Shown here: positions 1-64,000 of the stretch, piece after piece
Layout of the letters: each line of letters opens with the position of its first letter
Numbering within the stretch: the stretch's first letter is position 1
From: Herpetosiphonaceae bacterium
GTDB lineage: Bacteria > Chloroflexota > Chloroflexia > Chloroflexales > Kallotenuaceae
Length of the DNA: 64,000 bases
NCBI GenBank assembly: GCA_013821605.1
Contig: JACDGP010000006.1
Location: forward strand, 22,956 to 86,955
Direction of reading: 5' to 3'
Made by a program: the position numbers and the translations under genes
Notes under the pieces: generated by a model
The model's input: the letters and a program-made list of their open reading frames with translations, nothing else
Databases searched by the model: none
Told to the model about the DNA's origin: nothing

Positions 1-1394
1 CGGGTCAGTTCACGGTCTTTGACAACTGGGCTGTGAGCGGTGTGTCCTACCAGGGACGGTGGCTCGCCATGACGCGCATTATGAATGCGGATGAGCAGCG
101 CGCATGGTCGCTCGGCACCCACTGGCAGACGGACATACTGGTCGTGGAGGCGACGAGCGGCTTCGTTGTGCATCGCTTGCGTTTGGAAGGTAACTTCGAT
201 GTCGAGACGATCTCCGGCAGTGGCGATGCATTGTTCTTGATCCAGCATCTGCCCGCCATCCATCCTGACCATTACGTGATTCGGCTGTACGATCTCACCC
301 ATGACATGTTGCAGGCCGACCCATTACGTGCTAAAGGCTCGGATGAGATCATGGCTGGCCTAGCTTGGGACGGCTTGGCCTCGTCCGACGGTCGCTGGCT
401 CTTGACACTCTACCTGAGCACCAAGCGCGATACTGCCTTCGTCCACACCCTCGACTTGGTCAACCATCTGCCGGTTTGCATCGATCTGCCTTCCGGCACC
501 GGCAACTTCGATCTACTCAAAAACTATACCCTGGCGCTCACACCCAATAACCAGACCTTGTTTGCGGCGAACGCAACCCTGGGTGTTGTGGCCGAAATCA
601 ATATGGAAAGCCGCCAGGTGGTACGCACAGTAAAGTTTCCGGCACATCCTACGGCGCCGTCCACCTCCGGTATACCAGAGAGTCATAGCGTACTGTCAAA
701 GGACGGCCATAGCTTGTACTTCACCAATGGTCATACACTATGGGACTATACCATCGGCAGTGATATGGTACGTGAACTTCCCGTACATACAGCTCGGATC
801 ATAGGCTTGGGGCTTAGCAGCGACGACCAACATCTGTTCCTGGTTGACATGGACGAAGCCATGACGATCCTCGACACACCAAAGCAGGGCCTGTGGTACT
901 CTCCCGAGAACGTCGCCTCGGCGGACGCGCAGCACGTTACGTCCACCATGAGCAGCATCCCTACTACACAGCTATCCACATCCACCGTTGCATGCCCCGT
1001 GACACGTCCTCCCAACCCACCGTTCGTTCCACCTCCGCCCTACCTATCATCACCACCCTCGCTCGATCCGCATGACTTCTGGTATGGTACTGGGGAACTA
1101 TGGACGAACCTCCCCAAGGATGACGTCTGGGGCCAGTTGCCCCATGAGGATGCTGGCTTCACACAGAAGGTCTTCTGGTACCAGGATTTTGATAAGCCCG
1201 AGTCGGGGTTGACGGTCACGGGTCGTCGCCTGGATGCCGCCGCACCGCCGCTCCTTGTATCTCCCACTATCGACGGCGGAGGTTTCCTGGGAGCTACCTT
1301 GACTGGCGTCGATTTTCCTACGCTTGGCTGCTGGGAGATAACGGGGCACCTCAAGGGTCACGACCTGCGCTTTGTTGTGGAGGTGGCGCCCTAG
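1..1394 (+). CDS. Beta-propeller-like protein, 5' end cut by window
   Basis: The frame is open from the first bases of the window, so the listed GTG at 33 is probably internal and the gene starts upstream. The visible ~460 residues hold repeated strands of the kind seen in WD40/YVTN-type propellers (for example SSDGRWLLTLYLST, LTPNNQTLFAAN, SKDGHSLYFTNGH), then a Pro/Ser/Thr-rich linker and a small C-terminal domain. That last domain has an FPTLGCWEITG motif like one found at the C-terminus of many Chloroflexota and Actinobacteria surface or lipoproteins. No catalytic motif is seen. It sits 89 bp before an ECF sigma factor gene. A role in sensing or cell-surface binding is only inferred. Confident as a gene, weak on function. 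Confidence 0.75.
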   Translation, partial: GQFTVFDNWAVSGVSYQGRWLAMTRIMNADEQRAWSLGTHWQTDILVVEATSGFVVHRLRLEGNFDVETISGSGDALFLIQHLPAIHPDHYVIRLYDLTHDMLQADPLRAKGSDEIMAGLAWDGLASSDGRWLLTLYLSTKRDTAFVHTLDLVNHLPVCIDLPSGTGNFDLLKNYTLALTPNNQTLFAANATLGVVAEINMESRQVVRTVKFPAHPTAPSTSGIPESHSVLSKDGHSLYFTNGHTLWDYTIGSDMVRELPVHTARIIGLGLSSDDQHLFLVDMDEAMTILDTPKQGLWYSPENVASADAQHVTSTMSSIPTTQLSTSTVACPVTRPPNPPFVPPPPYLSSPPSLDPHDFWYGTGELWTNLPKDDVWGQLPHEDAGFTQKVFWYQDFDKPESGLTVTGRRLDAAAPPLLVSPTIDGGGFLGATLTGVDFPTLGCWEITGHLKGHDLRFVVEVAP

Positions 1395-1483
1395 TCCGGA
1401 AACCATCAACGCTTTGCAGCGAGCTCGTCACATGGCTGGTTGCTTTTGGAACCCTGTACCGATCGGCGGTGTAATAGGGAGTA

Positions 1484-2071
1484 ATGGACCTGCGAAGCGC
1501 GGCCGAAAGCAGCGATGCCGATCTAGTTATCCGTGCTCGCCGAGGCGATGACACTGCCTGCGAGCTGTTAATGCGTGCCCACCAGGAGGCGGTGTTCCGG
1601 CTCGCCTATTTGTTCCTTCACGACGCGGACGAAGCCGAAGATGCGACACAAGAGACCTTTATTCGGGCGCTCCGCGCTCTGGATGAATTTGACTTGGAGC
1701 GCCCGCTCCGACCGTGGTTACTACGGATTGCAACGAATGTCGTCCGCAACCGGCAACGGGCCGTGGGACGCTACCTGCAAGCTATGCGACGTTGGCTACA
1801 ATCCGAACCGGCCCCGGTCGCGGGGCTAACGGAGCGGAGTGGACCACAATGGGAAGCTCAACTCTTGTGGCAAGCTGTTCGGCGGCTGGCACGCTCCGAT
1901 CAAGAAGTGCTGTATCTGCGTTATTTCCTGGATTTAGGAGAAGCTGAGATGGCGGGTGCCTTGGACATGCCACCGGGTACCGTAAAGTCGCGGCTGCATC
2001 GTGCGACGACCCGACTGCGCATGATCGTGGATGGCGAGTTCCCGGCGTTACGAGAGGAACGACAGCCGTGA
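1484..2071 (+). CDS. ECF-family RNA polymerase sigma factor
   Basis: This 195-residue protein has region 2 near residues 25-90 (DEAEDATQETFIRALRAL, the core-binding and -10-reading helices) and region 4 near 130-185 (LGEAEMAGALDMPPGTVKSRLHRA, the helix-turn-helix for the -35 box). It lacks sigma 1.1 and region 3, as ECF factors do. The ATG at 1484 follows GGGAG closely. Its stop overlaps the GTG of the next gene by four bases (GTGA), so the two are translationally coupled, the usual arrangement for an ECF sigma and its anti-sigma. The regulon cannot be told from the sequence. Confidence 0.93.
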   Translation: MDLRSAAESSDADLVIRARRGDDTACELLMRAHQEAVFRLAYLFLHDADEAEDATQETFIRALRALDEFDLERPLRPWLLRIATNVVRNRQRAVGRYLQAMRRWLQSEPAPVAGLTERSGPQWEAQLLWQAVRRLARSDQEVLYLRYFLDLGEAEMAGALDMPPGTVKSRLHRATTRLRMIVDGEFPALREERQP

Positions 2072-2877
2072 GTGATCGTCCGCCGATGGAAGGCTGGGAA
2101 GCACGTGTGCATACAGTGGCACAAGCCTTTGCGTATCCGCCCACGCCCACGATCACTCCGACGGTAGTAGCAGTCGTACGCCCCCATCCTCGATCAGCTA
2201 TTCGGCTTGGACGCCGAGCATGGGCTGTAGCAGTACTCGTCGTGCTCCTCCTCCTTCTGTGGAGCGTCCCGCAAGTGCGCGCCGGTGTGCGGGCGATCTT
2301 GCGCATTGGTGCCGTCGAGATCGTACTACCAACGCCTGCACCACAGCGTAGTCCTAGCCCATCTCCTACAGCTCATCAGCCAACGGCGGGAATGACTGTC
2401 CTGCCTACACCTCCGCTGAATACTACCCTGTCAGAATTGGCTGGCTCGACCACGCTCACCGACGCACGCCGGCAGGTAACGTTCCCGATCCGCCTGCCTC
2501 GTTATCCATCCGATCTAGGAGTGCCGGATCGCGTCTTCGTCCAGGACCTTGCTGGAACAGCGGTCATCCTCGTATGGTTGGAGCCTAGTCATCCTGAGCG
2601 GGTGCGCCTCAGCCTCCATCTATTGTCATCGGATCTACTGATGCGCAAATCGATGGTTAAGGAGTTAACACAAACGACCGTCAATGGTCAGCCTGCTGCG
2701 TGGGTTACGGGACCGCATCTGATCGAGATACGCACTGCAAGCGGCGGTCGCACCATTGACCAGCGCCAGTTGGTCGACGGCAATACACTCATCTGGACCG
2801 CTGGCACGCTTACCTACCGGCTTGAAACGCATCAATCATTAAGCGAGGCCGTGCGGACCGCTGAGTCATTGCACTGA
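2068..2877 (+). CDS. Putative anti-sigma-like membrane protein, DUF4367-type C-terminus
   Basis: The protein has 269 residues. An N-terminal cytoplasmic stretch of about 48 residues is followed by one membrane segment (AVAVLVVLLLLLWSVP, near residues 52-67), a Pro/Ser/Thr-rich linker and an extracytoplasmic domain. The end of that domain (NTLIWTAGTLTYRLETHQSL...AESL) resembles the DUF4367 family found next to ECF sigma factors. The GTG start overlaps the sigma stop. No zinc-finger HxxxCxxC anti-sigma motif is visible, so the label rests on topology and coupling to the sigma gene. Alternative: a sigma-regulated envelope protein. Confidence 0.72.
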   Translation: MSDRPPMEGWEARVHTVAQAFAYPPTPTITPTVVAVVRPHPRSAIRLGRRAWAVAVLVVLLLLLWSVPQVRAGVRAILRIGAVEIVLPTPAPQRSPSPSPTAHQPTAGMTVLPTPPLNTTLSELAGSTTLTDARRQVTFPIRLPRYPSDLGVPDRVFVQDLAGTAVILVWLEPSHPERVRLSLHLLSSDLLMRKSMVKELTQTTVNGQPAAWVTGPHLIEIRTASGGRTIDQRQLVDGNTLIWTAGTLTYRLETHQSLSEAVRTAESLH

Positions 2878-2928
2878 TGACGGTCGATGATAGGAGGTGT
2901 AGGACAAAAATTGGCGTTTCCCAAAGAA

Positions 2929-2944
2929 ATAATGTGAACATTAT
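2929..2944. promoter_or_regulatory. Inverted repeat, possible operator
   Basis: ATAATGT-GA-ACATTAT is a perfect 7-bp inverted repeat with a 2-base spacer. It lies in the 174-bp gap between the sigma/anti-sigma pair and the ABC permease genes, about 110 bp before the first permease ATG. Its size and AT-rich arms suit a dimeric repressor. No matching second copy was found in the window, so function is a guess. Confidence 0.4.
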
Positions 2945-3051
2945 AGATGTCCTCGATAAGCCCTCAAAGCACGCTTGTATTGACACGGGGAGTATGATCG
3001 AAACACACCCGAGGAGACCTACCAGTACTTGACAAGAGAAGGTAGCATACG

Positions 3052-4017
3052 ATGGCAGCACAATCCGCAGCCATGTCAGGGAAATTTCAGCATCTGAGCC
3101 TCAAGCCGCTTGTGATGACCGTCCTCACCTTTATGCTAACGTTGCTGCTGAGCATCATCTTGGTGACGCTCTTGCTCTTTGCCCAGCACGTCTTCGTTGA
3201 CAAACGGGGTATGCCAACCCATCCGGGCCTATGGATGTATTTGACCAATGTGCGGACCTATCTACAAGGTTTGCTACATGGCAACTTTGGTAAAACCTTC
3301 AATGGGCTGCAGGTCAATTCTATTCTCGTCGTAGCCGTTCGTCACTCACTGCAACTCCTCGCCGTCAGTGTCGCCGTAGCCCTGCCCATCGGCATTGCCT
3401 GGGGTAGTCTCTTAGTGACCGTGCAGCGTCGTTGGCCACGGATCATGCTTGACGTGTTCAGTACGCTTGCCCTCTCATTGCCGTCCTTCGTTGTCCTGTT
3501 GCTTGCGACACAAGCGGTGGCAACCTTTACCCAACGTACTCACATTCGGTTGACCTACGTCCAGGGCTATGGCCTTGACCGCCATTTGATCCTGCCCGTC
3601 GCCGTGTTGGCACTCCGGGGGGCAGCCTTTATGGCCCGCTCACTCGCGGTCGCGCAACTGGACGTTTTACGCCAGGATTGGATCCGTGTCGCCCGCGCGA
3701 AGGGCTTGGGCGGCCTGCACTTATGGTACCGCCATATACTACCTGCGCTGCGGCTGCCCCTCATTGGCAGTACGCTTGGGATGTTGCGTGTCATGGTCAG
3801 TGGTTTTGTCATTGTCGATTACATGTATGAATGGGGCGGCTTAGGCCGTCAAATGCTGCGGATTGACTTTCTCAACGGGATTGTGGCGCCTGAGAGCGAA
3901 GTGGCGGCAGGAGCTACTATCATGCTGGTCATCTTTTTCGTAGCTACCGACACACTGGGACGGTTATTCGTTACAAAGGCCGATCCACGGCTTCGGGAGC
4001 GCATGAACGAGCAATGA
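3052..4017 (+). CDS. ABC transporter permease, DppB/OppB type
   Basis: This 321-residue integral membrane protein has about six hydrophobic segments, the first at residues ~20-45. The cytoplasmic EAA loop is readable near residues 200-230 (LRQDWIRVARAKGLGG...HILPALRLP), which docks the ABC ATPase in dipeptide/oligopeptide/nickel importers. The ATG at 3052 follows GAAGGTAG. It overlaps the next permease by four bases. No substrate-binding protein or ATPase gene lies nearby, so those subunits must be encoded elsewhere. Substrate unknown. Confidence 0.88.
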   Translation: MAAQSAAMSGKFQHLSLKPLVMTVLTFMLTLLLSIILVTLLLFAQHVFVDKRGMPTHPGLWMYLTNVRTYLQGLLHGNFGKTFNGLQVNSILVVAVRHSLQLLAVSVAVALPIGIAWGSLLVTVQRRWPRIMLDVFSTLALSLPSFVVLLLATQAVATFTQRTHIRLTYVQGYGLDRHLILPVAVLALRGAAFMARSLAVAQLDVLRQDWIRVARAKGLGGLHLWYRHILPALRLPLIGSTLGMLRVMVSGFVIVDYMYEWGGLGRQMLRIDFLNGIVAPESEVAAGATIMLVIFFVATDTLGRLFVTKADPRLRERMNEQ

Positions 4018-4937
4018 GCACCTACATGCCTCTCCCGCTCGTACGTCGCTGGCGTGCGGTCGTGTTCAAAGTCAATGCCACCTTGCTGCTTGGGGGCATC
4101 TTGAGCATCCTGCTGATGGGCTGCGCACTCGCCGCCCCATGGCTTGCGCCGCATGACCCGAACGAGACGCTCTTCCGCTACAACGGCACGACGCTGCTGC
4201 CAGCCCCTTACCCGCCGGGAACAGCTGGAATGCCACTTGGAAGTGACAGCCTGTGGCGCGACATGTGGAGCCGCCTGCTGTATGGCGGTCGATTCACGCT
4301 CCTATTTTGCTGGGTTGCAGCCTTGGTGCGCATCACGCTTGGAACCTTGGTGGGGCTCTTCGCGGGTTGGTACGGCCGGGTGGCCCGTGTCGTGGACGTC
4401 ATTGTCGGTGCATGGTCGGCGGTACCAAGCCTCCTTTTTGCCCTGGTCGTTATTACCTTGGGCAACACTCCAGGTGTATTGTCAGGTTCACTACCGCGCT
4501 TTTTGCTGATCATCAGCCTGACCGGCTGGACGGAGGCGGCTGTCCGCTGCCGCATCGCCGTGCAAGGCTTACGCAGCGAGCCTTTCATTGAAGCAGCCTA
4601 TGCGATTGGCCGAGGACGGCTGGCGGTGCTCTTCCGCCATATCCTGCCGAATTTGCGCGACCTGCTCCTAGTCGAAATAGCGTATGCTGGGGCAGCGGTC
4701 CTGCTGTTAGTGGGGGAGCTCGCGTTTTTGGGCATCTTTGTTGGTGCAACAGAGTCGATGGTGGTTAAAGGCCAACTCGTGGACGACCCACTCTATGCCG
4801 AATGGGGCAGCATGCTGGCTGCCGGCTTGCGGCACCGCAACTCCGGAGTGTGGCTCCTGTTGGAGCCCGTGATCGCCTTTACACTCGCCATCCTGAGTTT
4901 CAACCTCTTAGCCGACGGTCTACGACGCCGTCGATGA
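4014..4937 (+). CDS. ABC transporter permease, DppC/OppC type
   Basis: The second permease has 307 residues. It shows the N-terminal membrane segment and periplasmic loop typical of DppC-like subunits (LAPHDPNETLFRYNG), then the BPD_transp_1 core with an EAA loop near residues 185-215 (EPFIEAAYAIGRGRLAVLFRHILPN). The start codon overlaps the stop of the first permease (ATGA), giving coupled translation of a heterodimeric channel. The gene ends 58 bp before the convergent clpB. Assignment to the peptide/nickel/opine family is by architecture; the substrate is not evident. Confidence 0.87.
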   Translation: MSTYMPLPLVRRWRAVVFKVNATLLLGGILSILLMGCALAAPWLAPHDPNETLFRYNGTTLLPAPYPPGTAGMPLGSDSLWRDMWSRLLYGGRFTLLFCWVAALVRITLGTLVGLFAGWYGRVARVVDVIVGAWSAVPSLLFALVVITLGNTPGVLSGSLPRFLLIISLTGWTEAAVRCRIAVQGLRSEPFIEAAYAIGRGRLAVLFRHILPNLRDLLLVEIAYAGAAVLLLVGELAFLGIFVGATESMVVKGQLVDDPLYAEWGSMLAAGLRHRNSGVWLLLEPVIAFTLAILSFNLLADGLRRRR

Positions 4938-4995
4938 GCGCAGGAACAGGAGCCAGCGTGCATGGCGTTAGTGATGAGCTTGGCCTTCCGCAGGT

Positions 4996-7566
4996 TTAGG
5001 AAAATCGCAGGCCCTCCTTATCCGCTTCTACCCGTACCGTCGCGCCATCCTCAACTCGACCTTCGAGCAACGCAACGGCCAGCGGGTCCAGCAACTCACG
5101 CTGAATCGCACGTTTCAAGGGCCGTGCGCCATATTGCGGGTTAAAGCCCACCGTCGCCAAGTGATCCTTGGCCGCTAGCGACAAATCAAGCACAATATGC
5201 CGGTCGGCCAATCGTCCAAGTAACTGGCGCACCTCTTTGTCAACGATGCCCCGAATCGCTTCAGGCTGCAGGCTCTTGAAAACGATCAGTTCATCGACAC
5301 GGTTCAAGAATTCGGGTCGAAAGTGCTCATGCACTGCTTCCAGCACCAGTTCCGCTGCTTCCGCTTCATCTTCAGCATTAAGCAATGCTTGTGATCCGAG
5401 ATTACTCGTCATAATGATGACCGTGTTTTTGAAGTTAACGACCCGCCCCTGCGCGTCAGTCAGTCGCCCGTCATCCAGAATTTGGAGCAGGATGTTGAAT
5501 ACGTCGGGATGTGCTTTTTCCGTTTCATCGAACAGCACGACGGAGTAGGGCTTGCGTCGCACCGCCTCGGTGAGCTGTCCACCTTCGTCATACCCAATAT
5601 ACCCTGGTGGTGCACCAACCAAGCGTGCTACGGCATGCTTTTCCATATACTCCGACATGTCGAGCCGAATCAGGGCCTGCTCGTCGTCGAACAAGAACGC
5701 AGCCAGCGTACGTGCTAGCTCAGTTTTGCCGACACCCGTGGGACCGAGGAACAGAAACGAGCCGAGTGGCCGTTGCGGATCATGCAGACCAGCGCGCGCC
5801 CGCCGCACCGCGTTTGCGACCGCGCGGACCGCATCATCCTGCCCAACGACGCGCTCGTGCAACTGCTCCTCGATCTGCAGCAGCTTGTCGGTCTCGCTTT
5901 GCAACAGCCGTGATACCGGTATTCTCGTCCAGCGCGCCACGATTTCGGCAATGTCGTCGGCGGTGACCTCCTCCTGGAGCAACATCCCCCGCCGTTGCAT
6001 CGCCGCGATCTCTGCCTCACGCGCCGCGAGGGCACGCTCCAGTTCGGGCATCCGCCCATACTGCAGCTCTCCGGCCCGTGCATAATCCAGTTGCCGTTGT
6101 GCCTGCTCGATCTCCGTCCTGGTTTGCTCCAGTTGTGCTTTGAGCAGCGTCACCTCCTCAATCGCGGCGCGTTCGTTTGCCAATCGAGCTTCCAGGCCGC
6201 GCTGTGCCTCGCGTAGATTTGCCAGGCTCGCCTCGATCCGCTCTAACCGTTCAAGCGAAGCCGCATCTTTTTCCCGGCGTAGCGCCTCGCGCTCGATCTC
6301 GAGTTGGACCCCCCGACGCTTGAGATCGTCAAGCTCCTGCGGATCACTCGTCATCTCCATGCGCAAGCGTGCTGCTGCCTGATCAACGAGATCGAGTGCC
6401 TTATCGGGTAAGAACCGGTCGGCAACATAGCGCTCGCTGAGCACCGCTGCCGCGACTAGTGCTCCATCAGTAATCTGGACATTATGGTGTGTCTCATAGC
6501 GCTCGCGTAGGCCGCGCAGGATCGAGATCGTATCTTCGACCGTCGGCGGCGCGATCAAGACCGGCTGGAAGCGTCGCTCCAAGGCGGGATCTTTCTCGAT
6601 ATATTTGCGGTACTCGCCCAGTGTCGTAGCCCCGATAGCATGGAGTTCGCCGCGTGCCAGGGCCGGCTTAAGCATATTACCGGCATCCATCGCACCTTCA
6701 GCTGCCCCGGCTCCCACGACGGTATGCAGTTCGTCGATAAACAGCAGCACCTGGCCGGCGGCACTGACGACCTCCTTCATCACGGCCTTGAGCCGTTCTT
6801 CGAACTGTCCGCGATACTGCGCCCCGGCGACCATCGAACTGAGGTCAAGCGCGATCACCGTTTTGCCCTGCAATGCTTCCGGCACATCGCCCCGCACGAT
6901 CCGCAGCGCCAGCCCTTCCACGATCGCCGTTTTGCCAACCCCCGGCTCCCCAATCAGCACCGGGTTATTTTTGGTACGCCGCGCCAGCACTTCCATGGTA
7001 TTGCGAATCTCTTCGTCCCGCCCGATCACCGGGTCCAATCTGCCCGCTTTTCCTAGCTCGGTCAAGTTGCGGCCATACCGCTCCAGCGAGGCATAGGTCT
7101 GCTCGGGCCGTATGCTATTAACGAATTGGGAGCCGCGGATACCGGAGAGTACGTTGAGGATTTGATCGCGGGTCACGTTAAGTTGCTCGATCAGCGTCGG
7201 TCGTCCGCCCCGTTTCGCCGGCAGGGTGAGTAAGAGATGCTCGGTGGAGACATAATGGTCGCCCATCCGCGTCATCTCGGCCTCCGCCGCCTGTAGGGCC
7301 TGGACCAAGCGGGGGCCGACCGTCGGATCGACATTGGTGCCATACGCTTTGGGTAGTTTTTGCACCTCCGCCTGGGCATCGCGCACGACCTGATTAGTTT
7401 GGTAGCCCAGCTTCTGCATGATCTGCGGTACGACCCCGTCGTTTTGCTGTACCAGCGCTAACAAGAGATGCTCGGGCTCAACCTGGCTTTGGTGGTATTC
7501 GCGGGCTAGATCGTGAGCTACACTAATGGCTTCGCGCGCTTTTTCCGTATATTTGTCAAGCTTCAT
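4996..7566 (-). CDS. clpB: ClpB disaggregase chaperone
   Basis: The 856-residue protein matches the usual ClpB length. In order: N-terminal Clp repeat domain (residues ~1-145), AAA1 with Walker A GEPGVGKT and Walker B LLFIDELH, a coiled-coil M domain (~400-530, [19 protein letters not shown]), AAA2 with [11 protein letters not shown] and VVLFDE, and a C-terminal small domain. The M domain and the absence of a ClpX/ClpA IGF loop point to ClpB rather than a ClpP partner. It works with DnaK to reactivate aggregated proteins in the cytoplasm. No CIRCE element (TTAGCACTC-N9-GAGTGCTAA) is seen upstream, so HrcA control is not supported. A perfect palindrome GCAGATCTGC lies about 75 bp upstream of the start. 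Confidence 0.97.
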
Positions 7567-7788
7567 TATTCAATTCATTCCGCTCGTCTGGGTAGTAGCT
7601 ATCCTACCAAACGATACGACGCCGAACTGACACTGCAGGTTGCAGATCTGCTCCAACATAGACGGTAGTAGTCCCGGATGGCGGTGATAAAGGGGACAAA
7701 AACACTATAGGCAAAGCATCCCATCTACGCTATAACACGAATGCCTTGACATCGGGCTCTGACGTCGTTGACTACTTTTGAGGTAAGC

Positions 7789-8559
7789 ATGCCCTATCTG
7801 ATGGATCAAGCCGCACTGGACGAGTTGAACGCGGCGTCGTCACATCTAGATGACTGCTGTGTTCGACTCGGCGAGTACCCCCACCATCTGTATCGCGATG
7901 GCGTTAAGTATGTTGTGGTCCGCGCCTTGTATACCTGTTTGAACGAGGCCAAAGCGCGCGAGGATACTTCTGCGCTCACTCATCTACACATGCACGAAAC
8001 CGATCTACGGCGTTTGGTAGCCGACGAACAAAGCCGTGGCACCTTCAACGGGCGCATCGTGGGTCGCTCGACAGCCATCATGACTGCTGAGCAGGAGCAG
8101 CCTGTAACAGTTCCGCGCTGGTCACCATCCCTGCCTACGACCTGGACGGAAACTAATCTTAACCGCTCGTTTCTGATCGACATGTTATTGCGTGCACTCT
8201 ATAACCGCAGTCGTGCGACTGGCCAGGAATTGTCGACCCATCTGGGCGTCTTTTATGCTGTTATCAGTCCGTTGTTGGATGAATTACGCGCGGTCGAGCA
8301 ACTGGATATTGCCGGGCAGCGCGGCTTCGGGGATATTAATTACGAATATGTGCTGACACCGCGCGGCGTACAAGCCGTCAACGATGCCCTTCAGAAAACG
8401 AGTTATGCTGGCGTATGCCCGGTGCCGCTTGCAGATTATGTTGCAGCCTGTAAGCATCAAACGATCAAGCAGGTCGTCGTAACCCGCCTGAACATTCGGC
8501 GCGCCTTCGGCGATTTGATTATTTCCGAGCCGGTGCTCAATGAGGTCGGGCCGCCGTGA
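7789..8559 (+). CDS. Winged-helix half of a split AAA ATPase gene
   Basis: The start is set at ATG 7789, preceded by GAGG at good spacing, rather than the upstream TTG of the ORF track. The protein has 256 residues: an unknown N-terminal ~115, then a winged-helix-like region (LIDMLLRALYNRSRATGQEL...DELRAVEQLDI) and a linker ending LIISEPVLNEVGPP. In the family recalled from other bacteria this region is fused to the AAA domain encoded by the next gene, with a junction of the form GPAVNSG.SLFLYG. Here the stop TGA overlaps a GTG that restarts the next frame. See the finding on the frameshift. Confidence 0.8.
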   Translation: MPYLMDQAALDELNAASSHLDDCCVRLGEYPHHLYRDGVKYVVVRALYTCLNEAKAREDTSALTHLHMHETDLRRLVADEQSRGTFNGRIVGRSTAIMTAEQEQPVTVPRWSPSLPTTWTETNLNRSFLIDMLLRALYNRSRATGQELSTHLGVFYAVISPLLDELRAVEQLDIAGQRGFGDINYEYVLTPRGVQAVNDALQKTSYAGVCPVPLADYVAACKHQTIKQVVVTRLNIRRAFGDLIISEPVLNEVGPP

Positions 8560-9410
8560 ACTCGGCCTCCTCGGTCTTTTTGTTCGGCTACCCCGGCAAC
8601 GGTAAAACGTCGATTGCCGAACGAATCACGCGTTTAATGGGCGATGCAATCTATATACCTCATGCTGTGGAAGCCGATGGGCAGATCATTAAACTGTACG
8701 ATCCGATTGTACACACGGCGGTGGACGAGCTGGGAGCGTATGGCGTGCCCGCCTACGATACGCGCTGGATCAAGATAAAGCGACCGGTTGTGATCACTGG
8801 CGGTGAGCTAACGCTGCCCATGCTCGATCTCACCTATAACCCGGTCTCGAAGTTCTACGAAGCGCCTTTCCAGATGAAGGCCAATGGTGGCATTTTTTTG
8901 ATCGATGACTTTGGGCGGCAGCAATGCCGGCCCATCGACTTGCTCAACCGCTGGATCGTGCCGCTCGAAAAGCGTTTTGACTACCTCACGACGGTTACTG
9001 GCAAAAAACTTGAGATACCGTTCGACCAACTCATTATTTTCTCCTCCAACCTCGATCCGCAGGACTTGGCCGATGAAGCATTCTTGCGCCGTATCAAATA
9101 CAAAATCAATGTCAAGGATCCAGATGAAGCTCAGTGGCGTGAGATTTGGCGTCTGGTGTGTAAAGGCCGGCAGATCCCCTACGATGATAGCGGCCTTGAT
9201 TATCTGCTCGAGAAGTGGTACGTGCCGCATGATCGACCGTTGCGCATGTGCCACCCCCGCGATATTCTGGACCAAATGGTGAGCATGGCCAAATACGTCA
9301 TGGAAGATGTCTCGCTGGGCAACCCTGACCTGATCGATGCTGCCTGCCGGACCTATTTCATTACCGGCCCGAAGCAGAACTTTGGTGCGCAGGTTCGCTT
9401 GCGCGACTAG
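8556..9410 (+). CDS. AAA ATPase half of a split gene
   Basis: The 284-residue protein starts with GTG inside the previous stop (GTGA). Walker A is at residues ~11-18 (GYPGNGKT). A conserved stretch IYIPHAVEADGQIIKLYDP and Walker B region GGIFLIDDFGRQ follow, then sensor-like SSNLDP and a C-terminal lid. This family is widespread in Chloroflexota, Acidobacteriota and Proteobacteria with no firm function. Normal members carry about 150 residues before Walker A, which here lie in the upstream reading frame. It either functions with the upstream polypeptide as a two-piece protein, or the gene is frameshifted. Confidence 0.82.
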   Translation: MNSASSVFLFGYPGNGKTSIAERITRLMGDAIYIPHAVEADGQIIKLYDPIVHTAVDELGAYGVPAYDTRWIKIKRPVVITGGELTLPMLDLTYNPVSKFYEAPFQMKANGGIFLIDDFGRQQCRPIDLLNRWIVPLEKRFDYLTTVTGKKLEIPFDQLIIFSSNLDPQDLADEAFLRRIKYKINVKDPDEAQWREIWRLVCKGRQIPYDDSGLDYLLEKWYVPHDRPLRMCHPRDILDQMVSMAKYVMEDVSLGNPDLIDAACRTYFITGPKQNFGAQVRLRD

Positions 9411-9445
9411 CGGCTTCAGCCTCCTATCACCTACCCGTAATTTGG

Positions 9446-9470
9446 CTCACGTCGTTGTTTGGCGTGAGCT
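9446..9470 (+). terminator. Hairpin after the AAA gene, possible weak terminator
   Basis: GCTCACG and CGTGAGC form a perfect 7-bp stem with an 11-base loop, followed by TTTG. It lies 36 bp after the AAA gene stop and about 100 bp before the penicillin-binding protein. The T tract is short, so termination is uncertain. Confidence 0.45.
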
Positions 9471-9567
9471 TTGCTAGATCCTGGTAAACTATACCCGGTT
9501 GCCTCCCCGGGAGATAGCAGCTGCAGCGTTATTGGATTTGTAGATACTTTACACCGATAAGGATCAT

Positions 9568-12546
9568 ATGGCTTCTCAACCATCGAACGGTCGCCAGCCT
9601 GGACCAGCGTTGCGACCCACGCGAGGGCGCTCCGCACGCGTAGCTCCACGTCTCCTACGTAAGCTAGGCGGGCGCGGCGTACCGGTGCAGCGGAATGGTC
9701 TACGACTTTTCTTAATCCTGGCTGGGCTCTTCTGCTTATTTGTTCCCACGGTTGCGTTGGGGGCAGGTGCTGTGTATTACACCAACACCGCACAATTGCT
9801 CAGCACCCGGCTCGACAAGCTTAAAACCTATCGTCCTTTTCAACCATCACGCCTCTACGACCGCACCGGCCAGTTGCTGTACGAGTTCGTCTATCAGGGT
9901 CGCCGCGATCCGGTGTCATTGAACCAAATTTCGCCATTGCTACGGAATGCCACGATCTCGATTGAAAATAAAACGTTTTATGAGGACCCCGGAGTTGACT
10001 TTGTCGGCATTGCGAAGGCTGCCTACCGTACGATCTTAAAGCAAGAAGCAAGCGGTGCGTCTACCATTACGCAGCAGCTGATCAAGCTGGTGATTTTGGA
10101 AGACGAAGAGCGGAGCCAGGACAAAGTTGCTCAGCGCAAGCTCACCGAGATCATTCTCGCGCAGCAGCTGACCAAACAATATTCCAAAGACCAAATCTTG
10201 GAGCTTTATCTCAATGAGATCAACTATGGCAATCAGAGCTATGGTATCCAGGCCGCTGCTCAGGGCTACTTTCACAAAAATGCCAGTGCGTTGACCCTCA
10301 ACGAGGCTTCCCTGCTGGCCGGCTTGCCCCAATCCCCGACCACCTATAACCCCATTCAATATGTGAATGCTCAATATGTGCTGCCGAGCGTGACGTTGCC
10401 GCCGCGGGTCTGGCTGAATGATAACTATACGTTGCCGTATGGCACCTTAGCCCCACGTCTGCGTCAGGTTGCCGTGTTGCGCCAGATGGTCCTGAATGGG
10501 GCGGTCACCAAGGTTTCAGAAGAGCAGGCGCGCCGGGCCGTCGCCCAGGACCTCCAATTCGTGCGCCAGCAGGCCCCACTCAAAGCCCCACACTTTGTCT
10601 TCTACGTTAAACAGCAGCTTGAAGACGACCCGGTGCTGAACAAGCTGCTGAGCACCGAAGGTGGCCTCCGTATTACGACCACGCTTGATCTGCGCGTCCA
10701 AACGATTGCCGAGGAAGAAGCAGCGCGCCGCATCAAGGAGTTGAACGATGCCAAGCGCAATATTCATAATGCTGCGGTCGTCGCGTTGCAACCGGGCACT
10801 GGTCAATTGCTGGCGATGGTTGGCTCGATCGATTATAACGGCTCCGTCACTACGACAACGCCCGGCGAACATGGCAATGTGTTGGACGGCAATGTTAACG
10901 TCACGGTTGCGCAACGCCAGCCGGGCTCGGCTCTGAAACCCTTTACCTATTTATCTGCGTTGGAGCAAGGCAAGCTTAATGCCGGCTCTGTCCTATGGGA
11001 TGTTGAGACCCGCTTCCCAATTAAGCTGGGCGCGACCGACAAGAACATCGACAGTAAAGACTTCTGGTACGGCCCAAAAAACTTTGATCAGCGCTGGCAT
11101 GGGCCGATCCGCATGCGTGACGCCCTCGCAAACTCGCTGAACATGCCCGCCGTCCTGGCACTCAAAGCAGCCGGTGTGGGTCCGACCATCGATCTGCTCC
11201 ATGCTGCCGGTATCGGTCCCAAGAGCCTCGGTGAGTCACCCGATCACTATGGTCTGGCGCTCACTCTGGGTGGCGGTGAGGTGACGCCGCTCGATCTAAC
11301 CACAGCCTATAACACGCTTGCCAACGGTGGCATGTATATTCCTACGACGCCGATCCTCCATATCACTGATCGAGATGGCAAAGAACTGGCTTTCAGCGGA
11401 CTACCTCAGCCGAAGCGTGTCGTTGACGAAAAGTATGTCGCTATCATCCGTGACTTCATGGGTGATAATGATGCCCGTATACCGTTGTTCGGCAAAGACA
11501 ACGCCCTTCATCTGAGTCGTCCTTCCCACGCAAAAACTGGTACTACTGAGGACTTTCGCGATGCCTGGGCCCTGGGCTATACACCCTACGTGACCGTGGG
11601 CGTGTGGACCGGCAACAACAATAATGAAAAGACGGCCGAGGTCGAGAGCGTGACGGGCGGTGGTGTGATCTGGAACCGCATCATGGAACGCTTATTTGCT
11701 GATCCTGCTCTCGACAAGCTGTTGCGCGGTCCCAATCTCGAAAAGTCGCTCGACTTTCTCCAACCGAGCGAAGTTGGCGATGTGAAGCGTGACATTTGTC
11801 CACTTGGTGGGCGCTTCGGGCAGCGTGATAACGAATGGTTTGTGCTGGGTGATAATGGTCAGGTGACGACCGGTAAAAATGACTGTGATCTGTATAAAAC
11901 GATCAAGGCAGTACGTGACCCGAATGGTGGCTTTTGTTTGCCACTCAAGGGCATTGATTATGGCGACCGGCTGGTGACCTATAAGGTCTGGAATTTGCCG
12001 AGCTCCCAGGATGATGCCAAGATCATCAGTGGTAAATATGATGGTGGTCAGGCGAAAGTAGCCGCCGGGATCGCTCCTACAGATGCGTGCTCGGCTGACG
12101 TAGCGAGTGCGCCTTATCGCCCGACCTCATCATCGTTTGGCACGCCACCTTATTCTGGCACCTCCGATCAGTCTGGGTTGTTTCAACCTACCCCCGTGCC
12201 ACCGCGTTCCGTTGGTCAGGGCAATGGCGCAAATCCGCCTACGAACCCTCGGCCTGTCGTGCAACCGACAACGCCGCCGGTCGTCCAGCCCGTAGCACCA
12301 CCGACGGCTCCCCCCGCTCCGCGTGGACCGCAGATGCCCGGTCTAGTCGGCTTTGGCGAAAATCAAGCCAAGGCTAAGCTCGCAGCCCTTGGTGTTCCCA
12401 ACATCGTGGTGGATTATCAGGGACGTGACCGCCTTGGTCCGATCTACGACAAATTCCCGGCCTATGCCGTGGTAAGTACGTCGCCGGGCCCCGGGGCTCC
12501 CCTTGATCCGGGTACAACCGTCGTTTTGGGTGTTCGTGCACCCTAA
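9568..12546 (+). CDS. Class A penicillin-binding protein with PASTA-like tail
   Basis: The protein has 992 residues and polymerises and cross-links peptidoglycan. After a basic cytoplasmic tail comes one membrane anchor (~46-70), then a GT51 glycosyltransferase domain (ENKTFYEDPGVD, GASTITQQLIK). The transpeptidase domain carries SxxK at Ser454 (QPGSALKPF), the SxN motif (ANSLNMP) and KTG at Lys656 (HAKTGTT). A Pro/Thr-rich linker follows, then one C-terminal PASTA-like domain (MPGLVGFGENQAKAKLAALG), as in Gram-positive-type PBPs. The ATG at 9568 follows AAGGA. It has its own upstream hairpin boundary and appears monocistronic. The family call is firm; PBP1A versus 1B is not meaningful here. 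Confidence 0.95.
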   Translation: MASQPSNGRQPGPALRPTRGRSARVAPRLLRKLGGRGVPVQRNGLRLFLILAGLFCLFVPTVALGAGAVYYTNTAQLLSTRLDKLKTYRPFQPSRLYDRTGQLLYEFVYQGRRDPVSLNQISPLLRNATISIENKTFYEDPGVDFVGIAKAAYRTILKQEASGASTITQQLIKLVILEDEERSQDKVAQRKLTEIILAQQLTKQYSKDQILELYLNEINYGNQSYGIQAAAQGYFHKNASALTLNEASLLAGLPQSPTTYNPIQYVNAQYVLPSVTLPPRVWLNDNYTLPYGTLAPRLRQVAVLRQMVLNGAVTKVSEEQARRAVAQDLQFVRQQAPLKAPHFVFYVKQQLEDDPVLNKLLSTEGGLRITTTLDLRVQTIAEEEAARRIKELNDAKRNIHNAAVVALQPGTGQLLAMVGSIDYNGSVTTTTPGEHGNVLDGNVNVTVAQRQPGSALKPFTYLSALEQGKLNAGSVLWDVETRFPIKLGATDKNIDSKDFWYGPKNFDQRWHGPIRMRDALANSLNMPAVLALKAAGVGPTIDLLHAAGIGPKSLGESPDHYGLALTLGGGEVTPLDLTTAYNTLANGGMYIPTTPILHITDRDGKELAFSGLPQPKRVVDEKYVAIIRDFMGDNDARIPLFGKDNALHLSRPSHAKTGTTEDFRDAWALGYTPYVTVGVWTGNNNNEKTAEVESVTGGGVIWNRIMERLFADPALDKLLRGPNLEKSLDFLQPSEVGDVKRDICPLGGRFGQRDNEWFVLGDNGQVTTGKNDCDLYKTIKAVRDPNGGFCLPLKGIDYGDRLVTYKVWNLPSSQDDAKIISGKYDGGQAKVAAGIAPTDACSADVASAPYRPTSSSFGTPPYSGTSDQSGLFQPTPVPPRSVGQGNGANPPTNPRPVVQPTTPPVVQPVAPPTAPPAPRGPQMPGLVGFGENQAKAKLAALGVPNIVVDYQGRDRLGPIYDKFPAYAVVSTSPGPGAPLDPGTTVVLGVRAP

Positions 12547-12552
12547 ATGGCC

Positions 12553-12581
12553 TTGACAAGCGTGATTCCACCCCGTATAGT
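12553..12581 (+). promoter_or_regulatory. Near-consensus housekeeping promoter for topA
   Basis: TTGACA and TATAGT are separated by exactly 17 bases, a near-perfect sigma-70-type promoter just after the PBP stop codon. The predicted start of transcription is near 12588, where a strong hairpin begins. Confidence 0.82.
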
Positions 12582-12587
12582 GCTTGA

Positions 12588-12612
12588 GCGGCGCACGTTG
12601 GACGTGCGCCGC
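12588..12612 (+). other. Stem-loop at the predicted 5' end of the topA mRNA
   Basis: GCGGCGCACG-TTGGA-CGTGCGCCGC is a perfect 10-bp stem with a 5-base loop. It is followed by ATCTATAC, not a T tract, so it is a poor intrinsic terminator for the PBP gene. It starts at the base where the topA promoter should initiate, so the transcript would begin with this hairpin. Confidence 0.7.
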
Positions 12613-12644
12613 ATCTATACCTCGGTGGGTTTTAGGGGAAGTAC

Positions 12645-15323
12645 ATGCCAGACAAACTCGTAATCGTTGAGTCGCCGGCGAAGGCGAAAACGATTCAAAA
12701 ATATTTAGGTCCCGGCTATCAGGTCACAGCCTCGATGGGCCATGTCCGTGATCTGCCCAAGTCCCAACTCGGCGTCGATCTCGATAACGACTTCGCTCCG
12801 GCCTACGAAGTTACACCCGATAAAGCCAAGATCGTGCGCGAGCTTCAAGCGGCGATTCGCGGTGCTTCCGCCGTCTATCTAGCTACTGACCCCGACCGTG
12901 AGGGCGAAGCGATCGCTTGGCATATCACTGAAGCAACCCGCATTCCGCGCAGTAAACCGGTCTATCGCGTCGAGTTCAACGAGATTACCAAGGGCGCAGT
13001 TCAGGCTGCGGTCGCCCATCCACGCGAGATCGACCGTCATTTGGTTGATGCTCAGCAAGCCCGCCGCGTGCTTGATCGCTTGGTTGGCTACCGTCTGTCG
13101 CCGCTCTTGTGGGACAAAGTCAAGCGCGGGTTATCGGCCGGTCGCGTACAGTCGGTCGCCGTGCGGCTGGTCGTTGAACGTGATCGTGAGATTACCGCTT
13201 TTAAGCCACAGGAGTACTGGACGATTGAGGCCGATCTCTTGCCGGCGTCCGATGCCAAACCTCAAAAGTTTCGAGCGGTGCTGATCGAACGAGCCGGCAA
13301 AAAGCTCGATAAGTTCGCACTGCCGACCAAGGCGGCTGCCGATGCGATTCTCGTCGATCTTGATGGGGCCAGCTACCGCGTCACGACAATTACGCGCAAA
13401 GACAAGCGGCGCACTGCCGCGCCGCCTTTTACGACCTCGACCATGGCTCAGGAAGCCTCGCGCAAGCTGGGCTATAGCCCCAAGCGCACTGCGCAGATCG
13501 CGCAAGGACTCTACGAAGGGATTGACATTGGTGGCGGCGAAGGTCCAACCGGCCTCATTACCTATATGCGTACCGATTCGCTGAATGTTGCCAAAGAAGC
13601 CCAGGACGAGGCCCGCGACTTCGTGGCGGAGCACTATGGCCCCGCTTATGTGCCCGGCAAGCCGAATATCTATAAAACCAAGTCCAAAGGCGCCCAAGAA
13701 GCCCACGAGGCGATCCGCCCAACTAGTGTGCGGCGCACGCCCGAAGCCCTTCGCCGCTACCTGAATGCCGAGCAGTTCCGCCTGTATGATCTCATCTGGA
13801 AGCGTTTCGTTGCCTCGCAAATGGCCGCCGCCATCTTCGATAGCACAACGGTCGATATCGCTGCCGGTCGCCAACTGCCCGCACATGGTGCTGGGCCCTA
13901 TACCTTTCGCGCAACCGGCAGTGTGCTCAAGTTTCCTGGCTTTCTCGCTGTGTATCACGTTGGCTTAGACGAAGGCGAAGAAGACGAGGATCAAGAAGCG
14001 CTCCTGCCACCGCTCCGTGAAGACCAACTGTTGCGTTTGGTGGAATTATTGAGTGCTCAGCATTGGACGCAGCCACCGCCCCGCTACACCGAAGCGAGTC
14101 TGGTCAAAGAACTCGAACGATTAGGTATCGGTCGACCTTCGACCTATGCGGCCACGATTTCGACCATCACCTCGCGTGATTATGCGCAGGTGACGGATAA
14201 AAAATTGGTGCCGACTACGCTTGGTATGGTGGTGAACGATCTATTAGTTGCACACTTTCCAACGATTGTCGATTACAACTTCACAGCGCAAATGGAGCAA
14301 GAGCTAGACGACATTGCCGAGGGTGAGCGCGCCTGGGTGCCGGTCGTCAGAAGCTTTTTTGAGCCTTTCGAACGCACCTTAGCCACGGCGAAGGACGAAA
14401 TGCGCGGCGTCAAAGGTGAGGTCATTACAACTGATATTCCGTGTCCAACCTGTGGTGCTCCCTTGGCGATCAAATGGGGCAAGCGCGGCGAATTCCTAGC
14501 CTGCTCACGCCATCCTGACTGCTCTTTTACCGGTGATCTTGCCCGCGACGATGAGGGTACGATCCGTCTGGTAGCTCAGCCCCAATTGGCCGAAGTTGAG
14601 CAAATCTGCGAAAAATGTGGCAGGCCTATGGCGCTGAAGAAGAGTCGCTTTGGCATGTTCCTGGCGTGTACCGGTTATCCCGAATGTAAACACACCGTCA
14701 ACCTCCAAAAGGCGAGCGATGGCTCGTTAGTTTCTGCTACGCCCACTGTTACTGATCACGCCTGTGATAAATGTGGCAAGCCCATGGTTCAGAAAAAGGG
14801 GCGCTATGGTATGTTCTTGGGCTGTTCGGGCTATCCCGAATGCAACAACATTGTCAACCTTGATCGCTCAGGACAACCGAAAGCTCCCCCGCAAATTACC
14901 GCTGAACTATGCCCAGCCTGTGGTAAGCACATGGCGATCAAGCAAGGGCGCTATGGTCCTTTCCTAAGTTGCACGGGCTATCCTACTTGTCGCACCCTAG
15001 CAAAATTGCCGGTCGATGGTTCGCTCCCACGGTTACTCTCGGCCGACGAAGTTGCTGCCTTGCCGCCGGAGCCAAAGCCACTCCGCGCCCCCGCTAAACG
15101 TCCAAAGCGCACCGCAGCGGCAGAGACCAAGCCGCAACGAACGGCGGCGAAGTCCTCTACCACAACACGCGCCCCGGCCAAAAAGGCCACCCGAACAACG
15201 TCCGGCAGTAAGCCCTCTACGGCCCCCGTTGCAAAAAAACGGACCAAGCTGGAACCGGCCGTGGTGGCAGCAACAGCAAGTGGAGTAACGCGACGCCCGC
15301 GCGCGGCGAAGCAGCCGGCCTAG
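12645..15323 (+). CDS. topA: DNA topoisomerase I (type IA)
   Basis: The 892-residue enzyme relaxes negative supercoils through a 5'-phosphotyrosine break. The TOPRIM domain opens the protein (LVIVESPAKAKT; YLATDPDREGEAIAWH), and the active-site region GLITYMRTDS holds the catalytic Tyr. Four C-terminal C4 zinc-finger repeats are visible (CPTCGAPL, CEKCGRPM, CDKCGKPM, CPACGKHM), one more than in E. coli. An Ala/Lys/Thr-rich basic tail of about 90 residues follows, probably a DNA-binding extension. The ATG follows GGGGAAGT. It is driven by the consensus promoter upstream. Confidence 0.97.
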   Translation: MPDKLVIVESPAKAKTIQKYLGPGYQVTASMGHVRDLPKSQLGVDLDNDFAPAYEVTPDKAKIVRELQAAIRGASAVYLATDPDREGEAIAWHITEATRIPRSKPVYRVEFNEITKGAVQAAVAHPREIDRHLVDAQQARRVLDRLVGYRLSPLLWDKVKRGLSAGRVQSVAVRLVVERDREITAFKPQEYWTIEADLLPASDAKPQKFRAVLIERAGKKLDKFALPTKAAADAILVDLDGASYRVTTITRKDKRRTAAPPFTTSTMAQEASRKLGYSPKRTAQIAQGLYEGIDIGGGEGPTGLITYMRTDSLNVAKEAQDEARDFVAEHYGPAYVPGKPNIYKTKSKGAQEAHEAIRPTSVRRTPEALRRYLNAEQFRLYDLIWKRFVASQMAAAIFDSTTVDIAAGRQLPAHGAGPYTFRATGSVLKFPGFLAVYHVGLDEGEEDEDQEALLPPLREDQLLRLVELLSAQHWTQPPPRYTEASLVKELERLGIGRPSTYAATISTITSRDYAQVTDKKLVPTTLGMVVNDLLVAHFPTIVDYNFTAQMEQELDDIAEGERAWVPVVRSFFEPFERTLATAKDEMRGVKGEVITTDIPCPTCGAPLAIKWGKRGEFLACSRHPDCSFTGDLARDDEGTIRLVAQPQLAEVEQICEKCGRPMALKKSRFGMFLACTGYPECKHTVNLQKASDGSLVSATPTVTDHACDKCGKPMVQKKGRYGMFLGCSGYPECNNIVNLDRSGQPKAPPQITAELCPACGKHMAIKQGRYGPFLSCTGYPTCRTLAKLPVDGSLPRLLSADEVAALPPEPKPLRAPAKRPKRTAAAETKPQRTAAKSSTTTRAPAKKATRTTSGSKPSTAPVAKKRTKLEPAVVAATASGVTRRPRAAKQPA

Positions 15324-15377
15324 GAACCCATAATTATTGACAGGTTGTGGACATAATCTTTACGGCAAGGAAGGCGT

Positions 15378-16835
15378 ATGGCTGACGTGACAACCCCGGA
15401 ATGGGTCAAGCATGCTGTCTTTTATCAAATCTTCCCTGATCGCTTCGCGAAAAGTGCAACCTTGACCAAGCCGCACAACCTAGAGCCATGGGATAGCGAC
15501 CCAACCACCTATGGCTACAAAGGCGGCGACTTGCTGGGTGTTGTCGAGCATCTCGACTATCTTCAGGAACTTGGTGTGACGGCCCTGTATTTCAACCCGA
15601 TCTTTCAGTCGGCCTCGAATCATCGCTACCACACCCACGACTACTTGCAAGTTGATCCACTGTTGGGCGGCAATACGGCCTTTGCTACCTTGCTTGGAGA
15701 GTGTAAGCGCCGCAACCTGCGAATTGTGCTCGACGGCGTCTTTAATCATGCCAGTCGCGGCTTTTTCCAGTTCAACGATATCCTTGAGAACGGCGCTGCC
15801 TCGCCCTGGCTCGACTGGTTCTTCTTCGATGCCCACCCGGCCAACGCCTATGATCACAACCGGCCACCCGGCTATAAAGCGTGGGTCGGCCTCCATGCTT
15901 TGCCCAAATTCAACACTGACAACCCACAGGTGCGCGAGTTCTTGATGCAGGTCGGTGAGCACTGGGTTCGCCAGGGCATCGATGGCTGGCGCTTGGATGT
16001 TGCGGAGGAGATCATAACGCTAGGTTTCTGGCAAGAGTTTCGGCAGCGGATCAAGGCGATCAATCCCGAAGCCTATATCGTCGCGGAAATTTGGCACGAG
16101 AGCCAACAATGGCTGCAGGGCGATCAATTCGATGCGGTAATGAACTATCCGCTGACCGAAGCGTTGATCTCGTTCGCGATCGGCCACCGCTTGCAGCAGG
16201 AACAAATTGGCGACCGTGGCTATTTCCCGCAGCCGGGGATCAGTGGCAGCACGTTCGCTGATAAACTTGATCGGTTACTCAGCCTGTATCCCTGGCCGAT
16301 CCAGCTGGCGCAGTTGAACTTGCTCGACTCGCATGACACGGCGCGCTTCCTGACGCTGGCCGGCGGTGATCTGGCGAGCATGGAATTGGCTACGTTGCTC
16401 TTGTTTACCCTTCCGGGCGCGCCAAGCATCTACTACGGCGATGAGATTGGTCTCACCGGCGGGCGGACCGACGCGGCGGCTCGCACGACCTTTCCATGGG
16501 AGCATCCCGAACGCTGGAATCAGGCGTTGCTCGCCTTTTACAAACAAATGATCGCGCTCCGGCAGTCCCAATCGGCCTTACAGACTGGCACCTATCAGCG
16601 CGTATATGCCGACGACGCTGTCTATGCTTTCGCCCGCACCCTCGGAGACATGACACTGCTGATTGCAGTCAACGTCGGTGATCAAACGCATCGCGTTCAG
16701 CTACCGCTGGCACATCTGATAGTCGAGGCGATGCTCGGTACTCTCTTATACGGGTCTTGTGAAGATGTTGTTGTGGACGGCAGTACTTTAACGCTAACGT
16801 TGAGTGCCAGGAGCGGTGTAGTACTGGGTCCCTGA
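15378..16835 (+). CDS. GH13 alpha-glucan hydrolase, neopullulanase/cyclomaltodextrinase-like
   Basis: This 485-residue GH13 enzyme has all conserved regions: region I DGVFNH, region II GWRLDVAEE (nucleophile Asp), region III AEIWHES (acid/base Glu) and region IV LDSHDT (transition-state Asp). The N-terminal WVKHAVFYQIFPDRFA is typical of cyclomaltodextrinase/neopullulanase-like members, but the extra N-terminal starch-binding domain of those enzymes is absent. No signal peptide is seen, so it acts in the cytoplasm on maltodextrins or glycogen fragments. The ATG follows AAGGAAGG. It lies 54 bp after topA and may be transcribed with it. Confidence 0.92.
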   Translation: MADVTTPEWVKHAVFYQIFPDRFAKSATLTKPHNLEPWDSDPTTYGYKGGDLLGVVEHLDYLQELGVTALYFNPIFQSASNHRYHTHDYLQVDPLLGGNTAFATLLGECKRRNLRIVLDGVFNHASRGFFQFNDILENGAASPWLDWFFFDAHPANAYDHNRPPGYKAWVGLHALPKFNTDNPQVREFLMQVGEHWVRQGIDGWRLDVAEEIITLGFWQEFRQRIKAINPEAYIVAEIWHESQQWLQGDQFDAVMNYPLTEALISFAIGHRLQQEQIGDRGYFPQPGISGSTFADKLDRLLSLYPWPIQLAQLNLLDSHDTARFLTLAGGDLASMELATLLLFTLPGAPSIYYGDEIGLTGGRTDAAARTTFPWEHPERWNQALLAFYKQMIALRQSQSALQTGTYQRVYADDAVYAFARTLGDMTLLIAVNVGDQTHRVQLPLAHLIVEAMLGTLLYGSCEDVVVDGSTLTLTLSARSGVVLGP

Positions 16836-16880
16836 TGTTTACGGTGAACAAGACAAGAGCACGACATAATCCTTGGTTTT

Positions 16881-16936
16881 TTGCGGTGAAGCATACTTTG
16901 CCGTATAATACCGCCAGCATCGGCAGCGGCTGATGC
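16881..16936 (+). promoter_or_regulatory. Promoter and 5' hairpin of rpsU
   Basis: TTGCGG (16881-16886) and a perfect TATAAT (16904-16909) are 17 bases apart. The predicted start is near 16916. An 8-bp stem GCATCGGC-AGCG-GCTGATGC (one G-T wobble) spans 16917-16936, so the transcript would start with a hairpin. Confidence 0.72.
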
Positions 16937-17006
16937 ACTCTGTGGTCGAGGGGGTGAATGGACAGCGGAGCGGATTATCGATAGATGACCGCATCCTCGC
17001 CAACAT

Positions 17007-17204
17007 ATGAAAGTCGATCGACGTGAGGGCGAATCCGTAGAGCAGCTTATTCGACGCTTCAACAAAGGCGTCGTTTCTGAACGGATCACCAAAACATTTC
17101 GCGAAAAAATGCATTTTGTGAGCAAGGGCGAACAGCGCAAAGAAAAGCGCCGTCGTGCCGAACGTAACCGGCGGAAACGTGAGCGTATGGTTCCACGCTT
17201 CTAG
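17007..17204 (+). CDS. rpsU: 30S ribosomal protein bS21
   Basis: The 65-residue, very basic protein has the S21 signature: MKVDRREGESVEQLIRRFNK, then an Arg/Lys-rich helical tail (KEKRRRAERNRRKRER). bS21 binds the 30S platform and helps initiation. Length is normal. It has its own promoter upstream and a strong hairpin pair downstream, so it appears largely monocistronic with possible readthrough to prfA. Confidence 0.95.
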   Translation: MKVDRREGESVEQLIRRFNKGVVSERITKTFREKMHFVSKGEQRKEKRRRAERNRRKRERMVPRF

Positions 17205-17222
17205 CCCAATCAGTACACGTGT

Positions 17223-17258
17223 GTAACGGGGGTGACGCGGAGCGTTCGCCCCCGTTAC
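17223..17258 (+). terminator. Long hairpin between rpsU and prfA
   Basis: GTAACGGGGG pairs perfectly with CCCCCGTTAC over 10 bp; an inner GACGC/GCGTT helix (one wobble) extends it. It lies 18 bp after the rpsU stop. There is no T tract after this stem, but a second hairpin with a T5 loop follows at once. Confidence 0.6.
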
Positions 17259-17264
17259 CTGTTC

Positions 17265-17284
17265 AACGAGCCTTTTTGCTCGTT
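17265..17284 (+). other. Second hairpin before prfA
   Basis: AACGAGC-CTTTTT-GCTCGTT is a perfect 7-bp stem. The T5 run lies in the loop, directly after the upstream stem, so the pair could act as a terminator (first stem plus delayed T tract) or as an mRNA processing element in the prfA leader. Confidence 0.5.
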
Positions 17285-17316
17285 ACCCAGAGAAATAATG
17301 CTCCTACGAGGTTCCG

Positions 17317-18411
17317 ATGCTTGACTCAAGAGTCATGGATAAATTAGCGCAGATTGCCGAGCGCTACGAACAAATCAACGAAGAAATGGCGCAACCGGAA
17401 GTTGCAACCGATAACCAGCAGCTACAAAAGCTCGCCCGCGAGCAGCGTGAGATCGAGCCGATCGTGCAGAAATATCACGAATATAGCCGCCTCCTCAAAG
17501 ATATGACGGGTACCGAGGAGATGATCGCCGACGGTAGCGACCCTGAAATGCGTGAAATGGCGCAGACCGAACTCAGCGATCTGCGCACGCGCATTGAACC
17601 GCTCGACGAGGAGATCAAGCTGCTGTTGCTACCCCGCGATCCGAATGATGATAAAGATGTCATTATTGAGGTGCGTGCGGGTGAAGGTGGCGACGAGGCC
17701 GGCTTATTCGCCGCTGAGCTCTTCCGCATGTATAACCGTTATGCTGAACTGCACAACTGGAAAACCGAGCTCTTATCTGCCAGCGAGAACGCGGCCGGTG
17801 GCTACAAAGACGTCTCCTTCGAGATTCGGGGTGAGGGCGCCTACAGTCGTATGAAGTACGAAGGTGGCGTCCACCGTGTGCAACGTGTGCCTACTACCGA
17901 AGCGCGAGGTCGCGTCCATACGTCGACCGCGACGGTCGCCGTTTTGCCCAAGGTCGAAGATGCTGCGGTTGATCTACGTGATGAAGATATTCGTGTGGAT
18001 GTGTACCGCTCGGGTGGTCACGGCGGGCAAGGCGTTAATACGACCGACTCGGCCGTCCGTCTGACGCATCTCCCAAGTGGTCTGGTCGTAACCTGCCAGG
18101 ATGGCCGCTCACAGATCAAAAACAAAGAGTCGGCTATGGGTGTGCTGCGTGCCCGCCTCTTTGCTATGGAAGAAGAAAAACGGTCACGTGAAATTGGTGC
18201 ATCGCGCCTCGCCCAGGTTGGGACGGGCGAGCGGGCCGAGAAGATCCGAACCTACAATTTTCCGCAGGATCGCATTACCGATCATCGCATCGGGCAGAAC
18301 TTCTCGAACATCCCCGGCGTGCTAACCGGCGACCTTGACCGCCTGATCGATGCCTTGACCATCAGCGACAACGCGGAGCGCCTCCAGGCCGTCAGTGCCG
18401 GTAATAATTAG
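17317..18411 (+). CDS. prfA: Peptide chain release factor 1
   Basis: The 364-residue protein reads UAA/UAG and triggers hydrolysis of peptidyl-tRNA. The catalytic GGQ is in RSGGHGGQGVNTTDSAVR, and the RF1-type segment GTGERAEKIRTYNFPQDR is present. The RVPTTEARGRVHTS stretch also fits RF1 rather than RF2, and there is no RF2-style frameshift. The ATG at 17317 follows GAGG. In many bacteria prmC, the methylase acting on the GGQ Gln, follows prfA; here the next gene is ffh. Confidence 0.97.
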   Translation: MLDSRVMDKLAQIAERYEQINEEMAQPEVATDNQQLQKLAREQREIEPIVQKYHEYSRLLKDMTGTEEMIADGSDPEMREMAQTELSDLRTRIEPLDEEIKLLLLPRDPNDDKDVIIEVRAGEGGDEAGLFAAELFRMYNRYAELHNWKTELLSASENAAGGYKDVSFEIRGEGAYSRMKYEGGVHRVQRVPTTEARGRVHTSTATVAVLPKVEDAAVDLRDEDIRVDVYRSGGHGGQGVNTTDSAVRLTHLPSGLVVTCQDGRSQIKNKESAMGVLRARLFAMEEEKRSREIGASRLAQVGTGERAEKIRTYNFPQDRITDHRIGQNFSNIPGVLTGDLDRLIDALTISDNAERLQAVSAGNN

Positions 18412-18428
18412 CATAATCGTCAGTAAAT

Positions 18429-18484
18429 TTGACGCGCGGCACTCCATCCGCTACAATTCCTTCCTGACGCGGCCTGTGCCGCGT
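18429..18484 (+). promoter_or_regulatory. Promoter and 5' hairpin of ffh
   Basis: TTGACG (18429-18434) and TACAAT (18452-18457) are spaced by 17 bases, starting 18 bp after the prfA stop. The predicted start is near 18464. ACGCGGC-CTGT-GCCGCGT, a perfect 7-bp hairpin, begins at 18467 and is followed by TCTTGTTG. It could also end prfA readthrough. Confidence 0.72.
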
Positions 18485-18544
18485 TCTTGTTGCTGCCAGC
18501 GATCCGGGGTGGTACACTGACGGCACAATTGCTTGGGAAACGTG

Positions 18545-20002
18545 ATGTTTGAAACGCTTGGGGACCGACTTAATAGTGTATTTACTCGACTTGGCTCAAA
18601 GGGCCGGTTGAGTGAGGCCGACGTTGACGAAGCACTCAAAGAGGTGCGGCGCGCGCTGCTGGAAGCTGATGTCAACTTCAAGGTCGTCAAGGATTTTGTC
18701 GCGCGCATTCGTGAGCGCGCCGTCGGTGAGGATATTACCAAATCCCTAAGCCCGGCCCAAATGGTGGTCAAGATCGTCAACGACGAGCTGATCCATCTGC
18801 TGGGTGACGAAAACGTGCCCTTAGCCGACTCGAAGCCCGGCCCGACCGTCATTCTGCTGGTTGGCCTCCAGGGTGCGGGCAAAACAACGATGGCTGCCAA
18901 ACTGGCGCTGTACCTGCGCAAAAAGCACAAGCATCCCCTGCTGGTCGCTGCCGATATTTATCGTCCGGCTGCCATTACCCAACTCGAAACGCTCGGCAAG
19001 CAGCTCCAAATTCCGGTCTTTAGTGAGGGCACTGCGGTCAAGCCGCCCGTGATCGCCCAGCATGCGCTTGAACAAGCTCGGCGCGACAATAATCAGGTCG
19101 TCATCGTGGATACGGCCGGCCGCTTGCAGATCGATGATGCGTTGATGTCCGAGCTTGAGGCTATCAAAGCGGTCGTTAATCCCGCCGAGACGCTGCTCAT
19201 CGTCGACGCGATGATCGGTCAAGAATCGGTGCGTGTTGCCGAAGAGTTCAACAAACGTGTTCCTCTGACCGGCTTTATTATGACCAAGGTCGATGGTGAT
19301 GCGCGCGGCGGTGCATCGTTGTCGATCCGTCAGGTTACCGGTGTCCCGATCAAGTTCCTAGGCACCGGTGAAAAAGCCGACGCGCTCGAAGCCTTCCATC
19401 CCGATCGGCTTGCCTCGCGTATCCTCGGCATGGGCGATGTGCTATCGCTCATCGAACGGGCGGAGCAGGTCATTGATCGCGAAGACGCCGAGAAGATGGA
19501 GAAAAAGCTTCGCAAAGGCAAATTCGACTTCGAGGATTTCTTGAACTCGATGCGCCAGATGCGCAAGCTTGGTCCACTAAAACAGATCCTGGGTATGATC
19601 CCCGGTATGTCCCAAATCAAAGACCTTGATGAGATGGTCAGCGAGGAAGACCTAAAGCGGATCGAGGCGATCATTTTGTCCATGACGCCGCACGAGCGTC
19701 GCAATCCCGACGTAATCAATCCCAGCCGCCGCAACCGTATTGCTCGTGGCAGCGGTTCCCAGATCGAAGATATCAACGCTTTGATCCAGCAATTCCGCGA
19801 AATGCAAAAAATGATGCGGCAATTTACCACACCCGCCGCGACTGCCAACGGCTCAACCAACAACAAAGGTGGTAGCGGCAAAAAGAAAAAAGGCAAAAAG
19901 GGCAAAGGACCTCGCAGTGGCCCACCGTCGTTACCGCCACCTGGTATGACGGGCAAAGGTGGTCCGCCGGATATCAACGATCTTCTGCGCAAGATGCGCT
20001 AA
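18545..20002 (+). CDS. ffh: Signal recognition particle protein (SRP54)
   Basis: The start is placed at ATG 18545 (MFETLGDRL), behind GGGAA, not the TTG four codons upstream. The 485-residue GTPase has the N domain (1-90), the G domain with [16 protein letters not shown] and [10 protein letters not shown], and a Met-rich M domain ([15 protein letters not shown]) that binds signal peptides and 4.5S RNA. The C-terminal Lys/Gly-rich tail is longer than usual. It heads a run of translation genes (rpsP, KH protein, rimM), the common ffh-rpsP order. Confidence 0.97.
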
Positions 20003-20019
20003 GCTATTGGAGTTCACAC

Positions 20020-20310
20020 ATGGTTCGCATTCGTTTACGGCGTATGGGCAAGAAACACCAGCCCACCTATCGTATTGTTGTGGCTGATGCTCGTTCGCCG
20101 CGTGATGGTAAGTTTATCGAAATCATTGGCAATTATGCCCCAACACGTCAGCCCAAAGTGCTGAACGTGGATGGCGAGCGTGCTAAGTACTGGATGAGTG
20201 TGGGTGCTCAGCCTTCGGATACGGTTCAATACCTACTAAAAAAGGCCGGCATTATTGAAGGCGTAGCTCCAGCAGTTGCCCCCGCGACATTCGCCGCCGA
20301 CGAAGCCTAA
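20020..20310 (+). CDS. rpsP: 30S ribosomal protein bS16
   Basis: The 96-residue protein begins [20 protein letters not shown], the S16 signature, and includes [14 protein letters not shown]. It is needed for 30S assembly. It lies 17 bp after ffh and is followed by a KH-domain protein and rimM, the conserved order in Firmicutes and Chloroflexota. Confident. Confidence 0.97.
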
Positions 20311-20330
20311 TTCGGAGTAGCCCCTAACGT

Positions 20331-20365
20331 GGTGAACGGGATCAACAAGGTGATCCGCGTTCGCC
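20331..20365 (+). other. Hairpin between rpsP and the KH-protein gene
   Basis: GGTGAACG...CGTTCGCC and GGATCA-ACAAGG-TGATCC form a nested stem of about 14 bp with one bulged G. No T tract follows. It may mark processing or partial attenuation between rpsP and khpA. Confidence 0.5.
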
Positions 20366-20390
20366 GCGTTCTCGTATCAGGACCAATTGC

Positions 20391-20624
20391 ATGAAAGAAC
20401 TTCTTACCTACTTGGTCAAAGAGATCGTAGACGACCCCGATGCGGTAGAGGTCCGTGAGCGGAGTGGTCAATATACCGTGACCCTTGAACTCAAAGTTGC
20501 GGAAGGCGACGCTGGCAAGGTGATCGGTCGCAGTGGGCGCGTGGCCAAAGCGTTACGTGATGTTTTAGGTATTGCTGCTGCGCGTGATCGCAAGCGTGTA
20601 AACCTGGACATCAACTCGCGATGA
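20391..20624 (+). CDS. khpA: KH-domain RNA-binding protein KhpA
   Basis: The 77-residue protein is a single KH domain with the GxxG loop VIGRSGRVAKALR. It matches the KhpA/YlqC family, which binds RNA with KhpB and affects cell elongation in Firmicutes. Its location between rpsP and rimM is the family's usual context. The stop overlaps the start of rimM by four bases (ATGA). Confidence 0.92.
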   Translation: MKELLTYLVKEIVDDPDAVEVRERSGQYTVTLELKVAEGDAGKVIGRSGRVAKALRDVLGIAAARDRKRVNLDINSR

Positions 20625-21145
20625 GCGCTACACCGCTGCCCGAAGATTTACTACTGATCGGGACGGTAGGACAGCCCTTTGGTATCAAAGGCCAGGTCAA
20701 GCTGCATAGTCTCACCAGTCACCCCGAACAGCTGCGACGCATCAAAACCGTTTTTGTCGGGCCGAAGTTAGTACCTTACCAACTCCTACAGGTGATCGAG
20801 CATAAGCCGAACCTGCTCCTGCTGCGTTTCGGCGGGATCGATACGCGCAACGCAGCCGAAGAGTTGCAAAAGACCGAAGTATTTATCCGTTCGTCTGAGG
20901 CAGCTCCTCTTGAAGAAGCCGAATACTTTTTCCATGACCTCCCTGGCATGGAAGTACGCACGCTCGATGGTCAAGTTGTCGGCACGGTCAAAGAGGTCTT
21001 GGAAACCGGTGCCAACGATGTTTTAGTTGTCGAGCGTCCCGACCATCCCGAAGTACTGATCCCCATGATCCACGATGTCGTCAAAGAACTCAACGTCACG
21101 ACTAAGACGATTACGATTGATCCCATTCCCGGCTTACTTGAATAA
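20621..21145 (+). CDS. rimM: 16S rRNA processing protein RimM
   Basis: The 174-residue protein has the N-terminal beta-barrel (LIGTVGQPFGIKGQVKLHSLT) and the PRC-barrel C-terminus (YFFHDLPGMEVRTLDGQVVGTV). It assists maturation of the 30S head together with uS19. It is coupled to khpA by a 4-base overlap. The usual next gene, trmD, is not present; the unknown ATPase/helicase operon begins 76 bp later. Confidence 0.95.
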   Translation: MSATPLPEDLLLIGTVGQPFGIKGQVKLHSLTSHPEQLRRIKTVFVGPKLVPYQLLQVIEHKPNLLLLRFGGIDTRNAAEELQKTEVFIRSSEAAPLEEAEYFFHDLPGMEVRTLDGQVVGTVKEVLETGANDVLVVERPDHPEVLIPMIHDVVKELNVTTKTITIDPIPGLLE

Positions 21146-21180
21146 GAGCCCTGGGATGGTCCTTACCCCACATCGCAATC

Positions 21181-21216
21181 TGTTATAATCCGTCCATTCA
21201 TGTAAAGAAGGAATGG
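21181..21216 (+). promoter_or_regulatory. Extended -10 promoter and inverted repeat before the ATPase/helicase operon
   Basis: TGTTATAAT (21181-21189) is an extended -10 element with a perfect TATAAT; no good -35 is seen. Near the predicted start, CCATTC (21194-21199) and GAATGG (21211-21216) form an inverted repeat that encloses most of the AAGAAGG ribosome-binding sequence, so folding could limit translation of the first gene. Confidence 0.55.
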
Positions 21217-21221
21217 GATCT

Positions 21222-22268
21222 ATGCCCAATGACGCACTGATCGGTGCGCTTGACCAACTGCGCGAATCATATAACCTCCGTCTGAAAGCCACAAATAACC
21301 TGCTAGGATTGCTTAAAAGCACGCCAGGCTTGCTAAGCAAAATCAGCAAAAGCCTCAATGACTATGCTCATCAATCATCTCCTGCCTCATCCGGCACCAT
21401 TGCCAATGCTCAGCAGATCCTAGCCGGGTTGCGACTGAAAGACGAGGTCGTTGATCCACTGGCTCCCGACCTGCGCCGCGAGGTAAAAGCCCTGACCTCC
21501 GTCAGTACCGCATTAAAGGATGCCCTTGCAGCACTGCGTGGTGAAGCTGTTGATGTCGTCCGTTTAGGCCGCGCCTATAACGTCTTGCAAGCGAACCGTA
21601 CTCAAAACATCGAGCTGGAGACAGTGCTTCCTGGCGTTGAAGGCGAACTAGAGCAGGCACAAGCTAGCCTGAGCACCACCTTCGGTGAGACATTAAGAGA
21701 TGCCGTCGTAGCGCGGGGCATGACGCTTGGCGGACGCCCGCCGCGCTTCGCCCTCGGTCGCTTTGACATCAACGTCAATTGGGTGACACGTTCGGCCGCC
21801 CTAAGCTATGGCACAGAATTGCTGGTCGGACGAGTTCCTCTGAGCGTTGATGCGCTGCTGAAAACGTATGATCGCGAAGTGAAAGTGATCATGGGCCGGA
21901 ACGAAAACGGTGAACGCTGGATCGAGCAGTTGTACCAAGCCTGGGACACGGTCCGTAAGAAACGTGCTACAACCGACAAGCGTGTCAATATTGTAGACTG
22001 CTATCTTGAACTGGTGCTGCTCCGCCAACCACGCGCGTTTCGGAGTGCTCCGAGTAAACGTACCATCGTTGACTATACTCGCGCACAGTTTGTCTTCGAC
22101 TTCTTCGAGTTTACCAACGAGCAGCGCTTAGCCTATAACAACCTGTACGTGGCTGCCTCGAATTCTACGAAGTCCCAAACCGATAATCCAGAGAAAAGCT
22201 TCTTTATCGTTGAAGGCTCCAGCCCCGGCGATGGACGCTACATCTCGGACATTGAATTTAAAGCCTAA
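21222..22268 (+). CDS. Unknown protein, first gene of the dual-ATPase/helicase operon
   Basis: The start is set at ATG 21222 (MPNDALIGALDQL) because AAGGA lies nine bases upstream; the ATG at 21213 directly abuts that ribosome-binding site. The 348-residue protein has no membrane segment or recognised enzyme motif. The N-terminal ~160 residues are largely helical with heptad-like spacing (ATNNLLGLLKSTPGLLSKIS; GVEGELEQAQASLSTTFG), suggesting a coiled coil. The C-terminal part (GRFDINVNWVTRSAALSYGTEL...) looks mixed alpha/beta. It is the leading gene of a compact operon with two BrxD-like ATPases and an Lhr-like helicase, so a structural or adaptor role is inferred. No family name is offered. 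Confidence 0.85.
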   Translation: MPNDALIGALDQLRESYNLRLKATNNLLGLLKSTPGLLSKISKSLNDYAHQSSPASSGTIANAQQILAGLRLKDEVVDPLAPDLRREVKALTSVSTALKDALAALRGEAVDVVRLGRAYNVLQANRTQNIELETVLPGVEGELEQAQASLSTTFGETLRDAVVARGMTLGGRPPRFALGRFDINVNWVTRSAALSYGTELLVGRVPLSVDALLKTYDREVKVIMGRNENGERWIEQLYQAWDTVRKKRATTDKRVNIVDCYLELVLLRQPRAFRSAPSKRTIVDYTRAQFVFDFFEFTNEQRLAYNNLYVAASNSTKSQTDNPEKSFFIVEGSSPGDGRYISDIEFKA

Positions 22269-22278
22269 CCTTGGAGTC

Positions 22279-23601
22279 ATGGCATGGCTAGAAAGAGCGC
22301 ATATGTTGCCTGATCCCCGCCTCGCGCGCCAAATCTTTGAAGTGCTCGGCCAATCGGGTACGCCGCTCGGCAAGGGCGTGAGTTACTACAACGTCGGCAA
22401 TGACTCGCTAGTGAATGCCCTAGATAGTCATTACTTGGGCTCGTATCTCGCCGACGGCGGCGCGGTTTTTAAGCTCGTGGTCGGCGATTATGGCAGTGGC
22501 AAGTCCCATTTCTTGTACTGCGTGCGTGACCGCGCTTGGGAGCGTAACTTCGCCGTGAGCAAGGTCGACCTGAGCCCCAAAGAAAGCCCCTATGATGACC
22601 AGCGGCGGGTCTACGCCGCCGTCGCCTCGTCAATTATCTGGCACGAGTTAGGCAGTATGGACGAGGACGAGCGTGGCTTGAGCCGTTTTCTTCAAGGCAC
22701 GTTACGCCGCAACGGTCGTTGGGCTGGCGCGGGCTTTGACGACTCCGATGCCACTGAATCACCCGAGGTGCGAGCCTTGTTGCAAACGCTCGCAATGACA
22801 CCGGTCGATAGCTTAAGCTTTCACAAAGCGATCCAGGGCTATTTCAATGCCCTATTACGTGGCCAAGAGTTGCGTATGGAGTCGCTGGAGCGCTGGTTAC
22901 ATGGTGAAGAGGTGACGCCCGAAGATATGCGCGATCTGCGCTCGATTGGTGTCACCGAGAAAATCAACAAGAACAATGCCTTCAAGATGCTGCGGTCGCT
23001 CTGCCAGGTCGTGCGGGCACTCGGCTACACTGGCTTGGCCCTCTTGTTTGACGAAGGTGATCGTATGCTCAGCGTCGGTGGTCGCTCCGAGAAAATTGCA
23101 ACCGATAATTTGCGGGAGGTCATTGACCGCTGTCGCGAAGATTTACCGGGTGCTTTGTTTATGTATGCTGTGCCGCCCGCCTTCTTAACTGATATTGTGC
23201 CCAAATACCCGGCGCTCCAGCAACGGGTCCAGGCTCCCAATTATTTTTCGCGCTCGAACCCGTTTAGCCCACAAATTAATTTGGATCGCTTGGACATGCC
23301 GGACGAGCAACTCCTCAACAGTATTGGCTCACGCTTGCTCGCGATCTTTGAAGTGGCCTATGATCTGCACTTGAGCGCCGATCTACAGACTCCTAACATC
23401 GAGGTCTTTAGTGAGGCGGCTCGCAATTCATACTTGGCTATCAGCCACCGCCGCTTGTTTATCAAAGCGCTCGTGACTGAATGGTACCGGCAAAAAGAAG
23501 AAGGTGAGCAAGCTGTGACTGCTGACTATGCTGCTGCTGCTATCCGTGGTCAAAGCGAGGCCTTGGAGGCCTTTGCCGACACCCAACAACGGCCCTATTG
23601 A
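22279..23601 (+). CDS. DUF2791/BrxD-like P-loop ATPase (first)
   Basis: The protein has about 440 residues from ATG 22279; ATG 22303 (MLPDPRL) is an alternative with a better-spaced purine stretch. Walker A is at ~69-76 (VVGDYGSGKSHF) and Walker B at ~265 (GLALLFDEGDR). The GDYGSGKSHFL form and the RSLCQVVRALGYTGLALLFDE segment match the DUF2791 family, which contains BrxD of type 2 BREX systems. It starts 10 bp after the unknown protein gene, and its stop overlaps the next start. It probably forms an oligomeric motor or loader with the second ATPase and the helicase. Function unproven. Confidence 0.85.
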   Translation: MAWLERAHMLPDPRLARQIFEVLGQSGTPLGKGVSYYNVGNDSLVNALDSHYLGSYLADGGAVFKLVVGDYGSGKSHFLYCVRDRAWERNFAVSKVDLSPKESPYDDQRRVYAAVASSIIWHELGSMDEDERGLSRFLQGTLRRNGRWAGAGFDDSDATESPEVRALLQTLAMTPVDSLSFHKAIQGYFNALLRGQELRMESLERWLHGEEVTPEDMRDLRSIGVTEKINKNNAFKMLRSLCQVVRALGYTGLALLFDEGDRMLSVGGRSEKIATDNLREVIDRCREDLPGALFMYAVPPAFLTDIVPKYPALQQRVQAPNYFSRSNPFSPQINLDRLDMPDEQLLNSIGSRLLAIFEVAYDLHLSADLQTPNIEVFSEAARNSYLAISHRRLFIKALVTEWYRQKEEGEQAVTADYAAAAIRGQSEALEAFADTQQRPY

Positions 23602-25034
23602 AAGCCACGAGCATGCAGACCCGTACGGTAGTTCATCCTCAGTTGGGACCCGGCACGCTCCTCAAAACCTACATGGGCGGCTTTGAATGGGAGGTGCTCT
23701 TCGAGTCCGGTCGTCGCTTCCGCTTGCCAGCCCGTGAGTTTGAACACGATCCCACTAATGGCAATGAACCGGCCACTGTACCGACCGGCCGCTTCAGCTT
23801 CACGCCGCGCGTTGCGGTGCTGGAAACTGACCAGTTTCGCGCCCGTCAAAGCTTGGAAGCGCTCCGTTTTGGGATTGTGCCTGTACAGGATGCAGAAACA
23901 CTAACGATTGGCCTGGAGGCCGAACGCGTAAGTCTGGACCGCGCCCTCCAGCGTTCTCGTGAACACGGCGGTGATGTCCAGGCGATCATTGGTGATTACG
24001 GCTTTGGCAAGAGCCATTTTATTGAGTTAGCAGCCCGACGTGCCTTGCGCGAAAACATGCTGGTCGCCACAGCCAGCCTGGATTTAGTTGAGGTTCCACC
24101 CAGCAAAGCCAATGAAATCTACCGTGCCCTCGTCCATAGCTTACGCTACCCTGATACGGAGGAGCAGGGATTGGCCCCGCTGCTCCGTAAAGCGGTTGTC
24201 GATCATGGGGTGCTTGAGCAGTTCGCGGCGCAAAGCCCACGTCAAACGGATGATCCGCTGGTTGAGGTGCTCAAGGCGTTGGCTGAATGTCCCAGTCAAC
24301 GTGCCTTCGACGATATCGTGCTTTGGATCAGTGGTCAAATCAAGCCCACCGCCGATCTACGCTCGTGCTTGCGCAAACCGCCGCGCCTGTATGTGGCCGG
24401 CGAGGTTGCTCGCCAATATAGCTATCTACTCACTGGGCTCAGTGTTCTGGCCACATTGCTTGGCTACGCTGGTTTGGCTGTCTTGATCGATGAGTCGGAG
24501 CACTATTCTTTGCTCCGTGCGCGCCAACGTGACAAGGCCGATGCCTGCTTCAAATCATTGATCTATGCGGCACTCGGTCCCGGCAACAGCCGTGTTAATC
24601 CTACGACCATTCCTGACCATACCAAAGTGGCCTATGATCTCACCTTTGCCTCCAAACCCCATCTCTTCTTTTTGTTTGCTCTAACCGAAAGTGAAAATCG
24701 TATGCCGGTTGACCAATGGTTGGCACCGGCTCAAATCATACGGCTCGATGACCGCTTCATCGAGCGGGATATTGTAGAGTTTTTTCGCACCTTGCTGCGC
24801 TATCACAGCTTGGCATACGGTTATACCTACCCGCCGCCGCATGAGCGCTACGACCCCATTATGCGGGAGATCCCTGGTTTACTGGCACGCGCGCTCAACC
24901 AGCATCGCATTAACCTGCGCGAGGTGATTCGGCTAGCCGTAACCACCTACGATCTGCTGTATCTGCACCCTGACTACCTGCCCGACGCCCTCCTTGACGA
25001 GTTGGCCAGCGGATTGCGCCTCCAGCGCTTCTAG
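23598..25034 (+). CDS. DUF2791/BrxD-like P-loop ATPase (second) with N-terminal SH3/Tudor-like domain
   Basis: Starts with TTG 23598 inside the previous stop (TTGA), or ATG 23613 five codons on. The 478-residue protein opens with a small beta-rich domain (VVHPQLGPGTLLKTYMGGFEWEVLF..., residues ~10-50). It resembles the Tudor/SH3-like modules at the C-terminus of UvrD/PcrA helicases and in CarD-type proteins. The DUF2791 ATPase follows, with Walker A GDYGFGKSHF (~residue 132) and Walker B GLAVLIDESEH. It is a paralogue of the preceding ATPase. The extra domain may contact DNA, RNA polymerase or the helicase; that is inference. Confidence 0.85.
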   Translation: MKATSMQTRTVVHPQLGPGTLLKTYMGGFEWEVLFESGRRFRLPAREFEHDPTNGNEPATVPTGRFSFTPRVAVLETDQFRARQSLEALRFGIVPVQDAETLTIGLEAERVSLDRALQRSREHGGDVQAIIGDYGFGKSHFIELAARRALRENMLVATASLDLVEVPPSKANEIYRALVHSLRYPDTEEQGLAPLLRKAVVDHGVLEQFAAQSPRQTDDPLVEVLKALAECPSQRAFDDIVLWISGQIKPTADLRSCLRKPPRLYVAGEVARQYSYLLTGLSVLATLLGYAGLAVLIDESEHYSLLRARQRDKADACFKSLIYAALGPGNSRVNPTTIPDHTKVAYDLTFASKPHLFFLFALTESENRMPVDQWLAPAQIIRLDDRFIERDIVEFFRTLLRYHSLAYGYTYPPPHERYDPIMREIPGLLARALNQHRINLREVIRLAVTTYDLLYLHPDYLPDALLDELASGLRLQRF

Positions 25035-25035
25035 C

Positions 25036-27135
25036 ATGACCGATCTTGCGGCCCGCCGCGCCCTCCAAGCACGGCTTCCCCGCACCTGGAACGCCTTTTT
25101 TGCTCGCCATGGTAACTTTACCGCGACGCAAGTTGCCGCCATCCCGCTGCTCCTGGCTGGTCACAATGTTATGCTGTGTGCTGCCACTGCCAGCGGTAAA
25201 ACCGAAGCTGCCGTCGCCCCATTGCTTGAGCAATACTGTCCGGTCGCCAACCGCGCGGCGGGACTGCGCATCATCTACCTGACACCCACACGTGCTCTAG
25301 CTAGCGACTTAGCGACCCGCCTCGCTGACCCGCTCCGTTCGTTAGGTATCGCATTTGCGGTTAAGACGGGTGATTGGCAATCGTTACGGCCCGGGCGACC
25401 CCCATCGGTCCTGCTGACAACCCCCGAATCGCTGGATTCGTTGCTCACCACACAGCCCCGGCTATTTACCGAGGTAAAAGCCATCATCATTGATGAGTTG
25501 CATTTGTTGCACGGTACACCCCGTGGTGACCAGTTACAAATCGTGCTTAATCGTGTTCGCCGTATTCGTGAGTACGCTGTGACAGACGGTGCAACCGGGA
25601 CCGCTACCATCCAATGTGCTGCACTCTCAGCCACCCTTGCCGATCCAGCAGTAGTCGCGCACCACTATTTTGACGGTGCCCAGCTTGTGACGGTTCCTGG
25701 CAGTCGCCAACTGAGGACTGAAAATATCTCGCTCCCGGCCGGTGAGCCCGCAGCCTTCCTTTCCTATCTCCAAACGCTGCGGGGCAAAGGTATCCGCAAG
25801 GTATTAGTCTTCTGTAACACCCGAGCGGAAGTTGAAGCCTATGCCGCCGCAGTTCGTCCTCAGTCACCCTTTGGCGACGCCGTGTATGTGCATTACTCGA
25901 ATATCGAAGCCCGTCGCCGTCATGAGATTGAGCATCAATTTGCCGGGGACGATGCTGCGATCTGTTTTGCTAGCAACACCCTGGAACTCGGTATCGATAT
26001 TGGTACGATCGACCTTGTCATCTTGTTAGGACCGCCGGGCAGCGTCGCCTCATTTGTACAACGGGTCGGTCGTGGCAACCGTCGCCACCACTACGCGGCG
26101 GTGGCCTGCTTTGACCGGAGCCCGTTGGAACGCCTGATCTTTGAAGCACTTGTGACGGCTGCTCAATCCCCCGCTCCCATGTCGTCGTTACCTGCGGCTA
26201 CTCCGTTCCGCCCATCCGTTGCCATCCAACAAATCTTTAGTTTGCTTAAACAAAGCCCTACCGGTGCGGTGCGTCTGGCCGAACTGGGCCAACTCTTCGG
26301 CACGAAATTGCCCATTGATGATCTCCAGGCCATTTTAGGCCAACTCCACCTTCGCAACTATCTCCGCATCGGTCGCCCCGGCGAATGGCGCGTGGGACCT
26401 CGCTTGAACGAGTTACTGGATCAACAAGCACAGGCACAACCTGGCTTGGGCATTCATAGCAACATCCAGGGCAACGCCGGCTCCATGATCGAGGTGCGTA
26501 ACCAGCATACAAATCAAATCGTGGCTCGTGTCGACACGCCCTGGTTTGACCGGCCTACGTTGACCCTCGAAGGCCGTCCCGTTAATGTTGAATGGTTCGA
26601 TGGCACGGTCTTGTGGGTTGCACCTTCTGCCGGTCGGGATCTCCCCAATCAGCTGCCCTATCGCTCCACGCATCAGCTCTTGAGCTATGAGCTAGCTCAG
26701 TCGCTCGCTGCCCAGGTCGGTCTCGCTCCGGGAGTTGCCCCCATCCTGCCCGCACCCGACGGTTGGTGGTTCCATTGGCTCGGCGATGTCTATGGCCACG
26801 TGCTCCTCGATCTCCTACGCCCGCATCTTGCTGTCGCGCCCACCGAGCAGCTTGGCTTATGCTTGCATCCGGCGGATCAATCACTCTCCCTGCCCTCTTG
26901 GAGTGACGAGCATGTTCGTCAGCACCTGGCGACTCATTACCACGCCATTGAACCAATGCTGGCCTTAGGACCATTTCAGCACTTGTTGCCCGACCAACTT
27001 CGTCGCCAGAGCGTGATCGATCAATTCGATATAGCCCGTTTTCAGCTGGCCCTCGCCGCTCTGCAACCGACTCTCGCCCCCGACTCCCTCACGGTGGACC
27101 TGCGAATACTGCTTGACTCTACGCTCAGTTCCTAA
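25036..27135 (+). CDS. Lhr-like superfamily 2 helicase (BrxHI-like)
   Basis: The start is ATG 25036, one base after the previous stop, not the longer ORF. The 699-residue SF2 helicase has the Q-motif area NFTATQVAAIP, motif I ATASGKTEAA (~residue 52), motif II IIDELHLLHG, motif III LSATLADP, and C-terminal motifs including FCNTRAEVEAYA and FVQRVGRGNRR. The region after ~residue 390 (LKQSPTGAVRLAELGQLFG) looks like the winged-helix domain of Lhr-type helicases. Lhr-like helicases accompany BrxD in type 2 BREX (BrxHI). No PglX, PglZ or methyltransferase gene is nearby, so this is not a standard BREX locus. Confidence 0.9.
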   Translation: MTDLAARRALQARLPRTWNAFFARHGNFTATQVAAIPLLLAGHNVMLCAATASGKTEAAVAPLLEQYCPVANRAAGLRIIYLTPTRALASDLATRLADPLRSLGIAFAVKTGDWQSLRPGRPPSVLLTTPESLDSLLTTQPRLFTEVKAIIIDELHLLHGTPRGDQLQIVLNRVRRIREYAVTDGATGTATIQCAALSATLADPAVVAHHYFDGAQLVTVPGSRQLRTENISLPAGEPAAFLSYLQTLRGKGIRKVLVFCNTRAEVEAYAAAVRPQSPFGDAVYVHYSNIEARRRHEIEHQFAGDDAAICFASNTLELGIDIGTIDLVILLGPPGSVASFVQRVGRGNRRHHYAAVACFDRSPLERLIFEALVTAAQSPAPMSSLPAATPFRPSVAIQQIFSLLKQSPTGAVRLAELGQLFGTKLPIDDLQAILGQLHLRNYLRIGRPGEWRVGPRLNELLDQQAQAQPGLGIHSNIQGNAGSMIEVRNQHTNQIVARVDTPWFDRPTLTLEGRPVNVEWFDGTVLWVAPSAGRDLPNQLPYRSTHQLLSYELAQSLAAQVGLAPGVAPILPAPDGWWFHWLGDVYGHVLLDLLRPHLAVAPTEQLGLCLHPADQSLSLPSWSDEHVRQHLATHYHAIEPMLALGPFQHLLPDQLRRQSVIDQFDIARFQLALAALQPTLAPDSLTVDLRILLDSTLSS

Positions 27136-27261
27136 CTGGAGCACCTGAAGCTTCCCCCATGCGGTCACTGTTTATCAGTAACGGAGGCCCATAGCCTTCC
27201 TGCTCCTGCGTCCCTATACTGCACAAAGGGTTGCTCTCTACTGCCTATAGAAGGGATCATC

Positions 27262-27507
27262 ATGCCACGAAAACCGCATCCCTACGATTGGGACCGTTAC
27301 TTCGGCCCCCACGCGCACCGTCGCCGTGGACCACTCGGTTTGCTCAGCTTTACGACGGTAGCCGGCATCATGCTGGCAGCGTTAATTATTTTAGGCAATG
27401 TTGACTTCAAGGCCTACGCAATCCAGACTGAGGCTCGTGATCGCCTGACGATTACACCCTTATGGGCCACAGCCTACGCGCGCCAAACTACGACGGCTCA
27501 GGCATAG
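27262..27507 (+). CDS. Small single-pass membrane protein, probably 5' part of an SH3-domain gene
   Basis: The 81-residue product has a basic His/Arg-rich cytoplasmic N-terminus, one membrane segment (LLSFTTVAGIMLAALIILGNV, ~residues 28-48) and a short external tail. ATG 27262 follows AGAAGGGA. Its TAG stop is in the same frame as the next ORF, with only one codon between them. The pair therefore reads as one membrane-anchored SH3 protein with a nonsense codon (CAG to TAG is enough). Could also be a genuine small protein. Confidence 0.65.
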   Translation: MPRKPHPYDWDRYFGPHAHRRRGPLGLLSFTTVAGIMLAALIILGNVDFKAYAIQTEARDRLTITPLWATAYARQTTTAQA

Positions 27508-27510
27508 ACA

Positions 27511-27840
27511 GTGGAGGTGCAAGCTAGCCCAACCCGGCCCGTCCAGCTACCTGTTGCGCGCACCAGTACCATTAGCAACCTGCGCTCCGAGCCGCGCATT
27601 GCCCCCGGCAATATCCTGGGCCAACTCGCCCCGGACGACGCAGTTGTCGTACTGCAAGCGCAGCCACCGGTTAATCCCCAGTGGTACCGAGTGCGTATTA
27701 CTCATACAGGGGGATCGTTAAAGGCGGGTTCCGAGGGCTGGATTTCGGCCACGATAGTGACTGTTGCTCCCCAACTCGCTTCCACGACCGTAGCGCCGAG
27801 TGCTACGCCATCTGCTACCGTGCTTACCACATCCAAGTAG
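27511..27840 (+). CDS. Bacterial SH3-like domain protein, probably 3' part of the same gene
   Basis: The 109-residue ORF begins with GTG in frame with the upstream TM protein, without a convincing ribosome-binding site. It encodes one SH3b-like domain (NLRSEPRIAPGNILGQLAPDDAV...WYRVRI...GSEGWISATIV) and a Thr/Ser/Pro tail. SH3b domains bind cell-wall peptides. Lacking a signal peptide of its own, it would need the upstream TM segment for export, which supports a broken or readthrough gene. Confidence 0.65.
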   Translation: MEVQASPTRPVQLPVARTSTISNLRSEPRIAPGNILGQLAPDDAVVVLQAQPPVNPQWYRVRITHTGGSLKAGSEGWISATIVTVAPQLASTTVAPSATPSATVLTTSK

Positions 27841-27887
27841 GCGTCGGCCAGTTGCGCCCCAATAGGTATGGTTGAACGGATCATAGC

Positions 27888-29483
27888 TTGGGTAGATATC
27901 GTATACGTTGTTTGTGGTGCTGCTGCTTGCTCTTGTTAAGTGCCTGTAGCACTGTCCTCCCACAAATCATGACCTCCCGTCCACAATCTGCAGCCGCCAC
28001 GTCCGTCGCACAAGCTACCGTTGCCGCAGCGCAGCCAGCATCAACGCCAACCGTTTCCTCGCCCACACCTCGTCCGACCGCGAGTGTACTGCCAACTGCT
28101 ATGCCCCGCTTGACAACCGATGGCTGGCTAGAAACCGCTACGCCCCATCTGCGCCTGCGCTATTATCCGCAGTCGGCGGCTGCTCGCGATATTGACCAAG
28201 TCGCTGTGGTAGCGGAAAAGGCCTATGCCCGCGCCAACACCGTGATTCCTGCCAACGGCCCACTAATGGTGACGATTTACCTCGCGCCACGCGTATTTTG
28301 GCAAGGTGGCGTGACGTATGATGGCAATACCATCCTCTTGACCTACGCGGATCGCAACTATGCTGGGGTCGAACTGTGGGCATACTTAGTGCACGAACTA
28401 GTGCATGCCTTGGCCGGCCACTATGTGCACCGTGGCAGCGAGGTCGGCGGCCTGCTTGGCGAAGGTGTGGCGGTCTACACCACCAGTGGTCATTATGGCG
28501 TCGAGCCCATTCAGCAGTGGGCTGCGGCACTGTCGGCGAGCAACCAGTATATTCCGCTCTGTACGCTACGTACCGCCTGGGACACACAACAACACGAAGT
28601 CGCCTATCTGGAAGGTGCCTCCTTCGTTGATTATCTGATTCGTACCTACGGTAGCGAGCGCTTCCTCCAATTCTATGCTCATGTACCAAGCCCACCTCCG
28701 GCACTGCGTGATCGCAATCTATGGTGCCGGAATCAGGGCGATCTACCGGTCTCTGGCGTTGGACGTCCTTACAGTCAACTCGAGACCGAATGGCGCGCCT
28801 GGCTTCAGCAACAGCGTCCACAACCGGTTGATCAAGCGGCGCTCCAAGCGCAAATTCGCCTGTATGATCTTGTCCGCCAATACCAGCAGCAGCGCGATCC
28901 TGCCGCCCGTATTCTGCCGCCCCCACCCAACCAGTGGAACGCCCGGCTACATACGCTCTTCGCAGCCCCCGCGATCACACCTACTGCGGTGTTGCAAGAA
29001 GCAATGTTTGTAGCCGCCAAGCGAAACCTTGATCAGCATCAGGTTGCACAAACGAATGCGATCCTGGACGAGCTCACCGGCAGCATCGCGACCAACACCT
29101 TTACCGGAACCTTTGGCCTTGCGTATCGTGGCATCCAGGCAGCGCTCGACGAACAAGCCGCCGCTGTCCGGCTTCACGACCGACAGCGCTACCAACAAGT
29201 GACGCTGCTTGGTGGTCCGTCCTGGCCGGGAGCGTTGTATACTGACTACCGGTGGACGATTAATGCTATCACCTTGAACCCAAATGCAGCAATTGCTGAG
29301 GCAACGCTCCAAGCGCAGGGCGCGCTTCCGGCAACGAACGTACCTTATCGCATTACCCTACGGCAGATTCCCGGGCGCTGGCAAATCGCTACAGCGGAGC
29401 AAGTAGCTGTCGATCTTTCCTTGCCCCCGCAGTCCAAAGATATTGCCCAACGAAATGGAGTTCTATGGCCGTTTCCAGAATGA
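27888..29483 (+). CDS. Lipoprotein with gluzincin (peptidase MA-like) domain
   Basis: The start is TTG 27888, with ACGGA upstream; an in-frame stop just before it excludes longer starts. A short signal peptide ends in lipobox LLSAC, so this 531-residue protein is probably a lipid-anchored surface protein. After a Thr/Pro/Ser linker, the domain contains HELVHALAGH (HExxH, His ligands and catalytic Glu) near residue 168 and a downstream LLGEGVAVY with the third-ligand Glu, the peptidase MA/gluzincin pattern. The C-terminal ~180 residues resemble an NTF2-like or DUF4440-type fold (loosely). It overlaps the nth start by 19 bases. Confidence 0.82.
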   Translation: MGRYRIRCLWCCCLLLLSACSTVLPQIMTSRPQSAAATSVAQATVAAAQPASTPTVSSPTPRPTASVLPTAMPRLTTDGWLETATPHLRLRYYPQSAAARDIDQVAVVAEKAYARANTVIPANGPLMVTIYLAPRVFWQGGVTYDGNTILLTYADRNYAGVELWAYLVHELVHALAGHYVHRGSEVGGLLGEGVAVYTTSGHYGVEPIQQWAAALSASNQYIPLCTLRTAWDTQQHEVAYLEGASFVDYLIRTYGSERFLQFYAHVPSPPPALRDRNLWCRNQGDLPVSGVGRPYSQLETEWRAWLQQQRPQPVDQAALQAQIRLYDLVRQYQQQRDPAARILPPPPNQWNARLHTLFAAPAITPTAVLQEAMFVAAKRNLDQHQVAQTNAILDELTGSIATNTFTGTFGLAYRGIQAALDEQAAAVRLHDRQRYQQVTLLGGPSWPGALYTDYRWTINAITLNPNAAIAEATLQAQGALPATNVPYRITLRQIPGRWQIATAEQVAVDLSLPPQSKDIAQRNGVLWPFPE

Positions 29484-30172
29484 AGCTAATACCCGCTGTC
29501 GATCGTGGCAAGCTCGCAGTTGTCCTGCAGGTACTCCGCGACCATTATGGCCCGCGCGAGCGCTCTGGTTCACGCGACCCTGTTGATGAGCTCGTGCTGA
29601 CGATCTTGTCTCAGAATACCTCCGACCGCAACAGCGGGCGCGCCTTTCGCTTGCTTAAAGCAGCCTATCCAACGTATGAGGCTGTGCTTGCCGCACCGGT
29701 TTCCGAACTCTACGAGGTCATCAAAGCTGCTGGACTGGGCAACATCAAGGCCCCCCGTATTCAGGCCGTCTTGTCCCAGCTACTAGCGCGACGTGGCAAC
29801 TTTGACCTGAGCTTCCTCGGGCAACTGCCGCTCGCTGAAGCCAAAAGCTGGCTGACCTCACTGCCTGGCATTGGTCCAAAAACGGCTGGTTGTGTCTTAT
29901 GCTTCGCCTGCGACCTGCCTGTGCTCGCCGTCGATACCCACATCCATCGTGTTGCCCAGCGGCTTGGCTTGATCGGCCCCAAAGTCAATGCCGATCAAGC
30001 CCACGATCTCTTGGAAACCGCGCTGCTCCCCGCTGAGGTATACGAGTTTCATGTCAATATGATCTTGCACGGTCGCCAAATTTGCCATGCCCTACGCCCC
30101 GAATGCGGGCGTTGCCCCCTCCAAGAGCTGTGTGAGTATTACCGCACGACCGTGGTATACTCCCCGGCTTAG
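29465..30172 (+). CDS. nth: Endonuclease III-like HhH-GPD DNA glycosylase
   Basis: The 235-residue protein has the helix-hairpin-helix LPGIGPKTAGCVL with the catalytic Lys, the general Asp in AVDTHIHRVAQRLG, and a C-terminal 4Fe-4S loop with C-x6-C-x2-C-x5-C spacing (CHALRPECGRCPLQELC). It removes oxidised pyrimidines and cleaves the AP site. The Gly-Pro in the hairpin and the ILSQNTSDRN start of the fold are shared with a Nth subgroup found in archaea, actinobacteria and Chloroflexota. The gene symbol is by family; the subgroup may differ in substrate. Confidence 0.9.
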   Translation: MAVSRMKLIPAVDRGKLAVVLQVLRDHYGPRERSGSRDPVDELVLTILSQNTSDRNSGRAFRLLKAAYPTYEAVLAAPVSELYEVIKAAGLGNIKAPRIQAVLSQLLARRGNFDLSFLGQLPLAEAKSWLTSLPGIGPKTAGCVLCFACDLPVLAVDTHIHRVAQRLGLIGPKVNADQAHDLLETALLPAEVYEFHVNMILHGRQICHALRPECGRCPLQELCEYYRTTVVYSPA

Positions 30173-30190
30173 CTACGAGGACGATCAATC

Positions 30191-30868
30191 ATGCTCCGAC
30201 GTTGGTTAGCTATTGCTTTGCTCTTGCTGGTTGGCTGCGCAGGCTCACAACCGGCACTGAGCTCTCAACAGGTCGCTACCCGCGCGGCGACGGCCATGAG
30301 CAGCGTTAAAACGACTCATTTTGTGATCAATATGACTGGCAAGCTGACCTATATCGATACCAATGGCGTACTCGGTCTAAAGCAGGCCGAAGGTGATGTC
30401 GTCGCCCCGGACAAAGTACGTGCGACGGTCAAAACCTCGACCTTTGGTATCGCCAGTCAAATTGGCGTGGTCGGTATTGGCGACCAACGCTGGGCTACTA
30501 ATCCGCTTAATGGTCGCTGGCAAGTGCTCTCACCCGAACTTGGCTCCTTCGACCTCGCAGCCCTCTTTGACCCGCAGGTTGGCATTACCGGTTTACTCAA
30601 AACCGCCCCATGGCAACTCGAAGCGAGCAAGGATGGCAGGTATCACCTGCGCAGCACAGTCGATGGCACCAAGCTAGTGGCCATGACCTCCGGCATGATC
30701 ACCAAGGGCCAGGTCGACGTACTCTTGCTGGTTGACGCGAAAAGCTTTCTCGTGACCTCTGCGACATTGGTTGAGCGCGATACCTCGCCCGACCAACCGA
30801 CGACTTGGCAAATTGCCCTAACCGTGCCCACGACACCCGTGACCATCGCACCGCCACCCCTTCAATGA
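30191..30868 (+). CDS. LppX/LprG-family lipoprotein
   Basis: The 225-residue lipoprotein has signal peptide LAIALLLLVGC with Cys at ~17. The body (ATAMSSVKTTHFVINMTGKL...GDVVAPDKVRATVK...DLAALFDPQVGITGLL) matches the LppX_LprAFG family, a beta-sheet pocket for triacylated lipids. It overlaps the following MFS gene by four bases (ATGA). In mycobacteria LprG and the MFS exporter P55 form the same two-gene operon and move triacylglycerides and glycolipids to the outer layer. A lipid-shuttle role here is inferred from that conserved pairing. Confidence 0.85.
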   Translation: MLRRWLAIALLLLVGCAGSQPALSSQQVATRAATAMSSVKTTHFVINMTGKLTYIDTNGVLGLKQAEGDVVAPDKVRATVKTSTFGIASQIGVVGIGDQRWATNPLNGRWQVLSPELGSFDLAALFDPQVGITGLLKTAPWQLEASKDGRYHLRSTVDGTKLVAMTSGMITKGQVDVLLLVDAKSFLVTSATLVERDTSPDQPTTWQIALTVPTTPVTIAPPPLQ

Positions 30869-32382
30869 ACTCCCCTCGTCGCTGGCTGGTCCTCGGCTGG
30901 GCCTGCCTCGGCGTGTTGCTCGCCGCCGCCGACCTCACGGCCCTGACCACCCTGATCCCCCAAATGACCTTCGACCTTGAGGTCCCATTACCGGGTGGCT
31001 TGAACGATGTTGCTTGGGTCGTGAGTGCCTACCTCATCAGCAACATCGTCGCCTTGCCGTTGAGTGGTCGCCTGGCTGATCGCTTTGACCGGCGGCTGGT
31101 ACTGATCGGCTCCCTCTGCATCTTCATGCTCGGATCGATGAGCTCGGCTTTGGCGCCCTCCCTATGGCTGTTGGTCGCGGCCCGCGCGCTCCAAGGTGTT
31201 GGTGCCGGTGCTCTGGTACCGATCACCATGGCGCTCGCCACCGATCTCCTGCCTCGCTCCCGTTGGCCGCTGGCCTTCGGCTTGATCGCCGCCGTAGACA
31301 CCGTCGGCTGGGCACTTGGCCCCCTGTATGGCGCATTGTTTGTCTCTGCTCCCGGCCTGACGTGGCGTGGCTTGTTTTGGGCTAATGTGCCCGTCGCGCT
31401 CCTCGCTGCTGCTGGTAGCTGGTACGCCTTGCGCGATTTGCAGCGTACCCCGAACCGTCGACCGATTGATCTCTCCGGGGCTGCCCTGTTAACTCTCGGG
31501 TTACTGACACTCAATCTTGGCCTTGGCAAGCTGGGTGGTGGTGCATCGAGCGGCATTTCCTTCGATGCTCAGCCGGCCACGCTCCCCTGGCAAGCTGCCC
31601 TGCCCTGGGTGGTGAGCGGCGTCGTACTGTTGGCACTCTTTGTGGTCGCGGAGCTGCACGTGAAGGAGCCGCTGATCAACCTCAGATGGCTCTTGCAGCC
31701 ACACATAGCGGCAGCCGGACTGGTGAACGTCCTCTTCGGTGCCTTGCTCATCACCGCCGCCGTTAACGTCCCACTGTTTGTTAATGCCGTGTCTACGACT
31801 ACCACCGGCTCGCCCGAAGCTATGGTTCGCTCCGCCGCGCTCCAAAGTGGCTTGCTCCTCATCGTCCTAACTGGCCTCATGGCGCTCTGCGCCCCCCTCG
31901 GTGGATCGCTTGCCGGACGCATCGGTCCAGCTCCTGTCTTGCTAGCCGGCGCGCTTTGTGCCATGCTCGGCTTTTGGCTCATGCGCAGCTGGACCGCCGC
32001 TACGCTGCCACTGGTACTTCGTGGCCATTTGGCGCTGGTAGGACTAGGCTTTGGTTTCCTGCTTGCTCCTCCTGCCGCCGTGATTATTGCCGCAGCCCCA
32101 GCTGGCGAACGCGGGCTTGCTTCCAGCCTTGTCATATTGCTACGTTTGAGTGGGATGAGCCTGGGCCTATCGGCGCTGACGGCGTGGAGTCTGGCGCGCT
32201 TCAACATCTTATCGACTGGCGAAAGCCTAGGTGGCTTGACCGCTGAACGTATTCAGCAAATCACAGTTAATGTTCTTACCAGCACCTTTACAGCAGCTAC
32301 CGGCTTGGCACTGCTGATCATGCTCCTGGGGTTGGTCCGAGCACGTCGGGGTATACGGACAGATACTCAGACAATCACGTAG
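30865..32382 (+). CDS. MFS exporter, 14-helix DHA2 type, P55-like
   Basis: The start is ATG 30865 overlapping the lipoprotein stop, not the longer track ORF. The 505-residue protein is hydrophobic throughout, with about 14 helices. The A-loop motif GRLADRFDRR is at ~residue 70, motif B/D-like ALQGVGAGALVP and the antiporter-type GPLYGAL follow. It belongs to the EmrB/P55 drug:proton antiporter group. Genomic coupling to the LprG-like lipoprotein suggests lipid rather than drug export as the natural role. Confidence 0.88.
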   Translation: MNSPRRWLVLGWACLGVLLAAADLTALTTLIPQMTFDLEVPLPGGLNDVAWVVSAYLISNIVALPLSGRLADRFDRRLVLIGSLCIFMLGSMSSALAPSLWLLVAARALQGVGAGALVPITMALATDLLPRSRWPLAFGLIAAVDTVGWALGPLYGALFVSAPGLTWRGLFWANVPVALLAAAGSWYALRDLQRTPNRRPIDLSGAALLTLGLLTLNLGLGKLGGGASSGISFDAQPATLPWQAALPWVVSGVVLLALFVVAELHVKEPLINLRWLLQPHIAAAGLVNVLFGALLITAAVNVPLFVNAVSTTTTGSPEAMVRSAALQSGLLLIVLTGLMALCAPLGGSLAGRIGPAPVLLAGALCAMLGFWLMRSWTAATLPLVLRGHLALVGLGFGFLLAPPAAVIIAAAPAGERGLASSLVILLRLSGMSLGLSALTAWSLARFNILSTGESLGGLTAERIQQITVNVLTSTFTAATGLALLIMLLGLVRARRGIRTDTQTIT

Positions 32383-32433
32383 CTTTCCATAATCACTTAA
32401 ACTTCGGTGATGGTGGCTGGCGGCGGAGTGACA

Positions 32434-32760
32434 ATGCGCGAGGCAACCGCAGTAGCCAGGGTTGGCGATCTTAAACCCGGCCAAATGAAATATATCGTCA
32501 TCGATGGCTTACCAATCGCCCTCGCCAACGTGGACGGCACGCTGTATGCCTTTGGCGACTCCTGCCGCCACGAGGGTGGCTCCTTAAGTTCGGGCGTCCT
32601 CCGCCACGACACCGTTACCTGTCCCTTGCATGGCTGGACCTATAGCGTCCGTACCGGTAAATCCATCGTACCACCGGTCGGCCTCCGTGTTCCGACTTAC
32701 GCCGTCGAAATTGCGGACGACGCCGTGATCGTGATCGTGGAGTGGCCAGACACGGTCTGA
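32434..32760 (+). CDS. Rieske [2Fe-2S] ferredoxin-like protein
   Basis: The start ATG 32434 (MREATAVARVGDL) is preceded by GGAG, so the nine upstream codons of the track ORF are dropped. The 108-residue protein carries the two Rieske cluster motifs, CRHEGG (CxH) and CPLHGW (CxxH), with proper spacing. Without a signal peptide or membrane anchor it is a cytoplasmic Rieske-type ferredoxin, as used by ring-hydroxylating dioxygenases or NirD-like partners. No partner oxygenase is nearby. Confidence 0.9.
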   Translation: MREATAVARVGDLKPGQMKYIVIDGLPIALANVDGTLYAFGDSCRHEGGSLSSGVLRHDTVTCPLHGWTYSVRTGKSIVPPVGLRVPTYAVEIADDAVIVIVEWPDTV

Positions 32761-32818
32761 GGCCACCTCCATAATCAACGGTATAATGGTTACGATTGCC
32801 GGGAGCTAAGAACGCCGC

Positions 32819-35800
32819 ATGCCGAAACGAACCGATATTCATACCATTTTGATCCTGGGTGCCGGTCCCATCGTCATCGGCCAAGCCTGCGAGTTCGATT
32901 ACTCAGGTGTGCAGGCGTGTAAGGCACTACGTGAGGAAGGCTACCGCGTCGTCCTGGTCAACAGTAATCCTGCCACGATTATGACCGATCCAGAGTTCGC
33001 GGATGCGACTTATATCGAACCGCTGACTGTGCCCAGCGTTCGGCGCATCATTGCCAAAGAGCGACCCGATGCGCTGCTGCCAACTGTGGGTGGCCAAACC
33101 GCCCTAAACTTGGCCGTGGCACTTGACCAAGCCGGTGTCCTGGCCGAGTTTGGCGTCGAACTCATTGGTGCCTCTATCCATGCAGTAGAGGTGGCCGAAG
33201 ATCGCCAGCTCTTCAAAGCTGCCATGCGTGCTGCTGGCCTCCCTATTGCCCGCAGCAATGTTGTGCACACCCTCGACCAAGCACTGGCTACCGTCAGGGA
33301 TACTGGCTTTCCTGCCATCATTCGCCCTTCCTTCACGCTTGGTGGCACCGGCGGCGGCATTGCCTACAACATCGAAGAGTTTCGCACAATTATCGAAAAC
33401 GGCTTGGAGTTGTCACCGGTTCACCAGGTGCTGGTCGAAGAGTCGTTGATCGGCTGGAAAGAGTTTGAGCTCGAAGTCATGCGCGATCACGCTGACAACG
33501 TTGTGATCGTCTGCTCGATCGAAAACATTGATGCGATGGGCGTCCATACCGGTGACTCCCTCACCGTTGCTCCCGCGCAAACCCTCACGGATCGTGAATA
33601 CCAGCGCCTACGCGATATGGCCATCCGCGTCATGAGCGCCGTTGGCGTAGAAACCGGCGGCTCGAATGTGCAGTTCGCCGTTAATCCGCGCGATGGCCGT
33701 GTCATTATCATCGAAATGAATCCTCGTGTCTCGCGCTCGTCGGCCCTGGCTTCCAAGGCTACCGGCTTCCCCATCGCTAAAATTGCTGCTAAGGTCGCCT
33801 GCGGCTATACCCTAGACGAACTGCCTAACGATATCACCCGTGAAACCCCCGCTTCTTTCGAGCCGACGCTCGATTACGTTGTAGTCAAGGCACCGCGCTG
33901 GGCCTTTGAGAAGTTTCCCGGCAGTGATCAAACGCTCGGGACGCAGATGAAATCGGTCGGCGAAGCGATGGCGATTGGCCGCACCTTTACTGAGGCCTGG
34001 CAAAAAGCCTTTCGTAGCCTCGAGATCGGTCGCATGGGATGGGGGTCCGACGGCAAAGCTGATATTGATACCGAACGCGTCCGAGAGCGCCTGATCACCC
34101 CCCATCCCGACCGGCCGCTGTATGTACGCTACGCGCTCCAAAGCGGCATGGACCAGCGCACCGTTGCCCGGCTCAGTGGCTATGACCCGTGGTTCATTGC
34201 GCAATGCGCCCGCATGCTTGACCTCGAAGGCCGTATCCGTGCCTTTACCCTTGCAACGTTGCCCGCCAATCTCATGCGCGACGCCAAGCGCGCTGGCCTC
34301 AGCGACACGCAGCTCGCCGAACTCCTGCGAGTAACAGCGAGCCCCACGGATAATGGTGGGCAGTTGCCGATGCGGGGTGCCGGGGGTCTAATTCGTGCCC
34401 GGCGAGAAGCCCTCGGCATCCTGCCGACCTACCATCGTGTCGATACCTGCGCTGCCGAGTTCCCAGCCTATACGCCCTATCTATACTCCTCATACGAGAC
34501 TGAAAGCGAAGCCTGGCCGGTCGACCGTCCCAAAGTCATCATCCTCGGCAGCGGCCCCAACCGCATTGGCCAGGGCCTAGAGTTCGATTATTGCTGTTGC
34601 CATGCCGTCTTTGCCTTGCATGACTTGGGCTACGAGACGATCATGATCAACTGTAATCCTGAGACCGTCTCGACCGATTACGATACCGCCGACCGCTTAT
34701 ATTTCGAGCCGCTCACGCTCGAAGACGTCTTGAATATCGTGGCCGAGGAGTCAGGGCTCACCTCCGGTACGCCCCACGCCCAGCTCACACCGGTGATCGT
34801 CCAGTTTGGTGGTCAAACACCGCTCAAGCTTGCGCGCGGTATCGAAGCCGCCGGTGTTCCCATCTGGGGCACTCCCCCTGAGGCCATCGACTTGGCCGAG
34901 GACCGCGAGCGCTTTGGCGCCCTGCTCCGTGAGTTGGCGATCCCCCAGCCCGAGAACGGTGTTGCTACCTCCTTCGAGGAAGCCCTGCACGTCGCCCACC
35001 GCATCGGCTACCCGGCTGTCGTGCGTCCCTCCTATGTACTAGGTGGCCGCGGTATGGCGATTGTCTATGACGATGTTGCCCTAGAGCGTTATATGCGCGA
35101 GGCGGTCGACGTCTCACCCGACCATCCGGTCCTGCTCGACTGTTTCCTGGAAGATGCCTTCGAGTTCGATGTTGATGCCGTCAGCGACGGCACCGATGTA
35201 GTCATCGCCGGCATCATGCACCAGATCGAACTGGCCGGCGTTCATTCGGGTGACTCCGCCGCCATGTTACCGCCCAGCATGATTCCAGAACACCATCTCG
35301 ACACGATCCGCCGCTATACTATTGCCCTAGCACGCAAGCTGGGGGTGATTGGGCTCATGAATGTGCAGTATGCCCTCCAGCGCGATGTCGTCTATGTTCT
35401 GGAGGTCAACCCCCGCGCCTCGCGCACCGTGCCGTTCGTCAGCAAAGCCACTGGTGTCCAATGGGCCAAAGTCGCTGCCCAGGTCATGGCTGGCAAGTCT
35501 CTCGCTGAGCTAGGCGTTCCCAACGAGCCCGTCATCAACGGCTTCCATGTCAAGGAGGTCGTCTTCCCCTGGAGTAAGTTTGCCGGTGTTGACACGGTGC
35601 TCGGTCCCGAGATGCGCTCGACGGGCGAGGCCATGGGCAGTGGTGCGACTTTCGGCGAAGCCTTTGCCAAAGCCCAGATCGGCTGTGACCACAAGTTGCC
35701 CATCAGTGGCACCGTCTTCTTCTCGGTCAACGATCATGACAAGCTCAACGCGCTGCCGGTCGCCCAGAGCTTCAAGGATCTCGGCTTCCAAATCGTCGCA

Positions 35801-36130
35801 TCAAGCGGCACAGCTGCCGTACTCGAAGCGCATGGCATTCCCTGCCGCACCGTGTACAAGGTCAACGAGGGTCGCCCAAATGTGATCGACTTAATCAAGA
35901 ACGGCGACATCGATCTCCTCGTGAACACTCCCTTGGGCAAAGCCAGCTTCTTTGACGAGCGGGCTATGCGCCGTGCCGCCGTCCAGCAAGGCATCACCTG
36001 TATCACAACCCTCAGCAGCGCCTCAGCTGCCATTGAAGCCATTGAAGCCATGCGCGCCGAAACCTGGACCGTTCGATCGATCCAAGAATGGCACCAGGGC
36101 AATGATCAGGATAATGCACCACCCCTGTAG
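32819..36130 (+). CDS. carB: Carbamoyl-phosphate synthase large subunit
   Basis: The 1103-residue enzyme makes carbamoyl phosphate for pyrimidines and arginine. Two ATP-grasp halves are visible: the first starts [19 protein letters not shown] and includes the [10 protein letters not shown] loop; the second starts [19 protein letters not shown] and includes VLGGRGM. The C-terminal MGS-like allosteric domain ([24 protein letters not shown]) ends the protein. It is about 30 residues longer than the E. coli enzyme. carA is not adjacent, so the glutaminase subunit is encoded elsewhere. A TATAAT lies at 32782, but no matching -35 is seen. Confidence 0.97.
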
Positions 36131-36156
36131 GGGCAGGGCTTTCCCAAGGTAGACGT

Positions 36157-37248
36157 ATGCCCCCTGATCCCGCAAGCCTTGCGACACAATTGGCACCGTT
36201 GGTAGCCGCCTACTGCCGCCGTCCAGCCGTGCGGCACGAATTGGGCCTGGCTGAAGGAACGTCCTTGGAAGCCACCGTGCTAGCCGCCGATGCCTTGTAC
36301 CTCACCTATCTTGTTCACACCCCCGATGGTCGCCGCTGGGTCGCTCGCCTCAGCACCGGCTCGCCCCTCGGCCTTTCGAGTTCCAAACAGATTGCCTATG
36401 AAGCGCGCGCCCTACGCTTCTTAGAGCCCTTCCATATTGCGCCGCAACTCTGCTATGTCGATGCCACCCTCTACCATCTGCCATATGGCTTCCTGGTGAT
36501 GGAGTATCTGCCCGGTGAGCTACTCAATGCCCAGAATCCCGCTCACCTTCAACAAGCAGCCCGCCTGTTGGCGCGCTTGCACAGCATCCCCATTCCCGCT
36601 GATAGCGCGTTTATCCGTAATGATCGTCCCCTCTCGGCTATCGTGGAGCAGGCAGCAGGCTTTCTTGCCGCCTATACTGCATCATCAGTCGCGCAGACTG
36701 AGATCACCCAGCTCCTCTCGACCGTGCTGCGAGCAGCACGTGCCTCATTGGTTAATGAACCGCGCTTCCACCCGTTCGCCCTGGTGCATACTGATCTGCA
36801 AGCTTGGACCTGGATCGTCGCACCTCCCCGCCTTGCGCTGCCATCAATACCCGGCGTGCTATCTATAAGTTCCACCCATCCCGCACTTCGGCTCATCGGC
36901 TGGTCTAAGCCGGTGCTGGATGATCCCACAGCTGATCTATGCTCGTTTCTCGCTCCGACCATGACTCGTTTGTCCCCAAATCATAGCGTCACTGCTGCCC
37001 AGCAGGAAGCCTTGCTCACTTCCTACCTAGCTCTCCGACCGGAGCTTGACACCGCTGACCTACGTGATCGCTTTGCAACCCGCATGCGCTTTGTGTATCT
37101 GCATGCCTTCACTCAATGCGCCGCTACGCTAGCTCTACCCAGTTCCGGCAGTGCTACTGCGACCAATGACGTTACGCTCTCTGTTACCGCTAACTATCTG
37201 GATCCGGTCTGGATGCGCTCGCTCTTTGGTGATTGGATCGAAGTCTAA
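36157..37248 (+). CDS. APH/choline-kinase-fold protein with degenerate active site
   Basis: The 363-residue protein has the fold markers of aminoglycoside/choline phosphotransferases: a nucleotide-binding lobe with RWVARLSTG and YEARALRFLEPF, the hinge FLVMEYLPGELL, and the catalytic-loop region LVHTDLQAWTWIV. In active enzymes that loop is HxDxxxxN and the later metal motif is a hydrophobic-DW/DF; here the Asn position is Trp and the later motif reads LIGWSKP, with Gly for Asp. HxD is kept. It may be a pseudokinase or use altered metal binding. It starts 26 bp after carB. Confidence 0.75.
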   Translation: MPPDPASLATQLAPLVAAYCRRPAVRHELGLAEGTSLEATVLAADALYLTYLVHTPDGRRWVARLSTGSPLGLSSSKQIAYEARALRFLEPFHIAPQLCYVDATLYHLPYGFLVMEYLPGELLNAQNPAHLQQAARLLARLHSIPIPADSAFIRNDRPLSAIVEQAAGFLAAYTASSVAQTEITQLLSTVLRAARASLVNEPRFHPFALVHTDLQAWTWIVAPPRLALPSIPGVLSISSTHPALRLIGWSKPVLDDPTADLCSFLAPTMTRLSPNHSVTAAQQEALLTSYLALRPELDTADLRDRFATRMRFVYLHAFTQCAATLALPSSGSATATNDVTLSVTANYLDPVWMRSLFGDWIEV

Positions 37249-37253
37249 GCGCG

Positions 37254-37309
37254 TTGCACGCTTTGCCATGCTTTGGTACAATCATCCTCGTCCTACGCCG
37301 GGCGTATGG
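37254..37309 (+). promoter_or_regulatory. Promoter and 5' hairpin of the holA leader
   Basis: TTGCAC (37254-37259) and TACAAT (37277-37282) are 17 bases apart, starting 5 bp after the preceding stop codon. The predicted start is near 37289. CC-TACGC-CGG-GCGTA-T-GG forms a hairpin at 37292-37309, so the RNA would start with a stem-loop. Confidence 0.7.
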
Positions 37310-37504
37310 CAGGCAAATGTTTTGAGTCTACATTTGTTTTGAAGGGGAGCAGCGCTCCAAAGGGAATGTGGTTCGCCCACTGCACCGGCGGGCTCGCACC
37401 CACCTACGCGAAGTCGTAGGCTTCAAAACTCGCCTGTTGTTGCACGGCGTAGGTCATTGCTTCTTTGGGTCCCTCGGTGGGTTTTAGCTACGGTCAGCTC
37501 CTAT
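37310..37504 (+). promoter_or_regulatory. Structured untranslated leader before holA
   Basis: About 195 non-coding bases follow the first hairpin. GGAGC-AGC-GCTCC forms a hairpin near the start. ACCTACGC (37402-37409) can pair either locally with CGTAGG (37415-37420) or distally with GCGTAGGT (37447-37454), and ACCCACC (37398-37404) can pair with GGTGGGT (37476-37482), which is followed by TTT about 20 bases before the ATG. These are mutually exclusive pairings. I do not recognise a known riboswitch, T-box, SRP RNA, tmRNA or tRNA in it. Confidence 0.45.
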
Positions 37505-38452
37505 ATGCTCTATCTCTTCTGGGGCGCGAATGAACTGGCTCGCTCCGAGGCACTCCAAGCGCTAAAAGCCATGATCCCTGAAGACCTTCGTGATTTCAAT
37601 CTGACGCAGCTTGATGGTCGCAAGCTGAAGTCTGCAGGGCTGGCCCAAGCCTGTGAAGCATTCCCATTCTTACACGAGCGCCGTCTCGTGATCGTTGAGG
37701 AAGCGATCAAAGGCTTGCGCTCGGCTAAAGAGCGTGAGGAGGTCCGCGCCTACTTACCCCGACTCCCTGCGACCACTGACCTGGTCTTTGTCGAAGGCGA
37801 CGACTTCGACAAGCGCTCGGCGATCTATACCTGGATCAAAAAAGCCGGGCAGGTGCGCGAATTTCTGCCCTACCAGGGTGCCGAACTCATCCGCTGGCTG
37901 GTAGAACGGGCACAACGTCTGGGGGTTAAGCTGGCACCGGATGGCAGCCAGTTGCTGGTTGATTGGTCCGGCAATGAAGGTCGTGCCCTCGCCACCGAGT
38001 TAGATAAGCTAGCAGCCTATGTTGGATCCGGCGGTGTGATTACCGCCGACACTGTGCGCCTGCTGGTGGCTGATCGTAGTGAAAGCTCGGTCTTCACCTT
38101 CGTCGATGCCTTGGCTGCCCGCAAACGTGGCCCCGCTCTACTCCTCCTGCACGACCTGCTTGACAATGGCGAAGCGCCCACCTATCTGCTGTTTATGATC
38201 GGTCGCCAAATGCGCCTGCTGCTGGCCGTTACCGAACTGCTCCAAGCCCGTGTACGACCCGACGATATGGCCGCCCAACTTGCGCAGAAACCCTTTGTCG
38301 TTCGCAAAGCTGTCGATCAAGCTCGTCAATTCCCACCGGCCTTGCTGCTCGAAATCCATGACCACCTGGTCGAGTACGACCACTGGTCCAAAACCGGTCG
38401 CATCGAGCCCGACACGGCGCTAGAGTTGCTTGTTGCCGAAGTCTGTAGCTAG
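37505..38452 (+). CDS. holA: DNA polymerase III delta subunit
   Basis: The start is ATG 37505 (MLYLFWGANEL); the track ORF adds 16 leader codons. The 315-residue protein has the HolA features: an N-terminal AAA-like domain with a degenerate Walker region (FWGANELARSEAL, in place of the YGEE/PfLl-type start), the clamp-contact loop (FLHERRLVIVEEA), and the helical collar domain. Delta opens the beta clamp within the clamp loader. holA next to a divergent/convergent rpsT is common in bacteria, which supports the call. Confidence 0.88.
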   Translation: MLYLFWGANELARSEALQALKAMIPEDLRDFNLTQLDGRKLKSAGLAQACEAFPFLHERRLVIVEEAIKGLRSAKEREEVRAYLPRLPATTDLVFVEGDDFDKRSAIYTWIKKAGQVREFLPYQGAELIRWLVERAQRLGVKLAPDGSQLLVDWSGNEGRALATELDKLAAYVGSGGVITADTVRLLVADRSESSVFTFVDALAARKRGPALLLLHDLLDNGEAPTYLLFMIGRQMRLLLAVTELLQARVRPDDMAAQLAQKPFVVRKAVDQARQFPPALLLEIHDHLVEYDHWSKTGRIEPDTALELLVAEVCS

Positions 38453-38477
38453 CCCAACTATTCTCCAGCACAACAAA

Positions 38478-38499
38478 CCGCCGGCATACCTGCCGGCGG
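38478..38499. terminator. Bidirectional terminator hairpin between holA and rpsT
   Basis: CCGCCGGCA-TACC-TGCCGGCGG is a perfect 9-bp stem between the convergent holA and rpsT stops. It has an AACAAA stretch on the left side, which reads as TTTGTTG on the minus strand, so termination of rpsT is best supported. Confidence 0.75.
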
Positions 38500-38523
38500 C
38501 CACAACCAAGCACAGCCTGCTTG

Positions 38524-38781
38524 TTAAGCCGGCGCGCCCTGCTGTAGTTTGTTGAACCGTGCTACCAGGCGGCTCTTACGCCGCGCCGCGTTGTTCTTAT
38601 GGATCACGCCCTTGCTGGCGGCTTTATCAAGCTCAATACAAGCCAGCCGAATGTTATCGGGCGTCAGTTCCTCGCGCGCCTTTTTGACCATCGTCTTGAC
38701 CTTCGAACGGACCTTCAAGTTACGAACGCGCTTCTTTTCATCGGCACGCACATGCTTTTGTGCAGACTTTGTATTGGCCAA
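38524..38781 (-). CDS. rpsT: 30S ribosomal protein bS20
   Basis: The 85-residue basic protein begins [21 protein letters not shown] and continues with [13 protein letters not shown]-type S20 sequence. It binds 16S rRNA in the 30S body. The start codon is TTG, with GGGAG eight bases upstream on the minus strand. The TTG start is a feature known for rpsT in E. coli too, where a non-ATG start takes part in feedback control. Confidence 0.95.
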
Positions 38782-38837
38782 CGATTTCTCTCCCTTAAAA
38801 ACTGTTTATAATTGCTTCGATTTCATGCTAGCTTGGC

Positions 38838-38866
38838 ATTATAGCAGGAGCATAAAGGACATGCAA
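38838..38866 (-). promoter_or_regulatory. Promoter of rpsT
   Basis: Read on the minus strand, TTGCAT and TATAAT are separated by exactly 17 bases, about 57 bp before the rpsT start. It overlaps the ribosome-binding region of the divergent murJ gene, so the two genes share a 90-bp intergenic space. Confidence 0.75.
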
Positions 38867-38868
38867 CC

Positions 38869-40497
38869 TTGACCGGAACCGTCAAACCTGCGGGCCGCAG
38901 TCTCCGCTGGAAAGTGGTCGTCAATACCTTGATCGTCATGTTTGGCGCGCTGCTCAGCCGCGTCCTGGGCACGGTCCGTGATGGCGCGATTGCCTATCGT
39001 TTTGGCGTCCCCAATGCCAGCCTCGATACCTATTACACTGCCTTCCAGGTCCCGGATTTACTCTATATTGTTATCTCGGGCGGTGCTTTAGCCTCCACCT
39101 TAATCCCAGTTTTTCAGCAAGTATGGCACGATGAAGGTGCCGAACGCGCCTGGGAAGTCGTTAGTGCCGTCGTCAATCTTGTGTTGATCGCGCTCCTGGT
39201 GGCTGCCCTGCTCGTCGTTGTGCTTGCCTCGCCCCTCAGCGCCTTTTACTTCGCGTCGAAGCCCGTCGCGCAACAACACTTGCTTGCTCAGATGATGCGC
39301 CTCTTCATCATCTCATCGCCTTTCCTACTAGGGCTGGGTGGGATTGCAATGGCCGTCCTCAATGCCCGCGAACGTTTCGGCTGGACTGCTGCGGCCTTCA
39401 ATCTCTACAACCTCGCGATCATTGGCGGCGCGGTCTTCCTGGCGCAACGCTTCGGCATTTGGGGCGTGGCTTGGGGTGTGGTCGCGGGCGCCTTCTTATA
39501 CCTGCTCATTATGCTGCCCGGCTTAATGGTCGAGCATGCCCATTATGTCCCACGCCTCGGCCTCCGTGACCCTGCGGTACGACGTGTTGGCCGCCTCTTG
39601 GTGCCCCGCCTTATTGGTCAAGCCGCCGCGCAGGTCGGCCTTCTGGCGACAGGTGTATTCGCAGCCCGCTTGCCCAACAATCAATTTACGGCGCTCCGCA
39701 ATGCCAATCAATTGATGCAGTTGCCGCACGGCATTTTTGTGCTCAGCCTCGTAACGGTCATGTTTCCGCAGCTCGCCCGCTTATGGAGCAGCCGCGAATA
39801 CAAGGATTTTAGTTCGACTGCTTTACGCACCTTACGCCTCGTGATTTTCGTGAGTGCTCCTGCCGCCGTCGTGCTGGGCGTGCTACGCGTGGCCGTCATC
39901 CGCATTGTTTACGAGCGCGGCAATTTTACCGCTACCTCAACCCTACTCGTCGCCGCGCCACTCTTGTTGTACGCCACAGCCTTGGTCGCCTTTGCTGCCT
40001 CCGAGCCGCTGATTCGCACCTTTTATGCCATGCAGGATACCCGTACTCCCGTGCTCATCGGCATCGGCACCATCGTGCTGAATATTGCCATCAGCTACCT
40101 GACCGTCTATTTCACCCACTGGGGTACTTCCGGCTTGGCTTTCGCCTTCAGCATCGCCAATAACCTGGAGGCCATCCTCCTGTTCGCCTTACTGGCCCCC
40201 CGCTTAGAAGGTATCAGGCAAAGTGGCCTGGCGCGGTCATTGCTCGGTATGGCGATCAGTGCCGCGACGATGGGACTGGCACTATGGGGCTTGTTTGTGA
40301 TTTCACGGCGCTACTTGCCCTTCCTTAATCTGCAGAGCGTCTACGGCCACGGTGCCGATGCCATCCGCTTGTTGGTCTGGTTAGCAGCGGCCGGCATCTG
40401 GGCCCTACTTGTCTACGTCGGGATGGCCACCCTCATGCATGTGCCGGAGGTTGGCGAAGCATGGGTGCTGGTACGTCGCCGAGCGGGGCGTGCTTAG
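38869..40497 (+). CDS. murJ: Lipid II flippase MurJ
   Basis: The 542-residue membrane protein belongs to the MviN/MurJ branch of the MOP superfamily, with about 14 helices. Recognisable pieces are SRVLGTVRDGAIAYRFG near the N-terminus, DLLYIVISGGALASTLIPVF and PHGIFVLSLVTVMFPQLARLW. It flips the peptidoglycan precursor across the membrane. The start is TTG 38869, behind AAAGGA; the ATG at 38861 is out of frame and stops after three codons. A second, shorter MurJ-like protein is in the exopolysaccharide cluster. Confidence 0.92.
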   Translation: MTGTVKPAGRSLRWKVVVNTLIVMFGALLSRVLGTVRDGAIAYRFGVPNASLDTYYTAFQVPDLLYIVISGGALASTLIPVFQQVWHDEGAERAWEVVSAVVNLVLIALLVAALLVVVLASPLSAFYFASKPVAQQHLLAQMMRLFIISSPFLLGLGGIAMAVLNARERFGWTAAAFNLYNLAIIGGAVFLAQRFGIWGVAWGVVAGAFLYLLIMLPGLMVEHAHYVPRLGLRDPAVRRVGRLLVPRLIGQAAAQVGLLATGVFAARLPNNQFTALRNANQLMQLPHGIFVLSLVTVMFPQLARLWSSREYKDFSSTALRTLRLVIFVSAPAAVVLGVLRVAVIRIVYERGNFTATSTLLVAAPLLLYATALVAFAASEPLIRTFYAMQDTRTPVLIGIGTIVLNIAISYLTVYFTHWGTSGLAFAFSIANNLEAILLFALLAPRLEGIRQSGLARSLLGMAISAATMGLALWGLFVISRRYLPFLNLQSVYGHGADAIRLLVWLAAAGIWALLVYVGMATLMHVPEVGEAWVLVRRRAGRA

Positions 40498-40529
40498 CCG
40501 GTGCGACTACATAGAACGAGGTACCAAGC

Positions 40530-42020
40530 TTGAGCGAGTCGATTGTGGTCGTTGGGGGCGGACTAGGTGGTTTAGCCGCTGCCATCCGTTTGGCAGGTAA
40601 GGGTTATCAGGTTCGGCTGCTCGAAAAAAACGAGCGGGTTGGCGGTAAGCTCAACATTCACCAGGCCGCTGGCTACACCTGGGACACTGGGCCGTCCTTG
40701 TTCACCATGCCCTGGGTCGTCCGCGATCTCTTCCAATCCGTGGGTCGTGATGCTGACGCAGTACTCAACATTGTGCCCGTCGATCCAGTTTGCCGCTACC
40801 GTTGGCCCGATGGCACACTTTTCGACCACCGCGCCTCCCTCGCCGATCTCATCGCTGAGATCACAAAGCTCGACCCGCGCGATGCCGGTGGCCTGTTTCG
40901 CTTCCTGGCCTGGGCCGAACGCATCTATACCGCCACCGCCGGGCCCTTCCTGCTGGCACCCTTTGAAGGCCTCCGCGATTTCATAACGCCACGCTTCATA
41001 CGTGATGCCCCCGCCCTCGATCCGCTTCATACCCTCGATCAAGCCGTCCGGCGCTTTTTTCGCTCGCCCTATCTCCGCCAAGTCTTCGACCGCTACGCCA
41101 CCTACAATGGCTCCTCGCCCTACCGCACCCCGGCCACCTTCGCGATCATCCCCTACATCGAGTTTGCTCAGGGCGGCTGGTATCTCAGAGGCGGCATGTA
41201 TTCCCTGGCGCGAGCGCTCGAACAACTAGCTCATGAGCTCGGCGTAATCATCGAACGGAACAGCGAGGTCACTCAGGTCTGCATTACGGATGGTGCAGCA
41301 ACCGGCGTTCAGCTTGCGGATGGTCGTCTCGTAACCGCCGACCGTGTCGTAATCAACGCCGATGCCCTACACGCCCTGCGTCATCTCATCGTCCCCGAGC
41401 ACCGCCACCGCTTCACTGACCGGCGGATTGACCGCTATGAGCCATCCTGCTCGGGCTTTGTGCTGCTGCTGGGTATCGACCGCGACTATCCCCAGTTGGC
41501 CCATCACAATATCTTCTTTTCCGCCGACTATCCCGCCGAGTTCCGCGCCATCTTCGACTTGCAGGTCCCGGCTCCCGAGCCCACCATCTACGTTGCCACG
41601 ACTGCCCGCAGCGATCCAGAGCACGCGCCCACCGGCCATCTCAACCTCTTTGTCCTGATCAACGCCCCAGCGACCTCCGTCCGCTTCGACTGGCAGCGCG
41701 AAGCCCAAGGCTACCGTGACCTGATCGTCCGCAAGCTCACCCACCTCGGCCTTCAGGACCTCGAACAGCACATCCGCTACGAGCACCGCATCACCCCCGC
41801 CGACTTCGCCGATCGCTACCGCGGCTGGCGCGGTGCCCTATATGGCCCCTCATCGAACGGCAAGTTTTCCGCCTTTCTGCGTCCCCCGCTCCGCTCACCC
41901 GACGTCCGGCGCCTCTACTTCGTCGGCGGTGCCGCCCATCCAGGCGGCGGCATTCCCCTCGTCTTACTCGGCGGCCGTGCCGTCGCCACTATGATCGAGC
42001 GTGATACAGCTTTGGCGTGA
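40530..42020 (+). CDS. crtI: CrtI-type carotenoid desaturase
   Basis: The 496-residue FAD enzyme starts with the dinucleotide-binding motif VVVGGGLGGLAAAIRLAGKG and LEKNERVGGKLN, and ends with the CrtI-type FAD motif YFVGGAAHPGGGIPLVLLGGR. GYTWDTGPSLFTMP is also typical of phytoene desaturases. The TTG start follows GAGG. No other carotenoid gene is adjacent, so phytoene desaturase versus CrtD/CruC-like variants cannot be separated. Its last ~130 bases are duplicated about 2 kb downstream. Confidence 0.9.
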   Translation: MSESIVVVGGGLGGLAAAIRLAGKGYQVRLLEKNERVGGKLNIHQAAGYTWDTGPSLFTMPWVVRDLFQSVGRDADAVLNIVPVDPVCRYRWPDGTLFDHRASLADLIAEITKLDPRDAGGLFRFLAWAERIYTATAGPFLLAPFEGLRDFITPRFIRDAPALDPLHTLDQAVRRFFRSPYLRQVFDRYATYNGSSPYRTPATFAIIPYIEFAQGGWYLRGGMYSLARALEQLAHELGVIIERNSEVTQVCITDGAATGVQLADGRLVTADRVVINADALHALRHLIVPEHRHRFTDRRIDRYEPSCSGFVLLLGIDRDYPQLAHHNIFFSADYPAEFRAIFDLQVPAPEPTIYVATTARSDPEHAPTGHLNLFVLINAPATSVRFDWQREAQGYRDLIVRKLTHLGLQDLEQHIRYEHRITPADFADRYRGWRGALYGPSSNGKFSAFLRPPLRSPDVRRLYFVGGAAHPGGGIPLVLLGGRAVATMIERDTALA

Positions 42021-42104
42021 TCGCTATGACAGCTTATCAATCACCTGCTGCTGACATGCTACAATGCTGTTTGGGGAGGGTACAACGCTATGCCTGATGC
42101 CTAC
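41888..42104 (+). repeat. Direct repeat copy A: crtI 3' end plus toxin-antitoxin leader
   Basis: The last ~130 bases of crtI and the following ~80 bases recur at 43916-44114. The coding part differs at only about a dozen positions; the shared leader atgctacaatgctgtttggg and acaacgctatgcctgatgc is almost identical. TGCTACAAT in the leader is an extended -10 promoter element. Confidence 0.85.
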
Positions 42105-42333
42105 CACCTAACTACATCACCGATGCCCAGGGCAAGCCCGTCTGCGTCTTCCTGGACGATGACGCCGCAGATCGCACCTTCGCACTCGACTACGAAGCGC
42201 GCGAAGCAGCTGGCTTACTCACTCCTGATGAACTCGACGTTATGCCGCTCGACCAAGCCATTGCCGAGATCGAAGCCGCGTGGGCAGCACGCGAACAGCA
42301 GGCGACGTAGTGTATCGCGTTGTTCTTGAGCGG
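42098..42333 (+). pseudogene. Decayed RelB/RelE-type toxin-antitoxin module
   Basis: In the frame ending with TAG at 42308, the sequence encodes NYITDAQGKPVCVFLDDD, then a deletion, then AADRTFALDYEAREAAG and TPDELDVMPLDQAIAE. This is clearly homologous to the intact antitoxin at 43407. There is no start codon, since an in-frame TGA sits just before; about 11 residues are missing in the middle. The toxin start follows (GTG at 42310, MYRVVLERR) and homology stops after about eight codons. The track ORF 42090-42329 is a different frame over this remnant. Confidence 0.8.
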
Positions 42334-42406
42334 CGGGCATGCAGCACATCGTTTGGTACACTTTCGCAAACATCAGTACATCGGGTATACGAGGAGGTGC
42401 ACAAGA

Positions 42407-43078
42407 TTGGCAGATGAACGGCAACTCAAAGCCGAGCACCAGTTGAACATGTCCCACGAGGATACTAGTCTGCTCACAATCGAAGGAGTACAGATCAGGT
42501 TGCGGGACTGGCGGCTGACGGATTTGGAAGACTATGAGCATTGGCTACTACCTGGGCATCGCTGGCGAGAGTTCGATGGTCCCTACTGCCCCGAGCCATC
42601 AGCCTCACAGATCATCGATATCGTTGACCGTAAGCGCAAGCAGATTATGGATAGCGCGTTGCCTACTCCGCGTACCAACTTGACCATTACTCTACCAAAC
42701 GACGATCTGCTTCTCGGCACTGTCACCTGGGCATGGGAGAGCCAGGAGACGTACTGGCTTACCATCGGCATCGTGATCTTCGACCCGACATGGTGGGGCC
42801 ATGGTCTGGGGTACGAGGCGTTGGGGTTATGGAGTGATTACCTGTTCCGCGAGATGCCCCAGATCGTCCGACTGGATCTCCGCACATGGTCGGGCAACGA
42901 CGGAATGGTCCATCTTGCCCAAAAGCTGGGCTATGAGCTCGAAGCTCGCTTCCGGAAAGCGCGCATCGTTAAAGGCCAGTACTATGATGGACTGGGGTAT
43001 GGTGTGCTGCGCGATTCGTGGGAGCGGCGTTACTCGACTGGTTTTGCCGGGCATCTCCAGCACAGCAAGAAGCTATAG
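42407..43078 (+). CDS. GNAT-family N-acetyltransferase (RimJ/RimL-like)
   Basis: The start is TTG 42407, because AGGAGGT lies eight bases before it; ATG 42449 (MSHEDTSLL) is the alternative. The 223-residue protein has a GNAT fold: GVQIRLRDWRLTDLEDYEHW at the start, the acetyl-CoA loop region FDPTWWGHGLGYEALGLWSDY, and AQKLGYELEARFRKARIVKGQYYDGLGYGVL near the end. This is typical of protein- or antibiotic-acetylating RimJ/RimL relatives. It is the only intact non-toxin cargo gene in the repeat-flanked segment after crtI. Confidence 0.85.
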   Translation: MADERQLKAEHQLNMSHEDTSLLTIEGVQIRLRDWRLTDLEDYEHWLLPGHRWREFDGPYCPEPSASQIIDIVDRKRKQIMDSALPTPRTNLTITLPNDDLLLGTVTWAWESQETYWLTIGIVIFDPTWWGHGLGYEALGLWSDYLFREMPQIVRLDLRTWSGNDGMVHLAQKLGYELEARFRKARIVKGQYYDGLGYGVLRDSWERRYSTGFAGHLQHSKKL

Positions 43079-43254
43079 GATGGATGTTCCTACCCGTTCT
43101 GCCGGTAATGTTGGATGACCAAAAAGTGAGCTTTCCATGCATGAGGCTCTGCGGGAGCATCTCTGCCTTGAAATTGGTTTTTGCCTCTTGCAGAGGCCCA
43201 TGGACGCAGGCGAACCCAAAGTGCACACCGTTATGCTAGGGATTGGAGACGCGC

Positions 43255-43387
43255 CCATCAATCACCTGCTCTCACATGCTACAATGCTTCCCGGGGGTGC
43301 TACAACACTATACCTGATGCTACACCTGTATCGCAGACGGCTTTGAAATTTGAAGCTGAGGTCCGCGAGGATGGCTCAGTGGCTTTG
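43255..43387 (+). repeat. Repeat copy C: leader plus broken MazE-like antitoxin 5' end
   Basis: The sequence matches 44065-44182 (leader and first ~25 codons of the antitoxin at 44102), but the start ATG has become ATA and the frame runs out after GSVALA. It also shares atcaatcacctgct with copy A. The 43079-43406 stretch otherwise holds nothing that I recognise. It now serves as the 5' leader of the RelB-like antitoxin. Confidence 0.8.
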
Positions 43388-43406
43388 GCTGAACAGGGCA
43401 AATGAA

Positions 43407-43652
43407 ATGAATGCACCACAGTACATCACTGATGCCCAGGGCAAGGCCCTCGGAGTCTTCCTGGACATCGATACCTATCAAGAGATGGTTGAAGCGCTGG
43501 AAGACGCCGCAGATCGTAACTTCGCGCTCGATTATTCAGCCCGCAAAGCGGCCGGCCAACTCACGCCCGACGAACTCGACGTCATTCCGCTCGATCAGGC
43601 CATCGCCGAGAGCGAAGCCGTATGGGCAGAACGCGAACAGCAGGCGGCCTAG
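43407..43652 (+). CDS. RelB/Phd-like antitoxin
   Basis: The start is ATG 43407; the track ORF reads through the upstream remnant. The 81-residue acidic protein (YITDAQGKALGVFLDIDTYQEMVEAL...EAVWAEREQQAA) has an N-terminal DNA-binding/dimerisation sheet and a helical toxin-wrapping tail, as in Phd/YefM/RelB antitoxins. Its TAG stop shares the G with the GTG start of the toxin. It would neutralise the toxin and repress the operon. A decayed paralogue lies at 42098. Confidence 0.85.
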   Translation: MNAPQYITDAQGKALGVFLDIDTYQEMVEALEDAADRNFALDYSARKAAGQLTPDELDVIPLDQAIAESEAVWAEREQQAA

Positions 43653-43903
43653 TGTATCGTGTCGTTATTCAGCGTCATGTGCAAAAACAGATTGATCGCC
43701 TCCCTGCTACCGTAGGTCGGCGCATGTACGCCTCGATTACGGCGCTTGGAACCAATCCTCGTCCCCCGGGCTGCCTCAAGCTTACCGGTGAGGAACAATG
43801 GCGCATTAAGGTGCAGAAAGACTATCGAGTGATCTACGAAATCAACGATACGGAGGTGCTCGTCATTGTTGTGTGGGCCGGGAACCGCAAAGACGCCTAC
43901 TAG
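43652..43903 (+). CDS. RelE/ParE-family toxin
   Basis: The start is GTG 43652, overlapping the antitoxin stop, not the upstream ATG of the track. The 83-residue basic protein has the RelE/ParE fold signature: VIQRHVQKQIDRLPATVGRRM, GCLKLTGEEQWRIKVQKDYRVIYEI and VVWAGNRKDAY at the end. Such toxins cut mRNA on the ribosome (RelE) or poison gyrase (ParE); the RIKVQKDYRVIYEI strand with C-terminal Tyr suits RelE. The only toxin-antitoxin pair here with both partners intact. Confidence 0.88.
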   Translation: MYRVVIQRHVQKQIDRLPATVGRRMYASITALGTNPRPPGCLKLTGEEQWRIKVQKDYRVIYEINDTEVLVIVVWAGNRKDAY

Positions 43904-43915
43904 CTCCAACACGAC

Positions 43916-44114
43916 GCTCGCTCCCCCGACGTCCGGCGTCTCTACTTCGTCGGCGGTGCCGCCCATCCAGGCGGCGGCATTCCCCTCGTCTTACTCGGCG
44001 GCCGTGCCGTCTCTACCATGATCGAACGTGACACAGAGTTGGCGTAATGACTGAGCGATCAACTCGCATGCTACAATGCTGTTTGGGGAGGTTACAACGC
44101 TATGCCTGATGCTA
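43916..44114 (+). repeat. Direct repeat copy B: crtI 3' remnant plus leader
   Basis: About 135 bases reproduce the crtI C-terminus (LYFVGGAAHPGGGIPLVLLGGRAV...), ending with a stop in the same place, then the conserved leader. It begins right after the RelE stop and has no 5' part of crtI, so it is a gene fragment. It leads into the intact MazE-like antitoxin at 44102. Confidence 0.85.
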
Positions 44115-44326
44115 CACCCGTATCACAGACAGCTTTGAAATTTGAAGCTGAGGTCCGCGAAGACGGCTCGGTGGCGCTGGACGTGCCGTTTGCCCCAGGT
44201 ACCCGAGTCGTTGCTTTTGTGGTAGAGCAACTGCAAGACTCATTCAACGATCTGATCGTCGCTGCGCAAACCACTCTTGATTTCTGGGATAATCCACTCG
44301 ACGATGAGGACTGGAACAATGCCTGA
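44102..44326 (+). CDS. Antitoxin of a MazF/PemK-type module, toxin lost
   Basis: The 74-residue acidic protein (ALKFEAEVREDGSVALDVPFAPGTRVVAFVV...DFWDNPLDDEDWNNA) resembles antitoxins that precede MazF/PemK toxins in Cyanobacteria and Chloroflexota. GGGGAGG precedes the ATG. A toxin start overlaps its stop (ATG 44319, MPEQPELH) but terminates after eight codons where the sequence runs into an opposing gene. So this is an orphan antitoxin. Confidence 0.75.
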   Translation: MPDATPVSQTALKFEAEVREDGSVALDVPFAPGTRVVAFVVEQLQDSFNDLIVAAQTTLDFWDNPLDDEDWNNA

Positions 44327-44338
44327 GCAGCCGGAGCT

Positions 44339-44593
44339 TCATTGATAGAGATATCGATCATGCTCTTCAGCAGCATTTGACAATAATCCCGGCTCGGCAT
44401 CGTGACCCAGTGCCCGAAGTACATCCCATCCTTCTTGTGAAGGCGCTCGTTGCTCGTGTTCAGCAGGCACAGCTACAATACGGATTTCACCGGGCTGTAC
44501 AACGACTTGAAGATGTGGCCCCAGCCCTGCATCTCGCAGATATGTTGCGTCGATCCAGATACATTGTTGTAACTCTACATGTTGCGCTGTCAT
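44339..44593 (-). CDS. AbrB/VapB-like antitoxin, orphan
   Basis: The 84-residue protein has an AbrB/SpoVT-like swapped-hairpin start (CIWIDATYLRDAGLGPHLQVVVQPGEIRIVAV) and the tail EGWDVLRALGHDAEPGLLSNAAEEHDRYLY. That tail is typical of VapB-like antitoxins paired with PIN-domain toxins. AGGAGGGG lies six bases before its ATG on the minus strand, supporting this start. Where the PIN toxin should follow, the sequence meets the truncated MazF start instead. Confidence 0.75.
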   Translation of the reverse strand: MTAQHVELQQCIWIDATYLRDAGLGPHLQVVVQPGEIRIVAVPAEHEQRAPSQEGWDVLRALGHDAEPGLLSNAAEEHDRYLYQ

Positions 44594-44653
44594 AAGCCCC
44601 TCCTATTTCGTGATCATAGTATGCCACGTTTGTTGGCTACCTAAGATCAACTC

Positions 44654-44698
44654 CTAATCCACGCGTTCCCTACCGGGGTAGACCCGGAAGGAATGCGC
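44654..44698 (-). pseudogene. Remnant of an fdhD 3' end
   Basis: Read on the minus strand the bases encode AHSFRVYPGRERVD followed by a stop, matching the C-terminus of FdhD encoded at 45946 (APKFRVYTGAERVDWE). The DNA also aligns with 45946-45997. No more of fdhD is present here. The 44594-44840 gap holds this remnant and, before the oxidoreductase, a TTGCTC-N16-TATGCT promoter candidate followed by a TGCAAGC/GCTTGCA hairpin. Confidence 0.75.
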
Positions 44699-44840
44699 GT
44701 TATTCCCTGGTCGTAAATCGTCCAAGAGTCGGTCGCACAACGCGATTTTTTGCTCCACCCACTGCTGATGCTATGCTATATACTGCAAGCCACGCTGCTT
44801 GCACGCCCACGGCACAAGCGTAGGAAAGGCGGTCGAGCTT

Positions 44841-45929
44841 ATGAAGGATCGCGTCCGTGTCGGCGTTGTCGGGACTGGTGGATGGGCTAGATCGTTGCAC
44901 CTGCCCGCCCTCACCAGCCATCCCCGTGCCGAGGTTGTTGCGCTCTGCGGCCGCAACCAGGCACACGCCGAGTCCGTCGCCCAGCAGTATGCCATCCCGC
45001 GCGTCTTCACCGACTACCGCACCATGATCGAACAAGCTGACCTCCAGGCGATCGTCGTCGTCACCCCCGATGCGCTACATTACCCAATGACGATGGATGC
45101 CCTCGACGTTGGGCTGCATGTCCTCTGTGAAAAGCCGCTGGCACTCACGGCTAGTCAGGCCAAAGCAATGTACGACAAGGCCGAGGCGGTCGGCGTCAAG
45201 CATATGGTCCTCTTCACCAGCCGCTGGCTGCCCCCCTACCGCTATATCCGTCAGCTAATCGACACTGGCTATCTTGGGCGCTGCTATCATTGCCAGTTGC
45301 AGTACGTGGGGGAATACGGACGCCGTCCGGACTATGCCTGGCGCTTTGACCAACACCAGAGCACGGGCATTTTGGGTGACCTTGGCGCCCATCTCATCGA
45401 TCTGGCACACTGGTACGTCGGTGACATCGCACGCGTGAGCGCCCACCTGGCTACCTTCGTTGACCGACCTGGCCCCGACGGGCAACTGCTCGCTGCCGCC
45501 AATGACACCGCCACTGTCTTGCTCGAATTTGTGAATGGTGCCCAGGGGCTGATCCATGTGACGGCCGTCGCTCACGTTCGTGGTCGAGGCCAAGACCAAC
45601 ATATCGCCTTGTATGGCGAAGGTGCTACGATGGAGCTGGATCTGGTAGATGGCCGCATCAACCTACAGGGCAGTCGCCAGGACGAGGAGCACTTCCACAC
45701 GTTGGACGTACCGGACGAACTGTGGGGCGGGGTTGACCTGACTCAAGGATTCATCCGACGCGTCAACGAGTACGTCGTCACAGAACCGGTGGCCGACCGC
45801 GCGTTTATTGATGCGATCATTGCGGACCAACCGGTTGCACCGAACTTCTACGATGGCTATAAGGTGCAGCAAGTGATCGATGCGGCGCTGGCGTCGCACG
45901 CGCACGGTTGTTGGATCCCCGTGGCGTGA
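44841..45929 (+). CDS. Gfo/Idh/MocA-family oxidoreductase
   Basis: The start is ATG 44841 (MKDRVRVGVVGTGGWA); the track ORF adds 14 residues. The 362-residue protein has the N-terminal Rossmann motif VGVVGTGGWARSLHLPAL and the EKPLALT motif whose Lys is catalytic, followed by the mixed-sheet C-terminal domain with GDLGAHLIDLAHW. Members oxidise or reduce sugars and inositols with NAD(P). Substrate unknown. It sits between the intact fdhD and the remnant of its 3' end. Confidence 0.9.
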   Translation: MKDRVRVGVVGTGGWARSLHLPALTSHPRAEVVALCGRNQAHAESVAQQYAIPRVFTDYRTMIEQADLQAIVVVTPDALHYPMTMDALDVGLHVLCEKPLALTASQAKAMYDKAEAVGVKHMVLFTSRWLPPYRYIRQLIDTGYLGRCYHCQLQYVGEYGRRPDYAWRFDQHQSTGILGDLGAHLIDLAHWYVGDIARVSAHLATFVDRPGPDGQLLAAANDTATVLLEFVNGAQGLIHVTAVAHVRGRGQDQHIALYGEGATMELDLVDGRINLQGSRQDEEHFHTLDVPDELWGGVDLTQGFIRRVNEYVVTEPVADRAFIDAIIADQPVAPNFYDGYKVQQVIDAALASHAHGCWIPVA

Positions 45930-45945
45930 GTACTGACTCATCTCA

Positions 45946-46794
45946 TCACTCCCAATCCACACGCTCCGCACCGGTGTACACACGGAACTTCGGTGCCCGC
46001 GCATAGCCGATAAGGGTCATTCCCCACTGCTGTGCCAACCGCACCGATGTAGCCGTCGGCGAGGTCCGCGAAACCACCACCGGCACCTCCATCTTGCGCG
46101 CCTTGCCGATCATCTCCGACGAAATACGGCCCGAGGTCAGCAGAATCCGGTCCTGCGTGACAATCCCATCGAGCAAGCACTCACCCCGAATCTTATCCAG
46201 CGTATTATGCCGGCCCACATCTTCGGCCAGCACCAGTAAGCGATTGCCCTCCGCTAACGCCGAAGTATGCACGCCCCGGCTCTGCCGGTACAGGGTGGCA
46301 TGATAGTCAAGCTCGCGCATCAACCCTGTAATTTGCTTGGCACTCACCCGCAAACTGCTCGACAGCGCCGGTCGATCATCATGGAGATCATCGAAAGTAA
46401 TCCCCCCGCCACAGCCCGATGTCAGCACGCGCCGTGGTGACTGATTTGGTACAGGTCGTCGTAATCGCACATCGATCGCCCCAACTGCCTCTTCACATGC
46501 CGGGATCGGCAGCAACTCATTCACCCCCGCATCCGGGTAAACCATCCAGACCCGATCCTGATCAAGATACACCTTGAGTTGGTACACATCCTCCAACCCA
46601 TCGATCAGCCCCTCCGATACGAGAAAGCCCAGTGCCAGACAATGCAGCCGTACCGGCGAACACATAAATGTCAGCAATTCATGCCGGTCAACATACAAAA
46701 CCCACGGTGTTTCGGCGATTACCGGTCGCCGTACTTTCGTCACACGGCTACCGTCATAGTCCAGATAATCGAGTTCAAGGAGCGGTTCAGGCAT
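45946..46794 (-). CDS. fdhD: Formate dehydrogenase accessory sulfurtransferase FdhD
   Basis: The 282-residue protein shows FdhD landmarks: HELLTFMCSP, LGFLVSEGLI, the cysteine loop LTSGCGGGITF, GRHNTLDKIRG and LLTSGRISSEM. FdhD passes sulfur from IscS to the molybdenum cofactor of formate dehydrogenase. Only one Cys is present in the loop, against the CxxC of E. coli; some FdhD proteins share this. No formate dehydrogenase gene is near. It converges with the Gfo/Idh/MocA gene, 16 bp apart. Confidence 0.92.
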   Translation of the reverse strand: MPEPLLELDYLDYDGSRVTKVRRPVIAETPWVLYVDRHELLTFMCSPVRLHCLALGFLVSEGLIDGLEDVYQLKVYLDQDRVWMVYPDAGVNELLPIPACEEAVGAIDVRLRRPVPNQSPRRVLTSGCGGGITFDDLHDDRPALSSSLRVSAKQITGLMRELDYHATLYRQSRGVHTSALAEGNRLLVLAEDVGRHNTLDKIRGECLLDGIVTQDRILLTSGRISSEMIGKARKMEVPVVVSRTSPTATSVRLAQQWGMTLIGYARAPKFRVYTGAERVDWE

Positions 46795-46985
46795 TGAGGC
46801 TGCTTTCTTCTACATGCTACTGATCCTAGCCCTTCCCCCTATCCCTCGCAACCCAATAAAATCCGCTAGGTTGGGAACCGTCCAGTGGAGCGTTGTCGAA
46901 GAGCAATTGCTATAATCAACATGACAGTTGAAAAGACCAATCCATACAGTTACCTTGACTCTAACAGGTACAGAAAGGAAACCTC

Positions 46986-47924
46986 ATGCATCGTCGCCTG
47001 TCTGCCTTCATCGCGTGCCTAGTCGCTCTACTCGTCGTTGTGTCTGCTGCTGCCCAGACGCTCGCTGCTCCCCAATGTTTCTCAGTGCCTGGCATTACCA
47101 ACTGTATTGACGGTCGCTTTGCTTCCTTCTGGAATGGCAATGGTGGTCTGCCGGTCTTTGGATATCCCATTACCCCGCAGCGCGATGAAGTCAACGCAGA
47201 TATGCAGCAAACCTATCAAACACAGTGGTTCGAACGTAATCGCTTCGAGCAGCACCCCGAGAACGCCGCACCATATGATGTGCTGCTCGGGCGGCTCGGT
47301 GATGAACTGCTCAAGGCTCAGGGCCGTGACTGGCATAATGAGCCCAACAATGGCAACCCGCTCGGCGGCACCTGTCAGCACTTTGACCTGACTAACCGCG
47401 ATGTGTGTGGCCCTTTTCTGACCTACTGGCAAGCACATCGCCTGAGCGATCCCAAGCTCAGTGCCTACGATCAATCGTTGCAGCTTTTTGGCCTGCCCCT
47501 CACCGGCGTCAAATCCGAGAAAAACCCCAACGGCGACACGGTGCTTACCCAGTGGTTTGAACGAGCACGCTTCGAACTCCATCCGGAGGTCGGCAACATC
47601 GTCTTGCTTGGCCTCTTGGGACACGAACGGCTAGGTAGCGTAATGCCTCCGGCCAATCCAGGCCCGACATCATCCCCACCATCACCAACCCCGATTCCAA
47701 CGACCTCTCCTCCAGTACCAACCCTGGTACCAACGAATCCTCCGCCACCGGTAACGGCTCACACCTTCTACCTCAGTACCTATCCGGGAGCGTATCTTTA
47801 TTATTGCGATGACGATCCGGCCTGGCAGTCATTGTCGCCCACCTATCTCAAGCACTACAATACCGAAGCGGAATTACTGCATGATTATCCTGGCCGCGTC
47901 CTACGCCGTCCTTGTGGCAGCTAG
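46986..47924 (+). CDS. Secreted protein with two GG-LPVFGYP/QWFERARFELHP repeats
   Basis: The 312-residue protein has a signal peptide (AFIACLVALLVVVSAAAQTLAAP). Two related units follow: FWNGNGGLPVFGYPIT...QWFERNRFEQHPEN...LLGRLGDE (~45-110) and YWQAHRLSD...LFGLPLTG...QWFERARFELHPEVGNIVLLGLLGHE (~130-215). These repeats are common in secreted Chloroflexota proteins and lack a known function. A Pro/Thr/Ser linker and a ~50-residue C-terminal domain (TFYLSTYPGAYLYYCDDDPAW) end it. AAAGGA precedes the ATG. A copy of its 3' end lies at 49331. Confidence 0.82.
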   Translation: MHRRLSAFIACLVALLVVVSAAAQTLAAPQCFSVPGITNCIDGRFASFWNGNGGLPVFGYPITPQRDEVNADMQQTYQTQWFERNRFEQHPENAAPYDVLLGRLGDELLKAQGRDWHNEPNNGNPLGGTCQHFDLTNRDVCGPFLTYWQAHRLSDPKLSAYDQSLQLFGLPLTGVKSEKNPNGDTVLTQWFERARFELHPEVGNIVLLGLLGHERLGSVMPPANPGPTSSPPSPTPIPTTSPPVPTLVPTNPPPPVTAHTFYLSTYPGAYLYYCDDDPAWQSLSPTYLKHYNTEAELLHDYPGRVLRRPCGS

Positions 47925-48002
47925 GGACTGCTGCACCTCGTCTCATGATGTTTTACTAATGCAAGTCTCGCAGAGTGATAATCTTAAGCCTTCAATGGAA
48001 CG

Positions 48003-48932
48003 TCAGATGCTAGGTGCCTCATGGGCGATGGCACGCGGGAGGAGCGCATGTAAGTCAGTACGGCTTTGTATCCTCTCCCCGTGGAGCCAATCTTGGATCG
48101 ATGGGATCATGTACTTCAAGCCGACGAAGGACCACGTTGCATGAAAGTTTGCTAGGAATGTTACCATATCTGGTGCTATGCCCGCGTTGCACAAGCCCAC
48201 GTAATATGCTAAGACGGTCTCCAACGTAAAGAGGTTTGGCAGATCCAGATACCACGGACCATACCGTGCTTGGTCCCAATCAATGATGTACAAATGATTG
48301 TGATCAACGAGCACATGCCACAGACTCAAATCGGTGTGAAGCATTGTCAAGCTGTCGGCTTCTTGCCATAAGCGATCTAACGTGTAAGTAAAGCGGACCA
48401 CTGCCTGCTCTATCTCACTAATATAGGAGCCAAATTCGTGCACAAAGCTCTGGTCCATGAGTGCCTGCTGCCAGATCGGTCTCCACCATGCTAAGAATGT
48501 ATGGCTGACCAAGCGCCGCATACCAGGAAGATGATGAGCATCCCCACGGTTCATCGCATGAATCATAGCGAGGCTATGTGCGATAGTCCGGACCTCCTCT
48601 GACGTTAAGGATCTTCGTTCACCAGCATGTTGCTGGCACATCACCATCGGTATAGGTGTATGGAGGTCTTCAGCATAGGTCAGTGGAATATTCCGATGCC
48701 CCTGGCTATTCAGGAGTGCTAGAATCTCGCGCTCGTAGTGCAATGCGATCTTTATCACGAGTGTCACACTCCTCGTTTCCCCTACCGTCGAGAATGTGAC
48801 ATCGTAGAAACGAACCGGTTCACTCCCGTGATCGCAAGCAGTTTCTACTCGTTCTTTAACATCTGTGACAATCGCATCTCTTGTGCCCCAACGACGGAGT
48901 GCGGCTTGAAATGTATCGTGGAATGAGGTCAT
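48003..48932 (-). CDS. APH-family phosphotransferase
   Basis: The 309-residue protein has the kinase-like fold of aminoglycoside/homoserine phosphotransferases: the catalytic loop LHTDLSLWHVLVD and metal-binding IIDWDQARYGPWYLDL, with HxD and DW retained though the loop Asn is His/Val-like. The N-lobe has VTLVIKIALHYEREILALL with a candidate Lys. The DNA appears visibly more AT-rich than neighbours, consistent with recent acquisition. It is the sole cargo between the secreted-repeat gene and a remnant of that gene. Substrate unknown; nothing specifically indicates antibiotic resistance. Confidence 0.82.
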   Translation of the reverse strand: MTSFHDTFQAALRRWGTRDAIVTDVKERVETACDHGSEPVRFYDVTFSTVGETRSVTLVIKIALHYEREILALLNSQGHRNIPLTYAEDLHTPIPMVMCQQHAGERRSLTSEEVRTIAHSLAMIHAMNRGDAHHLPGMRRLVSHTFLAWWRPIWQQALMDQSFVHEFGSYISEIEQAVVRFTYTLDRLWQEADSLTMLHTDLSLWHVLVDHNHLYIIDWDQARYGPWYLDLPNLFTLETVLAYYVGLCNAGIAPDMVTFLANFHATWSFVGLKYMIPSIQDWLHGERIQSRTDLHALLPRAIAHEAPSI

Positions 48933-49118
48933 GAATTCGCTCCAGGGATGTGGTCAGAATTATTTACGGTAGCGTTAATCATAATAGCACCTAGTTTTAG
49001 CACTAGAATGGATGCTGGCATTCAGCCGTCAAACCCGGTGATTACCCACATCTCCCGTAACCTCGAAGGTGTGGTGGGTAGGGTTTGTGCAAAGTCAGGG
49101 GCAGGGTCTGCCGAGGCC

Positions 49119-49157
49119 GAACATTGCTCTAGTCCGCGGAGCGGACTTCGTATGTTC
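49119..49157. repeat. Imperfect palindrome, REP-like
   Basis: GAACAT...AGTCCGC-GGA-GCGGACT...ATGTTC forms a 7-bp inner stem and a 6-bp outer stem separated by an internal loop. The AGTCCGC/GCGGACT core is of a type that recurs in non-coding DNA of phototrophic Chloroflexota (from memory, not searched). Confidence 0.5.
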
Positions 49158-49330
49158 AGTCCGAACTTCAGTTCAGGGCGACGGCTTAGGGTGTGCGTGG
49201 CCCGCATGGGCATAGGAGGCAAACATTCTTATTTAGGCCACAGTTTTACCCAAATTTCTCGATGCTTGATCATTCTATGGTAGCGATCCGTGTCGGTCCG
49301 GTGTTGGCGATATGAGCGCGTCACTGCCCC

Positions 49331-49427
49331 GCACACCTCTCTGGGAGCGCGTCTGTATTAGCGCGATAACGACCTGGCTTGGCAGTCATTATCGCCCACC
49401 TATCTCAAGCACTACAATCCAAGCGAT
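49331..49427 (+). pseudogene. Remnant of the 3' end of the secreted-repeat gene
   Basis: The stretch ggcagtcatt.tcgcccacctatctcaagcactacaat at 49381 matches 47824-47862, and similarity continues upstream (ctgggagcgcgtctgtatta against ccgggagcgtatctttatta). The matching part encodes the PAWQSLSPTYLKHYN region of the gene at 46986, but single-base gaps break the frame. The rest of that gene is not here. Confidence 0.8.
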
Positions 49428-49611
49428 TGATCACGTTGTTAAATCATTGCTGCCTCATTGTTTTTCCATTGCTTTTTTGTACGAAGAGCAATACGTTAGC
49501 AAGCGTGGGACCTTGTTATCCATTGCTCCTGAAGTGTTGTTTATCGCTTCCCAATGCGGAATGCTCACAACCCCAGTTTTCCATTGCTAGCAATAAGTGA
49601 ACTGCTTCTTT

Positions 49612-49667
49612 CCCCTCGCCCGCGCACTGGGAGAGGGGTGGCCCACAGGCCGGGGTGAGGGCCACCC
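49612..49667. repeat. REP-like double hairpin
   Basis: CCCCTC...GAGGGG and TGGCCC...GGGCCA form two adjacent stems around cccgcgcactgggagagg and acaggccggggtgagg. This ccctcaccccggcc/ctctccc type of palindrome is seen as an interspersed repeat in many bacterial genomes. Only one copy is in the window. Confidence 0.55.
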
Positions 49668-49809
49668 AGACAAAATTTGCCACTTGCAAAAACGGCTCCC
49701 CATACCGTATACTGAAATCCTAGAAACCCCATTCCGCTGAGTACTCGAACTTACCCCTAGATCTAGCCGTCGCTGTCGGTACGTCGTTACATGTAGTAGG
49801 GGGCGAGCC

Positions 49810-51504
49810 TTGGAAGCACGACAAGCGTTAAGGCAGCGGATCGCCATCGTGCTCCGCTGGTCGCGGTTGCTGATACTGTGCAGTGTTATAGCCGGGACTA
49901 CTGCCTGGGGCATCAATCAGCACCAAACCCCGATCTACCAAGCCGCCACCACCATCTTGATCGATGCTGCACCTGGCACCAAGCCAACCTCTGATTACCA
50001 GTCGATTCTTGGGAGTGAGCGACAAGCACAAACCTATGGTCAACTGCTCATCTCCGAACCGTTGCTCGAAAACGTGATCCAGAAACTGAGCCTCCCACGA
50101 CAAGCGGACGACCTCCGGCGGAGCATTGACGTCAGCGTTGTCCGTGATACCCAGCTGATTCACGTGCAGGTGCGTGATCCCAACGCTCAGCTTGCTGCCG
50201 ATATTGCAAACACCTTGGTATCCACCTTTACAGCCCAAACCCATGAGATGCAAACCGCCCGCTATGCTTCCTCTCAACAACGGCTTGAGCAACAAATGGC
50301 GGTCCTGGATAAACAAACTCAACAGATGAGTTCCCAGCTAGGCGGCCTCAAAGATATCCCCGAGAACAAGGGCGAGCACGACCGGCTTGATACGACCCTC
50401 GCGCAATACCACCAAAGCTATGCCAATCTGCTGCAAAGCTACGAACAAGTCCGTATGGCTGAGGCGCAAACGATCGCGAGTGTCGTCCAGGTGGAACCCG
50501 CGATCACAAGCCAGCGACCGGTCGCACCGCGCGTGCTCTTTAATACGTTAGCCACTGCGGCTGTTGCACTCCTCCTGGCAATCGGCTTTGCGCTGTTGTA
50601 CGACCTCCTGGATGACCGCGTCAAAAGCCCCGACGAAGTGAGCCAGCAGCTTGGTTTGCCGATCCTCGGTTTCATTAACCATGCGGCTGACATCTCTCCT
50701 GCCCGGCCCTTGGTCGACGCCGACCCACACTCATCGTTTGCCGAGGCCTTTCGCAGCCTGCGCTCCAATCTCCAATTCGCGACAGCGGCCAGGCCAGTTC
50801 GCACACTGTTAATCACTAGTCCAACCGAAAGTGACGGTAAATCGACTCTCGTCGCCAATTTAGCTTCAGTTCTCGCTCATACCGGCAAGCATGTTATTGT
50901 GATCGATGCCGACCTACGTCATCCGCGCTTGCACCGCCGCTTCGATCTGCGCAATAGCTCCGGTCTGAGCGATCTCCTCGTGCAGCCCGAGCTTCAGCTT
51001 GATATGTTGCGTTCCACTGCCGTGAACGGTGTCAGATTATTGACTGCTGGTGCCTCACCCCACAATCCCGCCGAGCTGCTTGCATCAGATCGGCTGGCAG
51101 ACGTGCTGGCACATGTACAGCCCCACGCTGATTTCGTCTTGATCGATTCCCCGCCGTTGTTGGCGGTTGCAGATGCAGCTATCCTCGCTCAACACGTCGA
51201 CGGTGTCATACTTGTCGTACGCGTAGCTGCTACCAAGCTTCCCGCCTGTAAGCAGGCAGCGGAACAATTGCACCGAGCCAATGCCCATCTGCTCGGTGTC
51301 GTGCTGAATGATATCCCGCAGGGCCAAGCTGCGCTCGCCTACGGCTATTCTGGATATGAGCACGACGAGCGCTATGCCAGTCGCTCTATCCGAAGCCGCA
51401 GCCCCTCAGCTATCCCCATCTCTAGCGTCGGTCAGCACCAACCAGCTGAGTCGGACCGGTTGCTCCATCTTGAGGGCGACTCTGTAGCGCAACCACCACA
51501 GTAA
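49810..51504 (+). CDS. Wzz/BY-kinase fusion for polysaccharide export
   Basis: The 564-residue protein joins a Wzz-type chain-length domain to a tyrosine kinase. The first membrane segment is at ~17-38 and the second at ~240-263, with a coiled-coil-rich outer domain between. The cytoplasmic kinase has Walker A SPTESDGKSTL, A' VIVIDADLRHP and B FVLIDSPPLLAVAD. A short Tyr cluster near the C-terminus (YGYSGYEHDERY) suits autophosphorylation. It sets polymer length together with the Wzy-like protein that follows. The TTG start at 49810 is the best available; no ATG lies nearby. Confidence 0.9.
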   Translation: MEARQALRQRIAIVLRWSRLLILCSVIAGTTAWGINQHQTPIYQAATTILIDAAPGTKPTSDYQSILGSERQAQTYGQLLISEPLLENVIQKLSLPRQADDLRRSIDVSVVRDTQLIHVQVRDPNAQLAADIANTLVSTFTAQTHEMQTARYASSQQRLEQQMAVLDKQTQQMSSQLGGLKDIPENKGEHDRLDTTLAQYHQSYANLLQSYEQVRMAEAQTIASVVQVEPAITSQRPVAPRVLFNTLATAAVALLLAIGFALLYDLLDDRVKSPDEVSQQLGLPILGFINHAADISPARPLVDADPHSSFAEAFRSLRSNLQFATAARPVRTLLITSPTESDGKSTLVANLASVLAHTGKHVIVIDADLRHPRLHRRFDLRNSSGLSDLLVQPELQLDMLRSTAVNGVRLLTAGASPHNPAELLASDRLADVLAHVQPHADFVLIDSPPLLAVADAAILAQHVDGVILVVRVAATKLPACKQAAEQLHRANAHLLGVVLNDIPQGQAALAYGYSGYEHDERYASRSIRSRSPSAIPISSVGQHQPAESDRLLHLEGDSVAQPPQ

Positions 51505-51508
51505 ATTT

Positions 51509-52807
51509 GTGGCTACCATCAAGCCTAGCTTGCTTGGCAGCTTCACTCACGGCCTCCGGCTTGCACCGTTGGCTGTACCATGCATCCTGATCTACATCGC
51601 CCTGCCAAGTCGCTTTATCTTTCCCGCCGACTTTAGCCTGACCGAGCTGCAAGCCACCTGGCACCCTTCACTCGCCGGCTGGTACGATGGGCTGCTGTTG
51701 GGCGCGCTTGCCCTTACATGGCTTGTGTATGGATTAGCCACCGAGCGCAAGCTCACCGTCTTCGCCTACCTATGCTCCCTTGCCGCCGTCTTGAGCCTGC
51801 TCTTTGGTTATCCGGGCGTCTCATCGGCCTTGCTTGCTGACACGGCCCTCTTCTGGCTACGCTGGACGGCTCTCTTTTGTTTCGCTGTCTGGCTTGCCGA
51901 GACCGGTGGCGTTCCGGCCCTCGAAAGCCTGCTCGTCATAATCTGTATCGTCCTGTGTGCCTCGGCGCTGTTTGTGTATCGCCTGCAATTTGGCATCAAT
52001 AGCCGCATCTACGCCTCCGCGATGTCGGTCGCCAGCTTCAGCCAAGTCGTTGTCGTCGTGTTATTCATCGCCATTACGCACAAAAACTATGCCCTGACCC
52101 TGTTCGCCTTCCCTTTTTTGGTCCTGACCTTTAGCTGGACCTCAATCCTCCTGCTATGTTCGATTACGGGTATCTACGTGGTAAAGTCCCAAGCGGTGCG
52201 GCCTGCGCAACTGCTGATCACGGGAGCCATCTTCACGGCTTGCTTATCAGTTGCCTTCTATCTTGTCGTGCACTACAGCCAGTTCGAGGAGATCCGCAAA
52301 ACCCTAACGAATACCGCCAACGCAGCCTCTCTACATGGACGAACCTACATCTGGTCATATGGTATTGAACTGATCCGCTCTGGTGGAGTTGGTCTCTTTG
52401 GCATTGGCCTTAACCGCTCGCCCTTGATCTTGCACCAGCCCATCATCGTCATGATGAGTGGCAATTATTTTGCCTTGGACCGCGAAACCTATGCCTTCCC
52501 GGTTCATTTCCATAGCATTCTGCTGGAGTTGGGCGTGGGCTTAGGCGTATCGTCGTTGCTTCTCTTTTACCTGCTATGCCAACGCATCCTTCAAGCCTTT
52601 CGACTGCGTTGCCACCTCTCATGGATGATCTTTTCCTTTTTCCTCCTGAGCCAAAGCCTGGACTTCACCTTTTTCCGCCCCAAAGAGATTGTGCTCTGGG
52701 CTCTCATGCTTGGACTAGCGGAAGGCGCGTTACGCCTCCAATCTCGTTCCTCGCAGGAAGCCTCGCTCCCATTTGCCGATGAGCTTGGACTGGTAAGCCA
52801 TGGTTAA
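51509..52807 (+). CDS. Wzy-like polysaccharide polymerase/O-antigen ligase family membrane protein
   Basis: The 432-residue protein has about 11 hydrophobic segments and a larger external loop after ~residue 250 (SQFEEIRKTLTNTANAASLHGRTYIWSYGIELIRSGG). The loop's HGRTYIW...G.GLFGIGLNRSP pattern is typical of the Wzy_C/O-antigen ligase family. It would polymerise repeat units outside the membrane. GTG start four bases after the kinase stop. The stop overlaps the next gene. Confidence 0.82.
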   Translation: MATIKPSLLGSFTHGLRLAPLAVPCILIYIALPSRFIFPADFSLTELQATWHPSLAGWYDGLLLGALALTWLVYGLATERKLTVFAYLCSLAAVLSLLFGYPGVSSALLADTALFWLRWTALFCFAVWLAETGGVPALESLLVIICIVLCASALFVYRLQFGINSRIYASAMSVASFSQVVVVVLFIAITHKNYALTLFAFPFLVLTFSWTSILLLCSITGIYVVKSQAVRPAQLLITGAIFTACLSVAFYLVVHYSQFEEIRKTLTNTANAASLHGRTYIWSYGIELIRSGGVGLFGIGLNRSPLILHQPIIVMMSGNYFALDRETYAFPVHFHSILLELGVGLGVSSLLLFYLLCQRILQAFRLRCHLSWMIFSFFLLSQSLDFTFFRPKEIVLWALMLGLAEGALRLQSRSSQEASLPFADELGLVSHG

Positions 52808-54161
52808 TCAGCTCTTCGCGCGACTGGCGGCATATCAGTCCGAACGCATCGCCTCCGGCTCGATCAACCGGCGCATCTTCCATACCGCGCTCACCATCGC
52901 TTCCCTAACCTTCGGCGTGAAGCTCGTATCGCTGATTAAGGATGTGAGCGTTGCGGCTGCCTTTGGTACAGGTGATAGTGTCGAAGCTTTTCTCATGGCC
53001 TATGTGCTGCCGACCTTTGTGATCGGCATTGTCGGCGGATCGCTAAATGCTGCCTTGATCCCAACTTATATCCAACTCCGCGAAGTGGAAGGTCAGCCGG
53101 CGGCTGATCGCCTGTTTTCGAGTACTGTCATCATCGCCGGTACTATCCTGCTCCTCACAACCACCATCCTGGCGTCAGTTGGTCATATGCTTCTACCACT
53201 GCTTGCCACCGGCTTTAGCCCTGCAAAACGTGCCCTGACGGAGCGCTTGTTCTATCTGTTGCTGCCGGCAATCCTATTAAACGGGATCGCTACAACCTGG
53301 GGTGCCGTCCTTAATGCCGGTGAACAGTTCGCGCTGGTGGCTATCGCACCTGGACTGGTCCCCCTGGTGATGATCACGTCGTTGCGCCTATCAAGTCATA
53401 GCAGCATCGCTGCACTGCCTCTCGGTCTGCTTGGCGGCACCTTCCTCCAACTCTGCGTGCTAGCCTGGGGCCTCCGCCGCAGTGCCATACCCCTCCACCC
53501 ACACTGGCATGGTCATGATCGCTATCTACGCCAAGTGCTCCACCAATTTGCACCACTGCTCTTAGCTGGCCTCTTAATGAACAGTACGCTCTTGGTCGAT
53601 CAGTTCATTGCATCACTGCTCCACCCTGGGAGTGTCGCGGCGCTCGGCTATGGCAACAAACTCGTGAGCCTCATGACCAGCATCAGCACCACCGCCTTAG
53701 GGACCGCCTTGCTGCCCTACCTATCCAAGCTGGTCGCTCGGGCAGAATGGCAAGCTGTCAGCCATACCATCAAAACATACACTGTGCTCGTTTTGGCCCT
53801 GATGTTACCGATAACCACTATTCTCTACACGCTATCTGCACCCATCGCCCATCTGGTATTCCAGCGAGGAGCCTTCACTCCCACCGACACGCTTCTGGTT
53901 GCTCGCGTCCAAGCCATGTATATCCTGCAGCTTCCCGCGTTCACGCTCTGTATTGTATTCGTCCGCCTGCTTTCGTCCCTGCAGATGAACTACATTCTGA
54001 CCTGGGGTACCATAATCAACTGCGTAGTCAACATCACGCTTGACTACCTGCTCGTGCGTCACTTCGGTGTAGCCGGCATTGCCCTAGCCACCAGCTTTGT
54101 GTATCTGGTTTCGCTATGTTTCCTTGCGACGATGGCCCTCCGGCAACTATGGAAGCACTAA
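52800..54161 (+). CDS. MurJ-like (MviN family) flippase of the exopolysaccharide cluster
   Basis: The 453-residue MOP-superfamily protein begins with SLTFGVKLVSLIKDVSVAAAFGTGDSVEAFLMAYVLPTF and has GGSLNAALIPTYIQLRE, both MurJ-like. It is shorter than the murJ at 38869 and about 12-13 helices are seen. In this cluster it takes the place of Wzx, flipping lipid-linked sugar units. It overlaps the polymerase gene by eight bases. Confidence 0.85.
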   Translation: MVNQLFARLAAYQSERIASGSINRRIFHTALTIASLTFGVKLVSLIKDVSVAAAFGTGDSVEAFLMAYVLPTFVIGIVGGSLNAALIPTYIQLREVEGQPAADRLFSSTVIIAGTILLLTTTILASVGHMLLPLLATGFSPAKRALTERLFYLLLPAILLNGIATTWGAVLNAGEQFALVAIAPGLVPLVMITSLRLSSHSSIAALPLGLLGGTFLQLCVLAWGLRRSAIPLHPHWHGHDRYLRQVLHQFAPLLLAGLLMNSTLLVDQFIASLLHPGSVAALGYGNKLVSLMTSISTTALGTALLPYLSKLVARAEWQAVSHTIKTYTVLVLALMLPITTILYTLSAPIAHLVFQRGAFTPTDTLLVARVQAMYILQLPAFTLCIVFVRLLSSLQMNYILTWGTIINCVVNITLDYLLVRHFGVAGIALATSFVYLVSLCFLATMALRQLWKH

Positions 54162-54164
54162 CGC

Positions 54165-55268
54165 ATGCATCTTACACTTGTCATTGCGGAGCTAGGAGTC
54201 GGTGGTGCTGAACGTGTCCTCACGACGCTCGCACATGAGTGGATAACGCAAGGTCATGAAGTCACTGTTCTGACCTTAGATGACGGTGCCGTACCTCCAT
54301 TCTTCGCTCTTGATCCATGCGTTCGGCACCGCCCATTAGCCTTGGCTCGACCGTCGCATCATCCTTTGATTGGCCTCGTCCGCAATCTGCAGCGTATCCG
54401 TGCCTTACGCCACGCGCTTCTTGCCTGTCATCCGCAGCTCGTCATCGCCTTCATGGACCAAACCAATGTCTTGACCCTCTGTGCAACGGTCGGCCTCGCC
54501 CTGCCGGTCATAATCACTGAGCACACCGATCCCGTGCCTGCACGCCTCCCGCGACTCTGGCAACTCTTGCGCCGGCTGACCTACCCATGGGCTGCCCAGC
54601 TCATTGTCCTCAATGCTTCGATGCTTGACTATTTCTCACCGCAGGTGCGTAAACATTCCCGTGTCATTCCTAACCCAATCATCAAGCCGCCAACTGCTCC
54701 TCTGTCCCAAGCAACTGGTCTGCATAATCATTCAATCCTGCTTGCTATGGGCCGCTTGGTCGAACTCAAGGGCTTTGATCACTTGCTCCGAGCCTGGTCC
54801 AAAGTCGCATCGCACCATCCTGCTTGGGTGCTAGAAATCTGGGGCGAAGGCCCCTGCCGTACGGCCTTGGAAACATTAGCCCGGCAGCTTGAGTTGGGTG
54901 ATCAACTTCGGCTGCCGGGCCTCACGCCTGACGCCTATCGCACCATGCACCGTGCTGACCTGTTTGTGGCTACGTCTCACTATGAAGGCTTTTCTCTCGT
55001 CCTGGCCGAAGCTATGGCCTGCGGTCTACCGGTTGTCAGCTTTGATTGTCCTAGTGGTCCCCGTGAACTCATTCGTGATGGCGTCAATGGCTTGCTCGTG
55101 CCAAATGGCGATATAGATGCTCTGTCACGAACACTTGATCACCTGATGCGTCATCCTGCTGCACGCCAAAAGCTGGCAAGCCGCGCTCCCGAACTGCTTG
55201 ACCGCTTTGGCGTAGGGAGCGTCATGGCGCAGTGGGATACCCTGATTAAGGAGCTCGTGGCCCCATGA
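54165..55268 (+). CDS. GT4-type glycosyltransferase (1)
   Basis: The 367-residue GT-B enzyme has the N-terminal Gly-rich acceptor motif ELGVGGAERVLTTLAHEW. The C-terminal nucleotide-sugar domain has GRLVELKGFDHLLRA and the EX7E motif EGFSLVLAEAMACGLPVVSFD. It retains the anomeric configuration when adding a sugar to the growing repeat unit. It lies three bases after the flippase gene and overlaps the next transferase (ATGA). Donor and acceptor unknown. Confidence 0.9.
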   Translation: MHLTLVIAELGVGGAERVLTTLAHEWITQGHEVTVLTLDDGAVPPFFALDPCVRHRPLALARPSHHPLIGLVRNLQRIRALRHALLACHPQLVIAFMDQTNVLTLCATVGLALPVIITEHTDPVPARLPRLWQLLRRLTYPWAAQLIVLNASMLDYFSPQVRKHSRVIPNPIIKPPTAPLSQATGLHNHSILLAMGRLVELKGFDHLLRAWSKVASHHPAWVLEIWGEGPCRTALETLARQLELGDQLRLPGLTPDAYRTMHRADLFVATSHYEGFSLVLAEAMACGLPVVSFDCPSGPRELIRDGVNGLLVPNGDIDALSRTLDHLMRHPAARQKLASRAPELLDRFGVGSVMAQWDTLIKELVAP

Positions 55269-56401
55269 TCCGCATCCTCTACATCATTCGCGCCTTGCAG
55301 CAGGGTGGCGCAGAGCGCCAGTTAATCCAGTTGGCCGCTGCACTAGATAAATCGCGCTTCATCGTTACGGTCGCTACCATGTATGATGGTGGCGAGCTAT
55401 GGCGTGAACTTGCAGGAGTGCCAGATGTAACGCTGGTATCTCTGCACAAGCGTGGGCGCTGGGACCTTGTCCCATTCGGCTATCGAGCCTTCAGCTTGGT
55501 CCACAAGCTCCGGCCCGATATTCTCCATAGCTATATGACCGGTTCGAATGAACTGGCCTTGTTGCTGGGGCGAATTGTTGGCGCGCGAGTGGTCTGGGGG
55601 TTGCGTGTAGCTGACCTGGACCTGTCACACTATGGCTGGTTTCCTCAGGCGCTCTTTCGTCTTGGTGCCCTACTCTCGCCCTACCCTGACCTCATTATCT
55701 CTAACTCCCACGCCGGTCTGCACTATCACCAGACGCGCGACTATGCAGCCGGTCGGATGATCGTCATCCCCAATGGCATCGATACCACACGTTTTCAACT
55801 CGATGCAGCCGCCGGATGCGAGCAGCGCCGAGCCTGGGGCATTGCACATGGGACGCAGTTGATTGGGATAGTTGGGCGTTTAGATCCGGTCAAGGATCAT
55901 CCCACCTTCCTCCGCGCCGCTGCGCTGTTAGTGACTAGCCTCCCCGGCGTCCGTTTTGTCTGCGTCGGCTCCGGACCTGCCACCTATCGTGCTACCTTAC
56001 AACGTTTGGCGACCGAACTAGGCATCGCAAATCATATGCTCTGGGTCGATAACTCCGATAACATGGTTGGTGTCTACAATGCACTCAGTCTCCTCACCTC
56101 CACCTCCTTGAGTGAGGGCTTCAGTAACGTGCTTGGTGAGGCGATGGCATGCGGGCTGCCATGCGTGGCGACCGATGCGGGCGACTCGGCTTGGATCATG
56201 GGTGATACGGGCGTGATCGTTCCTCCTGGCACGCCGTCAGACCTAGCCCAAGCATGGCACCTTATGCTGACAGGTGATCCTGCAGGGCGCAGTGAGATGA
56301 TCCTGCAGCGTCGCGAGCGTGTCCTATGCTGCTTCTCACTAGGATCACTTGTTGATCAGTATTCCCTATGCTACGAACAACTCCTGGCGAACCGTGCCTA
56401 G
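55265..56401 (+). CDS. GT4-type glycosyltransferase (2)
   Basis: The 378-residue GT-B enzyme starts ILYIIRALQQGGAERQLIQLA. Its C-terminal half has GRLDPVKDHPTFLRAAALL and the EX7E motif EGFSNVLGEAMACGLPCVATD. It is translationally coupled at both ends. It is a close architectural relative of the neighbouring transferases; linkage specificity cannot be told. Confidence 0.9.
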   Translation: MIRILYIIRALQQGGAERQLIQLAAALDKSRFIVTVATMYDGGELWRELAGVPDVTLVSLHKRGRWDLVPFGYRAFSLVHKLRPDILHSYMTGSNELALLLGRIVGARVVWGLRVADLDLSHYGWFPQALFRLGALLSPYPDLIISNSHAGLHYHQTRDYAAGRMIVIPNGIDTTRFQLDAAAGCEQRRAWGIAHGTQLIGIVGRLDPVKDHPTFLRAAALLVTSLPGVRFVCVGSGPATYRATLQRLATELGIANHMLWVDNSDNMVGVYNALSLLTSTSLSEGFSNVLGEAMACGLPCVATDAGDSAWIMGDTGVIVPPGTPSDLAQAWHLMLTGDPAGRSEMILQRRERVLCCFSLGSLVDQYSLCYEQLLANRA

Positions 56402-57515
56402 TATTACCTTCCTTACAACCGCCCTAGCCTATGCCGGCGCCGAGACCCAAGTGGTACATTTGGCACTTGCGCTCAAGGCCCGCGGTTGGACCGTCGAGGT
56501 GGTAACGATGGTGGCTCCCCGTGCCTATGTCGCGGAATTGCAAGCCGCCCAGATCGGCGTGTATTCCCTTGACATGCGACCGGGCTACCCTGATCCGCGT
56601 GCCATCTTCATACTCGTCCACCATCTACGTCGCACCCATCCCCAAATCGTCCATAGCCATATGGTTCATGCGAACGTGCTGGCCCGCATCACCCGTCCTT
56701 TCTGCTCAGTTCCCGTCCTCATCTCAACGGCCCATAACATGAGCGAAGGTGGACGCTGGCGCGAGTGGGCCTACCGCCTCACGGATCCACTGTCCGACCT
56801 AACGACCAACGTGAGCCATACAGCGGTCCAGCGTTACATTGCGGTTGGCGCAGTTCCGCAGGGGCGACTACGTATGATGCCCAATGGCGTCGATACCCAC
56901 CGCTTTCGCCCCGCGCCGACCGTCCGCGCACAATACCGCCACGCCTTGAAGCTCGGCACGGAGTTTGTATGGCTAGCCGTCGGTCGCTTCGATGCCGTCA
57001 AGTCCTATCCCGTGCTGCTCAACGCCTTTGCCCGCCTCCATCACCACCATCCGGCTGTTCAGTTGCTCTTAGTCGGTGAGGGACCCTTGCAACTGGAGGC
57101 CCGCGCACTCGTCGCCGAGCTTGGCCTCTCCGAGCGTGTTCGTTTTTTAGGCCTCCGTGGGGATATTCCTGCGCTCATGAATGCTGCTGATGGCTTTGTT
57201 CTCTCCTCTGCCTGGGAAGGGCTGCCGATGGTGCTGTTGGAAGCCGGCGCATCCGGCCTACCAATCGTGGCAACCGATGTCGGTGGCAACCGCGAAGCCA
57301 TCGCACCTGTCGGCGGCCTCCTAACGGCCCCACATGATCCGGCGTCGCTCGCAGGTGCGATGGCTCGGGTTACAGTATTGCCCGCTGTCGTACGTCAGCA
57401 GATGGGCCAGGCAGGACGAGAACATGTAGTCAATCACTACGACCTACCCTTGGTTGTTGATCGCTGGGAAGCATTATATTGCGAACTCCTCACACGGCGC
57501 GGCCTCCATGTCTAA
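56394..57515 (+). CDS. GT4-type glycosyltransferase (3)
   Basis: The start is GTG 56394 (VPSITFLTTALAYAGAETQVV), overlapping the previous stop; the track ORF runs further upstream in the same frame but inside the preceding gene. The 373-residue GT-B enzyme has GRFDAVKSYPVLLNAFARL and EX7E EGLPMVLLEAGASGLPIVATDVGG. Confidence 0.89.
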   Translation: MPSITFLTTALAYAGAETQVVHLALALKARGWTVEVVTMVAPRAYVAELQAAQIGVYSLDMRPGYPDPRAIFILVHHLRRTHPQIVHSHMVHANVLARITRPFCSVPVLISTAHNMSEGGRWREWAYRLTDPLSDLTTNVSHTAVQRYIAVGAVPQGRLRMMPNGVDTHRFRPAPTVRAQYRHALKLGTEFVWLAVGRFDAVKSYPVLLNAFARLHHHHPAVQLLLVGEGPLQLEARALVAELGLSERVRFLGLRGDIPALMNAADGFVLSSAWEGLPMVLLEAGASGLPIVATDVGGNREAIAPVGGLLTAPHDPASLAGAMARVTVLPAVVRQQMGQAGREHVVNHYDLPLVVDRWEALYCELLTRRGLHV

Positions 57516-58650
57516 ACGTATTCTCTACATCATCACTCTATCCGAAATCGGTGGTGCACAAACCCATCTGCTTCAACTATTAGCTTGCGCGGACGGAGAT
57601 CGTGAGCTTTGCCTCGCTACCAGCGCGACTGGACCGTTAACGGAGGCCGCGTTGAGCCGTGGTGTTCGTGTCTTTCTTGTGCCCAGTTTGGGACGTGCTG
57701 TGAGGCTGGGGAACGATCTCCAAGCACTTAAGCAGTGTATCAACGTGCTCTGCGCACTCCGGCCCGCGCTAGCCCACGTACACAGCTCCAAGGCTGGCCT
57801 GCTTGGTCGTCTTGCCGCTCGGCTTACTCATACACCGGTGATCTACACTGCTCATGGCTGGGGCTTCAAACCAGGCGTGCCATCATTACGCCGTCTGCTC
57901 GTATGGCTCAGCGAATGCTTGGCTGCACCCTTCGGGGATGGCATCATCTGTGTCTCCCATTACGACCTGCAGCTTGCCCGGCGCTACCACCTCGGACGCC
58001 TCTGCTTCTTACACTATATTCCGAATGGGCTAACTCCTGACGGTCCGATCGCCGAACCGAGCCGTGAAGCCGTTACGATCATGATGACCGCTCGCTTCCA
58101 AGAACCGAAAGATCAAGCACTGCTACTGCGGGCATTCGCGCTTGCCCGCCATACCGATACCCAACTCCTGCTGGTCGGCAGTGGCCCTGAACTTGCGACC
58201 ATGCAGGCCCTAGCACAGCAACTCGCTATTGCTGCCCACGTCCGCTTTCTCGGTGATCGCGATGATGTGCCCGCCTTGCTTGGGCAAGCACAACTTTTCG
58301 TCCTTGCTTCACGTTACGAAGGCCTCCCCATCAGTATCCTCGAAGCGATGCGTGCAGGGCTACCGGTCATTGCCTCGTCGGTTGGTGGCGTACCGGAGCT
58401 CGTCCAGCATGGCGTAACCGGCCTGCTCGTGCCCCACAGCGATCTCCAAGCCCTGACGCTCGCACTTCGTCGTTTGTTAGATGATGCCCGATTGCGACGA
58501 TCACTGGGCGAAGCTGGTCGGCGCGCATTTCTAGCTCAATTTACCATCGATCATGTGTTCAACCAGACTGCAGCCGTGTATCGGGCAGTGCTGACCCGGG
58601 CCGGGCATCGCCCCCGAGACGCAGTGCAACCGCCGATAAAGCAGGGCTGA
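57508..58650 (+). CDS. GT4-type glycosyltransferase (4)
   Basis: The start is ATG 57508 (MSKRILYIITLSEIGGAQTHLLQLL), overlapping the previous stop by eight bases. The 380-residue GT-B enzyme has the HVHSSKAGLLGRLAARL acceptor-side motif common in EPS transferases, TARFQEPKDQALLLRA and EX7E EGLPISILEAMRAGLPVIASSVGG. It is the last gene of the cluster. No initiating phosphoglycosyltransferase (PglC/WbaP type) is present in the window. Confidence 0.89.
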   Translation: MSKRILYIITLSEIGGAQTHLLQLLACADGDRELCLATSATGPLTEAALSRGVRVFLVPSLGRAVRLGNDLQALKQCINVLCALRPALAHVHSSKAGLLGRLAARLTHTPVIYTAHGWGFKPGVPSLRRLLVWLSECLAAPFGDGIICVSHYDLQLARRYHLGRLCFLHYIPNGLTPDGPIAEPSREAVTIMMTARFQEPKDQALLLRAFALARHTDTQLLLVGSGPELATMQALAQQLAIAAHVRFLGDRDDVPALLGQAQLFVLASRYEGLPISILEAMRAGLPVIASSVGGVPELVQHGVTGLLVPHSDLQALTLALRRLLDDARLRRSLGEAGRRAFLAQFTIDHVFNQTAAVYRAVLTRAGHRPRDAVQPPIKQG

Positions 58651-58758
58651 CTGATCCCCTAGCAGATGGCTCCGACAGAACAGGACCCTCTTGCATCCCA
58701 GAGCGCCATTCTTGGGGTATGCTTGCACTATTGGTGGGACATCTCATAAGGAGCATCT

Positions 58759-59052
58759 ATGCCAGCACTAAAAGTTGATCGGCTTGGAATTGAAGCGTTC
58801 GTACGTATGGCACAGCGAAGCGAGTACCATCAGCACGACAACATGCATTATTATTTAAACCCAGTTGTACCCGCAACGCCACACCGCATAGCCACGCTCG
58901 ACTGGCAAAGCTACACAGATGAACAAATCCAAGGCTTGGTCGTGATGTGCAGCGATGTAAAAGCGCGCGTTGCGGCTAAGTTCGAAAGCGATGTGTATGC
59001 TGAAGCAGCTAGACGTAACCTCGACCTACCAGACTGTGATATCAGCGCCTGA
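58759..59052 (+). CDS. Unknown small protein
   Basis: The 97-residue soluble protein has no signal peptide, membrane segment or known motif that I can see (MPALKVDRLGIEAFVRMAQR...). The start is well supported by AAGGAG five bases before the ATG. It has several His and Cys but no clear metal-binding pattern. It lies 108 bp after the exopolysaccharide cluster and converges with the response regulator gene. Confidence 0.72.
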   Translation: MPALKVDRLGIEAFVRMAQRSEYHQHDNMHYYLNPVVPATPHRIATLDWQSYTDEQIQGLVVMCSDVKARVAAKFESDVYAEAARRNLDLPDCDISA

Positions 59053-59091
59053 ACAACCGGCCACGGCTCAGTATACACCCACTCCTATCGT

Positions 59092-59457
59092 TCATGTATT
59101 GTTTTGAACGACGCAGCGTGCGATAGTATTGAGAAGATCTTGCAGCATGAATGGCTTAGAGACGACGCCGTCATACATATCAGCGCTGACCTCGGGCTGT
59201 ACTAGTGCTGCGGTCATGATCACAAAGGGAATCGTTGCATAGGTGGCCTGAGCGCGAAGTGCACGATACAGACCTCGTCCGTCAAGCAAAGGCATCGCGA
59301 GGTCGGAAAGTATCAAGTCGGGCTGAACCGCCTCAAGGCATGCGAGACAAGCTTGACCGTTGATAGCCAACTCGACGTGGTAGCCGGCGTCCTCTAAAAT
59401 CCCTAGCAAAACTTCAGCAATCGCCGGCTCATCCTCGACTACCAAAATCGTCTTCAT
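59092..59457 (-). CDS. Single-domain response regulator (CheY-like)
   Basis: The start is ATG at 59457 (MKTILVVEDEPAI), behind GGGGAGCGG; the track ORF adds 11 residues. The 121-residue receiver domain has the acidic pair in VVEDE, phospho-acceptor Asp in DLILSDLAMPLLDG, Thr/Ser switch VIMTAA and Lys in VVSKPF. No output domain or adjacent kinase. It is the last gene of the minus-strand sugar operon, 29 bp after a GH1 gene. Confidence 0.9.
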   Translation of the reverse strand: MKTILVVEDEPAIAEVLLGILEDAGYHVELAINGQACLACLEAVQPDLILSDLAMPLLDGRGLYRALRAQATYATIPFVIMTAALVQPEVSADMYDGVVSKPFMLQDLLNTIARCVVQNNT

Positions 59458-59486
59458 CCCGCTCCCCATGTACGGTGACAGCTTGG

Positions 59487-60773
59487 TCACTGTACCATAG
59501 CAAGCTCAGTGCCGAACCCTTTGACTACCCCAATCGCCTCAGCCGGATTATTGACATACGAGATAAATTGCTGGACCAGAGGTGTTGTCTGCCACCGTCG
59601 CTCGGCGCTCTCTCTATTGAGCGTGTACAAGCCCAGTTCGATCCGGTAGCGTTCCAGCGGTTCCCGCCCCATCCGGTAGCGCCAGTCGATCATCGTGAAC
59701 AAGGGAAACCAGGTATAGCCAAGCACCGGCACTCCTTGCCCACGCAACTCCTTGATCGCTGCCAGCGAAGCGGTGAGCCATTTCGAACGCGTTGTCACCG
59801 AGCCCTTCGCGCTAGTTTCCGTAATCATCACTGGAACCTTGTAGCGCTCGTAATAGTCACGAATCAAGCTACCAAAACTTGCTCCATCCTTTTCTACATT
59901 GCGGTACAACAAGCGCCCCCTAGCATCGATCTCCACCTGCTTGGTTGACCATTGCGGGTAGAAATTAAGGCCCAGTACATCAAGCCCAATCGGCGTGCGC
60001 TCAAACTCGGCTAAATCATCGGGATTAGTGCTGTGACGAAGGAGCCACGTGTAGAGTGGATGCGTGGGCTTGACGCGCCCGGTGAGGAGATCGTAGCTGA
60101 GGTAGCCTCGGTGCTGCTCTTCGGTTGCCAGCGCTTCGAGCTCTGCCCGCATGGCACGGTGTAGCCCAGCCGCTTCGACATGCACCATCAATGCTTGTGG
60201 ATCGATCTGCTTGATAGCTGTCACCGTGCGCCGAATGCCTTTGATGAGTTGCATCATCACCCGAATATAGCCACCATCACCCCGCAAATACGGTGGCCAC
60301 TGGCCTCGCCTCCCCGACATTACGGAATTAATCAGCGGTTCGTTCAACGGCGTGTACCAGCGGATGAGGCCGTGGTAGCGTCGCGCGAAGGCGGCTGCAT
60401 ACTCGGCTACCGCCTGCGGGTACTCATCGTTGGCAAACTCGCGATGCAGCCATAATGGGCAGCCGTAGTGCATCAAGTCAATAATTGGCGTGATGCAGAG
60501 CTCCTGTACGAGGTAGGGCAGCACTTCATCGGTCCAGCGCCAGTCGAACTCGCCCGGCGCGGGCTCAACACGGTACCACGGTATGCCCCAGCGTACTGCT
60601 CGGATGCCAAGCTCCTGGGTTAGGTGGAGATCCTCGCGCCAGTGCTCGTAGTGACCCATCAACTCATATTCATCTAGGGCCCGGTATCCTGGTCGCACCT
60701 GTGGCACAAACGTATCTTCAATACCGGTCGCCCAGACAAAATCATTGGCTGCCCCACTTGGTAGGCCGTTCAT
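59487..60773 (-). CDS. GH1-like beta-glycosidase (1)
   Basis: The start is the ATG that overlaps the galT stop (TAATG), behind AAGGAG; the track ORF begins seven codons earlier. The 428-residue protein has the GH1 acid/base motif WYTPLNEP and a nucleophile-region match MITETSAKG, with the (beta/alpha)8 start FVWATGIEDTFVPQ. GH1 normally has ENG at the nucleophile; ETS here marks a divergent subgroup. No signal peptide, so cytoplasmic beta-galactoside or beta-glucoside hydrolysis is likely. Coupled to galT. Confidence 0.85.
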   Translation of the reverse strand: MNGLPSGAANDFVWATGIEDTFVPQVRPGYRALDEYELMGHYEHWREDLHLTQELGIRAVRWGIPWYRVEPAPGEFDWRWTDEVLPYLVQELCITPIIDLMHYGCPLWLHREFANDEYPQAVAEYAAAFARRYHGLIRWYTPLNEPLINSVMSGRRGQWPPYLRGDGGYIRVMMQLIKGIRRTVTAIKQIDPQALMVHVEAAGLHRAMRAELEALATEEQHRGYLSYDLLTGRVKPTHPLYTWLLRHSTNPDDLAEFERTPIGLDVLGLNFYPQWSTKQVEIDARGRLLYRNVEKDGASFGSLIRDYYERYKVPVMITETSAKGSVTTRSKWLTASLAAIKELRGQGVPVLGYTWFPLFTMIDWRYRMGREPLERYRIELGLYTLNRESAERRWQTTPLVQQFISYVNNPAEAIGVVKGFGTELAMVQ

Positions 60774-61831
60774 TACACTCCTTGTATAGCCCAATGCTCT
60801 TCCGACTGCTCACGTAGCCGTTCGGCTGCAGATTCAGGAGTGATATCACGCTGAGGTTCTGCCAGGAGTTCGAAGCCGACCATGAATTTGCGAACTGTAG
60901 CCGACCGCAGCAGCGGTGGGTAGAAATGGGCATGCAGATGCCATTCCGGATGCTCCTGACCATCAGTGGGTGCTTGGTGAAAGCCCATCGAATACGGAAA
61001 GGAGACGCTAAACAGATTGTCGTAGCGCGTCGTCACCCGCTTGAGAATGTCGGCTAGTCCGCTACGCTGTGCTTGATCGAGTTGGGGCAGAGCAGTGACC
61101 GGTTGGCGACTCACGACCAATGTTTCAAAGGGCCACACCGCCCAAAAAGGCACCAGCGCGACCCACTGGTCATTAGCACATACCAGCCTTGTACCATCTT
61201 TCATTTCAAGTTCGAGATAATCGGTCAGCAGCGTATGCTGATGCTCAGCGTAGTAGTCGTGCTGGGCTTCCGCTTCCCGCGCTACCAACACCGGTAGCTC
61301 CTCGGTCGCCCAGATTTGACCATGCGGATGGGGATTACTGGCCCCCATCATCTCCCCCCGGTTTTCGAAGATCTGCACATACCCGATCGTCTCAATCTTC
61401 CCGAGTTCGGTATATTGCTCCGCCCATACATCAACGACAGTCATGAGTGCCAGGGGATCGAGTTGCGCTAACGTCAGGTCATGTCGCGGCGAGAAGCAGA
61501 CGACACGGCAGGTGCCACGCTCGCTTTCGGCCCGCAACAGTCCACCCTGATCAAGACTGCCATCTGGCGTGTCAAGCAACAAGGCTGCATAGTCGTTGGT
61601 AAACACAAACGTGTGTTCATAGTTGGGATTGTGGACCCCCCCAGCGCGCACATTACCGGGGCAGAGATAACACGTTGGATCATGGGCCGGCTTAGCCTTG
61701 GCGGCTGTATTCTCGACCTGCCCTTGCCATGGACGTTGTGTCCGGTGCGGTGATACGAGCACCCACTCGCGGCTGAGTGGATTATAGCGCCGGTGCGGGT
61801 GATGATTAAGGTTGAACATAGTCGCTTGCAT
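60773..61831 (-). CDS. galT: Galactose-1-phosphate uridylyltransferase
   Basis: The 352-residue enzyme moves UMP between UDP-glucose and galactose-1-phosphate in the Leloir pathway. It shows [21 protein letters not shown] at the start, a zinc Cys pair CYLCPGN, and the active-site motif [11 protein letters not shown] with the uridylylated His. ATG 61831 is used; ATG 61819 ([11 protein letters not shown]) is also possible since AAGGGG is too close to the first. It lies between two GH1-like genes and is coupled to the second, so galactose released by them would enter here. galK and galE are not in the window. Confidence 0.93.
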
Positions 61832-61858
61832 CCCCTTGTCTCAGGCCATTACATCGAA

Positions 61859-63130
61859 TCAGCGTACATTATCGGCTGCTGGTGCCAGGACTGCCCCCAC
61901 TCGTGCTGCCGCTTCTGGGTCAGCGAGTTCGCCCACGCTTTCGGCTGTCGGCATCGCTAGATACTGGCGGAAGCGCTCTACCAGTGCTGTTGGCGTTCGC
62001 ACCAGCTTCTCACCTTCCCAATGTAGCGCCCACATCCCGCATGGATTGATGTTGAGGTTGCGCACACGCAAAGCAGTATCCCAATCGACATGATCGATCG
62101 CGCCATAATAGGTGAGACCTGCTACCGGTGTGCCCGCTGCGCGCGCTTGCCGCGTTTGGGCCACCAGTTCATCGAACCACTTGACCCGATCTTCGACGGG
62201 GCCACCAACATTTGTTTCAGCTAAGAAGACCGGAATACCATGGTACCGCTGGGAGTACTGGCGCGCCATCTCGGCCCAGCCCCATTGCTGCTGCGCTGTT
62301 TCGTCAATACGCTCACCGTTTGGTCCGCGCCGCAACTGGTGCTCGGAGTGCTGGTAATAGTCTAAACCTAAAATATCGAGCTTAACCGGGTTCTCCAAAA
62401 ACCAATTCAACTCCCAGTCACTCACCCCATGTCGCTCCATATATGCCCACATTGGATGCTCGCGCGTAACCAGACCTTGATACATATCATGCACCAGGAA
62501 CCTGCGCAAGGTACGGAAGTCCGCCTCTTCTTTGAAGGCGCCGTCGACGGAATGGTAATATTCACAAGTATCGGCGATCATCATCAGTGCGTCTGGTCGC
62601 ACCTTCCGAATCTCAGCCATTGAGCGGCAAATGCCCTCAGTGACATTCTTGAAGGCGCGTACGGCGTTAAAATCGCCACGTAGGAATGGATACCAGATCG
62701 CCCACTCTGCGCCGAAGGATGCCTCAATATACGGCTCATTCGTGGGGGTGTAGTACATGATATGCGGATACCGTTGCGCAAACGTTTGGGCATACCAGCC
62801 CTGCATCTCGCCAAAGATCGGATTCATGATCCCGCCCTCAATCCATAGCGGTGTGCCGTAGTGAAACAAATCAACGATCGGCGTAATGCCCAGGACCTGC
62901 ATTAAGTCGAGCGTCTGGTCGGCCCAGTGCCAATCATAAACATGTGGCTTGGGATTAACCCGGTGCCATGGAATACCATAGCGGATCATCGTAATACCCG
63001 CCTCACGCACCCGCACCAGATCACTGGCCCACCAACGATAATGGCCGGTTTCTTCCAGTTCATCGGCACCCAGTTGTGGAAAGGCCGAACATTCAAAGCC
63101 GGTCATCCATTGGAAATCGCGTTTACTCAT
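61859..63130 (-). CDS. GH1-like beta-glycosidase (2)
   Basis: The start is ATG at 63130 (MSKRDFQWMTGFECSAF), behind GAGGAGAGGG. The 423-residue protein is a paralogue of the other GH1-like enzyme. The acid/base motif is YYTPTNEPYIE and the nucleophile region FLAETNVGG. It probably heads the sugar operon proper, 28 bp before galT, and differs enough from its partner to suggest another substrate. Confidence 0.85.
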   Translation of the reverse strand: MSKRDFQWMTGFECSAFPQLGADELEETGHYRWWASDLVRVREAGITMIRYGIPWHRVNPKPHVYDWHWADQTLDLMQVLGITPIVDLFHYGTPLWIEGGIMNPIFGEMQGWYAQTFAQRYPHIMYYTPTNEPYIEASFGAEWAIWYPFLRGDFNAVRAFKNVTEGICRSMAEIRKVRPDALMMIADTCEYYHSVDGAFKEEADFRTLRRFLVHDMYQGLVTREHPMWAYMERHGVSDWELNWFLENPVKLDILGLDYYQHSEHQLRRGPNGERIDETAQQQWGWAEMARQYSQRYHGIPVFLAETNVGGPVEDRVKWFDELVAQTRQARAAGTPVAGLTYYGAIDHVDWDTALRVRNLNINPCGMWALHWEGEKLVRTPTALVERFRQYLAMPTAESVGELADPEAAARVGAVLAPAADNVR

Positions 63131-63171
63131 GCACCCTCTCCTCTCACAATCAACGTAGTTGTGATTCAATA

Positions 63172-63200
63172 ACAGGAGCAGGTTATCAACCTGCTCCTGT
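63172..63200 (-). terminator. Strong terminator hairpin
   Basis: ACAGGAGCAGGTT-ATC-AACCTGCTCCTGT is a perfect 13-bp stem. On the minus strand it follows the lectin-like gene and is trailed by TATTGAATC. It separates that gene from the GH1-galT-GH1 operon. Confidence 0.8.
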
Positions 63201-63247
63201 CAATCCATCAGCCGCCTGCCAGAGGTGCCACGTCATCGTCCATAAAG

Positions 63248-64000
63248 TTATTGCTGCGCGAGCTGGTACACATGCACGTAATCGAAGTTGGCAACAAATC
63301 CACTGCCACCCATCGAGATCAAGCCAATCTTCGCATTCGCCCCCAGATTATGCGTCCAACTCCCCCCGCGGACCCAATGTACGCCGTCACGACTCGTATA
63401 CGGCGTGTAGAGTTCTCCCGTACCTTGACTTGTCTTAATGATCCGTAGCCACGTCGTTAAGTTTGGCGGCCCAACGACGGTATTACCATAGCGTGGGTAG
63501 CCATCTGGGACCGGGAAGAGTTCCTTAGCAAACTCAGTTTGACGGGTTTCATAGATGGAGACGTGGGCGAGCTTAATGAAGTTATCGTTATCACCATAAA
63601 TGACCATCCCGGCCTGCACATAGTTATAGCAGCATCCTTCTGCCGGAAGATTCAGCGTAACTTTAGTCTCGACCAGGTAATCACCTGACGGCGTTGGCTC
63701 AGTCAGGACGGATGCCGAGTTATTATCAACATACAGATCGGCATTCTGCGTGTAGAAGTTGAAGCTCCCTTTGCTCACGTTATACAGGGCCGTCGTACCA
63801 TTGTTGACCCATGTCCATTGCTTCATGTTGAGTTTGTTGCCATTGAAGCCATCTGAGAGTGCAGGGATCAGCGCGCCCGGTTGGTCTGGCTTGAAGTAGG
63901 TTGGGTTATAGTCGCTTTTTTCACCAGGTTGCGCTGCTGGTCCGGAAATTGGCGTATCAGAGACCCACTTCCCGGCGCGTACTGCCGGAAAGCCATTGAC
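63248..64000 (-). CDS. C-terminal part of a glycoside hydrolase-associated concanavalin-like domain protein, cut by window
   Basis: The frame is open to the last base of the window on the minus strand, so the listed Met at 63826 is internal and the gene begins beyond it. About 250 residues are visible. A linker-like segment (PAAQPGEKSDYNPTYFKPDQPGALIPALSDGFNG) leads into a beta-sandwich domain (WTWVNNGTTALYNVSKGSFNFYTQ...YVQAGMVIYGDNDNFIKLAHVSIYE...DGVHWVRGGSW). This resembles the DUF1349/beta-xylosidase C-terminal concanavalin-like domain that accompanies GH43 enzymes. The enzyme domain itself would lie outside. Confidence 0.78.
   Translation of the reverse strand, partial: VNGFPAVRAGKWVSDTPISGPAAQPGEKSDYNPTYFKPDQPGALIPALSDGFNGNKLNMKQWTWVNNGTTALYNVSKGSFNFYTQNADLYVDNNSASVLTEPTPSGDYLVETKVTLNLPAEGCCYNYVQAGMVIYGDNDNFIKLAHVSIYETRQTEFAKELFPVPDGYPRYGNTVVGPPNLTTWLRIIKTSQGTGELYTPYTSRDGVHWVRGGSWTHNLGANAKIGLISMGGSGFVANFDYVHVYQLAQQ

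Follow-up and report, generated by a model that had tools for sequence, protein, structure and literature searches.

Type 2 BREX systems contain, besides PglX, PglZ, PglW, and BrxC, a dyad made up of BrxD, a BrxC/D-family AAA+ ATPase, and BrxHI, an SF2 helicase about 700 aa long. In Shango, an ATPase (SngB) and a helicase (SngC) are encoded together with a TerB protein, SngA. No mechanism has, to our knowledge, been established for Shango as a whole, nor a role for BrxD and BrxHI within BREX. A 2026 survey of BREX, from which Shango and Chloroflexota are absent, proposed that BrxD loads or activates BrxHI, like replicative helicase loaders (PMC12839542). In the work on Hachiman, it was noted that the SngC, BrxHI, DruE, and DpdJ helicases potentially make up an SF2 clade of immune proteins in its own right (PMC12278908).

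Here, we analyzed a window of 64,000 nucleotides from a Herpetosiphonaceae bacterium (Chloroflexota; GCA_013821605.1, contig JACDGP010000006.1, positions 22,956 to 86,955), in which two ATPase genes and one helicase gene of these kinds follow the gene for a partner protein. We refer to the four genes as G1 to G4. The set would be a third kind of BrxD–BrxHI-type module, in addition to the two known from type 2 BREX and from Shango. It is apparently undescribed so far and widely spread; a literature search found no published description of it, and subscription papers or preprints could hold one.

Gene content and catalytic motifs of the operon

As the preliminary description had it, the four adjacent genes form an operon: all ORFs are present, intact, in frame, and co-directional on the + strand (21222–27135; 348, 440, 473, and 699 aa), with gaps of 10, 11, and 1 bp between them (Table 1). 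A chance arrangement is excluded, because the same genes recur in the same order in other phyla. The operon has no gene for a nuclease, a methyltransferase, a protease, or any other effector, and its GC content (0.563, versus 0.569 for the window) gives no compositional sign of recent import. An extended −10 promoter had also been proposed. The motif TGTTATAAT is indeed present, but a −35/−10 scan upstream of G1 returned no sigma-70 site at 21181–21189 and no −35 match, so the probable operon promoter is assigned solely from that motif.

Table 1. Coordinates of the operon genes and of their sequence features within the window.
Feature	Position	Strand	Basis
Extended −10 motif TGTTATAAT, probable operon promoter	21181..21189	+	Sequence
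G1, 348 aa, N-terminal coiled coil (residues 4–164) and C-terminal alpha/beta domain	21222..22268	+	AlphaFold2 model, family searches, co-occurrence
G2, 440 aa, BrxD-like AAA+ ATPase	22279..23601	+	Pfam, PADLOC, alignment
G2 Walker A (GDYGSGKS)	22483..22506	+	Alignment: G72, G74, K75 invariant
G2 ALQQR motif, candidate arginine finger, absent from G3	23212..23226	+	Alignment: Q315, R316 invariant
G3, 473 aa, second BrxD-like AAA+ ATPase, N-terminal beta barrel	23613..25034	+	Pfam, alignment, model
G3 N-terminal small beta barrel (residues 4–39), probably SH3/Tudor-like	23622..23729	+	AlphaFold2 model
G3 Walker A (GDYGFGKS)	23991..24014	+	Alignment: Y129, G130, G132, K133 invariant
G4, 699 aa, SF2 DExH helicase related to BrxHI and SngC	25036..27135	+	Pfam, PADLOC, alignment, tree
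G4 helicase motif I (TASGKT)	25186..25203	+	Alignment: T51, A52, G54, K55, T56 invariant
G4 helicase motif II (DELH)	25492..25503	+	Alignment: D153, E154, H156 invariant

G1 is a new protein family and the constant companion of the two ATPases. The preliminary description had proposed HMM searches and structure prediction for this protein, and these brought up neither a known family nor a known fold. No Pfam, NCBIfam, or PADLOC family matched it, and its AlphaFold2 model (pLDDT 94.9, pTM 0.84) found no PDB fold at E ≤ 0.001, the resemblances being limited to coiled coils. Across the 54 members of the family (G1 and 53 homologues), there was no meaningful Pfam match and no TerB domain, and three SngA (TerB) proteins gave no hit with the G1 HMM at E ≤ 10. 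An identity as TerB or another known domain was considered and set aside, since no search, whether against Pfam, NCBIfam, PADLOC, or PDB folds, returned a usable match and the fold matches were driven by the coiled coil. One apparent G1 match, in genome G409, was spurious and reflected coiled-coil similarity to an M23-peptidase-like protein.

By their Walker A and B motifs and by fold (a G3 model with modest TM-scores), G2 and G3 are predicted ORC/Cdc6-like AAA+ ATPases. Both match Pfam BrxC_BrxD (PF10923; 3e-43 for G2 and 2e-27 for G3), and PADLOC assigns G2 to BrxD (117 bits) or SngB (94) and G3 to BrxD (82). The NCBIfam BrxD equivalog cut-off (NF033438, 350) was not reached by either (116.7 and 80.6 bits). 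The acidic pair of Walker B is conserved in the G2 alignment, and G3 retains Walker A and B in its own alignment. The ALQQR motif, found in 45 of 47 G2 proteins, occurs in 0 of 47 G3 proteins, and an N-terminal barrel motif is present in 39 of 47 G3 proteins. For the G3 model (mean pLDDT 90), the nearest solved folds are RuvB and the ORC/Cdc6 subunits of MCM-loading complexes, the known ones being DNA loaders or motors; identity to these is about 11%, TM-scores are only about 0.3–0.45, and no replication or RuvA partner accompanies G3. G2 is the most conserved gene of the four. Compared with an Oscillochloris relative, identity is 81% for G2, 70% for G3, 56% for G1, and 53% for G4; on this comparison, G1 and the helicase appear to evolve fast and G2 slowly.

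G4 matches Pfam DEAD and Helicase_C and is assigned by PADLOC to BrxHI (215 bits) or SngC (186), and SF2 motifs I, Ia, II, III, V, and VI are all kept in an alignment with 24 homologues. It looks like a further branch near the SngC, BrxHI, DruE, and DpdJ helicases. With these matches, the initial identification of BrxD-like ATPases beside an Lhr/BrxHI-like helicase was borne out.

Comparison with described defense systems

Like the BrxD–BrxHI dyad of type 2 BREX, the present set combines an ATPase of the BrxC/D family with a downstream SF2 helicase of roughly 700 aa. It differs in having two ATPases and the new partner G1, in falling into separate clades in both trees, and in lacking the PglX, PglZ, PglW, and BrxC of type 2 BREX. 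The absence of PglX, PglZ, and PglW had been claimed earlier, and it holds for PglZ across the genome (no PF08665 match) and for PglX and PglW among the operon genes and their direct neighbors. The only PF10923 matches in the genome are G2 and G3. The preliminary description had left room for a complete BREX elsewhere in the genome to which these genes belonged as missing parts, but there is no PglZ and no third BrxC/BrxD gene. Together with the constant pairing of G1 with two ATPases, this argues for a distinct unit, not a broken BREX.

Shango resembles the set in being a small operon in which a BrxD-like ATPase and a helicase are joined by a third protein, and neither encodes a recognizable nuclease. 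The differences are a G1 without TerB, a second ATPase, and a helicase outside the SngC clade. We built maximum-likelihood trees of 30 G4 helicases with BrxHI and SngC, and of G2 (a main group of 30 rows) and G3 with BrxD and SngB. All 30 G4 proteins lie on one side of a branch with support 100/98, with BrxHI and SngC together on the opposite side, and the main G2 group stands apart from BrxD and SngB (100/99). The G2 proteins of two plasmids and of genome G216 are placed near BrxD/SngB with weak support. G3 forms a single group in the ATPase tree.

Two further systems come close by location. In G216, which belongs to the class of the window, the set sits inside an Hma or DUF499-centered BREX-Related (BR) locus, with the ATPase gene on one side and the methyltransferase gene on the other, in the order HmaC/DUF499, DUF7680, G1–G4, HmaB/DUF1156 methyltransferase, HmaA/PLD-helicase. 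The window, however, has no Hma/BR genes adjacent, and elsewhere the four-gene set stands alone. In four deltaproteobacterial loci, G1 is preceded by a gene resembling the SNF2 proteins DrmD of DISARM and BrxHII, and the loci also encode a protein whose C-terminus is rich in cysteine. Genes for DrmA, DrmB, or a methyltransferase are not adjacent in these four loci, and the DrmD-like gene is absent from the operon of the window.

Distribution, helicase variants, and transfer

A G2-family scan of 84,980 species genomes yielded 80 loci, which with four fetched earlier made 84. G1 was present in 83 of these 84 loci, which had been chosen mostly via G2, and was always upstream of G2, with G3 downstream. 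G4 lay downstream in 58; many contigs end early. Because the loci had been picked mostly via G2, the stronger test is a reverse search with a G1-only profile over 400 Chloroflexota genomes. Eleven genomes were positive, and in 11 of 11, G1 precedes two tandem BrxD-like genes. In Myxococcota, G1 was found in 68 of 284 genomes (24%), and the 20 loci read out all had G1, G2, and G3 together, 16 of them with G4. The preliminary description had made its reading depend on the first gene co-occurring with the ATPases and the helicase, across Chloroflexota in particular, and these counts clearly show that it does. Matrices of pairwise identity for the four genes are correlated (0.81–0.89), as is expected of any co-inherited genes.

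The G1–G2–G3–G4 order recurs in Chloroflexota, Myxococcota, Deltaproteobacteria, Armatimonadota, and two plasmids. Overall, carriers include Chloroflexota, Myxococcota, Deltaproteobacteria, Bradymonadales, an Armatimonadetes MAG, UBP9, and cyanobacterial and Desulfomonile plasmids. A phage or viral-contig origin was considered and rejected, as no copy was found in collections of phage records and viral contigs. Some distant Chloroflexota carriers have exchanged the helicase. In L108, it is replaced by an XPB/PbeA-like SF2 protein, and in L110 and L111, by an SNF2 (ZorD/DpdE-like) protein and a small extra gene. In all three, Walker A is visibly lost in the first ATPase and kept in the second. 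This points to G1 and the two ATPases as a constant core, with the helicase as an exchangeable tool.

The locus had been suggested to be a stable lineage trait beside core genes. In the window, the operon is indeed located after ffh-rpsP-khpA-rimM. In two further carriers from Chloroflexales, however, it lies on contigs away from rimM, and none of five genomes of the same family has the operon. Anaerolineae copies of G2 are 77–79% identical to that of the window, while Ffh is only 54–58% identical, and transfer between classes would therefore be involved. Other Anaerolineae-type genomes have an Ffh about 60–63% identical but a G2 only 54–57% identical to those of the window. The idea of a stable lineage trait was consequently abandoned: as judged from these sequence comparisons, the distribution in Chloroflexota is patchy (11/400) and copies have moved between classes. 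An “empty site” comparison at rimM was also attempted. Downstream of rimM, relatives have a purH-containing block where the window has different genes, and a clean insertion junction was therefore not recognizable.

Known defense loci adjoin or enclose the set in three lineages, and the flanks are otherwise poor in defense genes. On a conjugative plasmid of Aulosira laxa NIES-50, brxE-brxA-brxB-brxC-pglX-pglZ-brxD-brxHI is followed by G1–G2–G3–G4 on the same strand. Because this BREX has its own brxD and brxHI, the set is no substitute for them. On the Desulfomonile plasmid pDESTI.01, the set is accompanied by an AbiE pair, an integrase, and a PD-(D/E)XK gene, and in G038 it is bordered directly upstream by a gene for a tyrosine recombinase, with a PLD-domain gene downstream. 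Most copies, however, are found among housekeeping genes, and most flanks are not defense islands. Of the 119 non-redundant flanking proteins, which were the one set of flanks scanned, PADLOC recognized no more than a handful at 1e-20. In Myxococcota, housekeeping contexts are repeated (for example, rluD-[operon]-Lon-like-NAD kinase), which fits repair as well as defense, and in six Caldilineaceae/Litorilinea-type loci, RecJ is encoded no more than three genes upstream. As to the question, raised in the preliminary description, whether the genes neighbor defense genes in other genomes, they do so in some lineages, and flanks are mostly defense-poor.

A possible helicase-loading machine and its purpose

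How might the four proteins work? We consider it an evenly balanced proposal that they form one DNA-remodeling machine in which G1, G2, and G3 load G4 onto invader DNA. G2 and G3, two different ORC/Cdc6-like ATPases, would assemble on nucleic acid, probably as a mixed ring or arc; we infer the mixing because two divergent paralogues are kept side by side, one of them with ALQQR. With its coiled coil and C-terminal domain, G1, the predicted adaptor, may hold or steer this assembly, which would then load or switch on G4, the predicted cargo. G4 would in turn translocate on its target and remodel it. The likely target is the DNA of an invading element, phage or plasmid, or an intermediate made by invaders. 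This loader model is the best-supported one, drawing on the constant gene set, the conserved Walker A and B motifs of G2 and G3, the SF2 motifs of G4, the ORC/Cdc6–RuvB fold modeled for G3, and the proposal made for BrxD and BrxHI.

An anti-invader purpose seems to us somewhat probable. Weighed against it is a role in genome maintenance, which we regard as rather unlikely: the same loader–helicase complex could work on endogenous substrates (stalled forks, R-loops, or damaged DNA), as a dispensable repair module kept in some lineages and lost in others. The housekeeping neighborhoods with conserved synteny in Myxococcota, RecJ upstream in the six Caldilineaceae/Litorilinea-type loci, and the sparse defense genes in the flanks, along with the absence of an effector gene, would all suit such a module. 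It is harder to reconcile with a patchy presence in Chloroflexota, class-to-class transfer and plasmid carriage, with insertion beside BREX and inside an Hma/BR locus, and with kinship to BrxD/BrxHI and SngB/SngC. The anti-phage role named in the preliminary description is therefore kept as plausible, on the strength of BREX adjacency, Hma/BR nesting, the DrmD-like gene beside the deltaproteobacterial copies, plasmids, and crossing of classes, but most flanks are not defense islands. Its description as a distinct nucleic-acid remodeling or anti-phage machine stands as to the distinct gene set and clades; the anti-phage part is plausible only.

The remaining alternatives concern the origin of the set and its substrate. 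It is improbable that the machine is directed at RNA, with G4 acting on transcripts or R-loops and the ATPases as remodeling partners. SF2 DExH helicases of the Ski2/Lhr kind take DNA or RNA as substrates. The small barrel of G3 is likewise of a kind able to bind RNA or protein, but the fold of G3 resembles DNA-bound ORC/Cdc6 and RuvB, and the nearest relatives are found in DNA-targeting defense systems (PMC12839542, PMC12278908). Still more improbable, and already largely refuted, is that the genes are a TerB-less Shango or the BrxD–BrxHI part of a reduced type 2 BREX. PADLOC matches to BrxD, SngB, BrxHI, and SngC speak for such a derivation, but the BrxD scores (117 and 81 bits) are far under the equivalog cut-off of 350, the G4 clade (100/98) holds no BrxHI or SngC and the main G2 clade (100/99) no BrxD or SngB, the G1 HMM has no match in SngA at E ≤ 10, and the complete BREX next to the set on the Aulosira plasmid has a BrxD and a BrxHI of its own.

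Returning to the loader model, a broader reading, which we hold a little more tentatively than the model itself, is that the set may be a widespread, unnamed anti-invader system. Its core would be G1 and two divergent BrxD-like ATPases, with an exchangeable SF2 helicase that is BrxHI-like, SNF2-like, or XPB/PbeA-like depending on the lineage, and it would represent a non-replicative helicase-loading platform reused in immunity. This suggests that ORC/Cdc6-like helicase-loader logic was recruited together with a helicase that differs between lineages. In the four-gene set, the ATPase–helicase core seems to be isolated, accompanied by a single dedicated partner but by neither a nuclease nor a methylase. 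The set is thus a minimal system in which to probe that core, and it adds, with G1, a protein family without a known fold match. Clonable copies are available from Desulfomonile tiedjei pDESTI.01 (plasmid-borne, positions 10215–15641) and Lujinxingia vulgaris TMQ2 (isolate-borne, NZ_VOSL01000054, locus L083). As a separate observation, several Myxococcota loci have a conserved gene of no assigned function near the operon.

Genes around the operon

Among the loci read from other genomes and plasmids (L-numbers), the operon of G1 (the 348-residue protein), the BrxD-like ATPases G2 and G3, and the helicase G4 is found directly behind a complete BREX operon and inside a second multigene locus (see table). 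In Caldilineaceae, an AAA_21 protein accompanied by a small partner gene is encoded just 5' of G1 and matched HEC-01A in PADLOC; a PD-(D/E)XK nuclease and RecJ are encoded there too.

Features associated with the operon (coordinates within each locus)
Feature	Source	Locus and position
Complete eight-gene BREX operon, then directly G1-G4	Cyanobacterial conjugative plasmid (AP018310.1)	L125 2651-24287
Hma/DUF499-DUF1156-PLD-helicase locus enclosing G1-G4	Chloroflexota, class of the window	L106 1496-10563; L182 467-7061
Genes upstream of the operon	Caldilineaceae	L060/L062/L063 1200-7000
Genes 5' of G1	Deltaproteobacteria	L072 383-3254; L079; L080; L091 171-3127
G1 operons with another helicase	Distant Chloroflexota	L108 5274-9977; L109; L110 2415-7977; L111 2274-8397
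CARF/Csx1-like nuclease gene interrupting the operon		L036 10675-11577
Conserved unknown protein	Myxococcota	L078 9050-10660; L084 7844-8773; L093 8558-9925; L169 15323-16870

Variation in gene content

The operon has six genes in the four deltaproteobacterial loci, where two more stand ahead of G1. One encodes a DrmD/BrxHII-like SNF2 helicase; the product of the other, about 390 residues long, has a cysteine-rich C-terminus and returned nothing from Pfam. The distant Chloroflexota operons carry an XPB/PbeA-like (L108) or SNF2-like (L110, L111) protein in the helicase's place, and their first ATPase no longer has a Walker A motif. Both SNF2 variants also include a small unknown gene with a product of about 200 residues.

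Additional genes split the operon in Anaerolineae and relatives (L036, L045, L051, L052 and L066). Besides the nuclease gene of L036, the insertions, at G2-G3 or G3-G4, are toxin-antitoxin-like PIN, Phd and nucleotidyltransferase genes and AAA fragments.

Myxococcota

The conserved protein of several Myxococcota is encoded 3' of G4 (or G3) and ends in a motif close to EGLDELAALF; Pfam and PADLOC were both blank for the two such proteins searched. Possible relatives lie upstream on the opposite strand in L165 and L176. One clade (L177-L180) has the operon in a common housekeeping setting, with rluD 5' and Lon-like and NAD kinase genes 3', and there it looks as if it has been vertically inherited. 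G4 is shortened in these loci, to about 540 residues.
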